Positions 1 through 64,000 of a DNA stretch of 64,000 nucleotides are shown in pieces. Under the pieces are notes generated by a model. The model had not been told where the DNA came from. It did no database searches and was given only the letters and a program-made list of their open reading frames with translations. The translations under genes were made by a program, and so were the position numbers. Location: contig NZ_AP029048.1 of assembly GCF_040371545.1 (NCBI RefSeq), positions 868,001 to 932,000 on the forward strand. Reading direction: 5' to 3'. This DNA is from Synechococcus sp. M16CYN. Lineage in GTDB: Bacteria > Cyanobacteriota > Cyanobacteriia > PCC-6307 > Cyanobiaceae. Each line of letters begins with the position of its first letter. Within the stretch, counting starts at the first letter, position 1.

Positions 1-819
1 CATCTGACTTCCACCCCCCAGCAGCACAGGTTGATGGGATCGCACAGCTCCCACTAACAAACCTGTCGCTAATACTTGAAAGGGATCGCCCACCGCCGCC
101 AACATAGCTACGGCAGTACAAGTTTCGCCAAGATTGGCTTGTCTTAGCCCTTTAGCCACCAGAGCAAATTTTAAGGCTCGAGGTGATTGTCTTGCGCTAC
201 CGCTGATCAAATCCGCGACGTGGAACCCAAGCGCAGTGAGCACAGCCTGAGCCGTGGTTGTTCCACCTGGAACGCATTCGATGAGCGTAAGAGGCCTCTT
301 CAGCCCAGCACCGATTCGTTCTCCTTGACGCCAAAGGTGGTCTACCCGATCAATCGTCATAGCGGCTCCAGAAGAAAGACAGTCAGCGGGCCCGAGATCT
401 GACGATTCAACTCTTAGGTGGTCGAAATCCGGCTGCATCATCAGGCCTATCACCGCCACCAGAGGTTGCAGAGACAGCCGACGAACCGCGACATGACTCA
501 ACAAAGCAGGTGATACACCAGCCGAAAGGGATGGAAGAGGCCACTTTTTCGACGTGGAGGGTCCTTTCAGTAACAGTTCAGCATCAGCAAGTGCTGTGAT
601 CCTTCGAGCTGTAGCTGTTGAACCGGCTTCAGAAATACCCTTATGCTCAGCGGTTCGCGTCGCTGCCAACAGAAGCAGCAGATCAAGGCTAAGGTTTTGC
701 TTAAGCCAAGGGGCCAGCATCGTGACATGAGCAGCGGGAGAACCTTGCTGACCTACACAGCGACAGCCTTCAGGCAAAACCAGGGGAAAATTAGATGGGG
801 TCGAAGGCAACAAATCCAT
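1..819 (-). CDS. cobT: CobT-like nicotinate-nucleotide:dimethylbenzimidazole phosphoribosyltransferase, 3' end outside window
   Basis: The minus-strand frame is open from an ATG at 819 to the window edge (273 codons), so the C-terminus is missing. Readable motifs include ATRTAEHKGISEAGSTATAR near the N-terminus, the glycine-rich ECVPGGTTTAQAVL, and AAVGDPFQVLATGLLVGA followed by VLLGGGSQM at the edge. These fit the archaeal/cyanobacterial CobT-like family (TIGR00303), which activates the lower ligand of cobamides. The ATG overlaps the end of the DUF2232 gene by 29 nt; internal starts cannot be excluded. It is the last visible gene of the leftward topA cluster. In picocyanobacteria the exact lower-base substrate is uncertain, so the substrate is inferred from family only. 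Confidence 0.8.
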   Translation of the reverse strand, partial: MDLLPSTPSNFPLVLPEGCRCVGQQGSPAAHVTMLAPWLKQNLSLDLLLLLAATRTAEHKGISEAGSTATARRITALADAELLLKGPSTSKKWPLPSLSAGVSPALLSHVAVRRLSLQPLVAVIGLMMQPDFDHLRVESSDLGPADCLSSGAAMTIDRVDHLWRQGERIGAGLKRPLTLIECVPGGTTTAQAVLTALGFHVADLISGSARQSPRALKFALVAKGLRQANLGETCTAVAMLAAVGDPFQVLATGLLVGAVRSHQPVLLGGGSQM

Positions 820-1444
820 ACAGCAATTGAGGCGGCTCAGGAATGGGAGAACGCAGCCGGGGGAAGATCCAAAACGCCAAGGCATGAAGGGAAAGCACGT
901 AAATGACTTGCTGCATCACCACTAGGGCTAAAACCATCAGCTGAACCTGCGTCATATCAGGAGCCATCGGTAAGTCGAACAAAGCGACAAGGCGTTCAAG
1001 CAATCCAGCTCCACCGCGATTAATCACTAACCAAAGGTTCTCGCCTATGAGCAGTGAAAGGACTACAATACGCACCAGAAAGCCACATGTCCCAAGCATT
1101 GCTCCTATACCCCAACTCAACCACCAGCTCAGTCCTCGATACCAGCTCCATCCCAGCCAAAGCGCGAGCAACCCATATGGAAACAACAATAAAAGCCCAC
1201 GAACGGGACCCATTAGCGCGGTAAGGAGAAGTACGGCTAAAAGCAACCCTTCAGCTCCAGAGTGGCCGCCACGGCGCAACTGAAGGAGCGTGAGGGGAAG
1301 TGGTACAGCTAAACGAAGTAAGGCACCCCCGATGGGAAGGTAATACAAAGCCAACCAGATCAAGCCTGTTGTTGCTGCCAAATAAGCCCCTTCCACCAAC
1401 CGCAAAGCCTGCTGACGGCTAAGGGGCATTGGATCCAAGTTCAT
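791..1444 (-). CDS. DUF2232 family integral membrane protein
   Basis: This 217-residue protein is almost entirely hydrophobic, with about six to seven membrane segments (for example ALLRLAVPLPLTLLQL, LLLAVLLLTALMGPVRGLLL and LVLALVVMQQ-like stretches). Length and pattern match the DUF2232 (YybS-like) proteins of cyanobacteria, whose function is not established. A short charged N-terminus (MNLDPMPLSRQQALRLVEGAYLAA) precedes the first helix. Its ATG overlaps the stop of the upstream lipoprotein gene as ATGA, and it overlaps the downstream cobT-like gene by 29 nt, so translation of the three genes is probably coupled. An energy-coupling or transport role is possible but not shown by the sequence. 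Confidence 0.75.
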   Translation of the reverse strand: MNLDPMPLSRQQALRLVEGAYLAATTGLIWLALYYLPIGGALLRLAVPLPLTLLQLRRGGHSGAEGLLLAVLLLTALMGPVRGLLLLFPYGLLALWLGWSWYRGLSWWLSWGIGAMLGTCGFLVRIVVLSLLIGENLWLVINRGGAGLLERLVALFDLPMAPDMTQVQLMVLALVVMQQVIYVLSLHALAFWIFPRLRSPIPEPPQLLYGFVAFDPI

Positions 1445-1872
1445 GGCTCGACCCGTTCAATGCGTTCAACGGTAAAGCTCACATCAGCCTCACGTAGCGT
1501 CCGAGTAACGATCTCGGCGGGAGCAGCAGGATCTGCTCCAGATAGATGAATTGTGATTCTGTAAGGCTCTTGGGGCTGATCCGATGGTGGCAATGTGGTC
1601 GTTTTTAACTTTATCCTTTCAGCTTTGAGACTTGTTGAAACTCTGGGTTTAGAGTCCGTCAATTCGAAATGTATAGGTTTAGCTCGGGTGTCAGAATCCT
1701 CGAACGAGGCTGCTACTGAAGGAGACGCCTGGCTAGCTACTGCTGGCGCCATGCTGGTGGGAGGTGCAGCAGCGGAAGGAACAAAACTCTTTTCCAATTG
1801 TTCAGCAAAAGGATTCCCAACACACCCTGGCATCAACACCAGAGGAACCATCCACACCAGGCGTTGCAGCAT
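1441..1872 (-). CDS. Small putative lipoprotein
   Basis: A 143-residue protein that starts with a short hydrophobic signal and a lipobox-like LMPGC, predicting lipidation at Cys17. The following part is Ala/Ser/Pro-rich low-complexity linker (roughly residues 30-60), and the C-terminal 40 residues look folded (YRITIHLSGADPAAPAEIV, then a TLREADVSFTVERIERV end). I do not recognise a family. I chose the ATG at 1872, which shares one base with the topA stop (TGATG); a TTG one codon earlier is the alternative. The tight fit between topA and DUF2232 suggests one transcript. Function unknown; an envelope location is inferred from the lipobox. Confidence 0.65.
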   Translation of the reverse strand: MLQRLVWMVPLVLMPGCVGNPFAEQLEKSFVPSAAAPPTSMAPAVASQASPSVAASFEDSDTRAKPIHFELTDSKPRVSTSLKAERIKLKTTTLPPSDQPQEPYRITIHLSGADPAAPAEIVTRTLREADVSFTVERIERVEP

Positions 1873-4574
1873 CAACTTTTTCCTGGTCTAATTATGCGCA
1901 CGGCACTGGCTCGTAGACGCCCAGTTTTTGTGGTGGCTGGAAGTTTTTTTGCTGCTGGTTTCTTAGCGGCGGGTCTTTTTGTCGAATTTGCCTTACTTAC
2001 TGCAGGTTTACGGCTTGTCTTCTTAGATGAGGCTTTAGTGGCCAAAAGCTCAATTGCCTCTTCGAGAGTAACATCCTCAGCTCCCTTACCTTCCGGAAGA
2101 GAAGCATTTAGCGTTCCTTGCTTTACATACAAACCGTAGGGTCCGTTATAAATCCGAACTGCATCTTCACTGCCTTCTGGCTTACCCAGATCTCGTAGAG
2201 CCGCACGTCCACCGCGACCCCGCTTCGGCATTGCCAAGAGCTCTAGGGCTCTGGTAAGACTAACGATCAGGACGTCGTCTTCTCCCTTAAGAGAGCGGTA
2301 ATCCTTCTCACTTTTACCCTTGTTCCATACTACGTAGGGCCCAAAACGACCCATTCCCGCCTGAATGCGGCCGCCGTCAGGATGATCTCCTAGAAGTCGT
2401 GGCAGTCTTAGAAGGCCTAGGGAATTCTCGAGGCTAAGGTCTTCGGGTTTTATGCTTTTAGGCAAAGACACTCGTTTAGGCTTGGGATTCTCATCGCTGA
2501 CCCAACCTCGCTGTACGTAAGGGCCATACTGTCCAAAGAGCAAATACACTAGGTCGCCGGTTTCTGGATCCTCACCGAGAGCCTCAGGCCCATTCGCTTT
2601 TTGTTTCAGAAGCAGTTCGACTTGCTCTTGATCAAGGTCCGCTGGAGTTGTTTCACGGGGGAGTGTCACTTTAATTAACTCCTCGTCACCGTCTTTACTG
2701 ATGCGTTTCGACTCGAGATACGCACCAAATCGACCGATGCGCACCACGCAGTTCAGCCCCTCAAGGTCAATTGTGCGAGAAGCACCCGGATCGATATCAC
2801 CCTCTCGTCGTTGAACTTGGGTCTCAAGACCCTGCTCACCTTTATAAAAACCTTCGAGATACGGGAGCCACGGCACCTTTCCATGAGAAATCTCATCGAG
2901 CGTATCCTCCATCCGTGCTGTAAAGCCGGTATCCACCAGATCAGGAAAATGTTCCTCCAGTAATGCTGTTACAGCAAATGCTGTGAAGCTTGGTGTCAAG
3001 GAATTGTTTTGAATTGTGGCGTAGCCTCGATCGGCGATGGTTCCGATAATGGAGGCGTAGGTGGAGGGACGGCCGATGCCCTCTTTCTCCAGAATCTTCA
3101 CCAGAGAAGCCTCACTGAATCGCTCTGGCGGCTGGGTTTGATGTCCCAATGCTTCCACTTCTTTCAGCTTGGGAGCATCTCCTACGGCGAGAGCAGGCAG
3201 AATTACCTCCTGTTCTTCTAGGGCTGCATCGGGATCATCACTTCCTTCAACGTAGGCGCGGAAGAAACCAGGAAAGTCGATGCGCTTGCCACTGGCTCGA
3301 AATTTGGCACCTGCGCATCTGAGATCTACAGAGAGCATGGTGAGTCGGGCCTCCGCCATCTGACTGGCGACTGTGCGCTTCCAAATCAACTCGTACAATG
3401 TCAGATCACGACCATCGAGACCTGTTTCTCCTGGGGTACGAAATTTTTCTCCCGCAGGACGGATCGCTTCATGGGCTTCCTGTGTGTTACGTGCTTTGGT
3501 GCTGAATTTGCGGGCTACCCGGCTCAAATAGTCCTTGCCATACAAGGTTTGTACACAGCTTCTGGAGGCACTAATTGCTTGGTCAGAGAGATGAACGGAA
3601 TCTGTTCGCATGTAAGTGATGAAACCTCGTTCGTACAAACCCTGAGCACAACGCATTGTTTCTCGTGCAGAAAGCCGTAGCTTGCGATTGGATTCTTGTT
3701 GGAGGGTGCTGGTAGTAAACGGGGGCACCGGCTTACGCACCGTCGGTTTTTCCTCAACGGCATTCACTTTCCAAGCGCTTTGACGCACCTTATCGGTCAG
3801 CGCTCTGGCTTCGTCCTCATGAAGCAGTTGCACATTGGATCCAGCTTTCAACTCACCAGTACTTTCATCAAAATCACTACCCGTCGCTATGCGACACCCC
3901 CCTAAGTGGGTGAGTTTTGCTTCAAAGCTGCTCCCGGCTTGCCTCAATTTGGCCTTGAGATCCCAATAATTACCGCTGCAAAATGCTCTTCGAGCTCGTT
4001 CGCGCTGAACCAGTAGACGCACAGAGACCGATTGAACACGACCAGCAGAAAGTCCCCAGGCTACTTTTTTCCACAGCAACGGCGAAAGCGTATAGCCCAC
4101 CAGGCGATCCAGGATCCGACGCGTCTCTTGCGCATGCACCAACTCCATATCGAGATCACGTGTTTGATCAAGAGCCTTGCCGATAGCTTCCTTAGTGATC
4201 TCGTGAAATACCATTCGCCTTACCGGTACCTTCGGGGCCAAAAGCTGCAGGAGATGCCAACTAATGCTCTCGCCTTCGCGGTCTTCATCAGTAGCCAGCA
4301 AAAGCTGGTTTGCATCTTTCAAAGCATCTTTCAATTCTCGGACAATTTTCTTTTTGTCCTTTGGTACCACATACAAGGGCTCAAACTCGGCCTCAATATT
4401 TACACCTAGGTTCGCCCATTTTTGGCCTTTAGCGGTCGCGGGAATCTCACTGGCGTTGTTGGGTAAATCCCGAACATGACCCATGGATGCCTCGACTTTG
4501 AATCCTTTTGGAAGGAATCCGCGAATGGTGCGGGCCTTCGTAGGGCTCTCAACGATGACGAGGGTGTGCGCCAC
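1872..4574 (-). CDS. topA: DNA topoisomerase I (type IA)
   Basis: This 900-residue enzyme relaxes negative supercoils by passing one strand through a transient single-strand break. The N-terminal TOPRIM domain has VIVESPTKA and the acidic TDEDREGE (residues 95-102). The active-site tyrosine is Tyr321 in GFITYMRTDSVHLS. The C-terminal third carries several cyanobacterial-type repeats with the pattern FGxYV (GRFGAYLES, YGPYVQRG, GRFGPYVVW, YGLYVKQG) and no four-cysteine zinc fingers, then a Lys/Ala-rich tail. Length is normal for cyanobacterial TopA. It is the first gene of a leftward cluster, divergent from ndhB across about 120 bp that must hold both promoters. Confidence 0.97.
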   Translation of the reverse strand: MAHTLVIVESPTKARTIRGFLPKGFKVEASMGHVRDLPNNASEIPATAKGQKWANLGVNIEAEFEPLYVVPKDKKKIVRELKDALKDANQLLLATDEDREGESISWHLLQLLAPKVPVRRMVFHEITKEAIGKALDQTRDLDMELVHAQETRRILDRLVGYTLSPLLWKKVAWGLSAGRVQSVSVRLLVQRERARRAFCSGNYWDLKAKLRQAGSSFEAKLTHLGGCRIATGSDFDESTGELKAGSNVQLLHEDEARALTDKVRQSAWKVNAVEEKPTVRKPVPPFTTSTLQQESNRKLRLSARETMRCAQGLYERGFITYMRTDSVHLSDQAISASRSCVQTLYGKDYLSRVARKFSTKARNTQEAHEAIRPAGEKFRTPGETGLDGRDLTLYELIWKRTVASQMAEARLTMLSVDLRCAGAKFRASGKRIDFPGFFRAYVEGSDDPDAALEEQEVILPALAVGDAPKLKEVEALGHQTQPPERFSEASLVKILEKEGIGRPSTYASIIGTIADRGYATIQNNSLTPSFTAFAVTALLEEHFPDLVDTGFTARMEDTLDEISHGKVPWLPYLEGFYKGEQGLETQVQRREGDIDPGASRTIDLEGLNCVVRIGRFGAYLESKRISKDGDEELIKVTLPRETTPADLDQEQVELLLKQKANGPEALGEDPETGDLVYLLFGQYGPYVQRGWVSDENPKPKRVSLPKSIKPEDLSLENSLGLLRLPRLLGDHPDGGRIQAGMGRFGPYVVWNKGKSEKDYRSLKGEDDVLIVSLTRALELLAMPKRGRGGRAALRDLGKPEGSEDAVRIYNGPYGLYVKQGTLNASLPEGKGAEDVTLEEAIELLATKASSKKTSRKPAVSKANSTKRPAAKKPAAKKLPATTKTGRLRASAVRIIRPGKS

Positions 4575-4693
4575 AAGCGGGCAATAAACCGGACACCTTC
4601 TTTATCGCACTGCGGAACGCTCTGCACATCCAATCGGGCTGTATGTATGGGCGCCGCTACAGTCACCCCAACGCATATAGCATTTAGGCCGCT

Positions 4694-6265
4694 ATGCCCG
4701 AGATGGGTGCTTTTCTTGTCGTTACCCAGGCCATGGCCGCTCCTGGTGAGTTGCTCAACCTTTCCCCGAACGCCTTAGCAGTCCTGCCAGAGGGTGCTGT
4801 TCTCGTAGCGATGATCGCCACCTTGCTTGTAGATCTTGCTGGCGAAACAGTCGCTGCGCGTTGGGCCCCACCGATCTGCTACTTCGGACTTGGTGGGGCC
4901 CTGGTGCTATTGGCGCTGCAATGGAATACACCGCTGGAACCATCGTTTCTTGGTGCGTTTCTGGCTGATAATCTGGCGGTCGCATTTCGTGCGGTGATCG
5001 CCACATCAACCTTGCTGTCATTGCTGATCAGCTGGAGATACGCAGAAAAAGGTGGTACCCCCGTAGGTGAATACGCCGCCATCCTTTTAGCATCGACTCT
5101 TGGAGCAATGCTGCTTTGTGGTGCAACTGATCTAGTCAGCATCTTCATTTCATTAGAGACCCTGTCCATTGCTAGTTACCTGCTCTCCGGATACATGAAG
5201 CGGGATGCTCGCAGTTCTGAAGCTGCACTTAAATATCTATTGGTGGGCTCAGCAGCGGCAGCGGTATTTCTTTACGGAGCATCCCTTCTGTATGGGTTTA
5301 GCGGCAGCACCAACCTTGAGGTTATTGGCGTAGCCCTACAAACCAGTACAACACCCCTGGCGGCCTTATCTCTAGTTTTTGTACTTGCAACAGTGGCCTT
5401 CAAAATTGCTGCGGTTCCGTTTCATCAATGGACACCTGATGTCTATGAAGGCTCACCAACCCCTGTAGTTGCCTTTCTTTCCGTGGGCTCGAAAGCCGCT
5501 GGCTTTGCACTGGCATTACGTATCTTAGTTGGTTGTTTTGGCGCTTTCGACAGTCAGTGGAAACTTCTCTTTACTGTTCTTGCTGTGCTGAGCATGACTC
5601 TAGGCAACGTTGTTGCTTTAGCTCAGACATCGATGAAGCGAATGTTGGCTTATAGCTCAATCGGGCAAGCCGGGTTTGTAATGATTGGAATGGTATGCGG
5701 AACAGAAGATGGCTTTGCCGCGATGGTGCTCTACATGGCGGCCTACCTCTTCATGAATCTTGGTGCATTCGCTTGTATCATCTTATTTTCGATCAGCACC
5801 GGGAGTGATCGAATATCTGATTATGCGGGCCTTTATCAGAAAGATCCATTGATCACACTTGGACTTAGTCTTTGTTTGCTCTCACTGGGAGGTATTCCCC
5901 CGATGCTGGGATTTTTCGGCAAAATTTATTTGTTTTTTGCCGGATGGGCAAATCATGAATATCTGCTTGTCATCGTAGGATTAGTTACTTCGGTTGTATC
6001 AATTTATTACTATATTTCTGTGATAAAGATGATGGTTGTAAAAGAACCCCATGAAGCTTCTGATGTTGTTAAAAACTATCCCACGGTGGACTGGTCATTG
6101 ATGGGTATGCAGCCTCTACGGGTAGCCTTGATCAGCTGTGTTGCTGTAACAGCTGTGGGTGGAATTCTCTCGAACCCGCTCTTCCAGTGGGCCAATACTG
6201 CTGTATCTGAAACGCCTCTACTACAACAAGCTATTGCTGTGGCCAGCGGTAGGAACCTTGGCTAG
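4694..6265 (+). CDS. ndhB: NAD(P)H-quinone oxidoreductase subunit 2
   Basis: This 523-residue polytopic protein is the proton-pumping, antiporter-like subunit 2 of cyanobacterial NDH-1 in the thylakoid membrane, used in cyclic electron flow, respiration and CO2 uptake. About 14 hydrophobic helices are visible. Family motifs include [37 protein letters not shown] and [16 protein letters not shown]. The start MPEMGAF matches the N-terminal style of marine Synechococcus NdhB. It stands apart from other ndh genes, as is common in this group. The stop overlaps the probable start of the following ABC ATPase gene, which suggests co-transcription of the two without implying related function. Confidence 0.96.
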
Positions 6266-6965
6266 GGCTGATTCCCGGGTAATTGCTGAATTGCAGGGTG
6301 TCAATAAGATTTATGGCTCTGGCGATCTGGAGGTAAGGGCTCTTGACTGTCTCGATCTTGTAGTTCGAGAGGGCGATTATCTAGCTGTGATGGGTGCTAG
6401 TGGGTCTGGAAAAAGCACAGCTATGAATATACTTGGTTGCCTTGATCGTCCTACCAGTGGCAGCTACCGCCTTAACAATATGGCGGTCGACCAATTTGAT
6501 GAGGACGCCTTAGCGGATGTGCGCAATCGTTCGTTGGGATTTGTTTTTCAACAATTTCATTTGCTTCCCCATGCAACGGCGATGGATAACGTAATGCTAC
6601 CGATGGTTTACGCTGGTGTAGGACCCGATGAGCGTCAATCGCGCGCACGAGCTGCTCTCGAGAGAGTAGGACTAAAACGATGCTTAAATAACAGACCTAA
6701 TCAACTATCCGGAGGGCAACAACAACGAGTAGCCATCGCGCGAGCAATTATCAATCAGCCTAGTTTGTTGTTAGCGGATGAACCGACCGGTGCCTTAGAT
6801 TCTCACACTACAGAAGGAGTCCTCGAACTTTTCGATGAGCTTCACGAACAAGGGATCACGTTCGTGATGGTTACCCATGAAGACGATGTTGCTGCCCGAG
6901 CACGACAAATCGCACGCTTCCAAGACGGTCGCATTATCGAAATCAGTAGGTCTTTCCGTAAGTAA
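6258..6965 (+). CDS. ABC transporter ATP-binding protein (DevA/MacB/LolD-like)
   Basis: The protein has all ATPase motifs: Walker [11 protein letters not shown]-loop [11 protein letters not shown], signature LSGGQQQR, Walker [13 protein letters not shown] and the switch histidine in VMVTHE. The subfamily is the one that powers lipoprotein, glycolipid or antimicrobial-peptide efflux systems. The open frame extends upstream to 6159 inside ndhB, but the fold starts at [12 protein letters not shown], so I chose the TTG at 6258, preceded by AGGAA and overlapping the ndhB stop by 8 nt. No ATG gives a sensible N-terminus. No permease or membrane-fusion gene is adjacent, so the partner is elsewhere or lost. 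Confidence 0.85.
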
Positions 6966-7114
6966 TCAGGGGACTATTCTTTAAGCAACCTGAGCAGTTC
7001 CCATGGTCACTAAGGTATAGCAATCCCTATAAGATCGGTACGTACATCACACAGTAGCGATCGCTGAGACAACCTTTTAATCACAAACACCGATCGCATC
7101 TATCAAGCTGCAGA

Positions 7115-7256
7115 TCACTCTCCCTTGGGCAGATTAGAAGTGAGATAGTTAGGCAACGTTAGTACTAAACGACTACCACGACAGTCTTCGACATTAAGAA
7201 CCCGCTCAGTTTACGCCTTTGCAAGCTGAATTGAAATTCCTACAACAATAAACGAA
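7115..7256 (-). pseudogene. Remnant of a sensor histidine kinase C-terminus
   Basis: Read leftward, one frame gives VVGISIQLAKA, then a TAA stop (plus 7211-7213), then TERVLNVEDCRGSRLVLTLP and NYL, ending at a TGA. This resembles the end of the HATPase_c domain of histidine kinases: the G2 box (GxGLxLxK), an ERxxGxIxVES-like segment and the final GSRFxLxLP. The middle 'nGG' portion is deleted and the glycine box is degraded (GIS instead of GxG), so the gene is dead. No phosphoacceptor region was found upstream. The identification rests on a short motif and is tentative. Confidence 0.5.
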
Positions 7257-7294
7257 TTGGTTACAGTTCAATTGACTTAACAATACAATAAATG

Positions 7295-7386
7295 AGTCTG
7301 GCGACTAGCATCAGCGATTCGGATTTTACATTACTTTCATTGCAGCATTGAGACTAATCTAAGACGCCTCTAGAAGTCGCCAGACT
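7295..7386. repeat. 12-bp perfect inverted repeat enclosing 68 bp
   Basis: AGTCTGGCGACT at 7295-7306 is exactly complementary to AGTCGCCAGACT at 7375-7386. The arms are GC-richer than their surroundings. The enclosed 68 bp has no open frame of note. It could be the terminal stem of a structured RNA of about 92 nt or a residue of a mobile element; there is no transposase or target duplication visible. Confidence 0.5.
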
Positions 7387-7675
7387 GTTCATTGTTCAGT
7401 ACAAAGATTTGAGTGTTAATAGACTAGGATTTACTATCCAAAAATAAATTTTTTCTAGAGTTAATAGTCTGCTTAATTTACATTTTTAGTTCTTGCTAAA
7501 AATATTTAAACTAACAGCAAAATTATCTTAGTTAAGATTAAGTTGAGGGACAAAATTTAAAAGCAGAAGAAATTCATTAGTTTTTTACTGATATATAATT
7601 CACTATAAAAGTCCGAAAAACTATTATAAAAAATCTTATGCTCTATTTGTTAAAATTAATTATAATTCTGCTATA

Positions 7676-7783
7676 TTAGTCAAGTTACTAATTAAAAAGA
7701 TAATTAATAGCATTTTTACCAAATATTTTTTCAGAATAAGGTAAAATTGTTAATAACCTTATTACTAATAATAACTTGACTAA
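7676..7783. repeat. Nested AT-rich inverted repeats
   Basis: TTAGTCAAGTTA (7676-7687) pairs perfectly with TAACTTGACTAA (7772-7783). Inside, AATAAGGT (7735-7742) pairs with ACCTTATT (7756-7763). The two stems are nested, giving a possible stem with an internal hairpin. AT-rich DNA produces such matches by chance more easily, so its meaning is uncertain. Confidence 0.4.
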
Positions 7784-8251
7784 CAAACTAAACCAAAGCG
7801 GAAAATCGCTATTTCTTTTACATAGAATGGATTGAGAAATAATAGTAAAGATAAACTCTTAATAAGATTAGCTGCTTGTTTCAGCTCATACGCTGTATAT
7901 AGAGATCTTAATTATTCTTGACCGTGATTTCTAAAATTTTACCAGAGTAGCGAACAGTAAGTAGTACGCTGTCACTCTAAACAAGTACTTATTTATTGCT
8001 TAGTAAATTAAAATAATGCATAATTGCAATATGTTTTTGATTAATGTTTGGCATTGATGAGAACGCTAACTCGGTTTATCCTTAAACAAATCTGTTTTTG
8101 TGATATAATTATTAACTCAAAATTTTTTGAAAAGCCTATTGATAATTGAATAAGCATGCCTAGGAGATTAAATAACTAGGCTACAGCAACATGTAAATAT
8201 GAATGAATAAATCTAGAAGGAATTGATTTAGAATATATAAAGCTCAAATGC

Positions 8252-9019
8252 TTATGAATACAAGTGATGCCACTGCTCAGTGTGATTACCGTGCTGCAGT
8301 TGCAATGCTCCATCAGCAGCTAAACCAGAAATTCTCCAAATTCGACCATCTCGAGGATGATAAATTTTATTGGCCCACAAGCGTCGTTGCAAGGCAGACA
8401 AACACCAACTGCCATCACCTCCAGATTGATAGCAACGATCAAACGCAAGTAATACTTCTGCAGTCCAATAAGCTGGATCAGCTGCACGCTGTCGATCAAG
8501 TTGGTAGAGAGCAATGCCCTTCATCGGGACCGAATTGCGGACGTTAAGACCTAATCCAATTCGGAATATACGAACTCTAGACCCGCGCTGTATAACACTG
8601 GGAAGCAAACCTACCAGCTTTCTTCCATGTAGTAGAATGTCATTCGGCCATTTGATTTGCACCGGTAATCCGTGGCGCTCTAACCGTTCTGCTAGCGCCA
8701 CGGCGACGGCCAACCCTAACAAACCAACTCGACCACCTAACACCTTCCCCTGCCAAGGAAGAGCTGCACTGATCCATACGCCACCCGTCGGCGATGACCA
8801 ATTACGTCCCCACTGTCCAACTCCCCATCGTTGATGGGTCGCTACAATCGCACAGGGTTGCTGTGGCTCTGACATTCCCTGCAGCCAGTGGCTGAGGATC
8901 ATCTCCGTACTACTGCAAACCGGAAAGCAGCGCAGTAGCCAAGGTTGGGCAGAAGACTTGGCTATCTTGTGGTAATGCCACATTAGTCGGCCACCATGGC
9001 GGCCAGGACGCCCATTCAT
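8252..9019 (-). CDS. birA: Biotin--[acetyl-CoA-carboxylase] ligase
   Basis: This 255-residue enzyme attaches biotin to the carboxyl carrier subunit of acetyl-CoA carboxylase. The catalytic-domain features are visible: SSTEM near the start of the core, a GVGQWGRNWSSPTGGVWISA segment where the classical GRGRxGRxWxSP motif lies, and IKWPNDILLHGRKLVGLL, which contains the conserved KWPND. There is no N-terminal winged helix, so it is the monofunctional, non-repressor type usual in cyanobacteria. The first loop reads GVGQWGR instead of GRGRxxR, a variation to note. It stands alone, with gene-poor DNA on both sides. Confidence 0.9.
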   Translation of the reverse strand: MNGRPGRHGGRLMWHYHKIAKSSAQPWLLRCFPVCSSTEMILSHWLQGMSEPQQPCAIVATHQRWGVGQWGRNWSSPTGGVWISAALPWQGKVLGGRVGLLGLAVAVALAERLERHGLPVQIKWPNDILLHGRKLVGLLPSVIQRGSRVRIFRIGLGLNVRNSVPMKGIALYQLDRQRAADPAYWTAEVLLAFDRCYQSGGDGSWCLSALQRRLWANKIYHPRDGRIWRISGLAADGALQLQHGNHTEQWHHLYS

Positions 9020-9877
9020 CTAAAATATCTATCAATTCTAATTAGCATCCAAAGTCAGTAGCTGAGCAAGGCGTTTTAAGGTGATCTGTAACTATTGTTG
9101 TTTATGATCCAGAACTCCAAAGCCGAAGCTTGAAGCGGGAACGACTGTGACGTTGCTTGGCCTATCTAAACTAACTGTGAAGGGGGGTGAACAATCGGTA
9201 AAGCCATCAGTGAACATATGCTAGCGACTCTGGGAGTAGTAAAGTTGTCAAATCCCACCGGACAGGCATGCATACGATCCGATTCCTGGGGCTTCCAAGA
9301 ATCCAGTGTAATTGCATCAGCCAATTTCAGAACTTTTCCACAGTCCGGATTTTTCTTCATTAAATTTTCTTGCTTTAGTTGGGTTATGTGAATAACGCAG
9401 GAATAGAGAATTTCAGTAGATTCTAATACGGAGCTTGAATTTCCTTGCAATTTAGACGTCATCCGCGTTAAGGGCAGAGTGCACAAGCCATCGAACTGAA
9501 GCTTCTGAAAGGTATAAATCATCCAAATGAAACTAGAATAAAAATCAAGATAAGAACTATGTAATTAAGATCAAGCGCCATGGAGATAACGCAAGCTGTG
9601 CTTGCTTGATAGCCAACCAGTGGGCTGGCTCTCTATTTGACGACTTAATGAAAAAGTTTAATCCCTGTTTAAAGTCAATACTCGCTGCTGGAGGAAATCA
9701 CAATCGCCATAGCAATCGTTTTGATCAACCCAGCTACTAGGGCGAATCTGAGAAAGCAATTAAAAAATAGCTCAAGATTGAGTCATTCTGATTCGACGAA
9801 GCTTGTTTCTAGCATACCTACTTAGCATGTTTGCTTAGCGGCATCACTTTAAGCAAAGATTCCTCCGCCAAGATTTT
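9020..9877. other. Gene-poor interval between birA and thioredoxin gene
   Basis: About 860 bp hold no recognisable gene. One minus-strand frame (9166-9522) is listed separately at low confidence. Around 9600-9640 there is an imperfect hairpin built from AGCCAACC and GGGCTGGCT. The rest shows no tRNA, repeat or conserved motif that I can identify. Confidence 0.5.
9166..9522 (-). CDS. Doubtful hypothetical protein
   Basis: A 118-codon frame with an ATG start. The internal stretch starting at MKKNPDCGKVLKLADAITLD is the most protein-like part and could be the true start of a 64-residue product. I recognise no family, signal or membrane segment. The surrounding interval is otherwise non-coding, so this may be a chance frame or a decayed gene. 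Confidence 0.25.
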   Translation of the reverse strand: MIYTFQKLQFDGLCTLPLTRMTSKLQGNSSSVLESTEILYSCVIHITQLKQENLMKKNPDCGKVLKLADAITLDSWKPQESDRMHACPVGFDNFTTPRVASICSLMALPIVHPPSQLV

Positions 9878-10213
9878 CTAGAGCGCAGCGTCTAATAGTG
9901 CCTTCAGTTGAGGCTGTGCGATTGCCCCTTCATGACGTGTCACGAGCCGTCCATGATGAAATAAGATCAAGGTAGGAATTCCTTGAACTTGATAAGCATC
10001 CCGAGTAGCGGGATTCCCATCAACTTCAAGCTTGCCAACACTCAATCGGCCACAATAGGTTTCTGCAGCCCAAGTCATAAGCGGAGCAATTAAGCGACAT
10101 GGACCGCACCAAGGAGCCCAAAAATCAACCAGCACGGCGTTGGAAGCTTTGAGCACCTCGGTTTCGAAACCGTTATCCGTGAAATCAACAACAGCAGAAG
10201 CCAAAGCAATCAA
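9878..10213 (-). CDS. Thioredoxin
   Basis: This 111-residue protein has the thioredoxin fold and the canonical redox motif WCGPC (Trp35-Cys39) in VDFWAPWCGPCR. The cis-proline region is IPTLILFHHGR, and the central Asp is replaced as usual by the LEVDGNPATRDAYQVQGIPT segment. It reduces disulfides of target proteins in the cytosol. The length is standard and no targeting signal is present. It is one of several thioredoxins expected in a cyanobacterium, so I do not assign a specific trx letter. It lies 47 bp downstream of the PspA/VIPP1 gene on the same strand and may share its transcript. Confidence 0.92.
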   Translation of the reverse strand: MIALASAVVDFTDNGFETEVLKASNAVLVDFWAPWCGPCRLIAPLMTWAAETYCGRLSVGKLEVDGNPATRDAYQVQGIPTLILFHHGRLVTRHEGAIAQPQLKALLDAAL

Positions 10214-10260
10214 GTGACTAGCGCAATTTTATGGAAATCAACGGAGAAAAACTCAGTAGA

Positions 10261-11034
10261 CTAAAGCTTGTCGATAGAACGCTTCAGGTCCTCTAAGTCA
10301 GCATCTATTTCCTCAACCTTCACTTTCTTGACCGGCTCAGAGGATCCCGCAGCTGGCAGCATTACCGTCTCGGCATCGCCTTTAAGCTGACTGCGCAGAG
10401 TAGCCAGCTCATCATCAACATTGTTACTACCCTCTAGAGCTGCGAATTTACTTTCTAGATCTGCGCCTGCTAACTCAGCAGCAGCCTGCCCAGTCGCCTC
10501 CATTGCCTCTACTTTTTCTTCCATTCGCTCAAAGGCGGCCATGGCCGAGTTGGTGCCAATATTGCCTACTGCGCTTTGCAGTTGTTGCTGAGCCTGGGCT
10601 GCTTGTGCACGGGCTTTGAGCATATCTTTTTTTGTTTTTGCCTCGGCAATTTTTCCTTCCAAAGCCATGAGACTCTTTTTAAGAGTCTCTACTTGGCTAT
10701 CCTGAGACCGAGCTTGGGTCCCAAGCGAGGTGGCAGTCTCTTGGAAAGTCTTACGTCGTGTCAGCGCATCGCGCGCGAGAGTTTCTTCTCCCTTTTTCAG
10801 GGCTAGCTCAGCTCGCTCATACCAAGTTTTTGCCTGAGATTCTGCCTGTTCAGCCTGATTACGAAGACGCTTCTGACTCGCGAGCGCAATGGCGACTGCT
10901 TGCCGCAGTTTGACCAAATCAGACTGCATATCAGCCACGGACTGATCAAGAATCTTGACTGGATCTTCCATGCTGTTAACAGCAGCGTTGGCGTTGGCGC
11001 GAACTAGTCGGCTCAGCCGATTGAAGAGGCCCAT
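10261..11034 (-). CDS. vipp1: PspA/IM30 (VIPP1-type) membrane-remodelling protein
   Basis: A 257-residue, almost completely helical protein of the PspA/IM30/ESCRT-III-like family. The amphipathic N-terminal helix is MGLFNRLSRLVRANANAAVN, followed by EDPVKILDQSVADMQ and long coiled coils rich in Ala, Gln, Lys and Glu. In cyanobacteria this family forms oligomeric rings that maintain thylakoid and plasma membranes. A start eight codons earlier (11058) is open, but the conserved helix begins at the ATG at 11034. The C-terminal tail (EPVKKVKVEEIDADLEDLKRSIDKL, quoted in parts) is the extra helix seen in IM30 rather than in PspA. Whether the organism also has a separate PspA is unknown. Confidence 0.88.
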   Translation of the reverse strand: MGLFNRLSRLVRANANAAVNSMEDPVKILDQSVADMQSDLVKLRQAVAIALASQKRLRNQAEQAESQAKTWYERAELALKKGEETLARDALTRRKTFQETATSLGTQARSQDSQVETLKKSLMALEGKIAEAKTKKDMLKARAQAAQAQQQLQSAVGNIGTNSAMAAFERMEEKVEAMEATGQAAAELAGADLESKFAALEGSNNVDDELATLRSQLKGDAETVMLPAAGSSEPVKKVKVEEIDADLEDLKRSIDKL

Positions 11035-11101
11035 TACACGAGGAAGGATCCGGTCCAACGTTAGCTAGATCTTATGGAATCTTTCTGCCTAAAGTTTCGG
11101 T

Positions 11102-11632
11102 ATGGCAGTTGCCCCCGATTCTCAACGTCGACGTCTACCTGGTCTGGAATTGCTTCAACCGCCCCAGAGAAGACCACTAGAACAACTGAAAAGTTGTCTC
11201 GGATCACTGCAGCGTGGCTGGCGGCGAGATAATCATTTTGCCGCTCTCTGGCAGGACTGGCCCGTAATCGTAGGCAAACGACTTGCTCCCCACTGTCGTC
11301 CATTAGAGTTACGTCGTGGCACTCTCACCATCGGCGCAAGCCACCCTCAATGGCGCCAGGCTCTTTTATATAATCGCCCTCAGCTTCTCAATGCTTTAGC
11401 AAGTGCTGGGTATTCGATCCGGAATCTACGTGTTCAACAGCATCATGCAGTGGAATTCGCCCAGACCGAAGACGAAGCAACCATCTGGGCCCGCCATCCT
11501 AGCCGTATCGATATTCACGGTATGGGGACATGTCCAAGCTGCAATCGTTTAGCTTCTAAGGGTGAGATCAAACTGTGGGACCACTGTGGTTTTTGTCATA
11601 GGCAGCATCTTATACAATCAACCAAAGAGTGA
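11102..11632 (+). CDS. DciA-like (DUF721) protein with C-terminal zinc-ribbon-like motif
   Basis: The middle of this 176-residue protein matches DUF721: a helical lead (QLKSCLGSLQRGWRRDNHF), then WPVIVGKRLAPHCRPLELRRG and GTLTIGASHPQWRQALLYN with the typical QLxxxAPxLL-like continuation. DUF721 proteins are related to DciA, the loader of the replicative helicase DnaB in most bacteria, so a role in replication initiation is likely by homology. The C-terminus adds a CPSC...CGFC pair (Cys-x2-Cys, 16 residues, Cys-x2-Cys) that could bind zinc. It is divergent from the PspA/VIPP1 gene and converges on a glycosyltransferase gene with a 1-bp gap. Confidence 0.75.
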   Translation: MAVAPDSQRRRLPGLELLQPPQRRPLEQLKSCLGSLQRGWRRDNHFAALWQDWPVIVGKRLAPHCRPLELRRGTLTIGASHPQWRQALLYNRPQLLNALASAGYSIRNLRVQQHHAVEFAQTEDEATIWARHPSRIDIHGMGTCPSCNRLASKGEIKLWDHCGFCHRQHLIQSTKE

Positions 11633-11633
11633 T

Positions 11634-13439
11634 TCAGAATCGTTCTTGCCTGGGTTGACGCCAATCCGCTTCAACGCCATCTGCTTTTAATACATCGGCA
11701 CGCTTCTCTAAACGTTGTCGATCGAGTCGCCAAAGATTATAAATTCCGTATTTACCAAGATGGATTGGGTCAAGATCACGCCAGTACTCTTGCTTAGAAG
11801 TATCGCTATCGATAGCGATTAGCACGGTGTCGGGAGCCTCATTACCTTCTAGGGAATACCCTACCCAACCGCGACGTCGCTCGTTTGCCAATCGATCTGC
11901 CAGATTTACCAATGCTCTATCAGAGCGACCTTCAAACAAAATTATCTGACCGGTGTGGAAATGAAGTGACGGCTTTATGACGCCTACCATTGCAAGAGGC
12001 TCACCCTTTCTGTATTGCTGACGCATTTGTGCAGCTATCTGCCGTACAGGAGCCTGGCGTAGTCGATCTGCTAGTTCTGCAATCGGAATCAAAGCAGTGA
12101 TGTGAAATAGAAGTAACGGAACTTGTATACCAAGTAGGCCTACCACCGCTGGTTCGCGTAAGACTAAAGCGATGAGGCCGAGTATCGCCGCAAGGCTAAA
12201 CCACAACGCAGTGCGCCGTACCAACCCACTTGCAAGGAGATCGACGGCTAAAGTGGGCATCTCCGGATCATTAATCCATCCAACCCAAGCTGGAGCCAGC
12301 CAAAAACAAATGGCCAGCAATACAACCAATCCTAGGGAAATAATCCAGGCCCAGATTTGCAGGCGGTTTCGACCAGTTGTGGCGAAACCCGTAAGTAGAG
12401 CGGCCGCCGGCGTAGCCGGCAACCAATAGCTAGGAAGTTTGGTTGCAGCAACAGTGAACAGAAGAAAAACTGCAACCAACCAACATGCGGCGAACTGTTG
12501 AAGAGACTGTTCAGGCGGAACACGCTGTCGAGGTACCTGAACCAGGCCAAGGATCAAAAATGGGGTCAATGGCAAAGCGGCCACCACCATAACCGGCCCA
12601 AAAAACCACCAAGGTTGAAGGTGATCGTTCACGACTGATGTGAAGCGCTGGATGTTGTGATATCCGAAAAAACTGTCCCAGAAAGCCTGGCCTTCCACTA
12701 GCAATTCAAGTCCGTACCATGGCAGGCTGATCAGAGTCGTGACCAGTATTCCTTGGACTGGTCGTAATCGTGTCCAAGCAGTGCGTAGGTCGTGCCGTAA
12801 TGCACCAAACAAAAGTAGTGCTAAACCAGATATCACGACCGACACAGGTCCTTTTACGAGCACTGCGAGGCCGAGAACGGTCCATGCCGGCCACCAGGCT
12901 ATACAGGTTGGATCCGCGAACCGTCTCCATTGCAGGAGCAAACTGATCCCCAAGGATCCACAAAGTAGAGCATCGCTGACGGCCGTTCTGCTCCAAACCA
13001 AAACTAGAGGAGACAGAGCGAAGGCAAGTGCTGTGATTACCGATGTACTTCTGGGCCGGATATCTTTTTCTTGAGGCCAGCGTAAAAACGTATCTGTTAG
13101 CACCAGCATCATTGCGATTGACGCAAAGGCTGACGGCAACCTTGCTGCCCAGCTTCCAAGTGGATCCCAGAAATCTCCGCCTGGCAAGGAATAACCAAGA
13201 CCCATTAACCAATACACCAGGGGAGGTTTGTCGTAACGAGGTAAACCGTTCACCTGCGGAGTGAGCCAATCGCCGGTTTCGGCCATGGCGCGCCCTGCAG
13301 CTGCAAACAACGGCGGGGTTTCGTCCACTACACCAGTTGCACCAAGGCGCCAGAGCGTAATTAGAACACCTAAACCGAGTACCAATATCAGCGTTTGTCG
13401 TCGCTCTCGGCAGGACACACTCACAGACAGGCCATTCAA
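11634..13439 (-). CDS. ArnT/PMT-like membrane glycosyltransferase
   Basis: A 601-residue polytopic protein with about 11-12 hydrophobic helices followed by a soluble C-terminal part of about 150 residues. The N-terminal signature VDETPPLFAAAGRAMAETGD and then LPRYDKPPLVYWLMGLGYSL matches the GT83/PMT superfamily, whose members move sugars from polyprenyl-phosphate donors onto lipid A or proteins at the outer face of the inner membrane. The acidic DE pair is the expected catalytic site. The substrate in cyanobacteria is not known. Its start overlaps the end of the GT4 gene by 4 nt, so it is second in a three-gene leftward cluster. Confidence 0.85.
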   Translation of the reverse strand: MNGLSVSVSCRERRQTLILVLGLGVLITLWRLGATGVVDETPPLFAAAGRAMAETGDWLTPQVNGLPRYDKPPLVYWLMGLGYSLPGGDFWDPLGSWAARLPSAFASIAMMLVLTDTFLRWPQEKDIRPRSTSVITALAFALSPLVLVWSRTAVSDALLCGSLGISLLLQWRRFADPTCIAWWPAWTVLGLAVLVKGPVSVVISGLALLLFGALRHDLRTAWTRLRPVQGILVTTLISLPWYGLELLVEGQAFWDSFFGYHNIQRFTSVVNDHLQPWWFFGPVMVVAALPLTPFLILGLVQVPRQRVPPEQSLQQFAACWLVAVFLLFTVAATKLPSYWLPATPAAALLTGFATTGRNRLQIWAWIISLGLVVLLAICFWLAPAWVGWINDPEMPTLAVDLLASGLVRRTALWFSLAAILGLIALVLREPAVVGLLGIQVPLLLFHITALIPIAELADRLRQAPVRQIAAQMRQQYRKGEPLAMVGVIKPSLHFHTGQIILFEGRSDRALVNLADRLANERRRGWVGYSLEGNEAPDTVLIAIDSDTSKQEYWRDLDPIHLGKYGIYNLWRLDRQRLEKRADVLKADGVEADWRQPRQERF

Positions 13440-14545
13440 TATGTTCCAGTGAGGTTGGCATCTGCTCTTAATCCATCGCGGATCCAGTCATATACGCGGG
13501 CACTGAAGACCTCGTGAGTTGCATGGCTTTCCACCCATGCACGACAGTCCATACGGTCAATCTCATCAATGCGATTTAACGCTGACGTCAAAGCGGCCAC
13601 ATCGTCTGCTGGAACAAGCCAGCCGGTCTCACCAGACTTGATGAGTTCACCGGGTCCGCCACGATCGTAGGCTATTACCGGAACGCCGCACGCTAGAGCT
13701 TCCACCACAACATTTCCGTAGGCTTCATTCCACTTGGGAGTGCTAATTAATGCACGGCAGCGGCCTAGCTCCTCCTGCATTTCTTGAGTGGAACAAAAAC
13801 CTCGCCATACAAGTGTTCCCGCTGGCACACTGGCCTCTACAAAGTCGGCGTAGTCTCGATCTTCCTTGAATCCCCACACTAAGAGTGGCTCACCGAGAGC
13901 GGCTGCCGCAGCGGCCGCATCCTCGAGTCCTTTTTCCGGGGCTATTCTTCCCGCCCAGCCCAGGGGGCCGTTGGTCTTCGTTTGCATATTGTAGTTGCTC
14001 AAGTCAAAACCATTTCCCACAACTTTGGCTGCTCCAGGAAGACAAAAATCAGCAGCTTGGCGGTGAGTATGGAACGCTAGTCGACCCGGATGGCTGCAAG
14101 CCAACGCCTCAATGGCCTCACGCATCACCATAGCCACATTGCCCATACTGATTAGATGAAAGAGACGTGGTCTGACATAGGGCGTGAGCCAAAGAGGGAG
14201 CCAGTCATAGCCACAATTAATTACAGCATCAGCACGCTCTCCATGTTCGAGAGCTGCCTTCCATAGCGCTGGCAGTAACCCGTTTCTCGGAATAATGACA
14301 GAAGATTTGGAATTGGCGTGCTGCCAGCTAGGTTGATCAACACCATCCACCTCAACTAGATCCGCAGCAGAACATCGCGAGGGCAACTGCGAACCCATAG
14401 CAGAAATGAGAGTCACTCGGTGATTCTGGAGGATTAAGCCTTGTACTAACGATGTAAGAGTGAGCTCAACGCCACCACCTCGACCGCTACCGAGAGCACC
14501 GATCGGTGTATTTACCAGTACAAGGCGGAGAGGGTGCACCGTCAC
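13436..14545 (-). CDS. GT4-family glycosyltransferase, possibly pteridine glucosyltransferase-like
   Basis: This 369-residue GT-B enzyme begins VNTPIGALGSGRGGGVELTL, the glycine-rich loop typical of the group. Donor-site motifs near the C-terminus are AYGNVVVEALACGVPVIAYD and GGPGELIKSGETGWLV. From memory, the N-terminus is very close to that of the cyanobacterial UDP-glucose:tetrahydrobiopterin glucosyltransferase (BGluT), so a pteridine-glucoside function is a reasonable guess. A lipid or exopolysaccharide sugar transferase is the alternative. It overlaps the EamA-transporter gene upstream by 59 nt and the ArnT-like gene downstream by 4 nt. Confidence 0.82.
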   Translation of the reverse strand: MTVHPLRLVLVNTPIGALGSGRGGGVELTLTSLVQGLILQNHRVTLISAMGSQLPSRCSAADLVEVDGVDQPSWQHANSKSSVIIPRNGLLPALWKAALEHGERADAVINCGYDWLPLWLTPYVRPRLFHLISMGNVAMVMREAIEALACSHPGRLAFHTHRQAADFCLPGAAKVVGNGFDLSNYNMQTKTNGPLGWAGRIAPEKGLEDAAAAAAALGEPLLVWGFKEDRDYADFVEASVPAGTLVWRGFCSTQEMQEELGRCRALISTPKWNEAYGNVVVEALACGVPVIAYDRGGPGELIKSGETGWLVPADDVAALTSALNRIDEIDRMDCRAWVESHATHEVFSARVYDWIRDGLRADANLTGTY

Positions 14546-15485
14546 GCAAAAAGTTCCCGGTATCGGTAGTGGGTTGCCATAGTCTCTGTCGCTGACTCAT
14601 GCAAATTACAGATATCAATACCAACACGACGCCGATCCACTGCAAAGAACTCAAACGCTCCCCAAGTAACCATCCCCCGGTTGCCAAGGCAAAGACTGGA
14701 GTCAGGAAGCCTAGGCTGCTAAAGCTCGTAAGGTCCCTGTGATTGGCAAACCAAAAGAAGAGACCGTATGCTAGCGCACCGCCCAATAGGCTGGCAAATC
14801 CTATCCGTCCCCAATCGGTTAGGGTCCAGTAGATTGGTTTTGTCTTGTTTTGAAGTCCGAAGAGCAGTAGTAGAGGAACGCTTCCCAAAAACATATGCCA
14901 TGCCGTCACTGTCACTGGATCACTGTGGCGAGAAGCGAAGCGAATCAGTACGGTGCCGAAAGCCATAGATAGGGACGCTAGTAGCATCCATCCCTCTCCA
15001 GGTCGCAATAGCTGCTCAATGTTAGGTGGATCAGCTAATAACCACCAGTGATTCAAAAATTCACCAGGTACACCCAGACAAAAGATACCAGCCAATCCAA
15101 GACCTAAACCAGCCCACCCAAACGGATTGATCGATTCGGCAAACAATCCTCGCGCTAAGAGAGCCACCAGCAAGGGCTGACAATCAATCAGGACTGATCC
15201 TAGACCAGCACCGGTGTCACTGAGGCCGATTACTAAGAGACTTTGAAACAAACATGCATCCACTAACGTGAATAAAGCAAACCAGCCCAGATCGCGGCCA
15301 TCAATCCACACGCTACGCCCGGTTGAAAGGATCCAAAGCAAGAGAGCCAAGCCAGCAGGGAGAAGCCTTAAACCAGCTATAAGCCATGGCCCATTCGTAT
15401 TCGTTAGAGGGGCCATGGCCGTCATGGCGGTACCCCAAAGAGCAAAGGGTAATACCATCAACAGCCAGAGCCGAATTAATGGCAT
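14487..15485 (-). CDS. EamA/DMT-superfamily transporter
   Basis: About ten hydrophobic helices in two homologous EamA halves. Characteristic pieces are WLLMVLPFALWGTAMTAMAP at the N-terminus, LLVIGLSDTGAGLGSVLIDC, and SFSSLGFLTPVFALATGGWL with LGERLSSLQWIGVVLVLISV in the second half. Such proteins export metabolites or amino acids; the substrate cannot be read from sequence. A longer frame starts at 15566, but the first helix and the homologous start favour the ATG at 15485 (333 residues). The last 20 residues overlap the glycosyltransferase gene. Divergent from sppA, leaving about 50 bp for both promoters. Confidence 0.87.
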   Translation of the reverse strand: MPLIRLWLLMVLPFALWGTAMTAMAPLTNTNGPWLIAGLRLLPAGLALLLWILSTGRSVWIDGRDLGWFALFTLVDACLFQSLLVIGLSDTGAGLGSVLIDCQPLLVALLARGLFAESINPFGWAGLGLGLAGIFCLGVPGEFLNHWWLLADPPNIEQLLRPGEGWMLLASLSMAFGTVLIRFASRHSDPVTVTAWHMFLGSVPLLLLFGLQNKTKPIYWTLTDWGRIGFASLLGGALAYGLFFWFANHRDLTSFSSLGFLTPVFALATGGWLLGERLSSLQWIGVVLVLISVICMSQRQRLWQPTTDTGNFLRDGAPSPPCTGKYTDRCSR

Positions 15486-15538
15486 GACGACAGTCCGAAG
15501 GCCTCTTTTTAAGATCCTGAGGCCTTCAACTGCGCGAC

Positions 15539-16351
15539 ATGATCTGGCCCCTGAGCCGAAAATCACACCGCCGGATGGCGCGCATCGTTGTGGAGGGGCC
15601 GATTAACGGCGCTACACGACAGCGTGTCCTTAAAGCGTTGCTTGAAGTCAAGCGTCGCGAATTTCCTGCGCTTCTCCTGCGAATCGACAGTCCTGGCGGA
15701 ACAGTTGGGGACAGTCAGGAAATTCATTCAGCGCTGATGAGGTTGCGGGATCAAGGTTGCCGTGTGGTAGCTAGCTTTGGCAACATTTCTGCTTCCGGTG
15801 GGGTCTACATCGGTGTCGCTGCTGAAAAAATCGTTGCAAATCCAGGCACTATTACTGGCTCCATCGGCGTAATACTCCGTGGCAACGACCTCTCTCGCGT
15901 GCTTGAGCGTATCGGCATCCGTTTTGATACGGTGAAGAGTGGAAAATTCAAAGACATCCTGTCCCCTGATCGACCGCTCAACGCGGAAGAGAGCGCACTA
16001 CTTCAGGACTTAATCGATAGTAGTTATGGACAATTTGTTGCTGTCGTAGCGCAAGGCCGCAACCTTAGTGAGGAGACAGTGAAGCAATTCGCGGATGGCC
16101 GGGTGTTCAGTGGCGAGCAAGCCTTGGGATTCGGGCTTGTTGATGAGTTGGGGGATGAGGAACATGCCCGACAGCTGGCCGCAGAGTTAGCGAACCTTGA
16201 TCAGGACGACATTCGACCAGTGACTCTCGGCAAGCCTCGCCGAAAAGTGAGCAGCTTGCTACCTGGTTCTCAAATTTTCAGCCAGATTCAACAACGATTA
16301 TCAATCGAACTTATGGGCAGTGGCCAGGTGCTTTGGCTGTATCGCTCATGA
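15539..16351 (+). CDS. sppA: Signal peptide peptidase SppA, short S49 type
   Basis: This 270-residue serine protease digests leftover signal peptides or membrane-protein fragments. The S49 fold is clear: LLLRIDSPGGTVGDSQEIH, then FGNISASGGVYIGVAAEKI with the catalytic serine at Ser86, and GTITGSIGVI. The general-base lysine is expected in KSGKFKD (Lys138 by alignment to known SppA). It is the short, single-domain form, without a clear N-terminal membrane anchor; the Arg/Lys-rich start (WPLSRKSHRRMAR) may lie against the membrane. Its stop overlaps the aroH start as ATGA, indicating coupled translation. Confidence 0.93.
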   Translation: MIWPLSRKSHRRMARIVVEGPINGATRQRVLKALLEVKRREFPALLLRIDSPGGTVGDSQEIHSALMRLRDQGCRVVASFGNISASGGVYIGVAAEKIVANPGTITGSIGVILRGNDLSRVLERIGIRFDTVKSGKFKDILSPDRPLNAEESALLQDLIDSSYGQFVAVVAQGRNLSEETVKQFADGRVFSGEQALGFGLVDELGDEEHARQLAAELANLDQDDIRPVTLGKPRRKVSSLLPGSQIFSQIQQRLSIELMGSGQVLWLYRS

Positions 16352-16731
16352 ACAATTCCACGCTGAGACTGGTTGGCTTGCGGGCCGCGACGACATCTGC
16401 CGCCAACACGGTCGCTGCGATCCAGATTGCTGTACGGGATCTTATCGATGCACTTGTCGAGGAAAATGCCCTAACACCAAAACGGATTGTATCGGTGACT
16501 TTTTCTGTAACAGCAGATCTCGATGCTTGTTTCCCAGCGGCCATGGCCCGACAACGTCCGGGGTGGGATGGAGTTGCCCTTCTTGATTGTCAACAGATGG
16601 CTGTTCAAGGGGATCTCGAACGCTGTATTCGGATTTTGGCTCATGCCTGGATGCCTGGGGACCGTAGGCCAATTCACCCTTACCGTGGGAAGGCCTATCT
16701 CCTGCGTCCTGATAGATCCAATTATGATTGA
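16348..16731 (+). CDS. aroH: Chorismate mutase, AroH class
   Basis: A 127-residue monofunctional chorismate mutase that converts chorismate to prephenate for phenylalanine and tyrosine synthesis. It follows the Bacillus-type trimeric AroH pattern: LRLVGLRAATTSAANT at the N-terminus (Arg in the active site), LIDALVEENALTPKRIVSVTF, then the AADLDA/FPA segment (SVTADLDACFPAAMAR) and a PIHPYRGKAYLLRPDR end, which includes the Y/R residues around the substrate. The ATG at 16348 overlaps the sppA stop and gives the expected N-terminus. pheA, encoding the next step towards phenylalanine, lies separately at 50.4 kb. Confidence 0.92.
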   Translation: MNNSTLRLVGLRAATTSAANTVAAIQIAVRDLIDALVEENALTPKRIVSVTFSVTADLDACFPAAMARQRPGWDGVALLDCQQMAVQGDLERCIRILAHAWMPGDRRPIHPYRGKAYLLRPDRSNYD

Positions 16732-16809
16732 CAGATTAAGATGCCGACCCCTCAAGACACCAGTCTAATATTGCATTTAGGAGAATTTATACAAGCCGCC
16801 CTCGTCGCT

Positions 16810-17385
16810 ATGCACCGTTCGCTTCTGCAACGTCTGATGCCCTGTGCGGCGGCCACCAGTACATTGTTGATCAGCGCATGCTTGGGCGGCGTAATACCAG
16901 CGTCATCTTCGGCCCAGAGCACGACCGGTCTGATGGAGTTCCGATGGAACCCAGATCGCAACTACAGGAAACTGTACTATTTTCAAACTTCTGATACTGA
17001 GAACGATCGATCGGACTGGTATCTCACCCTGCGTGAAGAAGATCGCAAGATTGTCATGTCTAAATTGACGGTGACGGTGCCGGATTTTTTCGATGCTAAA
17101 CTTAAGCCGGAACGTATGTCATTTTGCCGTACGTCGCGAGGTGGTATCACGGGTCGCTCTAGGTGCCTTGAAGAGATTAGAGCGACTATTGAAGTCACCA
17201 AGGATCAGACAAGCATCGAGGTTTTACCCAATCAACCGGTTCCGACCGAGGGAGACTATTCCCTACATATCAGGCTGTTCAATCCTAGAGGGAAGCGGAT
17301 GTACCAAATGAATGCGTTAATTCAAGCCCCTGGCAATATGTCGATACCAAGCTATGTCGGCAGTTGGATAATTGACATAGACTAG
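16810..17385 (+). CDS. DUF2808 secreted protein
   Basis: A 191-residue protein with an N-terminal signal ([20 protein letters not shown] followed by a small-residue region ending near SSSAQ). The mature part carries the DUF2808 pattern: FDWNP-like [39 protein letters not shown], and a tail around [22 protein letters not shown]2808 proteins are widespread in cyanobacteria and presumed periplasmic or envelope proteins of unknown role. The frame extends upstream to 16741, but the signal peptide supports the ATG at 16810. It sits between aroH and rpmH on the same strand. Confidence 0.75.
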
Positions 17386-17435
17386 GTAATCGATGTAGCA
17401 GTTGGCTCAGATCGGCTAGAAGCCAAATCGTTCTT

Positions 17436-17573
17436 ATGACGAAGCGCACTTTTGGTGGGACAAGCCGTAAACGGAAACGCATTTCTGGTTTTCGCGTACG
17501 AATGCGTTCTCATACTGGCCGCCGATTAATTCGGGCGCGACGCAAGCGAGGACGGACCCGGCTAGCTGTTTGA
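17436..17573 (+). CDS. rpmH: 50S ribosomal protein L34
   Basis: A 45-residue, strongly basic protein too short to stand out by length. It starts [19 protein letters not shown] and contains [20 protein letters not shown], the L34 signature, ending GRTRLAV. L34 is a late-assembling protein of the large ribosomal subunit. It is followed after about 90 bp by rnpA, the standard bacterial rpmH-rnpA order, and then by the PH-domain gene and yidC. The ATG is the only suitable start. Confidence 0.96.
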
Positions 17574-17661
17574 CCTGGGTTACTTCCATCTCGTAACATT
17601 TCAATGAAGTGGACGTCACGTGTTCGTCCCATCTCGATCGTTCTGTACACATTTTGGGTCG

Positions 17662-18045
17662 ATGGTACTCCCGGCTTCCATGCGCCTGCGTGGATATCGT
17701 TGCTTCAGCCGACTACACCGTTCTAATCGACGCCACTACAGTCAATTGATGGTCCTGCGTCAAATCGAGAGTGATCCAAAACAGCTCAAGCCTGAGCTAA
17801 GGCACCAAAGCACAACTTGTCGTTGTGCTTTGGTGATTAGCAACAGAGTGAGCAAGCGAGCCGTTCGTCGAAATCGCCTGAGACGGTTGCTACATGATCA
17901 CCTTCGCAAGCGTCTTGAGCAGCGGTCCGATCTAGCTGACCGGTGGTTATTGATCAGTCTCAAGCCAGATGCCGCAGAAGCCGAACCAGCGCAGTTGCTC
18001 AAAGAATGCGACAGTCTTTTAAAAATTGCAGGTCTGAGAAAATGA
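17662..18045 (+). CDS. rnpA: Ribonuclease P protein component
   Basis: A 127-residue basic protein that assists the RNase P RNA in maturing tRNA 5' ends. The key RNR segment is present as SNRVSKRAVRRNRLRRLLHD, and the preceding CRCALVISNRV matches the central beta strand of the family. The C-terminus DRWLLISLKPDAAEAEPAQL is also typical. The frame is open from 17620; I chose the ATG at 17662, which gives MVLPASMRLRGYRCF as in marine Synechococcus proteins (17680 is another option). The stop overlaps the start of the PH-domain gene as ATGA. Confidence 0.92.
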   Translation: MVLPASMRLRGYRCFSRLHRSNRRHYSQLMVLRQIESDPKQLKPELRHQSTTCRCALVISNRVSKRAVRRNRLRRLLHDHLRKRLEQRSDLADRWLLISLKPDAAEAEPAQLLKECDSLLKIAGLRK

Positions 18046-18449
18046 CCACCATTCAGGAAGACCTTCACTACGAAGGCGGACCAGCAAAAGGGGATCTGAT
18101 CCTGAATATTTTGCTAGGATTCACGCTGATTGGTCTACCATTCACCATCGGTGCCATCGTACGAGCCATTTGGTTGCGGTTCCGCATTACTAGCCGACGT
18201 ATTTCAGTTTGCGGTGGTTGGATGGGCAATGACAAGACGCAAGTAGTTTATTCTCAGATCAGTGAAGTGCGAACTGTCCCACGAGGCTTTGGCGCCTGGG
18301 GAGACATGGTTCTTGTTCTTAGGGATGGTGCTCGACTTGAGCTTCGCTCTTTGCCGCGTTTTCGAGAGGTGGAAACTTACATTCTTGAACGCATGAACAA
18401 CCGTTCATCCGCACCATCTAACAAGTCAGTTGAAGGCTTTGCCGCTTAA
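18042..18449 (+). CDS. PH (bPH2) domain membrane protein
   Basis: A 135-residue protein. After a short soluble start ([19 protein letters not shown]) there is a hydrophobic hairpin ([20 protein letters not shown]), then the bacterial PH-like domain: [20 protein letters not shown], followed by a [15 protein letters not shown] strand and [20 protein letters not shown]. The ATG at 18042 overlaps the rnpA stop. The conserved position between rnpA and yidC in picocyanobacteria suggests a role related to membrane-protein insertion or co-regulation, but the function is unknown. Confidence 0.82.
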
Positions 18450-18502
18450 TCGTCATTCATGCACACTGGCTTGATAACCACACTAACCCCGGGTTTCTCA
18501 AC

Positions 18503-19645
18503 GTGATCGGATACATCTCCGACAACCTTCTAATTCCAATCCTGGATTTCTTCTACGGATTAGTCCCCAGCTACGGGCTGGCCATCGTGGCCCTGACTAT
18601 CGTCATTCGCATTGCGCTTTATCCCCTCAGTGCTGGATCGATTCGCAGCGCTCGGCGCATGCGGATTGCGCAACCTGTGATGCAAAAGCGGCAAGCAGAT
18701 ATTAAAGCTCGTTACGCCAATAACTTGCCAAAACAGCAAGAAGAACTGGGCAAAGTAATGAAAGAATTTGGTAGCCCTCTATCAGGTTGTTTACCCCTAT
18801 TAGTGCAGATGCCGATTTTGTTTGCACTATTCGCAACGCTGCGCGGATCACCGTTTGCCGATGTTTCTTACACATTAAATATGAAGGTGATTCCTGCTGA
18901 TCAGATCGCAGCCGTCGAGCCAAAACCTTTCAACAGTGCGAGCCACTCAATTTTTATTGGAGAAACTGATCATGTCCCTGTAATCGCAAGTCTTCCTCGT
19001 GGCACCAGGATTGGTGTGGGCGATAGCGCCAGCGTAAATTTACATACCAAGGATGGTCGCACTTTTTCTGACATTTTGACCGATGTTGAAAATCCAGGAC
19101 GTTTTTCCCCATCCTGGTCTGTGACCAAGGGCAACGAGGTAGTGCACGTCACAAGCGATGGCAACATTACGGCCATCGCCCCTGGCGATGCCACTGTCGA
19201 GGCCAGAATTCCTGGTTTAGCAGCACGCAGTGGGTTTCTATTTATTAAAGCCCTTGGACAAGTCGGTTTCTATGATGATGGAGCTATCAATTGGGACATA
19301 GCAATTCTGGTTGGAGGATTTGGTTTAACACTCTTCCTATCGCAGTTGCTGTCTGGCATGGGTATGCCGACAAATCCTCAACAAGCCACCGCCAATAAGA
19401 TCACGCCCGTGATGATCACAGGCATGTTCCTTTTTTTCCCACTGCCAGCAGGCGTACTGCTCTATATGGTGATCGCTAATATCTTCCAAGCTCTCCAGAC
19501 ATTCATTCTGGCCAAGGAAACGCTACCTGAAAATCTGCAAAAAATTCTTGATCAACAAATCTCCCAACAAACTGTACCTGCTACAGCTACATCGGGAGGA
19601 TCTGGCGGGTCACGACTGCCTTTTGAACCCAAAGGCGGCAAATGA
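18503..19645 (+). CDS. yidC: Membrane protein insertase YidC/Oxa1/Alb3
   Basis: A 380-residue insertase for plasma-membrane and thylakoid proteins. The N-terminal helix region is [20 protein letters not shown], followed by the cytosolic hairpin ([20 protein letters not shown]) and [20 protein letters not shown]. Later helices are [20 protein letters not shown] and [20 protein letters not shown]. Between helices 2 and 3, roughly residues 140-245, lies an insertion whose sequence ([39 protein letters not shown]) resembles a bacterial Ig-like domain. Start is a GTG at 18503. The rpmH-rnpA-PH-yidC order is conserved. Confidence 0.95.
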
Positions 19646-19663
19646 TTTCAGAGCTAGAACCGG

Positions 19664-20164
19664 TTGTTCTTAAGGAGCTTCCTTCGTGCTATTGGCATAC
19701 CAAAAATTATGTGTAGTGGAAGGAAAGCTGAACACGTGCCCGTTATCAGCGCCTATTTATGGAGATATGTATTAAACATAGCGGCAATATTCTCGCAGTC
19801 GATGGAGGTCTTGATGCGATTGCAAAGCCAACTTGTAATTGATTCGTCAGATTATTCGATTATGAGTATAAATTGCTCGCTTTTTCAATTGATTTGGTTG
19901 GGTAATCCAATACCAATAGGAGCTCGATTGCAACCATCTAAAAACATATCTAGGCTTGGGGACTTGATAAAAACTCTTAGTCCTCACGGCAGCTTTGATT
20001 CGCAGCAACGGATCTGCAAACAATTAAACTTGCAGTCGTCGAATATAAATAACTGCAGCAAAGATTGTCTGGAACTGTCGGAATTAAATCAATTCAGGGA
20101 TATAGATATAGATTATTTGACCGATTTTTGTTGGGATGCTTCGCGTTGCACTAAAAACCTATGA
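19664..20164 (+). CDS. Hypothetical protein upstream of ycf46
   Basis: A 166-codon frame whose stop overlaps the ycf46 start as ATGA, which is the best argument that it is translated. The part from MRLQSQLVIDSSDYSIMSIN onward looks more protein-like than the first 50 residues, so the true start may be the ATG near 19814. Composition is AT-richer than its neighbours. I see no domain, signal peptide or conserved motif; the C-terminal third is Asn/Cys/Asp-rich. It may be a fast-evolving lineage-specific gene or a decaying one. Confidence 0.45.
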   Translation: MFLRSFLRAIGIPKIMCSGRKAEHVPVISAYLWRYVLNIAAIFSQSMEVLMRLQSQLVIDSSDYSIMSINCSLFQLIWLGNPIPIGARLQPSKNISRLGDLIKTLSPHGSFDSQQRICKQLNLQSSNINNCSKDCLELSELNQFRDIDIDYLTDFCWDASRCTKNL

Positions 20165-21651
20165 GCAGTACGGCTTGGGGCAGCCACTTCGATCTTTTAG
20201 TGCGAGCGCGAACACCCCTCATCTGGATTCGCAGCAGCGAAGAAGCCCGTGTTGAAAACCTGTTAAACCAGGCGGCCATTCGACTGCAGAGCCAGCTGGT
20301 GAGTTGGAATTTTGTCGATGGTCTGAGCGGTGTGCTCAATGCCGAGGGACTTGGCAGCCGTCAGCCCATGGCGATGTTGCAGTGGCTGCGAGATCTCAAC
20401 CCCAGTTGTCCGACCCTTGTACTAGCAAAGGACTTCCACCGATTTTGTGATGACCCTGGCATAGCGAGAATGTTGCGCAATCTTGAGGCATCGCTTCGAA
20501 GTACATCCCATAACTTGATCCTCTGTTGTGGACAGTGGACGCCACCGCTGGATCTAGATGAAGCGTTGACGTTGTTAGATCTTCCCCTACCTGATGCCAG
20601 TGACCTGCGCCAGTTAATCAGCAACATTAGTTTGAACAGTGGTGGCTTTATTGACCCCCATGTACTAGATGACCTTGCTGAGGCTTGTAGTGGGCTCAGT
20701 GAAATGCGCGTTCGTCAGGTAGCAGCACGAGCTTTGGCGCGTCGCGGAGCTATCGGAGCAGAGGATCTTACCGAAGTACTTGAGGAGAAACGCCAATCCA
20801 TCGCGCGCAGTGAAGTTTTGGAATTCTGCCGCTGCGACTTAGGAACTGAAGCAATCGGTGGCCACGAATCTCTAAAAATTTGGCTGCAACAGCGTCATAG
20901 AGCATTTTCAGAGCAAGCACGTAGCTTTGGGCTTCCTTTACCGCGAGGGGTACTGTTAGTAGGACCCCAAGGAACTGGTAAGTCGCTCACTGCTAAGGCG
21001 ATAGCACGCAGTTGGTCGATGCCGTTACTTCGCCTTGATGTAGGCCGACTGTTTGCCGGCCTAGTGGGAGCTAGTGAGGCGCGCACGCGCGATATGATTC
21101 AGCTTGCTGAAGCCATGTCACCCTGCGTGTTGTGGATCGATGAAATTGAGAAAGGCTTTGGCGGAAATGGGCGCAGCGATGGCGGTACAAGCCAAAGGGT
21201 ATTGGCCAGTGTACTTACATGGATGGCAGAAAAACGTTCATCCGTGTTCGTTGTGGCGACTGCGAACAGTGTTGAGCAGTTGCCTCCCGAACTGCTGCGT
21301 AAAGGCCGCTTTGATGAAATCTTTTTGCTAGATCTCCCAAGCAGCAACGAACGCCTGAGTATCCTTGGTCTTCATTTGCAACAACGTCGACCGGGACTGA
21401 TTCTCCCGCTAGACACTGTAGTAAGTCGTAGTGAAGGTTTTTCTGGAGCTGAGCTTGAGCAGATGGTGATTGAAGCTATGCACTTAGCCTTTGCCGAGCA
21501 GCGTGAGTTGTGTGAAACAGATTTAATCAGGGCTGCCTCTCAATTGATTCCTCTCTCTCGCACTGCTAGCGAGTCTCTAGAGCAACTTAAGGCATGGGCT
21601 GCTGGAGGTAGAGCGCGACAGGCTTCTATTGCTAGAAGTAAAGAAGACTGA
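20161..21651 (+). CDS. ycf46: Ycf46-type AAA+ ATPase
   Basis: This 496-residue protein belongs to the Ycf46 group, a single-AAA-domain ATPase conserved in cyanobacteria and some algal plastids. The N-terminal half (residues 1-250) is the family-specific region. The AAA module has Walker A VGPQGTGKSLTAKAIARSW, Walker B PCVLWIDEIEKGF, sensor 1 in VFVVATANSVEQLPPELLRK and the arginine finger region RKGRFDEIFLLDLPSS. Family studies link Ycf46 to CO2 uptake and carbon-concentrating regulation, but the mechanism is not settled. Length is standard. Translation is likely coupled to the small upstream frame. Confidence 0.92.
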   Translation: MSSTAWGSHFDLLVRARTPLIWIRSSEEARVENLLNQAAIRLQSQLVSWNFVDGLSGVLNAEGLGSRQPMAMLQWLRDLNPSCPTLVLAKDFHRFCDDPGIARMLRNLEASLRSTSHNLILCCGQWTPPLDLDEALTLLDLPLPDASDLRQLISNISLNSGGFIDPHVLDDLAEACSGLSEMRVRQVAARALARRGAIGAEDLTEVLEEKRQSIARSEVLEFCRCDLGTEAIGGHESLKIWLQQRHRAFSEQARSFGLPLPRGVLLVGPQGTGKSLTAKAIARSWSMPLLRLDVGRLFAGLVGASEARTRDMIQLAEAMSPCVLWIDEIEKGFGGNGRSDGGTSQRVLASVLTWMAEKRSSVFVVATANSVEQLPPELLRKGRFDEIFLLDLPSSNERLSILGLHLQQRRPGLILPLDTVVSRSEGFSGAELEQMVIEAMHLAFAEQRELCETDLIRAASQLIPLSRTASESLEQLKAWAAGGRARQASIARSKED

Positions 21652-21729
21652 CGTGGCGTAAAGATGCTGTTCACGGTTCAGGCAAGGTCGGACCGTAGTC
21701 CCTACGGTCCGAAAAACGTCAGATTCACC

Positions 21730-21891
21730 ATGGAGCGCCGAAACGATATTGTCATGCAACTCTGTGTGGCTTGCCTTGGCGCTGGCGTAATTACCACGGT
21801 CGACGTTGCCCAAGGTCAGAATCCAATCACTGCGCTTGGTATCACCCTATTCTCCGCTATTGCCGCAGTCATGGTTGGTCAAATGCTTTGA
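21730..21891 (+). CDS. Small membrane protein between ycf46 and serS
   Basis: A 53-residue product starting MERRNDIVMQLCVACLGAGV with two hydrophobic stretches, the second being GITLFSAIAAVMVGQML at the C-terminus, which suggests one or two membrane helices. The frame is open from 21664, but the N-terminal residues before the ATG at 21730 look untranslated. I know it only as a conserved-looking hypothetical in this kind of neighbourhood; function unknown. Confidence 0.6.
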   Translation: MERRNDIVMQLCVACLGAGVITTVDVAQGQNPITALGITLFSAIAAVMVGQML

Positions 21892-21932
21892 GTGGGTTGC
21901 CATAGGCTGCCGGCGCTGCTGTTGGCGAAACC

Positions 21933-23210
21933 GTGATCGATCAGCGCCTTGTACGTGACAACCCTGAAATAATTGCTCGACAGCTAGATCGGCGAGGGGC
22001 GACTGTTGATCTTGCTCCTCTCCAATTAATTGCACGACAACAAAAAAACTTGGAGGAACAGCGCAACACACTTCACGCCGAAGGCAACCTCATTAGCAAA
22101 GAAGTGGGCTTAAAAATTAAAGGCGGGATAGATCCCGAAGGAGGAGAGGTCGCTGCGCTACGCCAACGGGGCAGTACCATCAAGCAAAAGGTGGCTGCAC
22201 TGGAGGAGAAAGAGAGGCAACTGTCCAGCGAATTACGTGATCAACTGCTCAGCTTCCCGAATCTGCCCTCCTTGCTCTGTCCGGATGGGAAGGACGAGAA
22301 CGACAACGTTGAAGTGCGTCGTTGGGGCACGCTACGGACAGAAGACGGGCTAGAGGAGCATTGGCAGATCGCGCAACGGCTAAATCTGTTTGATGCCGAG
22401 AGATCCGTACGCATCGCTCAAAGCCGCTTCATCACACTCATAGGACAAGGAGCCCGACTAGAACGAGGGCTGATCAATTTCATGCTTGATCTGCACATTA
22501 GTAAGGGATACCGGGAGGTGATGCCTCCAGTCCTCGTTAATACTGCGAGCCTTACTGGTTCGGGGCAGTTGCCAAAATTCGCGGAAGAAAGCTTCCATTG
22601 TACTAAAGATGATCTTTGGCTTACTCCCACAGCAGAGGTTCCCGTGACGTCGCTGCATCGCGACGAAATAATCCCGGCTGATCAGCTTCCCTTACGGTAC
22701 GTTGCCTATAGCCCATGTTTTCGAAGAGAAGCCGGAAGCTACGGGAGAGATACACGTGGATTAATCCGACTGCACCAGTTCAACAAAGTGGAATTGTATT
22801 GGTTTGTCCATCCAGACCAAGCCGAAGAAGCACATCAGCAGATCACAGCCGATGCCGAGGCCGTATTGCAAGCTCTTGGCTTGCCTTACAGAACCCTGGA
22901 CCTGTGCACTGGCGATCTTGGTTTTTCAGCCCAGCGCACCTACGATTTAGAGGTATGGCTACCAGGGGCAGGGGTTTTTCGTGAGATCTCTAGTTGCAGC
23001 ATTTGCGGGGATTTCCAAGCTCGTCGCTCTGCTATTCGCACCAAAGAAGGGAGAAACACAAAATTCGTACATACGCTGAATGGTTCCGGTCTTGCCGTTG
23101 GTCGGACGATGGCGGCCGTTTTGGAGACGGGCCAACAACGGGATGGCAGCATCCTTCTTCCCAAGGCGTTAGTGCCGTACGTCGGCTTGGAGCAGCTCGA
23201 GCCAGAATAA
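21933..23210 (+). CDS. serS: Seryl-tRNA synthetase
   Basis: This 425-residue class II synthetase charges tRNA-Ser. The N-terminal coiled-coil arm spans roughly residues 25-105 (for example QQKNLEEQRNTLHAEGNLIS). Class II motif 2 is visible as CFRREAGSYGRDTRGLIRLH followed by QFNKVE, and motif 3 as NGSGLAVGRTMAAVLE. DLCTGDLGFSAQRTYDLEVW is the conserved stretch between them. The start is a GTG at 21933, giving MIDQRLVRDNPEII, the usual SerRS N-terminus. It is followed after 12 bp by rseP on the same strand. Confidence 0.97.
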   Translation: MIDQRLVRDNPEIIARQLDRRGATVDLAPLQLIARQQKNLEEQRNTLHAEGNLISKEVGLKIKGGIDPEGGEVAALRQRGSTIKQKVAALEEKERQLSSELRDQLLSFPNLPSLLCPDGKDENDNVEVRRWGTLRTEDGLEEHWQIAQRLNLFDAERSVRIAQSRFITLIGQGARLERGLINFMLDLHISKGYREVMPPVLVNTASLTGSGQLPKFAEESFHCTKDDLWLTPTAEVPVTSLHRDEIIPADQLPLRYVAYSPCFRREAGSYGRDTRGLIRLHQFNKVELYWFVHPDQAEEAHQQITADAEAVLQALGLPYRTLDLCTGDLGFSAQRTYDLEVWLPGAGVFREISSCSICGDFQARRSAIRTKEGRNTKFVHTLNGSGLAVGRTMAAVLETGQQRDGSILLPKALVPYVGLEQLEPE

Positions 23211-23222
23211 TCCGATTAAGCA

Positions 23223-24317
23223 GTGATCAATTGGATGAACATTTTTGCAGCCCTTTTGATGCTCGGTCTATTGATCGTGGTTCATGAGGCTGGACACTTT
23301 CTAGCTGCCACACTTCAGGGTATTCGCGTTAGCGGTTTCTCCATTGGTTTTGGACCAGCGCTGATTAAAAGACAAAGAAAAGGCGTCACCTATGCTTTGC
23401 GGGCTCTTCCGCTCGGTGGATTTGTTGCTTTCCCCGACAACGATGAAGACAGCTTAATCTCGCCTAACGATCCTGATTTGCTACGTAATCGTCCAATCCC
23501 GCAACGGGCTTTAGTGATTGCCACCGGGGTCTTGGCCAATCTTGCTTTTGCTTTGGTTGTTCTGCTTGGGCAAGCGGCTGTTGCGGGGCTACCGGCTGAC
23601 CCTAATCCTGGCGTATTGGTTGTGAGCGTTCAACCCGGTGGCGCAGCGGCTCGTGCTGATCTCCAGCCTGGGGATAAGATACTGTCGGTCAATTCTTTTG
23701 CCCTTGGGACTGGTCAACCTGGGGTAGAGGCGATGGTAAATCTGGTAAAAACTGCTCCTAACGAGACTCTAGTAGTGGAACGCGTACGGCATAACCAGCT
23801 TGATCGAATCGACCTGAAACCATCTTATTTAGAAGGGCAAGGTCGTATTGGTGCTCAATTGCAAGCCAATCTTAGCGGTAAAAATCGCCCCGTGAGGGAC
23901 CCAGGAGAATTGTTCTATTACGCCGGAACGCAGTTTACTCACCTGATAGGGCAAACCGTAAGTGGTTATGCCAGCCTGATTACCGACTTCAAGGTCGCGG
24001 CTGGACAGGTCAGCGGTCCAGTTAAAATCGTCGAGATGGGCGCCCAGCTCAGCCAGCAAGGTGGCAGTGGTTTGGTATTATTCATGGCCTTAATTTCTAT
24101 CAACCTAGCTGTTCTGAATGCTTTACCTTTGCCTCTATTAGATGGTGGTCAGATGGCTCTGCTCTTAATCGAAGGAATCCGTGGCCGGCCGGTTCCGGAA
24201 CGACTTCAGTTAGCTTTCGCCCAATCTGGTCTGCTGCTCTTTGTTAGCCTAACGCTGGTGTTAATTATTCGAGACACCAGTCAACTATCCTTTGTTCAGC
24301 AATTCATCAGCCGGTAG
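23223..24317 (+). CDS. rseP: RseP-type site-2 intramembrane metalloprotease
   Basis: A 364-residue membrane metalloprotease that cleaves transmembrane substrates such as anti-sigma factors or signal-peptide remnants. Zinc ligands are in the first helix, VVHEAGHFLAA (His21, Glu22, His25), and the third ligand is in NALPLPLLDGGQM near the C-terminus. A PDZ domain lies between (PNPGVLVVSVQPGGAAARAD; LQPGDKILSVNSF). The start is a GTG at 23223, with an ATG at 23235 as an alternative. It closely follows serS and precedes rpsN; this order is common in marine picocyanobacteria. Confidence 0.94.
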   Translation: MINWMNIFAALLMLGLLIVVHEAGHFLAATLQGIRVSGFSIGFGPALIKRQRKGVTYALRALPLGGFVAFPDNDEDSLISPNDPDLLRNRPIPQRALVIATGVLANLAFALVVLLGQAAVAGLPADPNPGVLVVSVQPGGAAARADLQPGDKILSVNSFALGTGQPGVEAMVNLVKTAPNETLVVERVRHNQLDRIDLKPSYLEGQGRIGAQLQANLSGKNRPVRDPGELFYYAGTQFTHLIGQTVSGYASLITDFKVAAGQVSGPVKIVEMGAQLSQQGGSGLVLFMALISINLAVLNALPLPLLDGGQMALLLIEGIRGRPVPERLQLAFAQSGLLLFVSLTLVLIIRDTSQLSFVQQFISR

Positions 24318-24380
24318 CATCTGGTGTCAGCCGTGAAATGTAGAATTGCATGACCTGTTACAGCGCTGCTGTTAAGCCGC

Positions 24381-24683
24381 ATGGCTAAAAAGTCGATGAT
24401 TGCTCGCGATTTGAAGCGCAAGAAATTGGTCGAGCGTTATGCTGCCAAGCGCGCTGCACTGATGGCAGCATTCAATGCGGCCGAGGACCCGATGTCTCGC
24501 TTAGAGATTCACCGTAAGATTCAAGCATTGCCTCGAAACAGTGCTCCTACCCGTATTCGCAACCGTTGTTGGGCAACTGGTAAACCTCGTGGTGTGTATC
24601 GCGATTTTGGTCTTTGCCGTAACCAACTTCGTGAGCGAGCACACAAAGGTGAGCTTCCCGGTGTTGTGAAATCCAGCTGGTGA
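24381..24683 (+). CDS. rpsN: 30S ribosomal protein S14
   Basis: A 100-residue S14 of the long, zinc-free type (no CxxC pairs). It begins [20 protein letters not shown] and ends with the conserved [20 protein letters not shown] and [20 protein letters not shown]. It binds the head of the small subunit near the decoding region. It lies outside the main ribosomal protein clusters, just upstream of pnp, and a strong hairpin separates the two. Confidence 0.97.
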
Positions 24684-24701
24684 GTTCTGTCGACTTCTGG
24701 T

Positions 24702-24741
24702 CGACAAGGAAGCAAAGGCAAAAACCTTTGCTTCCTTGTCG
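24702..24741 (+). promoter_or_regulatory. 17-bp perfect hairpin between rpsN and pnp
   Basis: CGACAAGGAAGCAAAGG (24702-24718) pairs perfectly with 24725-24741 around the loop CAAAAA. The 3' side is followed by ATTCAAACC, not a T-run, so it is not a standard intrinsic terminator. It sits 52 nt upstream of the pnp start. In E. coli a pnp leader stem is cut by RNase III and used for PNPase autoregulation; a similar mRNA-processing role is possible here, by analogy only. Confidence 0.75.
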
Positions 24742-24793
24742 ATTCAAACCATGAAATGTCAAAATAGCCATTGACAAAGGGACATAAACCGTC

Positions 24794-26959
24794 GTGCAAG
24801 GACAAACACAGTCAATCTCGTTTGACGGACGCGAGATTCGACTGATCACCGGGCGTTTTGCCCCTCAAGCGGGTGGTTCCGTCCTGGTGGAATGCGGAGA
24901 TACCGCTGTGCTCGTCACAGCGACACAATCTGGTGGGCGAGATGGAGTCGATTTCCTACCACTAGTCTGCGACTATGAAGAACGTCTGTACGCAGCCGGC
25001 CGAATTCCAGGGAGCTATACGCGTCGTGAAGCACGTCCCCCAGAGCGCGCCATTCTTACCTCTCGACTAATCGATAGGCCGATGCGGCCGCTTTTCCCCA
25101 ACTGGATGCGGGATGATCTGCAAATTGTGGCTACGTGCCTATCGCTTGATGAAAGGGTCCCGGCCGATGTATTAGCTGTAACCGGAGCGTCTATTGCAAC
25201 TCTTCTTGCGAGCATTCCATTCAATGGTCCAATGGCGGCTGTACGAGTGGGATTATTGGGTGATGACTTCGTTCTTAACCCTAGCTACCGCGAAATTGAA
25301 CGCGGTGACCTTGATCTTGTAGTTGCTGGTACACCCAATGGTGTCGTGATGGTCGAGGCAGGAGCCAATCAGCTACCCGAGCAAGATGTGATCGAAGCAA
25401 TTGATTTTGGCTATGAGGCAATCCTAGAACTAATCGAGGCTCAAGAAGGCCTGCTAAAGACTCTCGGCATTAAGCAGATCAAACCTGACACCCCTGAAGA
25501 AGACACTACCGTTCCAGACTATTTGGAGAAGCAGTGCACCAAAGCAATTAGTGCTGTACTCAGTCAGTTTGAGCAAAGCAAAGACCAGCGCGATAGTGCC
25601 CTTGAGGCTGTGAAGGCGGAATCTGTTGAAGCGATAGCCACTCTGGAAGATGACGATGTTGTACGTCAGGCCGTATCTAGTAATTCAAAATTGCTCAGTA
25701 ATAGTTTTAAAGCATTGACCAGGAAGCTGATGCGCCAGCAAATCCTGAACAATGGAAAACGTGTTGATGGGCGCAGCTTAGATGAAGTCCGCCAAATCAG
25801 TGCTATGGCAGGGGTTTTGCCTCGCCGTGTTCATGGATCCGGCCTGTTCCAGCGTGGCCTTACCCAAGTACTTTCAACCGCAACTCTTGGTACTCCCAGT
25901 GATGCTCAAGAGATGGATGATCTTCATCCCAGTACGGAAAAACTGTATCTGCATCATTACAACTTCCCCCCTTACTCGGTGGGAGAAACTCGTCCAATGC
26001 GTTCCCCTGGTCGTCGCGAAATTGGGCATGGCGCTTTGGCAGAACGAGCTATACTTCCCGTACTACCCGAAAAAGACACTTTCCCCTACGTCATACGTGT
26101 CGTAAGCGAAGTATTGAGCTCTAATGGTTCTACCTCGATGGGTTCCGTTTGCGGTAGCACTCTCTCCCTAATGGATGCTGGTGTCCCTCTTAAGGCGCCT
26201 GTGAGTGGTGCCGCTATGGGCCTCATTAAGGAAGGCAAAGAGGTGAAAATCCTCACCGATATCCAGGGCATTGAGGACTTCCTCGGCGACATGGATTTTA
26301 AGGTGGCCGGCAGCAAAAAGGGAATAACTGCACTTCAGATGGATATGAAAATCAACGGTCTCTCTATGGAGGTTATAGCTGATGCTGTGAATCAGGCTCG
26401 TCCAGCGCGACTTTATATACTTGAAAAAATGCTTGAGGCGATTGATACTCCGCGGGCGAGTCTATCTCCCCATGCTCCTCGTTTATTAAGTTTCCGCATT
26501 GATCCAGAATTGATCGGTACCGTGATCGGTCCGGGTGGTCGTACAATTAAGGGCCTCACCGAGCGCACCAACACTAAGATAGACATCGAAGATAGTGGAA
26601 TTGTCACTATTGCTTCTCACGATGGTGCGGCGGCGGAAGAAGCCCAGAAGATTATTGAAGGGTTGACACGGAAAGTGAACGAGGGGGAAGTCTTTTCTGG
26701 TTCAATCACCCGTATTATCCCAATCGGCGCCTTCGTCGAAATTCTTCCTGGTAAAGAAGGTATGATCCACATTTCTCAGTTATCTGAGGCACGTGTTGAG
26801 AAAGTGGAGGATGTGGTAAGAGTCGGCGATGGGGTCACTGTACGCGTTCGCGAAATCGATAATCGGGGCCGTATCAACCTCACCCTGCGTGGAGTTCCTC
26901 AGAACGGCGAATTTACTAAAGTGGAGCCTCAGCCTACCCCTGTTGCTCCACTCAGCTGA
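24794..26959 (+). CDS. pnp: Polyribonucleotide nucleotidyltransferase (PNPase)
   Basis: A 721-residue 3'-5' phosphorolytic exoribonuclease. Two RNase PH-like cores flank a helical domain: the first has [20 protein letters not shown] and [20 protein letters not shown]; the second has [20 protein letters not shown] and [20 protein letters not shown] with [20 protein letters not shown]-like catalytic loop ([18 protein letters not shown]). C-terminal KH ([18 protein letters not shown]) and S1 ([20 protein letters not shown]) domains bind RNA. Start is GTG at 24794. The stop TGA forms the palindrome TGATCA with the stop of the convergent cysQ-like gene. Confidence 0.97.
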
Positions 26960-27877
26960 TCATACCTGAAAGCTGGGATCAATCGCAGCCATTGCCCGCG
27001 TCGTACGTTCTCCGAGCACGGCGTGGGCTTTCCCGTGACTGGCAATCAAACATCCAGCTTGGCGAATGTCACCGGTATTGTAAGTGAGATCACTTAAGTC
27101 AGCGTGGGTGAAACACCCCCCCGCCGCTGAGAGAACAGCCTCCGGCGCAGCCACGTCCCAATCCTTTGGAGCGCTGCGATTTGACAAGGAGATGTACAAA
27201 TCGGCTTCCCCACGGAGAATCGTGGCCACCTTGCAGCCTATGCTGCCAATAGTTTTAAAACCACCAACCTGAAGGTCAGCAATCAGCTGTCTGAGTCTTT
27301 GATCGCAGTGGCTCCGGCTAGTCACCAAGAGCAAATCTGACGTTGCCGTGCGCTTACTAAAGCGCACGGGTGACCGTTCTCCCTCGCGATTTTCACACCA
27401 AGCTCCACTGCCCACCAAGCCAATCCAAAGTTCATCGGCTTCTGGTAGGAATACAACACCTAATACCGGCCGATTTCCACGCACTAAAGCTAAATGCACT
27501 GCGTATTCTCCCGTCCCTTGGAGGAATTCTTTGGTGCCATCTAAAGGATCAAGAATCCACAGCCATTCCGCTGGTAGCGGCTGACCTTCGGTAAGCTGAT
27601 TCTTAGCAGTTTCTTCACTAAGTAGAATCCAGCCAGCATCTGGGAAAGCCGCTGACAGCCCCTCAATCAGCCATTGGTTGACCGCTAAATCCGCTGCAGA
27701 TACGGGCCCTTCCCCGCCGTTATCTACACTCAATACTTTAGGGAAACCATGGGGAGGTTGCTTGCCGCGGGCATAAGCACGGAGGATGTCGGCTGCACCC
27801 CAGCTGAGCCGTCGCAATTCGGTCAGCAAAGCTTCTTGGCTGATACCAGCAGGAAGAATGACGGAGTTGGGCATCAT
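26960..27877 (-). CDS. cysQ: CysQ-like 3'(2'),5'-bisphosphate nucleotidase / inositol monophosphatase family
   Basis: A 305-residue lithium-sensitive phosphatase-family protein. Metal-binding motifs are visible: LLSEETAKN for the first Glu, WILDPLDGTKEFLQGTGEYA for the DPLDGT loop, and NRSAPKDWDVAAPEAVLSAA for the distal WDxAA motif. The KEF sequence after DGT is characteristic of CysQ-type enzymes that hydrolyse PAP formed in sulfate assimilation, rather than of inositol phosphatases. It converges directly on pnp with no intergenic space and is divergent from rsmI. Substrate preference is inferred from motifs only. Confidence 0.87.
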   Translation of the reverse strand: MMPNSVILPAGISQEALLTELRRLSWGAADILRAYARGKQPPHGFPKVLSVDNGGEGPVSAADLAVNQWLIEGLSAAFPDAGWILLSEETAKNQLTEGQPLPAEWLWILDPLDGTKEFLQGTGEYAVHLALVRGNRPVLGVVFLPEADELWIGLVGSGAWCENREGERSPVRFSKRTATSDLLLVTSRSHCDQRLRQLIADLQVGGFKTIGSIGCKVATILRGEADLYISLSNRSAPKDWDVAAPEAVLSAAGGCFTHADLSDLTYNTGDIRQAGCLIASHGKAHAVLGERTTRAMAAIDPSFQV

Positions 27878-27906
27878 GATGATCAGGAGAGGTGCTGGTC
27901 ATTGTG

Positions 27907-28764
27907 ATGCAGCGGGACGAACCAGCTGCTGGCAGTCTGTACCTGGTAGGAACTCCGATTGGCCACATGGGAGACCTTTCCCCACGAGCCATTCACCTAT
28001 TGACAGCTGTCGATGTCATCGTTTGTGAGGACACGCGCCACAGTGGACAACTTCTTGGCAGACTAGGGGCGAAGGGGAGGAGGTTATCTTTTCATCGATA
28101 TAATGCTCGTGCGCGCCTGCCTCAACTACTGGAGTTACTAGCTGGGGGCAGCAGCCTAGCGGTAGTCAGTGACGCCGGATTACCTGCCGTTAGTGATCCT
28201 GGTGAGGAACTCGTAGCTGCCGCCCGCCGGGCAGGTCACGCCGTGCTTTGTGTTCCTGGCCCGTGTGCAGCTACCACCGCTCTGGTAAGTAGTGGTCTCC
28301 CAAGTGGACGCTTTTGTTTTGAAGGTTTTCTACCCACAAAGAACAAAGAACGTCGACAACGTCTTGAACAAATTGCCAGTGAACTACGTACCACTGTGCT
28401 GTACGAAGCACCACATCGATTAATCACACTTCTGTCGGAACTTTGTATTTACTGCGGTTCAGAACGTCCTTTGCAGGTGGCACGAGAACTCACAAAGTGC
28501 CATGAGGAACAGGTGGGTCCAACGGTGCAAGCAGCCCTTAATCATTTTCAACAAACACATCCCCAAGGAGAATTTACTTTGGTTCTCGGAGGCGCACCAA
28601 TCACCACGGCAATAACTCTGAGTGATATACAATTGACAGAAAGTCTTCGAAACCTGATCGCGCAAGGTACGACTGCCAGTGACGCGGCACGCCAACTGGC
28701 ACGCGAAACAGGACTCTCCCGACGCCGACTTTACGCTTTATTGCATCAAGAAACATCAGACTGA
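27907..28764 (+). CDS. rsmI: 16S rRNA (cytidine-1402 2'-O) methyltransferase
   Basis: A 285-residue tetrapyrrole-methylase-fold enzyme that 2'-O-methylates C1402 in the ribosomal P site. The opening SLYLVGTPIGHMGDLSPRAI and then VIVCEDTRHSGQLL are the RsmI signature, followed by AVVSDAGLPAVSDPGEELV and CVPGPCAATTALVSSGLPSG, which form the SAM pocket. The basic C-terminal segment (QLARETGLSRRRLYALL) is also usual. The frame is open from a GTG at 27892, but the ATG at 27907 gives the normal N-terminus. Divergent from the cysQ-like gene. Confidence 0.93.
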   Translation: MQRDEPAAGSLYLVGTPIGHMGDLSPRAIHLLTAVDVIVCEDTRHSGQLLGRLGAKGRRLSFHRYNARARLPQLLELLAGGSSLAVVSDAGLPAVSDPGEELVAAARRAGHAVLCVPGPCAATTALVSSGLPSGRFCFEGFLPTKNKERRQRLEQIASELRTTVLYEAPHRLITLLSELCIYCGSERPLQVARELTKCHEEQVGPTVQAALNHFQQTHPQGEFTLVLGGAPITTAITLSDIQLTESLRNLIAQGTTASDAARQLARETGLSRRRLYALLHQETSD

Positions 28765-28784
28765 ACAACCCCCGGATTTCTCCT

Positions 28785-29027
28785 TTGCTCCTTCGCTTGC
28801 GATTATTGGCAATTAGTTTTGGAGGTAGCATAACGCTACTGCTTGTGCTTTGTTTGGGAGCTCAAAACCTGCAAGATCGCCATCAACTTCAGGTTGGTCA
28901 AATGCGCTCTGTCCCACTTCCAACGGGATTTATTATAGGAATGTCCGTTATATTAGGATTTGTAAGTGGCGGAAGCACCGTTGCCTTCCTGATGCCCGCT
29001 GGGCAAGACACCAACAATAAGTCCTGA
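28785..29027 (+). CDS. Small two-helix membrane protein
   Basis: An 80-residue product with two hydrophobic segments: LLAISFGGSITLLLVLCLGA near the N-terminus and FIIGMSVILGFVSGGSTVAF after a polar linker (QNLQDRHQLQVGQMRSVPLP). The layout resembles small LapA-like or photosynthetic-membrane accessory proteins, but no family is certain. The start is TTG at 28785; no ATG gives a complete first helix. It follows rsmI by 20 bp, and its stop directly abuts the stop of the convergent HTH gene. Confidence 0.6.
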   Translation: MLLRLRLLAISFGGSITLLLVLCLGAQNLQDRHQLQVGQMRSVPLPTGFIIGMSVILGFVSGGSTVAFLMPAGQDTNNKS

Positions 29028-29840
29028 TTAATCGTCTAGTGATACTAGGGCACCTTCTATTACAAGGCGAGTGATGCCTCGTTTTAAGAGATACGAGCTC
29101 GTGCGTTCAAATACACCGGTATCGGGTACCTTGATAACTCGTTGACTGCGGCTACACTGGCGTTTAGCAGCTCGAGGATTGGAAAATAAACAAAGTCCCT
29201 GTCGATCCTGATCAGTAACATCGAGCTGATTAAGTTCAGGAAAATCCCTAAGGGGGCGGACGTCTAACTCAACCGCTTTGTCTACCAGCATATAAACACT
29301 GTTAGGAAGTACCCCAGGACTGAGTGGTCGAGTTTCTGTTTTAGTGCGATTATTCAATTCGTTAATCCCGATCAGAGGTACTAGCTCTGTAGGAACTTCA
29401 AAAAAAGTCGGGTCCTCATATTCTGAATTTTGCTCTTCGGGTTCCTTACCAAAATCATCGGCATCGTTCAGCGCTAGGCCACTGGGATCCTCCGAAGAAA
29501 GCTCTTCGGAGGAGATGATAGGCGCGGTTTTATTGGCGGAGGCAGCGTCGATAAGGACAACAGAGTCGTCTGAGTTCGCAGCAATAGCGGTTGTTAGGAC
29601 TTCACTACGAGGTGGCACCATATCAACATGGACTGATGCTGAAGCACTCACAGCCCCGCTTTTTTGACGACTAGCTTTTAGAGCGGCATAGGCCTCAGGC
29701 GGCAACAGCGATTTAACTGTGCGACTCACAGTATTCGGACTACAACCAAATTCCTCAGCGAGAGCAGCAGTGGACTCACCTGCTTTATAACGGCCTACTA
29801 GTTCCTGCCTCTCGCTGTCACTAAGACGACGCGGTACCAT
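29028..29840 (-). CDS. Helix-turn-helix protein of cyanobacterial type
   Basis: A 270-residue protein. The first 55 residues form a Hin/resolvase-type or sigma-like helix-turn-helix: LSDSERQELVGRYKAGESTA then ALAEEFGCSPNTVSRTVKSL. The middle (about residues 60-160) is acidic, low-complexity and probably disordered. The C-terminal 110 residues look folded and conserved in style (RPLRDFPELNQLDVTDQDRQ; CSRSQRVIKVPDTGVFER; LLKRGITRLVIEGALVSLDD). I infer DNA binding, but no target is evident. It is preceded by about 90 bp before the divergent tRNA-Arg gene. Confidence 0.72.
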   Translation of the reverse strand: MVPRRLSDSERQELVGRYKAGESTAALAEEFGCSPNTVSRTVKSLLPPEAYAALKASRQKSGAVSASASVHVDMVPPRSEVLTTAIAANSDDSVVLIDAASANKTAPIISSEELSSEDPSGLALNDADDFGKEPEEQNSEYEDPTFFEVPTELVPLIGINELNNRTKTETRPLSPGVLPNSVYMLVDKAVELDVRPLRDFPELNQLDVTDQDRQGLCLFSNPRAAKRQCSRSQRVIKVPDTGVFERTSSYLLKRGITRLVIEGALVSLDD

Positions 29841-29933
29841 CTGATGCCGCTACTTACACAACTGCCAATCTTAGGAGCAAACGGCCCCTATCTACCCGTG
29901 GTAACTGGTTTGAGCTACCAAAATAGGAAGGTT

Positions 29934-30007
29934 GCTCCCTTAGCTCAGCTGGATAGAGCAACTGCCTTCTAAGCAGTCGGTCGATGGTTCGAATCCATCA
30001 GGGAGCG
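29934..30007 (+). tRNA. tRNA-Arg (anticodon TCT)
   Basis: A complete cloverleaf is visible: acceptor GCTCCCT (29934-29940) with AGGGAGC (30000-30006) and G discriminator; D arm TAGCTCAGCTGGATAGAGC; anticodon arm ACTGC-CTTCTAA-GCAGT with TCT at 29968-29970; T arm GATGG-TTCGAAT-CCATC. CCA is not encoded. It reads AGA/AGG arginine codons. It marks the boundary between the dense block to the left and the low-GC island to the right. Confidence 0.97.
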
Positions 30008-30018
30008 TAGCCAGACAC

Positions 30019-30060
30019 ATTGCGGCATCTGGGGTTTTTCCTGGTTGCCGCAATTTTTTT
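30019..30060 (+). terminator. Intrinsic terminator after tRNA-Arg
   Basis: ATTGCGGCA (30019-30027) pairs perfectly with TGCCGCAAT (30046-30054), and the stem runs into a stretch of T residues (30053-30060). It lies about 12 nt after the tRNA. The loop is 18 nt. Confidence 0.85.
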
Positions 30061-30076
30061 AAGCGAATCGTTTCCA

Positions 30077-30187
30077 TCAGTTGAGATCGCTCAGAACTCT
30101 TGCAAACCCTTCAAGGTTATGCAGAATTTCATCAGAGTGACGTTCTCGGCCACAACGCGGGCAACCTGGCTGGAAAACATCGAGCAT
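30077..30187 (-). CDS. Possible small CxxC protein, perhaps part of a frameshifted gene
   Basis: A 36-residue leftward frame, MLDVFQPGCPRCGRERHSDE then ILHNLEGFARVLSDLN, looks like a half zinc-ribbon plus an amphipathic helix. Just upstream (to about 30335, another frame) is a hydrophobic stretch, AIPLLLLVVAYSVLSPYAWR, followed by RLEAHLVAAVILM, so the two may be pieces of one gene split by a frameshift. The rightward frame across the same DNA begins inside the tRNA terminator and is less credible. Family unknown. Confidence 0.35.
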   Translation of the reverse strand: MLDVFQPGCPRCGRERHSDEILHNLEGFARVLSDLN

Positions 30188-30895
30188 AAACGCGATCGCC
30201 TGCGGGTTGTTTCATCAGAATTACCGCCGCGACCAGATGAGCCTCAAGGCGCTGGCGCCAAGCGTAGGGTGATAAGACGCTATAAGCCACCACCAGGAGC
30301 AGTAAGGGTATTGCAGGCGGTCGCCGAAGCTGCACGGATTTTCGATGCTGTTACGAAGAGTACCTTTAAGTGGCCCGATCCAAATGGACTTAATGCCTAC
30401 AGTCCTGCGCATTTGATATCCAAAGCGCTGCAGACGTTGATAACGGCACTCAAAGGCGAATTACTGGGCAAAAAGCTGATCTAACGTAACGCACATGGGT
30501 AAGACGTATCCGCCTTATTCCGACAAATTGATCATTTTTTCGCTAGCCAGCAGCGCTAGGCCTCAGATGCCGCGTTGCTGAATACAGTGCTCTGCATCTG
30601 GGTTGCTAACACTAGAAGCAGGCAAATTGCCCACGACAAACTCAGGCGGCTGTGGAAGCAGGTGAAATAGGACTAGTTGGATCAAATCCGCAGCATGCGC
30701 GGTAATGATGCCGCTGCAAGACTTGTCGCAGGCATCGAAGATTTCGAGAATGACGAGATGATAAGGTGCACATGCACACCTAAACCGACGACAGACCTAC
30801 CGAAGTCAGCTTAGTATCGTGGGATGTACTGAAAAAAATTTGGTTTTTGACCAAAATAGCTGTAATTTTCTAGTATATTTTATTAGGAAGGCTAA

Positions 30896-31291
30896 CTGGT
30901 TTATAAGGTCAATCGCGAAACAGAATCGATTAAAGGCAAGGAAGGATTCCGTATCATTGGCGCCGCACCACTGGAATCATAGCCAGACGACTGCCACGAT
31001 TTCTACAAGTGGTGGAAACAGCACGAGATACCAAATGCCGCGCCCTTATGGACAAGGTCAACCCCTCCAGAGATCTTGACGCTGCAGCTGGAGAGACTTA
31101 AAAATCAACTCATCAATTATTGGCGCCGATTATCCAGAAGGTTGAACAACAGATTTTTGAGTGGCATGCGCTCTCGATCGCGAGCCCACAACACTAACAG
31201 CATCGCCAGTCTCAAGACCGACGCATGCCTGAAGGCAGCAGGGCAAAGCGAAAGGTTGCATTCAAGACTGAACCGCTTAGCTCAGAAATAA
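30896..31291 (+). pseudogene. Broken coding sequence of unknown family
   Basis: One frame is open for 28 codons (30896-30979), meets TAG at 30980, then stays open for 102 codons to a TAA ending at 31291. The product after the stop includes DDCHDFYKWWKQHEIPNAAP, LWTRSTPPEILTLQLERLKN and a very basic tail. Its base composition is closer to the normal genes than to the island, and there is no ATG at the front. I read it as a gene inactivated by a nonsense mutation and loss of its start. A TTG at 31076 could give a 71-residue product. A further possible remnant (RQIAHDKLRRLWKQVK, two stops, then LDQIRSMRGNDAAARLVAGI) lies at about 30600-30800. Confidence 0.45.
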
Positions 31292-31689
31292 TCTTTAGGC
31301 ATGGATAATCTCGTTACTATTCCCTATTGTCTTGCCTACACTATCAAATATAAATACAAAGGATAAAAATGCCTTGAGACTTGAGTTTATGCAGACTTCA
31401 TATGCTTTGAATACGGAATAATTACTATTTTATTTCGCTTTCTGTATATATTTTGTACTGGATATTTTAAAAGAAAATGCGATATAAGTGGCCGGCACTT
31501 AGTTTACATGAAATCTAGGTATTTTTGATATAATTAAGACAGTGCCAACGAAAAATCGCTACAGCAATTACAGAGACTGACTTAATACCTTCAGCAATAG
31601 ATGTGCGAGTATCTCTTATTCAACATGCGATAGCGCTCACGGCTTAAACACCAAAAGCGATAACTATGGCGATAAGATTCGATCGCAGC

Positions 31690-31839
31690 CTACTTGCGGT
31701 TCAGAAATTTCCAGCCTGCCCAGATGATCATGGCAAGAACAATCCAATTAAAAAAAGCTCGGAACACTGTTAAACCGATGAAAATCACCAACGCAGAGAC
31801 GACAGCATTCCTAATGATGGACTTGGAGCCATCAGTCAT
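31690..31839 (-). CDS. 49-residue small membrane protein
   Basis: A complete short leftward gene with ATG start and TAG stop. The product starts MTDGSKSIIRNAVVSALVIF, continues IGLTVFRAFFNWIVLAMIIW and ends AGWKFLNRK. The pattern is a charged N-terminus, about 35 hydrophobic residues (one long or two short membrane helices), and a basic C-terminus, as in genuine small membrane proteins. It lies in otherwise non-coding DNA. I recognise no family. Confidence 0.6.
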   Translation of the reverse strand: MTDGSKSIIRNAVVSALVIFIGLTVFRAFFNWIVLAMIIWAGWKFLNRK

Positions 31840-31941
31840 GTATTTCCAGCGGGGAATCAAAGCCAAGACGACACAAAGCTACTAAGTACTTTCTAAGTGC
31901 AACAGCACTGCGATTGAAGAAAGCTTATTCGCCACGACTTT

Positions 31942-32067
31942 CTACATGAGACACGCCAGATAGTATGCATTCTGTTTGCAGCTGTTGGGTCCCAAGCCAA
32001 CTGACCAATTGTTACGATGGGTGAGCGGTTGTTGACACCAATCGAGTTTGTCCAAATCAGGCGCCAT
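31942..32067 (-). CDS. Doubtful 41-residue small protein
   Basis: A leftward frame giving MAPDLDKLDWCQQPLTHRNN then WSVGLGPNSCKQNAYYLACL and M. The composition is balanced and protein-like, with codon use less AT-rich than the surroundings. No signal or known motif. A longer frame on the same strand (31893-32174) overlaps it in another phase and looks less natural. Either could be a chance frame. Confidence 0.3.
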   Translation of the reverse strand: MAPDLDKLDWCQQPLTHRNNWSVGLGPNSCKQNAYYLACLM

Positions 32068-33750
32068 CTTTTAACAGAAAGAACTGTGGCAAAAGGCAGT
32101 CTGTGACTGATATCTAGTAATTTCCTATGAGAGAAACAGTTTGCCCCTATTGGTTTTAGCAGGAAATCTCTCAATAACTAATGAGATTTCTTAACTGACC
32201 TTTCTTCTAATTACTTCCATCTAAATTTTTGTTCTTATCGATGACTTCTATAAATTATTATGAGATTCTTGTCTGCATTTCTAGATTTATTAATTAATAA
32301 ACAAATATAAATATGATGATCATAAGTTAATATTTAAGAATGATTTAAACTTTATATTAATTTTTAAAAATTAATATTTTTATAATTAGCAATGTAGTTG
32401 AGGAGTTTTAACATTTTAGAAAATATTCATTTATTGAAAAAATAATTAATCATATATAGCAATATTAATTAACTATCTTTTATTAGTTTAAAATATTGAG
32501 TAAAGTAAAATTACTAAAAACATTTTAATAATGGTAATAAATCTTATACAAGACAACAAGTTCGATTCTAATTATCCTAGTTATTAGTTTTGAAAACAAA
32601 AGTTAGTAAGAAAACAAACTATTTGCACTAAGATAGCTTATATAAGCAAATGGCATTGCTAACTCTAACTCTATCATCTTACCTTCTCATAAATTAGCAG
32701 ATTTGACTGAGCAAAAACTCAGAATAGTCTTAATATTAAAAGAATAAGAAATTTAATAGTTAAATTTTTATAAAAAATAGATACAAACTTAAACATCTAA
32801 TGAATGATACCATTTTTTATTAATAAGGAATAAACTCTTATCTTAAAATTATTGCTAGTTAAAAGATTACTTCTTAAATAGAATGGAAAGTTTATTGTAT
32901 AAATTTGGGTCACTTAATAAGTGAATCAAATTCTTGAAATAAGAGATAATAAATTTGTTTAAAATTATTGACTGCATAAACATAAGGTGAATCTTTTTAT
33001 TCAAGCTTATTTTTATCATTTTTTGATAATTAATGCTATCTTCAGTAGAATATAATATTAAAAGTGTGATCAATTTTTATTGAATATATACAAAGATGAA
33101 GAAACTTTTAGAAATTAGAAGACTTAATAGGATCCAGTTTTTTCTTGAAACTTTTATTGTTAAATTGAGTACAAATGCTTATAGCATCTTGTTACCGGAC
33201 TTCTCTAGAACGCAGTTAGTCGAAAAGCATCGCAAGTGGAAGTTCACACAGCTCATGCCCATCCAATGGGTACTTTGATCATTGAGGGGCGTCATAAACC
33301 TTTCCAAGCTTTGGCTTGCCCATTAAATCCAAAAACAACCCTTGTCAGCAAAAAGAAGTAGTTATTTGAGACAGGGTGCCCAATCAATGATGAGTTTTGT
33401 CAACAGATCTATGTCCTAGACGCTAAGATAAGCAAAAAGCTATGAGGCTTATCTAGTCGAAAATCCCACCTGCATATCAGGTGGAACTGGATATTGAAAC
33501 GGTTTCTTAGGTAAGGAGGATTTTGTTTAATCCACAACCACTTTTTAGTAGATGTTATCACGGTTTATCGTAACAAAGATTAGGGTTGCATGCAGTTAGA
33601 TTTAGATAAGTGAAAGTGGTTTTTGAGATTAATAACTAGAAAAGAGAAATCTTACTCGATGAGAATTCTTAATGGTGTTTTTTGATATTAATGGCTAACC
33701 TCAAAATAAAGTAATTTACTAGGATAGTTAAGTAACTGAAGAGTAAAAGA
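32068..33750. other. Very AT-rich gene desert with one coding remnant
   Basis: From about 32200 to 33090 the DNA is overwhelmingly A and T, with stops in every frame. A short hairpin (GAAATCTC/GAGATTTC) lies at 32163-32190. At 33096-33278 a frame encodes a basic 60-residue peptide; at 33200-33361 a different phase reads VHTAHAHPMGTLIIEGRHKP then FQALACPLNPKTTLVSKKK before TAG. Together they look like one frameshifted short gene. At 33509-33520 an AAGGAGG sequence precedes a TTG with only a 16-codon frame. No RNA gene is recognised apart from the hairpin pair listed below. Confidence 0.5.
33426..33484. ncRNA. Two adjacent hairpins, possible structured RNA
   Basis: AGATAAGC (33426-33433) pairs with GCTTATCT (33447-33454), and 12 nt later CCACCTG (33466-33472) pairs with CAGGTGG (33478-33484) around CATAT. 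The second stem is GC-rich in a very AT-rich setting. Neither is followed by a T-run, so they are not simple terminators. They might belong to a small RNA or to the 3' region of the broken gene ending at 33361. Confidence 0.3.
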
Positions 33751-34065
33751 TTAGCTACTACATATTCGCCTTAATAAATCAGGAGTTTTGACCTTCTGTT
33801 CAGAGATTTCCTCGATCATGGTTTCAATTTTGCTAATCACATGAACGTCTATTTTTTTAACAACGCTATGTATTTTCCATAAACCTACTTGTTTTTCTGA
33901 CCTCGAATATGTCACTTGCCAAGCATCTTTGACGGGAGTTACAGTGATCTGAGTCCAGAAAAACTTGCTTTCATCATTCAGATAGAGAAAATACTTGATA
34001 GAGCCATCTTTCCCTTCTTTTTTGCAAAATCCTAATTCCTCAAGACGAGAGTCTAAATCCATCAT
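33751..34065 (-). CDS. Hypothetical protein
   Basis: A 104-residue product starting MMDLDSRLEELGFCKKEGKD. The sequence alternates charged and hydrophobic residues like a small alpha/beta domain: SIKYFLYLNDESKFFWTQIT, VTPVKDAWQVTYSRSEKQVG, LWKIHSVVKKIDVHVISKIE. It has no signal peptide, membrane segment or known motif. Codon composition is AT-rich like the island. It is followed on the same strand by nothing recognisable, and preceded by the secreted hypothetical at 34186-34449. It is one of the few full-size frames here and probably a real lineage-specific gene. Confidence 0.6.
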   Translation of the reverse strand: MMDLDSRLEELGFCKKEGKDGSIKYFLYLNDESKFFWTQITVTPVKDAWQVTYSRSEKQVGLWKIHSVVKKIDVHVISKIETMIEEISEQKVKTPDLLRRICSS

Positions 34066-34185
34066 AGCAACTTTAATTACTTTGAATGACCTGATGCCTT
34101 GTATATTATACTCACAGTAACAGCTTCAAATCTAGATTGATTAATTCAAATTGTATTTACGCAGAGTTAACATAAACCAAGACTC

Positions 34186-34449
34186 CTAGCTGCTAGCAGC
34201 TAGGGCTCTCTGATGGATGCTTTGCATAGTATTTTTCAGACTAGCTACATCCCGTAAACCATTGACATCAAACCATGGCGCTATAGACCAATCAAAACCT
34301 TCACCGAAGGTACTGTCCGGGGCGACCACATACCAATGACAATTCACGTCTGGGACATCTATAGCACATTTTGACCAATCGTCTTGCCACTGGGGCACCT
34401 GAACCCACATGATCGCCGCAAAAACCAGCGTAAAGAGGCTTTGTAGCAT
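34186..34449 (-). CDS. Hypothetical secreted or anchored small protein
   Basis: An 87-residue product. MLQSLFTLVFAAIMWVQVPQ forms a hydrophobic signal or anchor, and the rest is polar with several tryptophans and one Cys pair (WSKCAIDVPDVNCHWYVVAP; GFDWSIAPWFDVNGLRDVAS). The two cysteines 10 residues apart could form a disulfide in the periplasm. GC content is nearer to normal genes than to its flanks. No family is recognised; the role is unknown. Confidence 0.62.
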   Translation of the reverse strand: MLQSLFTLVFAAIMWVQVPQWQDDWSKCAIDVPDVNCHWYVVAPDSTFGEGFDWSIAPWFDVNGLRDVASLKNTMQSIHQRALAASS

Positions 34450-35122
34450 AAATCCTTATGAGAATATAAGGCTTGAAGCTTAGCACCTACTTCAACATGC
34501 TAAAAGTAGCATAACAAACCATATTATTAGCTTATTGATAACGTCTTCCTATACTGTTTCTTAATGATTATGCTATCAATAATTTTGCATAAATAATACT
34601 CAGAATATCAATCAATCAGTTGACGATTCTTATTTCATCTCTCACTACTATTACAGTGCACCCCTTCAGCTTGTCCAATCATGCAAAGATACATATTTGA
34701 TGGTGAAGTTTTTCTTTGCGTTTGCAGTAGTTAGTCCTAGAATGATTGATTAATTTGCAGCCAATCAAAATAAGGTATGTATATTTCTTCGCAGCTTTTT
34801 TAACATGGGTATATAAATTGCTATAGCAAAGGGAAGTAGTAAGACACTGCAGCAGTGTAATAATGAAACCTTTCGCGATGTTAGCATAACTTCTACTAAA
34901 TTAGATATTAGTAAATCTGATATTTATTGCTGGATTGATCTAGTTATTTATCTTATCTTGGTAAGGATAAATCAATCTATTACTTTGTAGCAAAGTAATA
35001 CTATACTTAATGATAACTAGAAATGCAATAGCTTCAAAAGGTGAAGTCATTTATTTCTAGTTTTGCCAAGCATGAACTCATGAAACTTACTAGTAACTCA
35101 GCAAAATCTCTATATGATTCAG
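34450..35122. other. AT-rich intergenic DNA
   Basis: No gene is visible. Apart from the hairpin cluster listed at 34933-35062 there is a small palindrome ACACTG-CAG-CAGTGT near 34845-34860. Short frames of up to 17 codons occur on both strands without support. Confidence 0.5.
34933..35062. ncRNA. Cluster of three hairpins, possible structured RNA
   Basis: GATTGAT (34933-34939) pairs with ATCAATC (34971-34977); ATTACTTTG (34979-34987) pairs perfectly with CAAAGTAAT (34991-34999) around TAG; AACTAGAAAT (35015-35024) pairs with ATTTCTAGTT (35053-35062), which runs into two further T residues. Three consecutive stems in 130 bp are suggestive, but AT-rich stems arise easily by chance. Strand and function are unknown. 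Confidence 0.3.
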
Positions 35123-35254
35123 TTAACGACGAATCAAACGCACTGCCACAATAATCGCTAATAATACAAGAAACCAAGTTAATAGATTAAGTTGGAAAGT
35201 AATGGCTACAATAAGTCCCAAAATAAAAAACAGTAGGAAACAACCCAATGTCAT
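35123..35254 (-). CDS. 43-residue small membrane protein
   Basis: A leftward frame from ATG to TAA. The product starts MTLGCFLLFFILGLIVAITF, continues QLNLLTWFLVLLAIIVAV and ends RLIRR. Two hydrophobic helices with a short polar turn and a basic C-terminal anchor are a common layout for small membrane proteins. It lies 15 nt downstream of another short frame on the same strand, as in an operon. No Shine-Dalgarno sequence is obvious. No known family; AT-rich DNA can mimic hydrophobic proteins, so it needs comparison with relatives. Confidence 0.5.
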   Translation of the reverse strand: MTLGCFLLFFILGLIVAITFQLNLLTWFLVLLAIIVAVRLIRR

Positions 35255-35269
35255 GAAAATTTTATAGAG

Positions 35270-35389
35270 TCATTCCATCAAAGCCGATACAGAAGCATAA
35301 TGAAAGGTTATTGGGCATGCCTTAAGAATCGATAAAGCTGTATTGTCCGGTTTCCTCAAATATTTTGGGACATGGATAGTACTGCACAT
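35270..35389 (-). CDS. 39-residue small protein upstream of the small membrane protein
   Basis: A leftward frame from ATG to TGA reading MCSTIHVPKYLRKPDNTALS then ILKACPITFHYASVSALME. The amino acid mix (Pro, His, Lys, Cys, Ala) is not what AT-rich noise would give, which favours a real gene. It ends 15 nt before the 43-residue membrane protein. No domain is recognised. Confidence 0.45.
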   Translation of the reverse strand: MCSTIHVPKYLRKPDNTALSILKACPITFHYASVSALME

Positions 35390-36387
35390 AGTATTGAGTG
35401 ATCTAATTAACTTAATAACAGTGTAAATCTTTTTTCTAGTTGATAGGAAACGCTTTTCTACTTCTATACAGCTCGATAGAAAAACTATCTTTATTTAATG
35501 TAATTCTAATTTACAATAGACTTGACAACTGAACTAGATACCCAAACTATCGATTTTATAAAATTTTTATTCTGTTCATACACTTTATTTCAGGAGGAGA
35601 AATTATAACCACTGAGTTTATATCTATAAAAGTAACTAGAAGAATGATAGAAGCTTTTTTAATTCAGTATCTTGATTAACAGTTAGGTAAAAACAGAGTC
35701 TGGTAACCTAAGATGTATATATTATCTTTCTAGGCCTAGCACCGGTAAGCACATCTGGAAAATCTATTTCAACCAAATCAAGCAAGTTTCTAATATTTAG
35801 TGTTATTTTTTAGTTTTTCTCGTTGATCGAAGACTTTTGCTTCATACTGCCTATCTCAACGTTGAATCTTTCATTTGCTAAACTAGGCATAAAGTGCAGA
35901 AAAGAAATCTTTGGTTATAGACTAGATTCACAGATACTTATTAATTAATACATACTAATGCAATTCTATACAAAAACATCATCAGTATTTAACTTTTTAT
36001 AACCTAACGACCAAAGATGCTGAGAGCAGAAATCTATATACTTGAAATTCAATTAATTTAATTATGACTAAATATATCAACTGTTATAAGCACTTTAATA
36101 GTTAAATACCTTTAGTTTTAGGACCTAGCTATTTGTTAAGTTTCCATTTGTGTCTATATTTTATTTTCACTTGTGTCAAGTGATTGATCGGTTACAATAA
36201 GTAAAGAAACTAAATTTGATCATTCCAGAAATGACGCTACTTCGTTCATGCGGCAATTATCATGCTTGCTGATTCACCAAAGCTATTATCATAGACATGA
36301 TGATTATTACTCAATTGTAAAGAAACAATTCTAAAAAAAGAAAAAACAACGTCAGTTCGACTACAAATTCATCAAGACAGCACGATC
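35390..36387. other. AT-rich gene desert upstream of the prohibitin-like gene
   Basis: About 1 kb without a convincing gene. A strong AGGAGG occurs at about 35594-35600 but precedes no ATG. A 26-residue leftward frame (35810-35890, MPSLANERFNVEIGSMKQKS start) is doubtful. The last 150 bp must contain the promoter of the prohibitin-like gene; I cannot pick one -10/-35 pair with confidence. Confidence 0.5.
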
Positions 36388-36432
36388 ATGGCTACACAAT
36401 TCAACATTTTTGATTTAAAGATACACCGATGA
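36388..36432 (+). CDS. Possible 14-residue leader peptide
   Basis: ATG at 36388 opens a 14-codon frame, MATQFNIFDLKIHR, whose TGA overlaps the ATG of the prohibitin-like gene (ATGA). The arrangement would allow translational coupling or leader-peptide control. It could also be chance. Confidence 0.3.
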   Translation: MATQFNIFDLKIHR

Positions 36433-37226
36433 TCCAAACTCCCCGACCTATCAATGATCCTGCTAACACGCTAATTGTGCTTGTAGCGGTTGTGCTGACT
36501 ACAGTCTTACTCGCCGGCCAAGCCTTATTTATTGTTCCAGCTGGCAAAGTCGCCGTAGTTACAACTCTAGGAAAAGTGAGTGGAGGTTCTCGTTTACCTG
36601 GACTGAATCTTAAAATACCGCTTCTACAATCAGTTTATCCTTTCGATGTACGTACACAAGTTCGGCCGGAAGAATTTGCTACGCTCACAAAGGATCTTCA
36701 GGTTATTGAAGCCACGGCTACTATGAAATACGCGGTTCGACCTAATGAGGCTGGCCGCATTTATCGGACAATCGCAGGCAACGATCGTGATATCTACCCT
36801 CGTATCATACAACCTTCGCTTTTGAAAGCTCTCAAATCAGTTTTCTCTCAATATGAGTTAGTTACAATTGCCACGGAGTGGAACGATATATCTGCTATAG
36901 TTGAGCGCACTGTAGCAGATGAGCTTAACAAATTTGATTATGTTGAAGTCCGAGGACTTGATCTAACCGGTCTACAAATTGCGGAAGAATATCGCGCTGC
37001 AATTGAACAGAAACAAATTGCTGAGCAGCAGCTCTTGCGCGCCCAAACGGAGGTAAAAATCGCTGAGCAAGAGGCAATTCGATACAATACTCTGAACCGT
37101 AGTTTAGACGACCAAGTATTATTCAAGCTTTTTCTTGATAAATGGGATGGGAAAACAGAGGTTGTACCAGCACTTCCTGGCAGCTTGGGCAACACACCAT
37201 CAGTAATTGTGGGCCGTCGAAATTAG
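36429..37226 (+). CDS. Prohibitin/SPFH (band 7) family protein
   Basis: A 265-residue protein with one N-terminal membrane helix (ANTLIVLVAVVLTTVLLAGQ) and a band 7 domain: VPAGKVAVVTTLGKVSGGSR, LPGLNLKIPLLQSVYPFDVR, then ATATMKYAVRPNEAGRIYRT. The following helical part, rich in Ala, Glu and Gln (EEYRAAIEQKQIAEQQLLRA), forms the coiled coil for ring assembly. Prohibitin-like proteins scaffold membrane microdomains and regulate FtsH proteases, which in cyanobacteria act in photosystem II repair. That fits its position 1.4 kb from psbA, but no functional link is shown. It is the only clear full-size rightward gene in the island. Confidence 0.9.
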   Translation: MIQTPRPINDPANTLIVLVAVVLTTVLLAGQALFIVPAGKVAVVTTLGKVSGGSRLPGLNLKIPLLQSVYPFDVRTQVRPEEFATLTKDLQVIEATATMKYAVRPNEAGRIYRTIAGNDRDIYPRIIQPSLLKALKSVFSQYELVTIATEWNDISAIVERTVADELNKFDYVEVRGLDLTGLQIAEEYRAAIEQKQIAEQQLLRAQTEVKIAEQEAIRYNTLNRSLDDQVLFKLFLDKWDGKTEVVPALPGSLGNTPSVIVGRRN

Positions 37227-38520
37227 TTAGTAAAAATGTAATAAATAATTAAAATAACTCTCTAGAAACAAAAAATTTTCCGCAGTTTAATATTCATAGA
37301 AATTTGATTACGATACCTAAATTTTTTGACTAATATTTATGTCGACTATTAGTATTCTTGTTAAGTACTTTTATTCCCGTAAAGTTGTAATATTTACGAA
37401 TTTGAGCAGTGTTTAAAAATAAAAAACTTTTTTCTGCATCTTAACTGTTTTAAGGATTAGAATAGTTACTATTATATCACTGGTAAATTTTAATCTAGTT
37501 ATATTATTTAATAATTTTTAATTATTGACATATTTTTAAAGAGTTATAGCATGTTACTATTAGCATACTGAGAGCAAGCATTCTAATAATTTTATGATTT
37601 TAATCATATGTTTATAGTTATAAATAACATAAATATGCTACCACATGCTTGATTAGAATTATTATAATCTATAATTGTCAATTAACCTTAATTACATAGA
37701 TACAGCTATAAGCATTAATATTATTCTATATTAGAATGTATCTAAAATAAAAAACAGTACTAAATATGAAAATTAAAAGCTTGAATTATAATAAGATTAT
37801 CTCACCTCGCTCTAAAGATTAAATTAACTAATAGTAACAAGAGCAATGAGTATGTTAATTACAAACTTATGTCAGGATATCATTAGAAGCAACGATAATA
37901 AAATAAAAAACTAACAGTGGACTTTTGCTATCAATTAATATTGACTGATTCAAAATTATCTAATAGAAATCTCAATTAATTTAAATCTAGATTAATAGCA
38001 TTTGGAATTAATCATAATCTATTTACATTTACAAAAATATTTATGGTATTCAACTTATTATTAATCTAATTAATAAGCTATTAGATAGAATAATAGTAGA
38101 TCTTTAAATAAAATTATACATAGATTTGTAATCAGCTTCTTATTTTATAAGAAGCTGATTACAGCATAAAATGCTGTTATAATATTATCTAAAATAACAC
38201 ACTATTTAATATACTTTTCTATAGCTAACATGCATCAAGAAGGTTTCATCAAAAATCAAGGTTTTAAAGATTTTTAAAAGACAGTTAAAACTAAATAGCT
38301 ATGTATTTATAATTAAGATTTAGATAAAAATATAACTGTATCAGGTTCACATAAAATCTATCGTTTTGCAATCTAGGAAGAGGTTCGTTCATGCATTAAT
38401 TGTCCCATCTTAAAGACGCCTTAAACTAAAAGTGAATCATAAGTCTCTATGATACTATAGTGTCTAATCACAAGAATTAATCAAGGGTAAAGATTGATAA
38501 AGGAAACAGAGTAGAAAAGT
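37227..38520. other. Extremely AT-rich gene desert between prohibitin-like gene and psbA
   Basis: About 1.3 kb almost entirely A and T, with no frame longer than chance. The only strong structure is the double hairpin at 38128-38177. The end near 38400-38500 becomes somewhat less AT-rich before the psbA terminator. I see no tRNA and no recognised small RNA. Confidence 0.6.
38128..38177. repeat. Tandem perfect hairpins (16 bp and 7 bp)
   Basis: GTAATCAGCTTCTTAT (38128-38143) pairs perfectly with 38147-38162 around a TTT loop. Immediately after, ACAGCAT (38161-38167) pairs with ATGCTGT (38171-38177) around AAA, sharing two bases with the first stem. No T-run follows on either strand. A 16-bp stem with three-base loop is far from chance expectation. 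It could be a repeat element, an mRNA-stabilising structure or a DNA cruciform. Confidence 0.7.
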
Positions 38521-38550
38521 AAAAAAACCTCCGTCAGAAGACGGAGGTTT
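38521..38550 (-). terminator. psbA intrinsic terminator
   Basis: On the minus strand, an 11-bp perfect stem (arms 38540-38550 and 38525-38535) with loop TTCT is followed by a run of seven T residues (38527-38521). It lies about 57 nt after the psbA stop. A second weaker hairpin (GGTTTCG/CGAAACC, 38555-38583) lies between stop and terminator. Confidence 0.92.
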
Positions 38551-38606
38551 GGGAGGTTTCGGGTGATTCGGTTAATCGAAACCGGGCTGTCTACATTGAC
38601 TTTAGA

Positions 38607-39686
38607 TCAACCAATTGCAGGTGCCTGCAGAGCCACAGGAGTGGATTCGGCAGCTGCTAGATCCAGAGGGAAGTTGTGAGCGTTGCGCTCGTGCATTACT
38701 TCCATGCCAAGACCGGCACGATTCAACACATCGGCCCAAGTATTCAAGAGACGACCTTGACCATCAAGAATGGACTGGTTGAAGTTGAAACCATTCAGGT
38801 TGAAGGCCATGGTTGACACGCCAAGAGCGGTGAACCAGATGCCAACAACGGGCCAAGCAGCCAGGAAGAAGTGAAGGCTGCGGCTGTTATTGAAAGATGC
38901 GTACTGGAAGATCAGACGACCGAAGTAGCCGTGAGCAGCAACGATGTTGTAAGTCTCTTCCTCTTGGCCGAATTTATAGCCGTAGTTCTGGGACTCGCTT
39001 TCGGTCGTTTCACGCACCAAGGAGGAAGTCACCAGTGATCCGTGCATTGCGGAGAACAAGCTACCGCCGAAAACACCTGCAACACCCAACATATGGAAGG
39101 GGTGCATCAGAATGTTGTGCTCTGCTTGGAACACCAACATGTAGTTGAAAGTTCCAGAAATGCCCAGGGGCATTGCATCTGAGAATGAACCCTGACCGAA
39201 GGGGTAGACCAGGAACACTGCGGAAGCAGCAGCGACAGGAGCGCTGTAAGCAACACAGATCCAGGGGCGCATACCCAAGCGGTAGGACAGTTCCCACTCA
39301 CGTCCCATATAGGCGTAAATGCCGATAAGGAAGTGGAAAACAACGAGCTGGAAAGGACCGCCGTTGTACAGCCACTCGTCGAGTGAGGCTGCTTCCCAAA
39401 TGGGATAGAAGTGCAGGCCGATGGCGTTACTGGAAGGAACAACAGCACCGGAGATGATGTTGTTGCCGTACATCAAAGAGCCAGCGACAGGCTCACGGAT
39501 GCCATCGATGTCAACCGGAGGTGCGGCAACAAAAGCGATGACAAAACAAATGGTGGCAGCCAACAGAGTTGGGATCATCAGTACACCAAACCAACCGACA
39601 TACAGACGGTTATTGGTGGAAGTGACCCACTCACAGAAAGACTGCCAACTAGAAGCGCTGGAGCGCTGCTGGATGGTTGTGGTCAT
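38607..39686 (-). CDS. psbA: Photosystem II reaction-centre protein D1, D1:2 (high-light) type
   Basis: A full-length 359-residue D1 protein, core of photosystem II with P680, pheophytin, QB and Mn4CaO5 ligands. Residue 130 is Glu in [17 protein letters not shown], which defines the high-light D1:2 form in Synechococcus; D1:1 has Gln. The C-terminal ligands in [16 protein letters not shown] are present (His332, Glu333, His337, Asp342, Ala344), and the processed 15-residue extension [15 protein letters not shown] follows. It is a single gene, divergent from a radical SAM gene across 145 bp. Its leader contains a GTCCT-TTCG-AGGAC hairpin 17-30 nt before the ATG. Confidence 0.99.
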
Positions 39687-39702
39687 GAGAACGGAAAGAA
39701 GT

Positions 39703-39716
39703 GTCCTCGAAAGGAC
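39703..39716 (-). promoter_or_regulatory. psbA leader hairpin with TTCG loop
   Basis: On the minus strand GTCCT-TTCG-AGGAC forms a perfect five-bp stem (39716-39712 with 39707-39703) ending 16 nt before the psbA ATG. The AGGA inside the right arm would be hidden when the stem forms. A second stem, GGGCAGG with CCTGTCC (one G-U pair), lies just upstream around 39730-39750. Both could influence translation or stability of psbA mRNA; this is inference. A TTTACA and a CAATAT lie farther upstream as possible promoter elements. Confidence 0.45.
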
Positions 39717-39831
39717 GGTTTAGGGAAGGGACAGGAAGCCCTGCCCAAGGCGACTGTAAAGCAATATTGCGTTGTTTGGCAATACGCTTTGTAAATCGAA
39801 TTGCAAGAACCGCTTCGTGCTCTACTAGCCG

Positions 39832-41448
39832 ATGAGCTTGTTAGGGTTTCAGCACTTCGCAGCATTGTCATTGTCTCTACAAGAAGAGCGAGTGCTGTTG
39901 GTACGGCTTCCTTGCAATCCAATTTTCCCGATTGGCCCAGTTTATTTGGCTGATCATTTGCACAAGTGCTTCCCCGAGATGCCACAGCGCATACTCGATC
40001 TTGCTGCTTTGCCGGCGTTAGATGTAAGGCGTGTTTTGCGTATCACTGTAGATCAATTCCGCCCCACGCTTCTGGTGTTTTCTTGGAGAGATATACAGAT
40101 TTATGCACCGGTCAATGGTCGTGGTGGAAATCCCTTGCAAAATTCACTCGAAGTTTTTTATGCCCACAACCCCCTAAAGCGTCTTCATGGCGCGCTGGGG
40201 GGGCTTCGTTTGATGACCAGTCACTATGGCGAGTTGCATCGTAACCAAAGTCTCCTACGTCAGGGTCTGAAACGTGCCCGCCGCCACATCCCCAAGGCAA
40301 GAGCCGTGCTTGGTGGTGGAGCCGTTAGCGTATTTTATGAGCAGTTAGGTAAGTCTCTACCTAAGGGCACTATTGTGTCTGTGGGTGAGGGAGAGCTTTT
40401 ATTAGATAAGCTTCTTTCCGGCCAATCGCTTGAAGACGAGCGATGTTTTGTTGTTGGCGAAACCCCTCGGCCCGGACTAATTCATGAGCAGCCTAAGAGT
40501 CATCCAAAAACTGCCTGTGACTATTCTTATATATCTTCAATTTGGCCTCAACTTGATTGGTATCTGGAGGGCAGTGACTTTTATATAGGCGTACAGACCA
40601 AGCGTGGTTGCCCCCACAACTGCTGTTATTGCATCTATACGGTTGTGGAAGGCAAGCGGGTGCGTCTCAACCCAGTTCAAGAAGTTGTAGGTGAAATGCG
40701 GCAGCTGTACGACCGTGGTGTCCGTGGTTTCTGGTTCACTGATGCTCAGTTCATTCCTGCTCGTCGCTACATCGAAGATGCAAAAGAACTCCTTCGTGCT
40801 ATCAAAGCCGAAGGTTTAACGGATATCCGCTGGGCCGCTTATATACGTGCTGATAATCTTGATCCTGAATTAGCCCGTTTAATGGTGGAGACGGGGATGA
40901 GCTATTTCGAAATCGGTATTACTTCAGGTTCTCAAGAGCTTGTACGAAAAATGCGCATGGGATATAACCTCCGCACCGTCCTTGAAAGTTGTAGGATGCT
41001 AGCGGCCGCAGGATTCCGTGACCACGTGTCAGTTAATTATTCGTTTAATGTGATTGATGAACGGCCTGAAACTATCAGTCAAACCGTAACGTATCATAGG
41101 GAGCTTGAAAGGATTTTCGGAGTTGATCGTGTTGAACCTGCGATTTTCTTTATTGGTTTGCAACCCCATACTCATCTCGAGCAGTATGGGTTCGATCAAG
41201 GGCTTATCAAGCCGAACTACAATCCTATGAGTATGATGCCTTGGACAGCTCGAAGATTGCTGTGGAATCCTGAGCCAATGGGTAGCGCGTTAGGTCGCGT
41301 GTGTCTTGAGGCATTCGATCACAATCCGACCGATTTCGGTCGCACTGTCATGGCTTTTCTTGAGCGTGACTACGGCACAGTTTCCCTTCAAGACGCATTG
41401 CGGGCTCCCGTCACTGGCCGTCCTGCCCTAGCTGATGCGGTTCGCTAA
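39832..41448 (+). CDS. Radical SAM protein adjacent to psbA
   Basis: A 538-residue radical SAM enzyme. The cluster motif CPHNCCYC (Cys260, Cys264, Cys267) is preceded by DFYIGVQTKRG. The N-terminal 220 residues have a cobalamin-binding-like Rossmann layout (LLVRLPCNPIFPIGPVYLAD; PTLLVFSWRDIQIYAP; VLGGGAVSVFYEQLG), without a clear DxHxxG motif. The C-terminal part contains VEPAIFFIGLQPHTHLEQYG. From memory, a family in marine cyanobacteria is named 'photosystem II high light acclimation radical SAM protein'; this gene may be a member, which its divergence from psbA supports. Start: ATG 39832; a GTG at 39892 is an alternative. Confidence 0.8.
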   Translation: MSLLGFQHFAALSLSLQEERVLLVRLPCNPIFPIGPVYLADHLHKCFPEMPQRILDLAALPALDVRRVLRITVDQFRPTLLVFSWRDIQIYAPVNGRGGNPLQNSLEVFYAHNPLKRLHGALGGLRLMTSHYGELHRNQSLLRQGLKRARRHIPKARAVLGGGAVSVFYEQLGKSLPKGTIVSVGEGELLLDKLLSGQSLEDERCFVVGETPRPGLIHEQPKSHPKTACDYSYISSIWPQLDWYLEGSDFYIGVQTKRGCPHNCCYCIYTVVEGKRVRLNPVQEVVGEMRQLYDRGVRGFWFTDAQFIPARRYIEDAKELLRAIKAEGLTDIRWAAYIRADNLDPELARLMVETGMSYFEIGITSGSQELVRKMRMGYNLRTVLESCRMLAAAGFRDHVSVNYSFNVIDERPETISQTVTYHRELERIFGVDRVEPAIFFIGLQPHTHLEQYGFDQGLIKPNYNPMSMMPWTARRLLWNPEPMGSALGRVCLEAFDHNPTDFGRTVMAFLERDYGTVSLQDALRAPVTGRPALADAVR

Positions 41449-41846
41449 GTTGTTAAGGTTGATTTCATCATCAAAAATTTTTGTAACTCATTGCAATGAT
41501 TAGAGCATACTTTGGTCGATCTCTTCGGTTCTTGTGGAGCCTACATTAATTTTAATTACTTAATATTTCGCGGATTACTGGAATGTCAAGTTATTAACTT
41601 GCCGCAAGATTTCTAGTAATGCAGTTCAGTTTCAGTCGATCGTTTCCTGCACAAATCTAATTGCGTTTGTAATCAAAACCGATTAGCTTTTATTTAGTGA
41701 CTATTCTATGTCATTTCAGCTTGGGTTAAAGTACAAAAATCTAATTTTATCTTTTAGATATCTGAACTAACAATTTTTGCTCTTTCGCTCCTGTTCTTTA
41801 TACAGCTCATTTTTTACAACGTTTAATCTGTTCTTTTAACAAGCTA
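41449..41846. other. Intergenic DNA between convergent genes
   Basis: About 400 bp, AT-rich, between the ends of the radical SAM gene and the CPBP protease gene. It contains a small CAAGTT-ATT-AACTTG palindrome near 41592. I see no RNA gene, no T-run terminator that stands out and no open frame of note. Confidence 0.5.
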
Positions 41847-42710
41847 TCAGCTTTCGCTGTTACTTAGAGTGACATGGTTGATACTTCTCCATTGCCATAA
41901 GATAAGAAGAGAAAACGCTATGATCGCGACCGTGCCACTGAGCGGGTTTGTGTGGCTTTCCGAGGATCCAACAAGCCATATAGGGGCTCTGGGAGACAAC
42001 GTCAAAAGGCCATTCTGCAAAAGGAACCAAGCGCCGACAAGGCCCCCATGTAGACCGATACATCCCCAGAGCGACCCGTTATCCAAGTACCGCTGCGCAG
42101 CTAGCGCTATCCCCAAAAAAAAGAGGCTAATCAACAGCTTGAGTGTTGACGTAGCGCCAAGGTTAAATCGTATATGCACAATGCTAAATACCAGAGCTTG
42201 GCTAATTAAAGCGCTTGAGGACCCCATAAAGCGCTTTAGCTCTTCCCATAGCCACGCACGGAAGATTAGTTCCTCCGCTAATCCTACTCCGAGACAGAGC
42301 ATTAGGGCATTTATGCTTGTTGACACCTTCCATATCCCCAACCACGTTCCCCAACCACACAGCAATGCTGGAATCGTTACCACACTCAGCAGCACCAAGG
42401 CTATGAGCAATCCTCGCATCATGGCTCTGAGATGAGACGGTCGTCGATCGCTATAGCGTCTTCGTATCCCCAGGGTCATCCAGCAGTCTTTTTCTCCCCA
42501 ACGCTGATCAACCCAACGCGGCATCAAAGCTAGGAACATAAAAAAGCTAAGCAGCGTACCCGTTAATGAGATGCTGCCGGAAGCCAAGCCAAAGGGGGCA
42601 AGTGCGATGGCTATGAGCCACCCCAGCCCGTAAAGAAGCGGAATTATGAAGAGTAAAGGTAAATAGCGCGGCTGAAGCAGTAGAAAGCTGTTTAGAAGCG
42701 CTAGCAACAA
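41847..42710 (-). CDS. CPBP-family intramembrane metalloprotease
   Basis: A 287-residue membrane protein with about eight hydrophobic segments. The CPBP (Abi/CAAX-like) motifs are present: GLAEELIFRAWLWEELKR with EExxxR at residues 146-151, the helix ALISQALVFSIVHIRFNLGA with the conserved histidine, and a later helix with SLWGCIGLHGGLVGAWFLLQ carrying the second H region. Such proteins are glutamate-type proteases or act in membrane-protein or bacteriocin handling; the substrate is unknown. It ends a leftward run after clpS, with a two-bp gap between the genes, so the two are likely co-transcribed. Confidence 0.9.
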   Translation of the reverse strand: MLLALLNSFLLLQPRYLPLLFIIPLLYGLGWLIAIALAPFGLASGSISLTGTLLSFFMFLALMPRWVDQRWGEKDCWMTLGIRRRYSDRRPSHLRAMMRGLLIALVLLSVVTIPALLCGWGTWLGIWKVSTSINALMLCLGVGLAEELIFRAWLWEELKRFMGSSSALISQALVFSIVHIRFNLGATSTLKLLISLFFLGIALAAQRYLDNGSLWGCIGLHGGLVGAWFLLQNGLLTLSPRAPIWLVGSSESHTNPLSGTVAIIAFSLLILWQWRSINHVTLSNSES

Positions 42711-42712
42711 GT

Positions 42713-43027
42713 TTAATCCTCCGGTTCGATCGAACTCGTTAAACCCTTGGATTTCAGGGTTTCGCAGTAAAATTCGGCGGGCTCAATGTCACAAACGATA
42801 ACCAGGCCTACTCCTGTGTTGTGCGCCTCCAGCATGATGGCCAGGGCGTCTTGTTCACTTAATTGAGGAACTACCTGACGCAAAGTGCCAACCACATACT
42901 CCATGCTATTCACTGGGTCATTGTGAAGTAACACCTTGTAACGAGGGGAGTGTTTGCGGGTTTGTTCAATTGCTCTATCCAGAACAGCAGCCCCCCCGGG
43001 ACTGCGTTTGGGAGTCTCCACCGCCAT
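42713..43027 (-). CDS. clpS: Clp protease adaptor ClpS
   Basis: This 104-residue adaptor delivers N-degron substrates to ClpC/ClpP. The core is intact: YKVLLHNDPVNSMEYVVGTL with the HNDxxN substrate-pocket loop, VVPQLSEQDALAIMLEAHNT and GVGLVIVCDIEPAEFYCETL. The frame is open from 43042; the ATG at 43027 gives MAVETPKRSPGGAAVLDRAI, the usual picocyanobacterial N-terminus. Upstream is dapL and downstream the CPBP protease, both leftward. Confidence 0.94.
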   Translation of the reverse strand: MAVETPKRSPGGAAVLDRAIEQTRKHSPRYKVLLHNDPVNSMEYVVGTLRQVVPQLSEQDALAIMLEAHNTGVGLVIVCDIEPAEFYCETLKSKGLTSSIEPED

Positions 43028-43078
43028 GGATAAGGAGTTCACTTATTGAAATGTATAGGAAATCAAATCCCATTTCAG

Positions 43079-44305
43079 CTAAAGACATTTGATTCTTTCC
43101 ATGGTCTCATTCACATTCTCACGACTGTTGAAGGCAGAGAGACGGAAATAACCTTCGCCTGCTGCACCGAATCCTATGCCTGGCGTTCCCACCACACTGA
43201 TTGTGTTGAGTAAGTAGTCAAAAAATCCCCAGGAATCTATGCCATTAGGAGTTTTAATCCATACATACGGAGCGTGCTGGCCACCATAGAATTCAAAGCC
43301 GGAAACACTTAATCCATGGCGGATTATGGCGGCGTTTTTCATATAAAAGCTAACCAGAGCCTTCACTTCAGCTTGGCCGGCTGCGGAATAGACCGCTTCA
43401 GCTCCACGTTGAACAATGTAGCTAACACCATTTGATTTGGTGCTTTGACGTCGGTTCCATAAACTCCAGAGTTCTATCTGCTCTCCCTGGCCACAGGTTC
43501 CTGTGAGTCCCTTGGGAATAACAGTTAAAGCACAGCGGGTTCCAGTAAATCCAGCATTTTTAGAAAAGGATCGGAATTCGATCGCGCACTCCCGAGCACC
43601 TTCGACCTCGAAGATCGAATGAGGTAAATCAGGGTCTTGAATAAAAGCCTCATAAGCGGCATCGAACAAAATCAAAGCGTTATTACCTCGCGCATATTCC
43701 ACCCACGTTTTGAGTTGTGCTTTGGTAGCCACAGCCCCAGTAGGATTGTTTGGAAAGCAGAGATAAATCAGGTCTACTGGTTCACTGGGAATCTCCGCCG
43801 CAAAATCGTTATCGGCACTGATCGGCAGGTAGGTGAGCCCAGCGTACCGACCTTCAGAGTCAGCTTTGCCGGTTTGGCCGGCCATTACGTTACTATCGAC
43901 GTACACTGGATATACCGGATCAGTTACTGCAACTCGGTTACCTGCTCCAAAGATATCGAGGATATTGCTGCTGTCACACTTAGAGCCATCGGATATGAAA
44001 ATCTCTTCCGCATTCACGTCACAGCCGCGGGACTGGAAGTCGTGTTCAGCGATCGCTTTGCGTAGCCACTCATACCCCTGCTCTGGTCCATAACCGCGGA
44101 AACCCTCTGCTGTACCCATATCGTCAATGGCATTTTTCATTGCTTCACGGCAGGCCGGAGGCAGTGGCTCCGTGACGTCACCAATGCCAAGTCTGATCAA
44201 AGCGGCATCGGGGTTGGCGAAACGGAATGCTTTGACTCGTCGATTGATCTCTGGAAATAGATAACCCGCTTTGAGTTTTAGATAATTATCGTTGATTTTC
44301 ACCAC
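43079..44305 (-). CDS. dapL: LL-diaminopimelate aminotransferase
   Basis: A 408-residue class I/II PLP aminotransferase that forms LL-diaminopimelate directly from tetrahydrodipicolinate, the lysine and peptidoglycan route of cyanobacteria and plants. Signatures are [20 protein letters not shown] at the N-terminus, [40 protein letters not shown] and the Schiff-base lysine region [20 protein letters not shown]. The frame extends to an ATG at 44335, but the GTG at 44305 (VVKINDNYL) gives the usual start. Divergent from the radical SAM gene across about 80 bp. Confidence 0.95.
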
Positions 44306-44388
44306 GGAGTCGTAGGCGGTCTCTAGTAAGTACATACTGCCCTGTCAGCAGCTCTACTAGGATCTATTGACAAGCCGAGTCACGTTCT

Positions 44389-47010
44389 GTGGTCGTATCT
44401 GCTGTGGATCAGCCGGTCGATTTTTATGCTCTAGTCGGTCAAGGCATCAAAAAACCAGGCCGGTACATGGGGTGTGAGTTAGGGGTTGTTCCACGAAATT
44501 GGAACAGTGCTTCCGTGCGTTGGGCTCTTACATACCCAGAAATTTACGAAGTCGGTTCTAGTAATTTGGGGCATGTCATTCTTTATTCGATTCTTAATGC
44601 TGTTCCTGGGCAATTATGCGATCGTGCCTATTTGCCAGCAGCGGATTTGATAGATCGCTTGCGAAAGCGAAAGCAGCCATTATTCGCGGTGGAAAGTCGA
44701 CTTCCATTGCTAGCGTTCGACATTCTTGGTTTTAGCTTGAGTTATGAGCTTGGTGTGACCAACATCCTTGAAATGTTGGACCTTAGTCAGGTTCCGATTC
44801 GTGCATCAAACCGCGGTGATTTGCCGTTGAATGATCCGGCTTCGATCCCGTTGGTTTTTGCAGGTGGTCCAACCGCCACGAGTAACCCTGAGCCTTATGC
44901 CCTGTTTTTTGATTTTATAGCCTTAGGAGATGGTGAAGAGCTCTTACCAGAAATCGGTTTGGTAGTTGCTCAAGCCAAAGCCAAAGGCTGGCGCCGCTCT
45001 CAACTGCTGAGAGATCTAGCCCAGGTTCCCGGGGTGTACATTCCGTCACTTTACGGCCCTGGAGCCGACGGCGTTTCACTTCAGCCACTGTATTCTGAAC
45101 TGCCAAGGCGAGTGCTGCGCCGAGTGGCGACTCCCATACCTCATTACGCTACGGGGCTTGTTCCGTATGTGGAAACGGTGCATGACCGCCTCACCGTGGA
45201 GATTAGGCGAGGCTGTACCCGCGGTTGCCGTTTTTGTCAGCCCGGCATGCTAACTCGCCCAGCTCGGGATGTAGAGCCTGAGGCTGTCATCGAAGCAGTG
45301 GAAGCTGGTATTAAGCAAACCGGTTACAGCGATTTTTCATTGCTTTCACTGAGTTGTAGTGATTATCTTGCTCTGCCTGCTGTTGGTGTCGAATTACGCA
45401 ATCGCCTGATTGACCAAAACATTAGCTTGCAACTGCCCAGTCAGCGTGTAGATCGTTTCGATCACAACATTGCTCATATTCTTGGTGGGGCTAGACGGTC
45501 CGGTCTCACCTTCGCTCCAGAGGCAGGAACCCAGCGCTTACGAGATATCGTCAATAAAGGGTTGACTGATGATGACCTCTTGAAGGGTATCCGTATTGCT
45601 ATGCAGAACGGTTACCGAAAAATAAAGCTGTATTTCATGATTGGGTTGCCGGGAGAAACGGACTCTGATGTTCTTGGGATTGCTAAAACTTGCGCGATGC
45701 TGCAGCAGAGTTGCCGGGATTTGGGACGGCTCAATCTAAATGTAACTGTTAGCAACTTCACGCCAAAACCGCACACACCATTTCAATGGCATAGCGTATC
45801 GAGCGATGAGTTTCGACGGCGCCAAAAGCTTCTACGTCTAGCTTTCAAGCATCTACGCGGACTGAAGGTCAACTTCACAGATGTGCGCCTCTCTGCAATG
45901 GAGGATTTCGTTGGCCGAGGCGACCGTCGGCTAGCTCCAGTTATTGAGGCTGCTTGGCGCGCCGGGGCTGGAATGGATTCCTGGTTTGAAGCGCTCGATC
46001 GCGCCTACACTGCTTGGACGAGCGCGATCGCTGACGCCGGGTTGAATGGAAAATATCGAGAGTTGGAAGTTGGAAGTTGGAGTGCAGTCAATGCATTAGA
46101 TCAAGAGGATCTCGAGGCTTTTTGTCGTCAGCCCCTACCCTGGGACCATATCGATACCGGTGTCGATAAGACATGGCTTTTGGAAGATTTGCGCCGGGCT
46201 TTGACTGCAACCATTGTTCCTGATTGTTCTTTTGAAGGTTGCAGCAGTTGCGGAGTTTGTGGATCCGAATTTGGTCACAATGTGGTGGTGTCCCCTCCTG
46301 AGGTTCCGAGGCAGGTCCCGAGGCAAGCTCCACTTAATAGTCGGATCTGTCGTTTGCGGATTCAGTTCACTAAAACAGGCCCGATGGCGCTGCTGAGCCA
46401 CCTTGATCTTATACGTACGCTAGAGCGAATCCTGAGACGTAGCGGCCTCCCTATCAGTTTTACCGGTGGTTTTCATCCTTTACCCAGAATCCAAATCGCC
46501 CTGGCTCTTCCATTAGGAGTCGAAGCTGGTGGTGAATGGATGGATTTAGAATTTACGGAATCCCTTGCACCTGCTCAACTGAAGGAACGTTTGCGACCAC
46601 TGCTGCCAGAAGGTCTCTCTCTATTATCTGTGCTTGAGGTGCCCATCAGTGGTCCGAGTCTGTCACAGCAAGTCCGTGCATCTGTTTGGAGTTTTGATTT
46701 AACACTGAAAAGCGGAATGACTATAAATTGGTCCATAGCAATCGCTACTCTTTTGGCAGCGGATAAGCTTATTTGGCACGACACAGATAAGAAAGGTAGG
46801 TCTCGGCAGAGAGATTGTCGGCCGGCCTTACGCAGGTTAGACATTTTGTCTAATCCAGAAGGACCTCGGTTGCGTTTGCGCCTAGAAGCAAAAGTAGATG
46901 GGATGGGAAGAAGTCTCCGACCGTCGCAAATTCAACACTGGCTGGAGGAACAGCTGCGCACCCCTCTCGTCATTCACGCCTTGTGTAGGGATCGTTTGGA
47001 ACTTGCTTAG
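44389..47010 (+). CDS. Fused B12-domain radical SAM and DUF2344 protein (TIGR03960/TIGR03936 type)
   Basis: An 873-residue two-part protein. Residues 40-200 look like a B12-binding-type domain (RWALTYPEIYEVGSSNLGHV; LVFAGGPTATSNPEPYALFF). The radical SAM core has RRGCTRGCRFCQPGML with Cys276, Cys280 and Cys283. After a Cys-rich linker around residue 607 (SFEGCSSCGVCG), the C-terminal 230 residues match the DUF2344 'radical SAM-linked' domain (CRLRIQFTKTGPMALLSHLD; FHPLPRIQIALALPLGVEAG). In many bacteria it lies next to rne/rng, as here. Its substrate is unknown. Start is GTG at 44389. Confidence 0.9.
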   Translation: MVVSAVDQPVDFYALVGQGIKKPGRYMGCELGVVPRNWNSASVRWALTYPEIYEVGSSNLGHVILYSILNAVPGQLCDRAYLPAADLIDRLRKRKQPLFAVESRLPLLAFDILGFSLSYELGVTNILEMLDLSQVPIRASNRGDLPLNDPASIPLVFAGGPTATSNPEPYALFFDFIALGDGEELLPEIGLVVAQAKAKGWRRSQLLRDLAQVPGVYIPSLYGPGADGVSLQPLYSELPRRVLRRVATPIPHYATGLVPYVETVHDRLTVEIRRGCTRGCRFCQPGMLTRPARDVEPEAVIEAVEAGIKQTGYSDFSLLSLSCSDYLALPAVGVELRNRLIDQNISLQLPSQRVDRFDHNIAHILGGARRSGLTFAPEAGTQRLRDIVNKGLTDDDLLKGIRIAMQNGYRKIKLYFMIGLPGETDSDVLGIAKTCAMLQQSCRDLGRLNLNVTVSNFTPKPHTPFQWHSVSSDEFRRRQKLLRLAFKHLRGLKVNFTDVRLSAMEDFVGRGDRRLAPVIEAAWRAGAGMDSWFEALDRAYTAWTSAIADAGLNGKYRELEVGSWSAVNALDQEDLEAFCRQPLPWDHIDTGVDKTWLLEDLRRALTATIVPDCSFEGCSSCGVCGSEFGHNVVVSPPEVPRQVPRQAPLNSRICRLRIQFTKTGPMALLSHLDLIRTLERILRRSGLPISFTGGFHPLPRIQIALALPLGVEAGGEWMDLEFTESLAPAQLKERLRPLLPEGLSLLSVLEVPISGPSLSQQVRASVWSFDLTLKSGMTINWSIAIATLLAADKLIWHDTDKKGRSRQRDCRPALRRLDILSNPEGPRLRLRLEAKVDGMGRSLRPSQIQHWLEEQLRTPLVIHALCRDRLELA

Positions 47011-47263
47011 TGTTATGGTGACCGGGGATAGGCGACGCACAATCTGCGTTTGCTTGTTTCGGTCTTGTTTGACCTAGTTGGATGTTGAGACCCGGCACTT
47101 GCGTCGCGGTTTGATTAGGACTCCAGGCTTGTTTTCACAAGAGTTTCGGCTCTAGGTCGCTTCGGTCTTTTAAGACCTCTAAATTCACCAAACACCCCGA
47201 TGCAGTACACCTGTAGGCGTCTGATCGGATTAAGGTCTCGCATGGGCTCAAGCCTGTTCTTTT
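47011..47263 (+). promoter_or_regulatory. Leader region of rne
   Basis: About 250 bp between the radical SAM gene and rne contain no gene. Several short stems occur, the clearest being GGTCTT-TT-AAGACC (47164-47177) and GAG-TTTCGG-CTC just before it. Cyanobacterial rne mRNAs are known to have long, structured, self-cleaved leaders that keep RNase E levels constant; the same is likely here but not proven. Confidence 0.5.
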
Positions 47264-49222
47264 ATGCCCCAGCAAATTGTCATCGCGGAACAGCTGCGCA
47301 TCGCGGCTGTACTCTCCGGTGAGCGAGTAGATGAACTGATCGTTGCTCAAGGTCGATATCAGATTGGTGACGTCTATTTAGGCACAGTTGAAAATGTGCT
47401 CCCTGGTATAGACGCTGCTTTCGTTAATATCGGAGAAAGTGAAAAAAACGGTTTTATTCATGTTACGGATCTTGGTCCCCTTCGTCTAAAAAAAGGTTCT
47501 GCTGGTATCACGGAATTGCTTGAGCCTTGCCAAAAGGTTTTAGTGCAAGTGATGAAAGAGCCTACAGGTACGAAGGGGCCGCGACTTACTGGGAATTTGG
47601 CTCTTCCTGGCCGGTATCTGGTTCTTCAACCTCACGGCCTTGGGGTGAATATTTCACGTCGTATTAATTCTGAAGCGGAGCGCAACAGACTAAGAGCCTT
47701 AGGTGTTCTGGTAAAACCACCAGGTGCTGGACTTCTGATTCGTACCGAAGCGGATGGAATTAGTGAAGAGTTACTAATTGATGACCTTGAGGCCCTCTTA
47801 CGTCAGTGGGACGCAATCCAACAGGCGGCGGAAACTGCAGCCCCTCCTGTCTTATTAAATCGTGATGAAGATTTTATTCATCGTATCCTTCGCGATCATA
47901 TGGGTCCAGATCTTATTCGTGTCGTAGTTGATGATCCGGCATCTGTCTCCAGAGTCAGCAGTTTCCTTGGATCTGAGGTTAGCAACGTTTTAGTTGAAGC
48001 TCACGACGAGTTCACCGAACTGCTCGAGCATTACAAGATTAATGCAGCTATTCGGGATGCATTGAAACCGAGGGTTGATCTTCCTTCGGGCGGCTATGTG
48101 ATCATTGAACCTACGGAAGCGCTCACGGTCATTGACGTAAACTCTGGCTCATTTACGCGGTCAGCGAATGCACGGGAAACAGTACTCTGGACTAACTGTG
48201 AGGCAGCGATTGAAATCGCGAGGCAACTGAAACTTCGCAATATTGGGGGAGTAATCATCATTGACTTCATTGATATGGACTCCCGTCGTGATCAGCTTCA
48301 GTTATTGGAGTATTTCACAACGGCAACTCGAAGTGACTCTGCCCGTCCACAAATTGCGCAACTCAGTGAGCTGGGCCTGGTGGAGCTCACCCGGAAGCGT
48401 CAAGGACAGAACATTTATGAATTGTTTGGTCGTGTCTGTCCAAGTTGTGGCGGTCTTGGTCATGTGGCAGTTTTACCGGGAAAAGATCTGCTCCAACCTT
48501 TAGCGACGGCGACTGGTTTAGTTCGTTCGGTAGCTTTTACCAGGGCTGAGGCAATCTCTTCAGGAGAGACTGCGGCTAGCAGCAGTCGTCGTCGACGCAG
48601 TAGCCATGGCCGAACCACTGCAGATGGTGGTGGCGCACTATCAGCTGAAGCCGCCGTGATCAATTCTGAGGTATCAGAAGAGTCAACGGATAGCACTCAA
48701 GAGCCTGTTCTAGTTCGCCGTCAAGAGCCAAAGCTAGTCCTTGTTCCAATGACGGAGGAACAACAAAAGGTGTATAGCTGGCTTGGGCTTAATCCAACCT
48801 TGCTTTTAGAGGAACCACCTGAATTGGAGGAGATTCTAGTGCTCGCTGTTCTTCCTGGTGAGGATGAGCAAGAGATTCTTGAAGAGGCACGTCAGCAACT
48901 AGCACTTAGTGCTGGACGGCGCCGCCGACGCGGTAATCGTGGTGGAACAGGTAATCGAACTGGCACACGTGTCGGCATAACTTTGTCAGAAGCCATGCCT
49001 GCTCAGTTAGCTACTACATTAGGCGCCATCGATCAGAGAAACGATTCTGCTTCATTAATGGTAGACGGTATCTCATCGGAAAGTGTTGCCGCAGTGGAGG
49101 TTACTTCAGATCCAGGGCCCACCGCTCTATTCGAACCAACTCAATCAGAGGATGAGGTTGAAGAGTCGCGCCGCCGGCGCCGGCGCTCCTCTGCGCCAAC
49201 ATCTAGCGAAGTAAGTGACTAA
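47264..49222 (+). CDS. rne: Ribonuclease E/G
   Basis: A 652-residue endoribonuclease with an N-terminal catalytic half and a disordered C-terminal half, as usual for cyanobacterial RNase E. The S1 domain is [20 protein letters not shown]; the DNase I-like core includes [20 protein letters not shown] and [20 protein letters not shown] with catalytic Asp residues, and the zinc link CPSCGGLG follows. The C-terminal 200 residues have Arg-rich blocks ([32 protein letters not shown]) that may bind RNA. Its end overlaps the rnhB start by 8 nt. Confidence 0.95.
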
Positions 49223-49814
49223 ATTGCAGAGAGTTTCTAACAGTCTTTTGATAGCAGGGATCGACGAAGTCGGTCGCGGTTGCTTGTTCGGCCCAGTGTT
49301 TGCTGCTGTTGTAGTGCTAGACAAGCTAGCGGAGCAACAGCTCTGGCAAGCTGGCCTTAACGACAGCAAAAAACTGTCCGCTAAGCAACGCTCAGAACTC
49401 GTACCGGTCATTCGACAAGAGAGCAAAGCGTGGGGACTTGGACAAGCCTCTGCTGGTGAAATCGATGTCCTGGGAATCAGAGGTGCTACAGAACAAGCAA
49501 TGCTTAGGGCTCTTCAAAAGCTACCACAATCCCCAAATCTTGTTCTCGTTGATGGTAAACTCCGCCTCCGCCTCTGGAATGGTCCACAACAGGTGCTAGT
49601 AGCTGGAGATAGTTACTCAGCCGCTATAGCTGCTGCCAGCGTGCTGGCGAAAGAGGTTCGTGATGCTCTGATTCGTCGTTTGGCTTTGCGGTTTCCAGGG
49701 TATAGCTTGGAACGAAATGTGGGGTATGGAACAGCATTGCACCGAAAAGCGCTGCTGGATCTAGGTCCCACCTCCTTGCATCGAAATAGTTTTCTCAGAC
49801 GTTTATTGGCTTGA
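49215..49814 (+). CDS. rnhB: Ribonuclease HII
   Basis: A 199-residue enzyme that removes RNA and single ribonucleotides from DNA. The active-site motif [19 protein letters not shown] contains the Asp-Glu pair (Asp17, Glu18); [23 protein letters not shown] and [20 protein letters not shown] complete the family pattern. The first motif has GCLFGPV in place of the common GPLAGPV, as in some picocyanobacterial proteins. Start is GTG at 49215, inside the last codons of rne. It overlaps the convergent DUF1997 gene by 12 nt at their stops. Confidence 0.94.
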
Positions 49815-50336
49815 TGGTTCGAATTTGAGTGTTGTACACCAGTGGTTAAAGTCGTTGATGAGTTGCTTGCCAACTCGTGATTTTATCCCGATCAAGATCC
49901 CATTAAGAATCGATTCACCTGTGGATTCCAGAACATAGCGGGGGATTAAACGTAGCAGCTGAGGCTGGCTAACTCTTACCGCAAGGTGAGCATGCCCATT
50001 TAGCCCTCGGTGATCACTTGTAAGACGTGACTCCAAGGATAACTGAAAGTCATCTACACCACTAAGTCCCTCAAGTTCGCAATCCACTGCCTTCATCACA
50101 AGAGTGTTGGCTTTGGTTTCAATTTCGAGGGATACAACAGGTTTCACTTGCAATTGAAATACCTGCAAGCTGGTGACGAGGTAGCGGTAATGCCCCAGTT
50201 TGGTTCTTCTTAATTGGCGCGTATCCAGCAGTGCTCTCAACACACGTTCCTCTTGTTGCAGGTAGTCGGGCAGTAGTTCTGCATTGCATTGAACGGGAAG
50301 GTCCATCTTCTGACTAGCTTCGAAGGCCAGAGGCAT
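49803..50336 (-). CDS. DUF1997 family protein
   Basis: A 177-residue soluble protein. It has the DUF1997 arrangement of beta-strands and a C-terminal helix: [49 protein letters not shown]-like [20 protein letters not shown], and a strongly conserved end [20 protein letters not shown]. Function is unknown. An SRPBCC-like (START-type) fold that binds lipid or other hydrophobic ligands is plausible. The frame is open to 50348; I preferred the ATG at 50336 ([13 protein letters not shown]). Divergent from pheA across about 50 bp. Confidence 0.8.
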
Positions 50337-50388
50337 ACCATCACCCAACGCGGCATGATCCTATCCAGTCCATACGGCCCGACTTTTC

Positions 50389-51237
50389 ATGCTCATACGT
50401 CTCGCTTACCTCGGTCCCACAGGGACTTATGGAGAGCAAGCTGCCCGAGCTTTGGTGGAATTGGAGGCGATGGGTGACGTCGAATTAGTCCCTTGTGCTG
50501 GCTTGCATGCGGTTGTTGAAAAGTTGACGAGAACGCAATGTGATGCAGCCGTGGTGCCCATTGAGAATTCTGTTGAGGGTGGCGTGACTGCCACGTTGGA
50601 TGCATTATGGTCCCATCGCGATCTCTGCATTAGTCGCGCTTTGGTGATTCCCATTCGTCATGCTCTACTAAGTCAGGGAAATGTATCAAATATCACCGAA
50701 GTGCTATCCCATCCTCAGGCGTTAGCCCAGTGCAGTGGCTGGTTGGCGACCCATTTGCCGCGAGCGTTGCAGCTTCCCACATCGTCAACGGCCGAAGCTG
50801 CACAAATGGTGGTGGGCAGTCATTTTCGAGCGGCAATTGCTTCACAAGCTGCAGGGATTGAGAATGGCTTAAAAGAACTAGCATTTCCCGTAAACGATGT
50901 GGCCGGTAATTGCACACGCTTCCTGCTATTGAGGCGTAATGATCGTCAAAATAAAGGAGCTTTAGCGAGCTTGGCTTTTTCGCTTCATCAAAATGTTCCA
51001 GGCGCTTTAGTAGAAATCTTAACCTGTATAGCGAAAGGAGGCCTCAATATGAGCCGAATTGAGTCACGTCCTTCTAAGCGGGCGCTTGGCGAGTATGTAT
51101 TTTTTGTGGATGTTGATCTACCTAGTGACCGGATTGAAGCTCTGCCTGAGCTGGTCAAACAGCTCGAGCCACTCTGCAAGCACTTAGTTCACTTTGGGGC
51201 TTATCCCAGCACGGAATTCATTGGCGATCAAACTTAA
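50389..51237 (+). CDS. pheA: Prephenate dehydratase
   Basis: A 282-residue monofunctional enzyme that turns prephenate into phenylpyruvate. The catalytic domain has RLAYLGPTGTYGEQAARALV, CDAAVVPIENSVEGGVTATL and VAGNCTRFLLLRR, which holds the key Thr of the TRF motif. A C-terminal ACT domain follows (NVPGALVEILTCIAKGGLNM; SRIESRPSKRALGEYVFFVD) and probably senses phenylalanine. The start at 50389 directly opens the first strand. It overlaps the convergent methyltransferase gene by 20 nt at their 3' ends. Confidence 0.95.
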   Translation: MLIRLAYLGPTGTYGEQAARALVELEAMGDVELVPCAGLHAVVEKLTRTQCDAAVVPIENSVEGGVTATLDALWSHRDLCISRALVIPIRHALLSQGNVSNITEVLSHPQALAQCSGWLATHLPRALQLPTSSTAEAAQMVVGSHFRAAIASQAAGIENGLKELAFPVNDVAGNCTRFLLLRRNDRQNKGALASLAFSLHQNVPGALVEILTCIAKGGLNMSRIESRPSKRALGEYVFFVDVDLPSDRIEALPELVKQLEPLCKHLVHFGAYPSTEFIGDQT

Positions 51238-52150
51238 AAACTCCGAACTGCATCAAGCCTGTAGCGAAGGCCCAGTGCATCAAGAGAAGTGTTGGGGTTT
51301 CCCTTAACCCCTGAATTACAGCTTTAGGACCAATATCAAGAATTGCGCCAGGACGCCGTAGACCTTCTACAATGGAATCTATCCAAGATGGAAGGGTTGC
51401 TCTACTCCAGTCATCGGTACGGAGACCTCCCTGGGCATAGTGGCTATTTTCCAGATTGTGCCGGAAGCTAGCGATGCTGGCAAATTCTGGATGGGACCAT
51501 TGATTGAGTAGTTGACGCATCACAATACGCTCTATTTTACTCATGGCGCCATCCGATGGATCACGGCGATTCCAGTCCGCTACTGCAAGCAGACCCCCAG
51601 GTTTTAAGACTCTTAAGAGTTCATCTGCGTATCGCTGCTTATTTGGCATATGGGGACCTGCTTCCACGCTCCAAACGGCGTCGAAGCTTTGATCTGGCAA
51701 CCGTAGGCTGAGTGCATCCATCACATGGAAGCAACAATTTAAATCATGGGGTGTTAGCTCTATGGCTCGAGTAACTTGAGCAGGACTGATACTGATACCA
51801 ACAACGTTAAAATTGTAGTCACGAGCTAGGATGCGAGCACTGCCACCAATGCCGCATCCTACATCCAGAACCTTGGATCCAGTGGGGAGCTGATTGAGAC
51901 CACTCCACTGCACTAGTTCATGGACGAAAGACACTTTCGCCTCACGGAAGTCGCTGTACCTTGGCGGATTTCCGTAATGACCCAGGTGCACGTGATCTCC
52001 CCAAAGGCGTTCTAGAAGACGGTCATTAGTCCAGGCATCGTAAGCAGCAGCAACACTTTCAGATGATTGATAACGACGATCACCTTGGATCCATAACAAA
52101 AACGTAAAAGTTACAGCGATACCGGTTAGCAAAAACAGAAAAATCAGCAT
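51218..52150 (-). CDS. Membrane-anchored class I SAM methyltransferase, tocopherol methyltransferase-like
   Basis: A 310-residue protein with an N-terminal membrane anchor (MLIFLFLLTGIAVTFTFLLW) and a Rossmann methyltransferase domain. SAM motif I is GSKVLDVGCGIGGSARILAR; then NVVGISISPAQVTRA and AVWSVEAGPHMPNKQRYADE, LLRVLKPGGLLAVADWNRRD. The EAGxHMPNK segment and LWGDHVHLGHYG recall cyanobacterial gamma-tocopherol methyltransferases and related prenyl-quinone enzymes. I infer a lipophilic quinone or tocopherol substrate; the exact one is open. Its start overlaps the LON-domain gene stop by one base. Confidence 0.8.
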   Translation of the reverse strand: MLIFLFLLTGIAVTFTFLLWIQGDRRYQSSESVAAAYDAWTNDRLLERLWGDHVHLGHYGNPPRYSDFREAKVSFVHELVQWSGLNQLPTGSKVLDVGCGIGGSARILARDYNFNVVGISISPAQVTRAIELTPHDLNCCFHVMDALSLRLPDQSFDAVWSVEAGPHMPNKQRYADELLRVLKPGGLLAVADWNRRDPSDGAMSKIERIVMRQLLNQWSHPEFASIASFRHNLENSHYAQGGLRTDDWSRATLPSWIDSIVEGLRRPGAILDIGPKAVIQGLRETPTLLLMHWAFATGLMQFGVFKFDRQ

Positions 52151-52788
52151 TATTTCAGATCCATCAGAACAGTGCGAGCAGCCAATTGTCGGCGCGTGTG
52201 ATCCAACATTTCAAATTGCCGATAAAGTCGATCATGGGTGTCGGTGAGTTCAAGAAGAGTCTGCTGCTCAGCAGCGGCGCGATTGTCCAAATGGGCACCA
52301 ATCCAGAAGGAGAGTTCTCGGGGTAGATCTGGCAGATCTGCTGGAAGTTCGACATGGCGACCTTGTAGTTTCGCTGTAAGCGCTACTACATCTTTTAAGG
52401 CCCCGCTTACTTGATCTTTTAATCCCATTAACCTTTCTTGGTTTATCACCGGCTCATCTTCAATCCAACTAACCATCGCCATTCGGTAAGGCGTTTCCCG
52501 CGTGGTATTGAGAAGTCGAAAGCGCTGCTGTCCGATGGTCACTATGTAACTGCGACCATCGTCACTGGTCTGATGTTGCAGCACTTCGGCACAGCACCCC
52601 ACGTCAGCTGTATAACCAGTTTCAGGGTCAACTCGGATAACGCCGAAACGCCTATCAGCCTCCAACACGGACCGGAGCAACATTCGGTAGCGTGATTCGA
52701 AAATATGGAGTGGTAAGAGTTGTTGCGGGAATAACACAACGTCCGGCAACGGGAACAGAGGAAGTTCCCTAACGGAATAATCGGACAC
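52150..52788 (-). CDS. LON substrate-binding-domain protein
   Basis: A 212-residue protein made only of the Lon N-terminal substrate-binding domain and a helical tail, with no ATPase or protease parts. It starts VRELPLFPLPDVVLFPQQLL, then PLHIFESRYRMLLRSVLEAD and RRFGVIRVDPETG, the standard pattern. Such stand-alone LON domains are thought to bind unfolded proteins or act as adaptors; the function is not established. It follows rpsJ by 56 bp on the same strand, so it may be transcribed with the str operon. Confidence 0.9.
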   Translation of the reverse strand: MSDYSVRELPLFPLPDVVLFPQQLLPLHIFESRYRMLLRSVLEADRRFGVIRVDPETGYTADVGCCAEVLQHQTSDDGRSYIVTIGQQRFRLLNTTRETPYRMAMVSWIEDEPVINQERLMGLKDQVSGALKDVVALTAKLQGRHVELPADLPDLPRELSFWIGAHLDNRAAAEQQTLLELTDTHDRLYRQFEMLDHTRRQLAARTVLMDLK

Positions 52789-52844
52789 GGACGCCGTGTT
52801 GAAGGTTTCCTGATCTTAGGAAAAGACTGTTCCGATCGATGGGA

Positions 52845-53165
52845 TCAGAGCTTCACCTCGATGTCAACACCACTAGGGAGATCAAGTTTCATTAGAGCAT
52901 CGATGGTTTTTGTTGACGGGCTATATATGTCAATTATTCGACAGTGGGTTCTAGTCTCAAAGTGCTCTCGAGAATCTTTGTCTACATGGGGAGAGCGAAG
53001 AACGCAGTAGATTTTACGCTTTGTGGGGAGGGGGATCGGCCCAATGGCAGATGCAGCCGTGGTATCAGCCGTTTCGATAATTTTGTCGCAAGACAAATCG
53101 AGCATTCGACGGTCAAACGCTTTCAATCGAATACGGATTTTCTGCTGAGCGATTGCAGTAGACAT
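52845..53165 (-). CDS. rpsJ: 30S ribosomal protein S10
   Basis: A 106-residue S10, part of the small-subunit head and of the NusB/NusE antitermination complex. Recognisable segments are [40 protein letters not shown] and [20 protein letters not shown]. It ends the leftward rpsL-rpsG-fusA-tuf-rpsJ set, the typical cyanobacterial arrangement, in which rpsJ is attached to the str rather than the S10 operon. A 134-bp gap separates it from tuf. Confidence 0.97.
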
Positions 53166-53299
53166 AGGAGAACTGGAAATGGTGATAAGGGCCAGTAGGA
53201 GGCCTGCATGCGATTGTCAAAGTTCAAACCCAACCTAGGCGATGGGAGACTGAAGCCTCACCATCGCCGTCCTCATATGAAGGTGAAAACAGTTGCTAA

Positions 53300-54499
53300 T
53301 TACTCGATTATCTTGGAGACCACGCCGGCACCAATAGTGCGACCACCTTCACGAATAGCGAAGCGCATGCCCATTTCCATGGCCACAGGGCAGATTAGTT
53401 CACCGGTCATTTGGATGTTGTCACCAGGCATCACCATTTCCACGTTAGAGCCGTCTTCGGAAGTAAAGGCGGTGATTTGGCCGGTAACATCCGTCGTGCG
53501 AATGTAAAACTGCGGCCGGTAGCCAGCAAAAAAGGGAGTATGACGGCCGCCTTCTTCCTTCTTTAAAACATATACTTGACCTTCGAATTTGGTGTGAGGT
53601 GTGATGGAGCCAGGCTTCACTAGCACCATGCCACGTTCAATATCTTCTTTCTGCATGCCACGCAGCAGCAAACCGACGTTGTCTCCTGCCATCCCTTCGT
53701 CGAGCAATTTGCGGAACATCTCTACGCCGGTAACTGTGGTTTTACGAGGCTTGCGGATTCCCACAACTTCGACTTCCTCACCAACCTTGACAACGCCACG
53801 TTCGATCCGCCCGGTAGCTACGGTGCCACGGCCAGTGATAGAGAAAACATCTTCAACAGCCATCAAAAATGGCTTGTCAATTTCACGCTCAGGTTCAGGG
53901 ATATTAGAATCAACAGCAGCCATCAACTCTTCAATCTTGGCTTCCCATTCAGCTTCTCCTTCAATTGCTTTCAGACCTGAGACTTGAACAACTGGAATGT
54001 CGTCGCCAGGGAAATCGTAGCTAGACAACAGCTCACGAATCTCCATTTCTACCAATTCGATAATCTCTTCGTCATCAACCACATCGCATTTATTTAGTGC
54101 AACAACAAGAGCAGGAACGCCAACCTGCTTGGCCAGAAGGATATGCTCTTTGGTTTGTGCCATAGGGCCGTCCGTAGCGGAGCAAACTAGGATTGCACCA
54201 TCCATTTGGGCAGCGCCAGTGATCATATTTTTCACATAATCAGCGTGACCAGGGCAGTCCACGTGAGCGTAGTGACGGCTATCTGTCTCATATTCAACGT
54301 GTGCGGTATTGATGGTGATACCGCGCTCACGCTCCTCTGGAGCACCATCAATATCTGTGTAATTCTGAACTTGAGCCTGCCCTTTTTTAGCGAGCACATT
54401 GGTTATTGCTGCTGTAAGGGTGGTTTTACCGTGGTCAACATGGCCGATGGTGCCGATGTTAACATGGGGCTTGTTCCTTTCGAACTTCTCGCGTGCCAT
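53300..54499 (-). CDS. tuf: Translation elongation factor Tu
   Basis: A 399-residue GTPase that brings aminoacyl-tRNA to the ribosome. G1 is [15 protein letters not shown]2 lies in [15 protein letters not shown]3 is [21 protein letters not shown]4 is [10 protein letters not shown] and G5 SGLKA. Domains 2 and 3 follow ([32 protein letters not shown]). Length is normal for cyanobacteria. There is a 43-bp gap from fusA, and a single gene copy is expected. Confidence 0.99.
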
Positions 54500-54542
54500 T
54501 TGATTTTAAAGAATCAAGGGTGAGATTAGGGGAGTGTAGAGA

Positions 54543-56618
54543 TCAGGAATTGCCCTGATTCTTAGAGATGACGGCTTCGGCCACATTGCGAGGAACATCC
54601 TCATAGTGGCTGAATTCCATCGAGAAAATACCCCGACCCTGAGTCATGGATCGGAGTTCGGTGGCATAGCCGAACATTTCAGCTAGAGGAACCTTGGAAG
54701 AGACTTTTGAAGTGCCATCATCAATAGCCTGACCTTCAACCTGTCCTCGACGGGAAGATAGGTCTCCTATGATCGACCCGAGAAAGTCCTCGGGGACTTC
54801 GACCTCGACCTTCATCATTGGCTCAAGCAGCACTGGATTGCATTTCTTGACCGCGTCTTTAAAGGCCATAGAAGCTGCGATTTTAAAAGCCATTTCCGAT
54901 GAGTCCACATCGTGATATGACCCATCGACCATGCTGACTTTCACATCAATGAGAGGGAAACCTGCGATAACACCGGACTCGCAGGTTTCTTTCATGCCTT
55001 GCTCTGAGGGCTTGATAAACTCTTTTGGAACAACGCCGCCAACAATTTTATTCACAAACACGAAGCCGGATTCAGGCTCACCTGGCTCCATCTCAATTAC
55101 GACGTGACCGTATTGGCCCTTGCCTCCAGTCTGTCGGGAGAATTTTCCTTCACCCTTTGAGGAACCGCGAATCGTCTCACGGTACGAGACTTGTGGGGCA
55201 CCGATGTTGGCTTCAACTTTAAATTCGCGCAACATCCTGTCCACCAGGATTTCAAGATGAAGCTCACCCATGCCAGCAATCACGGTCTGGCCTGTTTCAT
55301 TATCTGTATGGACACGAAACGTGGGGTCCTCTTCCGCAAGCGAAATCAAGGCCTTGGACAGTTTCTCCATATCACCCTTGGTTTTAGGCTCAACTGCCAC
55401 CGAGATCACTGGTTCAGGCACGAAGAGTGTCTCAAGAACAATGGGGTCATTGGTGGCGCATAGAGTGTCACCGGTTGTGGTGCTTTTTAGGCCAAGCACG
55501 GCACCTAGATCGCCAGCCTGGAGTTGATCAACCTCTTCGCGATCGTCTGCTTTCAACACCACCAAGCGGGAGATGCGCTCCTTCACTCCTTTGGTGGAGT
55601 TCAATACATAGCTGCCCTTTTCTAGAAGACCGGAATACATTCTAATGAATGTGAGCTTGCCGTAAGGATCAGTCATGACTTTGAAAGCCAGGGCGCTGAA
55701 AGGCGCTTTATCGTCAGAAGAGCGAACAGCTTCGCTGCGATCAGGAAGGACACCCTGAATAGGAGGAACGTCAATAGGCGCAGGGAGGTAATCAACAACA
55801 GCGTCAAGTACTAGCTGAACACCTTTGTTTTTGAACGCAGAGCCGCAAAGTAATGGTACGAAACCATGCTTTAAAACGCCTGCTCGAATACCTTGCTTGA
55901 GATCGTTACTAGAGAGCTCGCCGGTTTCAAGGAACTGCTCTATGAGAGCTTCGTCAGTTTCGGCTACTGCCTCCATCAGAACGGCTCGCCATCTTTCGAC
56001 CTGATCCTTCATACCAGTGGGGACATCGGTGACTTCGATGTCCTGACCAAGATCGTCTTTGTAGATATGTGCCTTGTTCTCGACGAGATCGATAATGCCG
56101 CTCAGTTCGCCTTCGGCACCGATCGGAAGTTGAATGGGGACGGCATTGGCTTTGAGTCGATCCCTAATTTGACCATGAACCTTAAGGAAGTCGGCACCCG
56201 TGCGATCCATCTTGTTCACGAACACCATCCGAGGGACGGAATAGCGGTCAGCTTGCCTCCAGACCGTTTCCGATTGGGGCTGGACACCACCAACGGCACA
56301 GAATACGGCAATTACACCATCAAGAACGCGCATAGAACGTTCAACCTCAATGGTGAAATCGACGTGCCCAGGCGTGTCGATGATATTGACGCGATGGTCC
56401 TTCCAGCTTGTGGAAATAGCCGCGGCAGTAATGGTGATACCTCGTTCTCGCTCTTGGGCCATCCAGTCAGTCACCGCGGCGCCATCATGCACCTCGCCGA
56501 TTTTGTGAACCACACCTGAGTAAAACAGAATTCGTTCCGTCGTAGTGGTCTTACCCGCATCAATATGAGCGGCGATACCAATGTTTCTGACGCGTTCCAG
56601 GGGAAAGGCGCGGGCCAC
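54543..56618 (-). CDS. fusA: Translation elongation factor G
   Basis: A 691-residue ribosomal translocase GTPase. G1 is [20 protein letters not shown]2 region [21 protein letters not shown]3 [20 protein letters not shown] and G4 [10 protein letters not shown]. The later domains include [20 protein letters not shown] (domain II), [20 protein letters not shown] (domain III) and the domain IV tip sequence [20 protein letters not shown]. It lies 90 bp downstream of rpsG and 43 bp upstream of tuf, all leftward. Confidence 0.99.
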
Positions 56619-56708
56619 AGGAATACTCCGGGGGTGAAGCGTGAAAAGGCGGGAGCGACTCTACAAGTCAGGCATGAACAATCGTTTATCTCGTCTAGTA
56701 GATAGGGC

Positions 56709-57179
56709 CTAGTAACGGTAGTGAGCGAAAGCTTTGTTGGCTTCAGCCATTTTATGGGTTTCTTCGCGCTTACGAACAGCATTGCCAACCTCGTTTGCTG
56801 CATCCATCAGTTCGCCAGCAAGCTTTTGAGCCATGCTGCGGCCATTACGAGCACGTGAAAAACTTACGAGCCAGCGGAGAGCCATGGCAGTACCACGCTC
56901 TTGGCGCACTTCCATGGGTACTTGATAAGTGGCGCCGCCAACACGACGAGCGCGAACTTCAACCAAAGGGGTGGTCTTTTTGACTGCTGTCTCGAATAAT
57001 TCCAAAGGATCGCCACCGGTTCGCTCGTTGATTAAACTGAAGGCATCAGAAAGGATGCGTTGAGCAGTTGATTTCTTGCCGTGCCGAATTAATCGGGCGA
57101 CCATCATTGTGGCGAGTCGACTGTTGAACTGCGGATCAGGAAGGATTGGGCGCTTTTCAGCAGCGTTGCGACGTGACAT
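56709..57179 (-). CDS. rpsG: 30S ribosomal protein S7
   Basis: A 156-residue S7, which nucleates assembly of the 16S 3' domain. Key segments are [20 protein letters not shown], NRLMNKIMx-like [20 protein letters not shown], and [20 protein letters not shown] followed by [20 protein letters not shown]. The second gene of the str operon, 66 bp after rpsL. Confidence 0.97.
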
Positions 57180-57245
57180 AAAAGGGAGATCCTAAAGTGA
57201 GAACATTGTGGTCGTGAGAAAATAAAACTTCGGGGTGATCATAGA

Positions 57246-57620
57246 TTATTCCTTAGGAGACTTGGCACCATATTTAGAGCGAGATTGTCGCCGATCTTTC
57301 ACTCCGGCCGTGTCAAGGCTACCGCGAATGATGTGGTAACGCACACCTGGCAAGTCCTTAACACGTCCTCCCCTAATCAGCACAACAGAATGCTCTTGAA
57401 GGTTGTGTCCGATGCCGCCGATGTAAGCAGTCACTTCAAAACCAGAAGTGAGCCGCACACGAGCAACCTTGCGAAGTGCCGAGTTTGGTTTTTTCGGGGT
57501 AGAGGTGTAGACACGAGTGCACACTCCCCGCCGCTCGGGGCAAGCCTTCAAAGCCGGTGACTTTGTTTTGACTTTGAGACGTGAACGCTCTGTGCGGATT
57601 AGCTGTTGAATAGTTGGCAT
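57246..57620 (-). CDS. rpsL: 30S ribosomal protein S12
   Basis: A 124-residue decoding-centre protein. It starts [20 protein letters not shown] and contains [20 protein letters not shown], the loop where streptomycin-resistance changes occur, with the wild-type-like lysine (TPKKPNSA). [20 protein letters not shown] and a basic tail follow. The frame runs upstream to 57737 but the ATG at 57620 is the family start. First gene of the leftward str operon, 76 bp after the IscA-like gene. Confidence 0.98.
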
Positions 57621-57696
57621 CGAGAGTCGATGTACGGTCGGACACCCCGACCTGATTTTCGATAATCCAACAGGATACCGGGCGGCAGCACAATCG

Positions 57697-58023
57697 TCAT
57701 TGGCGACTAAATGCTCCTCCGCAAGCGCAGGGTTCAACTCCCTCAGAAGTGCGGATTAAAAAACCACCACCGCTAAGGTCGCCCCGATAATCAAGGCATA
57801 GGTTTTTGAGGATGACTTGCTGTTCTTTTGGTGCATACAAGGTGACACCGTTGGATCGCGCAATCGCGATCCCAGCAAGACGACCGGGTTGGATTCGGAT
57901 AATGTGCTGGGCGCACTCCCCTGGAATAACATCTAGGTGCATTAGTCCTGGAGTACCAGCTACTGCAGCCTGGCGCCCTAGTTCGGCAGATGCTGCTGCC
58001 GTTAAACGCAGATTGACAGCCAT
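57697..58023 (-). CDS. IscA/HesB-like protein lacking the first conserved cysteine
   Basis: A 108-residue A-type iron-sulfur carrier-like protein. The fold is recognisable: [38 protein letters not shown] and [20 protein letters not shown], ending [12 protein letters not shown], which matches the terminal CxCGxSF motif. The first cysteine of IscA (normally in a GCSG or GGCxG loop) is represented by GECAQH, so cluster-binding may differ. It lies upstream of rpsL on the same strand. A role in Fe-S cluster delivery or a divergent structural role is possible. Confidence 0.8.
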
Positions 58024-59029
58024 TCTCAGTGAGACAAGCAGTCACTACTCTCGCAAGTGTCTACGATCCAAAAAGGCTTAGAGTCGTTGTGAATATTTAA
58101 AATTTGCTGCTTTCCTTGGTCACAATGCTGATTTGCCATCAACAGGATCGCAGAACTGCTATGGCCCATGTCCATTGCATCTCGGAAGCTGAGTTACTCG
58201 GCCGTTGAAGCCGTTTCAAGCGGTCCTCCACCGCTACAGTTAGAGTCCATGAAGTTATCTCGGCACTTTAGCGGACCTAGTTGCTCTAAAACAAAACCCA
58301 GGTTTCACATGGCTACCTAAGTTGACTTCGTTAAACTGTTCAACAGCCTACAAGTGTAGTTCAAGCGGTTTGGCTTCGAAGTTAGTTATCATGCCCCTCA
58401 TGTAATCAGCCTTTGCACGCGCCATTAGTTCAAAGCACCACATCTCGATACTGTCGAGAAACGATTGCTACGGTTTGGCCAGACTCAGGTTGTGTAAGTG
58501 ATAGGTGGCTTAGCTGTAAAACCTCAACAGCTTTCCCTGTTTGACGGAACTTGTTTTAAGTTATCCGCAGAGGTTGGCGCCACCTGAAGGAAGGCATCGG
58601 CATCAGTCAGTCTGATGACCCCCTCACGTTTGATTTCATTGTTGAGGGGGGACACACAATCAAACTTCACAAGGCTACAGCCTATTTAGAGCATTTTCAG
58701 TTCATTACTACCAAGCACTAAAGTATGCTCAGGCTTTACGGCTAAATGCCTCCAAAAGTTCAAGAGACACCTAGATGTTGAATTTGGTTGATCTCAACCG
58801 TTTACAGTCTTTAAGTCGTGTCAATTGTTCGCACCTACCGATTGCGACCAAATGCTAGCTGTCTCTTTTGCCAGGCTTGCTAAGCGCATTTGCAAAGGGG
58901 CCTGGGCAGCAGTGTATATAAAGCATTGCTGTTGCTGGGCGCGGTGTGCCGTCTGCCTAGGATCGCCAAACGTGTTGGTTTCTGCAGGAGAAGTCACTGC
59001 AGTCCATGCATTTCGTCTGGTTGATGTTT
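58024..59029. pseudogene. Decayed region between IscA-like gene and glutamate synthase
   Basis: About 1 kb without an intact gene, but with composition like coding DNA. On the plus strand one frame is open from 58129 to 58317 (AVEAVSSGPPPLQLESMKLS, then RHFSGPSCSKTKPRFHMAT) and continues, with TAA/TAG stops, through VDFVKLFNSLQV, FKRFGFEVSYHAPHVISLCT and VIGGLAVKPQQLSLFDGT. Another phase (58554-58721) reads HLKEGIGISQSDDPLTFDFI then VEGGHTIKLHKATAYLEHFQ. Stop density is close to random, so the reading is tentative. I do not recognise the family. The last 150 bp should hold the glutamate synthase promoter. Confidence 0.35.
58619..58665 (+). ncRNA. Possible H-type pseudoknot
   Basis: CCCCCTCA (58619-58626) pairs perfectly with TGAGGGGG (58643-58650), and GTTTGATT (58628-58635) pairs perfectly with AATCAAAC (58658-58665). 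The two 8-bp stems interleave in the order of a classic H-type pseudoknot, with connecting segments of 1, 7 and 7 nt. Both stems are exact. It lies about 365 nt upstream of the glutamate synthase start. Whether it is transcribed, and whether it is a leader element or an independent RNA, cannot be told. Confidence 0.45.
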
Positions 59030-62000
59030 ATGTCTGAAGCCATCCGCTCCACAGCTTGGCCTTACAGGGACAGTGTTGCCCCCAATATCATTGGCGGTGA
59101 GAAAGACGCCTGTGGTGTTGGTTTTCTTGCTCAGCTTTCAGGGGAAGCCAGCCATTGGGTCTTGCAGCAGGCCCTGCGCGGACTGGGTTGTATGGAGCAT
59201 CGTGGTGGCTGTGGTGGTGATGGTGATTCCGGCGATGGAGCGGGTATCTTATGCGGGATCCCTTGGACTTATCTAAGGGCAATCTGGCCTGAGGCGGATG
59301 AGGCCAAGGGTCTTGGCATGATGTTTATGCCCACCGATCCAACTTGTCGAGCCGCAGTGCGTCGGGTCTGTGACGCCGAAGCAATAATCTTGGGACTAAG
59401 CCCACTCGGTTGGCGCGAAGTCCCTGTTGATCAAAACGTTTTGGGGACGTTGGCACAGCGGACGGATCCCTCTATTGAACAATGGCTGCTAGGAGGAACT
59501 GCAGTAGGCGACACCCTTGAAGCGCTTCTTTTACGTCTTAGAAGACGTGTAGAAGCTCGTGTACGCGATGAACTAGGTCTTAGGCAAGCAAGTGATTTTT
59601 ATGTGACTTCCTTGAGTGGTCGCACCGTTGTTTACAAGGCCATGGTGCGTTCAGAAGTGCTACCGCAATACTACGCCGATTTGCGGGATCCGCGCTTCGA
59701 AGTCAGCTTTGCTGTATACCACCGACGCTTCAGTACTAATACCCTGCCACGCTGGCAATTGGCTCAGCCAATGCGTCTGCTGAGTCATAATGGCGAAATT
59801 AATACACTTCTGGGCAACCTTAACTGGGCCAAGGCTGCTGAGGCTGGCTTAGACGATGTTTGGGGTGAACACTCCAGCGATCTCATCCCTGTAGTCAATC
59901 CGGCTTTCAGCGACTCGGCTAATCTAGACGCGATATTGGAACTGATGGTTCGTAGTGGCCGATCCATTACGGACAGCCTAATCACTTTGGTTCCAGAGGC
60001 ATTCCGGAACCAACCGGATCTTGAGAATCGTCCTGGCGTGATGGCCATGTATGAATTCAATGCTGGAATTCAGGAACCCTGGGATGGCCCAGCCCTCTTG
60101 GTATTTGCTGACGGCAAACGAATTGGTGCAGCATTGGATCGTAATGGTTTACGGCCGGCTCGTTGGTGCACCACCAGTGATGGATTCGTAATCATGGGTT
60201 CTGAAACGGGTGTAGTCGATCTTAGTGACAAGACTGTTGTTCAGAAAGGTCGCCTGGGTCCTGGGCAGATGGTTGCCGTGGATTTAGAGATAGGCCAGCT
60301 GCTCGACAATTGGGCCGTCAAAGAAGACGCGGCCTCGCGCTTTCCCTACGATAAGTGGTTACGCCAGTATCGCTCATCCCTCAAATCACAGCCTTGGATT
60401 CAGGAGCGTCGCATCGGTGAGCTTTATCTGCTGCGCTTGCAAACGGCAATGGGATTCACTGCCGAAGACCTTGATCTTGTAATTGGTGATATGGCTGGAT
60501 TTGGCAAGGAACCGACCTATTGCATGGGGGACGACATCCCTCTGGCGGTGCTGTCTGACAAGCCACATCTGCTGTATGACTACTTTAAGCAGCGCTTCGC
60601 GCAGGTCACTAATCCGCCTATTGATCCACTTCGAGAGAAGTTGGTGATGAGTTTAGAGATGCATTTAGGCGAGCGTCGCCCCGCCCTGAGGCCCCAAGCA
60701 AAAGCTGCTGCCATGATTCATCTGCGTAGCCCATTGCTTAATGAGTCTGAATTAGATGCTCTTCCTCGACAAGGCCTTCCGGTTAAGATGTTGTCAACTC
60801 AAGTGGCCGTTGAATCCTGTGTCAATGGGTTGACGAGTGTCTTAAAGGCTCTCTGTTGGAACGCTGAGCAGCTAGTACGCGATGGAGCACAAGTATTGGT
60901 GCTCTCTGACCGAATCGGAATCGATGGCCAATTCGCAGAACTTACTTCTGCTACGGCAACGATACCGGCGTTGTTAGCGATTGGGGCGGTACATCATCAC
61001 TTGCTTCGCCAAAAACTCCGTCTGCGTTGCTCCCTTGTAACCGATACAGCCCAATGCTGGAGTACGCATCATGTCGCTTGTCTTATTGGTTATGGTGCCA
61101 GTGCCGTTTGTCCTTGGCTCACATGGGAGACGACAAGACATTGGCTGGCGCACCCCAAAACGCAGAAGCGGATTGAACTAGGCAAACTCTCTGCTATCGA
61201 TGCAAGCCAAGCCCAAGAAAACGTTCGCATCTCATTGGAGAACGGCTTACGTAAGATTCTTTCAAAAATAGGTATATCATTGCTAGCTAGCTATCACGGT
61301 GCGCAAATCTTTGAGGCAATCGGCCTTGGCGCTGATGTGATTGAAACTGCTTTTGCTGGCACTACCAGTCGTGTTGCGGGCATGACCCTTGCAGAATTAG
61401 CTTGCGAAACGCTTGCTTTACATGCTAAGGCTTTTCCTGAACTCAGCTGTAACAAGCTAGAATTCATGGGCTTTGTGCAGTACCGCGCAGGGGGTGAATT
61501 TCATCTCAATAGTCCAGAGATGGCCAAAGCTCTGCATGCTGCTGTAAAGATCGGGCCCGGATATGATCATTTTTCCACTTACAACACACTCCTGAGTAAT
61601 CGTCCTGTAACAGCGTTGCGGGACATGCTAGAACTTAAAGCTGCTCCAACTCCACTGCCTTTAGACCAAGTAGAGAGTGTGGAGAGCTTGTGCAGTAGGT
61701 TTTGCACCGGAGGAATGAGTTTGGGAGCTCTCGCCAGGGAGGCTCATGAAGTCTTGGCGGTAGCAATGAATCGCATCGGCGGGAAGAGCAACAGCGGAGA
61801 GGGGGGAGAGGATCCGGCACGCTTCCAGGTTTTGCAAGATGTCAATAAAGACGGCCGATCCCCATCGTTCCCCAGTATAGGCGGACTTCGAAACGGTGAC
61901 ACTGCTTGTTCGGCGATAAAGCAAATCGCGTCTGGGCGCTTCGGGGTGACAGCCGAATACTTGCTCAGTGCTAAGCAGCTGGAAATTAAGGTCGCCCAAG

Positions 62001-63631
62001 GGGCAAAGCCTGGTGAAGGAGGACAACTGCCTGGTCCAAAGGTAGACGACTACATAGCCTGGCTGCGAAACAGCAAGCCAGGCGTAGCCTTGATCTCGCC
62101 TCCTCCACACCATGACATCTATTCGATCGAGGATCTGGCCCAGCTCATCCATGACCTTCATCAAGTGCATCCTAAGGCTCCAGTGAGCGTCAAGCTGGTT
62201 GCAGAAATTGGTATCGGAACCATCGCTGCTGGTGTAGCAAAGGCCAATGCCGATGTAATCCAGATTTCTGGTCATGACGGTGGTACTGGTGCCTCTCCGC
62301 TGAGTTCGATTAAACACGCCGGCGGCCCATGGGAACTTGGCCTCACTGAAGTACATCGTGCTCTGCTTAAAAACGGTTTGCGAGACAGAGTGCTGCTGCG
62401 GGCTGATGGCGGTTTCAAAACGGGCTGGGACGTTGTGATTGCAGCCTTGCTTGGGGCTGAAGAATATGGCTTTGGCTCGGTTGCAATGATTGCCGAGGGA
62501 TGTATCATGGCCCGCATTTGTCACACCAATAATTGTCCGGTCGGGGTTGCGACTCAGAAAGAACACCTACGCCAGCGCTTTACCGGTTTGCCCGAGCACG
62601 TTGTGAATTTTTTTTCGTACGTCGCTGAGGAAATCCGACGTCTCCTGAGTGTTCTGGGAGTGGCTAGGCTGAAAGACCTCATCGGAAGAAGCGATTTGCT
62701 GCGGCCACGCGCTGTAGACCTCGCAAAGACTAGATGTGTTGATCTGTCGAGCCTTTTGGCTCCGATTGTTGACTCTGAAGATCGCTCTTGGTTAGTTCAT
62801 AGCACCAAGGTTCATGGTAATGGCCCCGTTCTCGAAGATCGTCTATTAAGTGATCACGAGCTGGTGGCAGCAATTAAGAATCACAGCAACCTCAGTCGCA
62901 CATTTAATATTGTTAACACGGATCGCAGTGTCTGTGCTCGTCTTGCTGGTGCAGTTGCCCAGCGCCATGGTAACCACGGCTTCAATGGCCAGCTAAATCT
63001 TACCTTCATGGGCGCGGCAGGACAGAGCTTTGGTGCGTTTTTGGTTCAGGGAATAAACGTGCGCTTAGAGGGAGAGGCCAATGATTACGTGGGTAAAGGG
63101 ATGAACGGCGGCCGCATCACTCTAGTACCCAATGACGGCAACGCGAATCCCGGCGATCAGGTGATCCTTGGGAATACCTGCCTCTATGGGGCTACTGGTG
63201 GCGAATTATTTGCCTATGGACGGGCTGGTGAACGTTTCGGTGTGCGCAACAGTGGAGCTCATACCGTAGTGGAGGGTGCTGGCGACCATTGCTGTGAATA
63301 TATGACTGGCGGGGTGGTGGTGGTGTTGGGTAAAACTGGTCGCAACGTTGGTGCCGGTATGACCGGTGGTATCACATTCCTGTTAGACGAGACTGGCGGA
63401 GCCACGGCTCGGGTTAACCAAGAAATCGTTGAAGTCTGTTTTCTGACGACCAAAGAGCAGGAGTCCATGCTCAAGAACCTGCTGGAAAGTTATTTGGCGG
63501 CCACTGAAAGTGACAAAGCTTCATCATTGTTAGTGAACTGGTCCTCTGTCAAAGGTAGTTTCAAAGTCCTCATTCCTCCCAGTGAACGGATGGCCATGGG
63601 ACTTGCCGAGAAACAAACTACGGTGGTTTAG
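59030..63631 (+). CDS. gltB: Ferredoxin-dependent glutamate synthase
   Basis: A 1,533-residue GOGAT that makes two glutamates from glutamine and 2-oxoglutarate. The N-terminal Ntn amidotransferase starts after a propeptide at Cys28 in EKDACGVGFLAQLSGE; SNNGEIN-like LLSHNGEINTLLGNLNWAKA is present. The FMN/synthase domain has GGMSLGALAREAHEVLAVAM and GRFGVTAEYLLSAKQLEIKV; the 3Fe-4S ligands are in CIMARICHTNNCPVGVA. The C-terminal beta-helix is rich in GGxxxV repeats (YMTGGVVVVLGKTGRNVGAG). The frame opens at 59006; the ATG at 59030 is preferred. No NADPH-type small-subunit gene is adjacent, which fits the ferredoxin type (often called glsF in cyanobacteria). Confidence 0.97.
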   Translation: MSEAIRSTAWPYRDSVAPNIIGGEKDACGVGFLAQLSGEASHWVLQQALRGLGCMEHRGGCGGDGDSGDGAGILCGIPWTYLRAIWPEADEAKGLGMMFMPTDPTCRAAVRRVCDAEAIILGLSPLGWREVPVDQNVLGTLAQRTDPSIEQWLLGGTAVGDTLEALLLRLRRRVEARVRDELGLRQASDFYVTSLSGRTVVYKAMVRSEVLPQYYADLRDPRFEVSFAVYHRRFSTNTLPRWQLAQPMRLLSHNGEINTLLGNLNWAKAAEAGLDDVWGEHSSDLIPVVNPAFSDSANLDAILELMVRSGRSITDSLITLVPEAFRNQPDLENRPGVMAMYEFNAGIQEPWDGPALLVFADGKRIGAALDRNGLRPARWCTTSDGFVIMGSETGVVDLSDKTVVQKGRLGPGQMVAVDLEIGQLLDNWAVKEDAASRFPYDKWLRQYRSSLKSQPWIQERRIGELYLLRLQTAMGFTAEDLDLVIGDMAGFGKEPTYCMGDDIPLAVLSDKPHLLYDYFKQRFAQVTNPPIDPLREKLVMSLEMHLGERRPALRPQAKAAAMIHLRSPLLNESELDALPRQGLPVKMLSTQVAVESCVNGLTSVLKALCWNAEQLVRDGAQVLVLSDRIGIDGQFAELTSATATIPALLAIGAVHHHLLRQKLRLRCSLVTDTAQCWSTHHVACLIGYGASAVCPWLTWETTRHWLAHPKTQKRIELGKLSAIDASQAQENVRISLENGLRKILSKIGISLLASYHGAQIFEAIGLGADVIETAFAGTTSRVAGMTLAELACETLALHAKAFPELSCNKLEFMGFVQYRAGGEFHLNSPEMAKALHAAVKIGPGYDHFSTYNTLLSNRPVTALRDMLELKAAPTPLPLDQVESVESLCSRFCTGGMSLGALAREAHEVLAVAMNRIGGKSNSGEGGEDPARFQVLQDVNKDGRSPSFPSIGGLRNGDTACSAIKQIASGRFGVTAEYLLSAKQLEIKVAQGAKPGEGGQLPGPKVDDYIAWLRNSKPGVALISPPPHHDIYSIEDLAQLIHDLHQVHPKAPVSVKLVAEIGIGTIAAGVAKANADVIQISGHDGGTGASPLSSIKHAGGPWELGLTEVHRALLKNGLRDRVLLRADGGFKTGWDVVIAALLGAEEYGFGSVAMIAEGCIMARICHTNNCPVGVATQKEHLRQRFTGLPEHVVNFFSYVAEEIRRLLSVLGVARLKDLIGRSDLLRPRAVDLAKTRCVDLSSLLAPIVDSEDRSWLVHSTKVHGNGPVLEDRLLSDHELVAAIKNHSNLSRTFNIVNTDRSVCARLAGAVAQRHGNHGFNGQLNLTFMGAAGQSFGAFLVQGINVRLEGEANDYVGKGMNGGRITLVPNDGNANPGDQVILGNTCLYGATGGELFAYGRAGERFGVRNSGAHTVVEGAGDHCCEYMTGGVVVVLGKTGRNVGAGMTGGITFLLDETGGATARVNQEIVEVCFLTTKEQESMLKNLLESYLAATESDKASSLLVNWSSVKGSFKVLIPPSERMAMGLAEKQTTVV

Positions 63632-63652
63632 CTTGGAACTCCGAATATCCGC

Positions 63653-63961
63653 GTGGCCTGGTTCATCAAAACAGAAACGTTTAGACCGGAAACAATTGCT
63701 CTCACAATCGAACAGCGTAGTTCTTACTTAAAAGCCCATCGCGCCTGGATAGCTCAGCAAGCCGCATGCGGCCGACAAATACGAAGTGGTTTTTTGGTGG
63801 ATAGCCGGCGGCGCCCGGGAGGCGGAGGTCTATTAATTTTTCAAGCGTCGTCTTATGTCGATGCTCTTGACTGGGTTAGACAGGATCCGATGATTTTAGC
63901 TGATCTTGTTACTTGGCAGTTGCAAGAATGGATTCCTGTTAGCGGGGATGGTTGGCCATGA
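63653..63961 (+). CDS. YciI-like protein
   Basis: A 102-residue small alpha/beta protein of the YciI/dimeric ferredoxin-like superfamily. Conserved-type parts are WFIKTETF at the start, YLKAHRAWIAQQAACGRQIR (the His of the YciI active-site pattern in LKAHRAW), GFLVDSRRRPGGGGLLIFQA and SSYVDALDWVRQDPMILADL. Start is GTG at 63653, 21 bp after the glutamate synthase gene, so they are probably co-transcribed. The biochemical role is unknown. Its 3' end overlaps the convergent lipA-like gene by 23 nt. Confidence 0.85.
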   Translation: MAWFIKTETFRPETIALTIEQRSSYLKAHRAWIAQQAACGRQIRSGFLVDSRRRPGGGGLLIFQASSYVDALDWVRQDPMILADLVTWQLQEWIPVSGDGWP

Positions 63962-64000
63962 GCCGCTGCACTTCACCAGCGTGGTAACTGCTCCGAGCCA
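63939..64000 (-). CDS. lipA: 3' end of a lipoyl synthase-like gene, 5' part outside window
   Basis: Read leftward from the window edge the frame gives ARSSYHAGEVQRLMANHPR and a TAA (63941-63939). VRSSYHA followed by a short helix is the usual C-terminus of lipoyl synthase (SGPLVRSSYHA...). Only about 20 codons are visible, so the assignment rests on this short match. The stop lies inside the YciI-like gene, a tail-to-tail overlap of 23 nt. Confidence 0.55.
   Translation of the reverse strand, partial: ARSSYHAGEVQRLMANHPR

What the first reader, a model, noticed from the sequence alone, without database searches (positions are those of the whole stretch)
30077..35389. Series of very short leftward reading frames in the AT-rich island
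Seven candidate genes of 36-104 codons (30077-30187, 31690-31839, 31942-32067, 33751-34065, 34186-34449, 35123-35254, 35270-35389) all lie on the minus strand. Several have plausible protein character: two membrane types, one secreted and one CxxC. Most are below usual gene-calling limits. A consistent strand over 5 kb and an operon-like pair suggest an undescribed set of small proteins rather than noise.
Basis: partly seen in the sequence, partly recalled or inferred. Interest (0 to 1): 0.62.

Follow-up and report, generated by a model that had tools for sequence, protein, structure and literature searches.

The report
Four real small genes, three spurious
Of seven tiny candidate genes in an AT-rich stretch of a cyanobacterium that lives with a dinoflagellate, four are real, conserved genes that survived genome shrinkage and three are noise; one of the real ones belongs to a family that ocean viruses carry beside their photosynthesis genes.

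Summary
The seven minus-strand frames exist, but their number and strand bias alone are barely above chance. Homology splits them. For 33751 and 34186 pN/pS is 0.14-0.32 in frame against 1.0-2.1 out of frame. Three (30077, 31942, 35270) have no credible relative, so the CxxC protein and the 'operon-like pair' fall away.

By size the genome is CregCyn, the reduced symbiont of Citharistes regius. Free-living sisters keep 33751-34186-35123-band7 in the same order at 45-47% GC, with further small genes and a DUF389 gene not found here. So the 'island' is mainly an eroded ancestral region with survivors, beside a relic of a tRNA-Arg integrative element; it is not an imported small-protein set.

34186-34449 is a host member of cyanophage family T4-GC_438 (phrog_1187), labelled 'carboxylesterase' although no profile supports that. 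It occurs in 181 phage records; in 42 of 46 viral contigs with enough DNA it follows psbD. I infer a small membrane-anchored photosystem helper. Gene status is firm; this function is a hypothesis.

The parts
29933..30008 (+). tRNA-Arg (TCT), integration site in related strains
   Evidence: ARAGORN, Rfam; partial 3' copies in G027, G014, G010
30009..31689 (.). relic DNA of a tRNA-Arg integrative element (inferred); 30011-30480 and 30604-30936 have relatives
   Evidence: 70-77% nucleotide identity to two G010 contigs
30077..30187 (-). s1: 36-codon frame, judged spurious
   Evidence: 1 of 38 other genomes, 20 residues, E 0.04; lies in relic DNA
31690..31866 (-). s2: 58-aa membrane-type protein gene, start TTG 31866
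   Evidence: 21 of 23 same-genus genomes at E<=0.01; 17 of 19 relatives viewed have ATG at the aligned start
31942..32067 (-). s3: 41-codon frame, judged spurious
   Evidence: 5 of 38 other genomes, best E 0.003, 25-36 residues, scattered
33751..34065 (-). s4: 104-aa conserved protein gene
   Evidence: 9 of 33 same-genus genomes; pN/pS 0.24-0.32 in frame
34186..34449 (-). s5: 87-aa gene, host member of cyanophage family T4-GC_438 / phrog_1187
   Evidence: 26 of 33 same-genus genomes; phrog_1187 E 8.7e-44; pN/pS 0.14-0.22 in frame
35123..35254 (-). s6: 43-aa membrane-type protein gene
   Evidence: 16 of 23 same-genus genomes at E<=0.05; syntenic in four sisters
35270..35389 (-). s7: 39-codon frame, judged spurious
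   Evidence: 0 of 38 other genomes
35255..36428 (.). AT-rich spacer (30% GC) where sisters have two more small genes
   Evidence: the 85-aa one is not found in the own genome
36429..37226 (+). band-7 / SPFH protein gene, syntenic neighbour
   Evidence: PF01145 E 8.3e-32
37227..38606 (.). AT-rich spacer (24% GC) where sisters have a DUF389 gene
   Evidence: not found in the own genome
38607..39686 (-). psbA (photosystem II D1)
   Evidence: 99% identical to psbA in G006 and G014

Best explanation
Supported: the stretch is the eroded remainder of a small-gene-rich chromosomal region beside a tRNA-Arg integration site in a reduced marine picocyanobacterial genome. Genes that the sisters still have are gone, the freed DNA drifted to 24-31% GC, and s4, s5, s6 and the neighbouring band-7 gene survive under purifying selection; s2 is a conserved gene at the edge of relic DNA of a tRNA-Arg element. 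The other three frames are noise. Supported: s5 is a host member of a family that cyanophages carry, mostly right behind psbD. Inferred (about 0.35): s5 makes a short protein with an N-terminal membrane helix or signal and two conserved cysteines that acts at the thylakoid or in its lumen in support of the photosystem II reaction-centre proteins under stress or infection, much as Hli proteins are thought to, and is not an esterase. Inferred: s2 and s6 are small integral membrane proteins and s4 a small soluble alpha-beta protein. The score is for the anatomy and gene status, not for the s5 function.
For: Gene status: relatives with open frames; in-frame against shifted-frame ratios for s4 and s5, band-7 as a control gene. 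Erosion: same order in G006, G014, G027 and, from s5 on, G004; of 22 ORFs taken from G006, 19 have relatives in sister loci and 4 in the window (some of the 22 overlap and cannot all be genes); DUF389 and an 85-aa gene not found in the own genome; s4-to-band7 GC 0.33 here, 0.45-0.47 in three sisters. Identity: contigs of 1,940,073 and 17,326 bases fit CregCyn's 1.94 Mbp chromosome and ~17 kbp plasmid. Phage link: phrog_1187, 181 phage records, a D2 match ending 0-441 bases upstream in 42 of 46 viral loci with at least 630 bases upstream, psbA/psbD/hli cluster in 5 of 7 annotated phage regions viewed.
Against: In 2 of 7 annotated phage regions and 4 of 46 viral loci the s5 relative lies away from photosystem genes, and the 80 viral loci are the best matches of 519, not a random draw. 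Of 11 host loci tested, only that of G014 has psbA within the fetched stretch; in G006 it lies just past it. The s5 model is poor (pLDDT 53.6), so place and fold are not shown. Synonymous sites are near saturation between the window and its sisters (pS 0.55-0.86). Ratios for s6 and s2 are weaker (window pairs 0.08-0.33 where computable) and had no shifted-frame control. Some s2 relatives are weak (25-30% identity, E up to 0.004) and one G016 copy has a stop inside. Two losses only were tested genome-wide, and the tool warns that an empty answer without a positive control shows nothing. No expression data.
Confidence: 0.83

Rival explanations
1. The stretch is an imported genomic island that carries an undescribed, co-working set of small proteins.
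For: Low GC, a tRNA gene at one end, relic DNA related to other strains' tRNA-Arg elements, one s2 relative inside such an element in G027.
Against: s4, s5, s6 and band-7 are syntenic in free-living sisters at normal GC; the three genes are unlinked in G008; three of the seven frames have no relatives.
Confidence: 0.06
2. All seven frames are chance frames in AT-rich DNA.
For: Counts and lengths are close to shuffles.
Against: Conserved open frames and in-frame constraint for s4 and s5, conserved frames for s2 and s6.
Confidence: 0.02
3. s5 is a true carboxylesterase that serves carbon metabolism in host and phage, as its phage annotation says.
For: Annotation of phage members and phrog_14182; counted under carbon metabolism in a review.
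Against: 81-87 residues in most members seen; no esterase model in Pfam for 20 members nor in NCBIfam; no solved-structure match.
Confidence: 0.06
4. s5 serves phage and host in some general envelope or stress role (secretion, redox, nutrient stress) unrelated to photosystem II; its place behind psbD is a matter of phage gene cassettes.
For: Other places in 2 of 7 phage regions and in the L130/L132-L134 lineage, where s5 lies amid structural genes; host copies lie in varied surroundings.
Against: 42 of 46 viral loci have D2 next to it and 5 of 7 phage regions the psbA/psbD/hli cluster.
Confidence: 0.45

Closest known systems
Cyanophage family T4-GC_438 / phrog_1187 and phrog_14182 ('carboxylesterase', 'esterase')
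   Same: s5 matches both profiles and is 67.5% identical to the S-MbCM100 protein over 80 residues; same WVQVPQW ... C ... CHWY core.
   Different: s5 is a host copy and does not lie beside psbD; some phage forms have longer N-termini.
Cyanophage photosynthesis cargo genes (psbA, psbD, hli)
   Same: Phage relatives of s5 mostly lie in the same cluster on the same strand.
   Different: s5 is not related to them in sequence as far as tested (no Pfam family) and its activity is unknown.
tRNA-targeted integrative elements of picocyanobacteria (tycheposons; the name and its meaning are recalled, the paper was not read)
   Same: In G027 a whole and a partial tRNA-Arg enclose an integrase, an AAA protein and an s2 relative.
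   Different: The window keeps relic DNA only, with no integrase and no second tRNA copy in the window.
YbjN / SycT-like proteins (for s4)
   Same: Similar arrangement at Z 5.2-5.5.
   Different: No sequence match; such Z values are common by chance, CapZ chains score higher (7.2), and four of five models were poor.

Membership tests
T4-GC_438 / phrog_1187 (s5) | profile match over the family core | tested here: met
   phrog_1187 E 8.7e-44, residues 3-79 of 87 on profile 2-78 of 80
T4-GC_438 / phrog_1187 (s5) | place in the psbA/psbD/hli cluster (phage members) | tested here: inconclusive
   phage: 5 of 7 annotated regions, 42 of 46 viral loci; host copy in the window is 4.2 kb from psbA
carboxylesterase (s5) | match to an esterase or hydrolase family model | tested here: not met
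   no such Pfam model for 20 members at E<=0.1; no NCBIfam model for s5
carboxylesterase (s5) | esterase activity | not testable with these tools
   needs purified protein
tRNA-targeted integrative element (30009-31900) | tRNA target plus partial 3' copy at the far end | tested here: not met
   one copy only in the 64-kb window (own genome beyond it not searched); copies in G027, G014, G010
tRNA-targeted integrative element (30009-31900) | integrase gene | tested here: not met
   no ATG frame of 100 codons in 30485-33750; no Pfam match for 30020-30481
acquired genomic island (33751-38606) | genes foreign to close relatives | tested here: not met
   s4, s5, s6, band-7 syntenic in sisters
YbjN / SycT-like fold (s4) | confident fold match | tested here: inconclusive
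   no Foldseek match at E<=0.001; VIA Z 5.2-5.5

The most novel reading that the evidence does not exclude
s5 is an unrecognised photosystem II helper of picocyanobacteria: a tiny membrane-anchored, cysteine-paired protein that cyanophages took from hosts several times and placed behind psbD so that it is made with D1 and D2 during infection; its 'carboxylesterase' label has hidden it.
Probability: 0.35. Interest if true: 0.72.

Novelty: new member of a known kind. Interest (0 to 1): 0.45.

Why it matters
It shows what is left of a small-gene-rich region when a free-living cyanobacterium becomes a symbiont, and which of its unnamed small genes selection keeps. It also singles out one of them, s5, as a gene shared by hosts and phages with a doubtful enzyme label and a mostly consistent place beside the phage photosystem genes, so that its part in infection can be tested in laboratory strains.

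Tried and rejected
Chance test on frame number and strand: weak. Pfam for the seven frames: nothing but a sub-threshold DUF7575 hit of s1; NCBIfam for s2, s4, s5, s6: nothing; Pfam over alignments of s4 and s5: stray weak hits only. s4, s6, s2 in phage records: none; s4 in viral contigs: none confirmed. Structure of s5: too poor to search. Structure of s4: one of five models at pLDDT 71, no confident match; Argonaute, levivirus coat and CapZ rows taken as chance. Rfam: only the tRNA and PhotoRC-I reach the gathering score in the window; two further sub-threshold rows ignored. Promoter scan at chance level (20 found, 22.7 expected), terminators 2 against 1.7; one hairpin overlaps the end of s5. 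s2 as element cargo: true in G027, not tested for the other relatives, left open. Trees of s5 use 86 columns and resolve poorly; the bootstrap of the second had not settled; I use them only to say that phage rows do not form one group.

Papers: PMC11150560 outline, sections 6, 8 and 10, and passages (its supplementary island list not seen); PMC3037559 passages; PMC10452541, PMC3686209, PMC5126843 passages; all others only in search listings. The s5 family was sought in print only; PMC3686209 lists a Prochlorococcus 'Carboxylesterase' cluster that may or may not be this family.
Full report
1. Observation. The seven frames are there. In 30009-36428 there are 14 minus and 6 plus ATG frames of at least 36 codons; 300 shuffles within 500-base blocks average 8.5 and 8.2, 3.7% reach 14 on the minus strand and 23% hold a frame of 104 codons or more. 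The pattern alone is weak.

2. Which are genes. Counting other genomes only: s4 (33751-34065) is in 9 of 33 same-genus and 0 of 25 further genomes; s5 (34186-34449) in 26 of 33 and 0 of 25; s2 (31690-31866) in 21 of 23 and 0 of 15 at E<=0.01, the weakest at 25-30% identity; s6 (35123-35254) in 16 of 23 and 0 of 15 at E<=0.05. In a wider draw of the family s5 is in 49 of 151 genomes, own included, and 16 of 59 genera. s3, s7 and s1 have 5, 0 and 1 of 38 others at E<=0.05, all short and weak. For s5, window against four sisters, pN/pS is 0.14-0.22 in frame and 1.04-2.08 in the two shifted frames; for s4 against three sisters 0.24-0.32 and 1.01-1.40; s2 and s6 had no such control. Among sisters dN/dS is 0.03-0.06 for s5 in five pairs (0.27 in the near-identical pair G006-G004), 0.06-0.12 for s4, 0.14-0.37 for s6 and 0.015-0.028 for the band-7 control. 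Synonymous sites are close to saturation against the window, so these values are rough.

3. Where we are. The genome has 1,957,399 bases, the large contig 1,940,073, which leaves 17,326. CregCyn, the symbiont of the dinoflagellate Citharistes regius, has a 1.94 Mbp chromosome and a ~17 kbp plasmid (PMC11150560, passages) and is sister to clade IV (section 6). I take the window to be CregCyn, an inference from size. G006 has the size that I recall for CC9902.

4. Erosion. G006, G014 and G027 have s4-s5-s6-band7 in the same order and relative strands; G004 has s5-s6-band7 on a contig that ends after s5. Of 22 ORFs that I took from G006 between the tRNA-Arg and the DUF389 gene, 19 have relatives in the sister loci and 4 in the window (s4, s5, s6, band-7); some of the 22 overlap and are not all genes. 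The DUF389 gene and an 85-aa gene between s6 and band-7 gave no match in the whole own genome (no positive control inside those calls, but both are found in sisters). From s4 to band-7 GC is 0.330 in the window and 0.462, 0.449, 0.468 in G006, G014, G027; from band-7 to psbA 0.242 over 1,380 bases against 0.516 over 2,684 in G006, coding DNA included. So the AT-rich character is derived. The paper reports genome reduction and islands (sections 8 and 10); its island list is in a supplement that I did not see.

5. The tRNA side. 30011-30480 (two pieces) and 30604-30936 are 70-77% identical to two G010 contigs; one of these matches follows a partial tRNA-Arg copy. In G027 a whole tRNA-Arg and a partial copy enclose about 10 kb with a tyrosine integrase, an AAA protein, a PLD-domain protein and an s2 relative. 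I read 30009 to about 31900 as the relic of such an element. The window has neither a second tRNA copy nor an integrase frame, so this is an inference.

6. s5 and phages. s5 matches phrog_1187 (E 8.7e-44) and phrog_14182 (E 1.3e-34, 'esterase') and is found in 181 of 50,697 phage records. It is T4-GC_438, 'Carboxylesterase', in 6 of 16 genomes in Table 3 of PMC3037559 (passages); a 2023 review lists carboxylesterase under carbon metabolism, 24 of 153 (PMC10452541, passages). Of the 80 best of 519 viral relatives, 48 hold a D1/D2 gene and in all 48 a D2 match ends 0-441 bases upstream of s5 (that the matching query is D2 follows). Of the 46 with at least 630 bases upstream 42 do so; the other four (L130, L132, L133, L134) form a separate type, and L132 has portal, holin-like and major head protein genes around s5. 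Of 7 annotated phage regions viewed, 5 have it in the psbA/psbD/hli cluster and 2 do not. In trees of 57 and 60 rows the phage label needs 4 and 5 changes, at least 3 forced by well-supported branches: several transfers are likely, with the caveat of short alignments.

7. Function. No Pfam, NCBIfam or solved-structure match supports an esterase. Invariant features of 20 host members include WVQVPQW, C28, C37 and CHWY. The model gives a helix 3-15 and a helix 64-86 at low confidence. The photosystem-helper role rests on phage gene neighbourhood; the host neighbourhood is mixed. For s4 one model suggests helix, five strands, helix with no confident fold match. s2 and s6 are hydrophobic by eye.

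8. Verdict. An ordinary explanation for the cluster (survivors in an eroded region, plus three chance frames), with one item worth following: s5.

Noticed in passing
window 29933-30008; L036:8498-8545; L035:5514-5559; L228 about 5100-5147: tRNA-Arg (TCT) looks like an integration site: three relatives carry partial 3' copies of it, with an integrase-bearing stretch in G027.
   Followed up: partly
L240:4964-5209; L241:4634-4879: G006 and G014 carry a second s5 copy that falls among phage sequences in the tree (branch 89/98, not starred), perhaps a phage-to-host transfer; in L240 it lies beside genes that look by eye like a phosphate ABC transporter.
   Followed up: partly
L132:1080-6664: A viral type with portal, holin-like and major head protein genes carries s5 amid them, unlike the psbD-linked phages.
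   Followed up: partly
L238:5864-6064; L239:5517-5717: An ORF that by eye resembles an Hli protein lies within 0.6 kb of s5 in two host genomes.
   Followed up: no
L100:780-1856 and 2510-3565: In phage S-MbCM100 the D1/D2 product names and the PsbA/PsbD notes are crossed; the 780-1856 gene matches host D1 at 96%, the other at 33%.
   Followed up: yes
window 39703-39746 (-): PhotoRC-I cis-regulatory RNA just upstream of psbA.
   Followed up: no
window 6966-8251: Another long gap without ATG frames of 100 codons, at 31% GC, perhaps a second eroded stretch.
   Followed up: no
L229:1155-1487 and 6242-6574: G010 contig C45 holds the relic-like sequence as two inverted copies with a 561-codon frame between them.
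   Followed up: no
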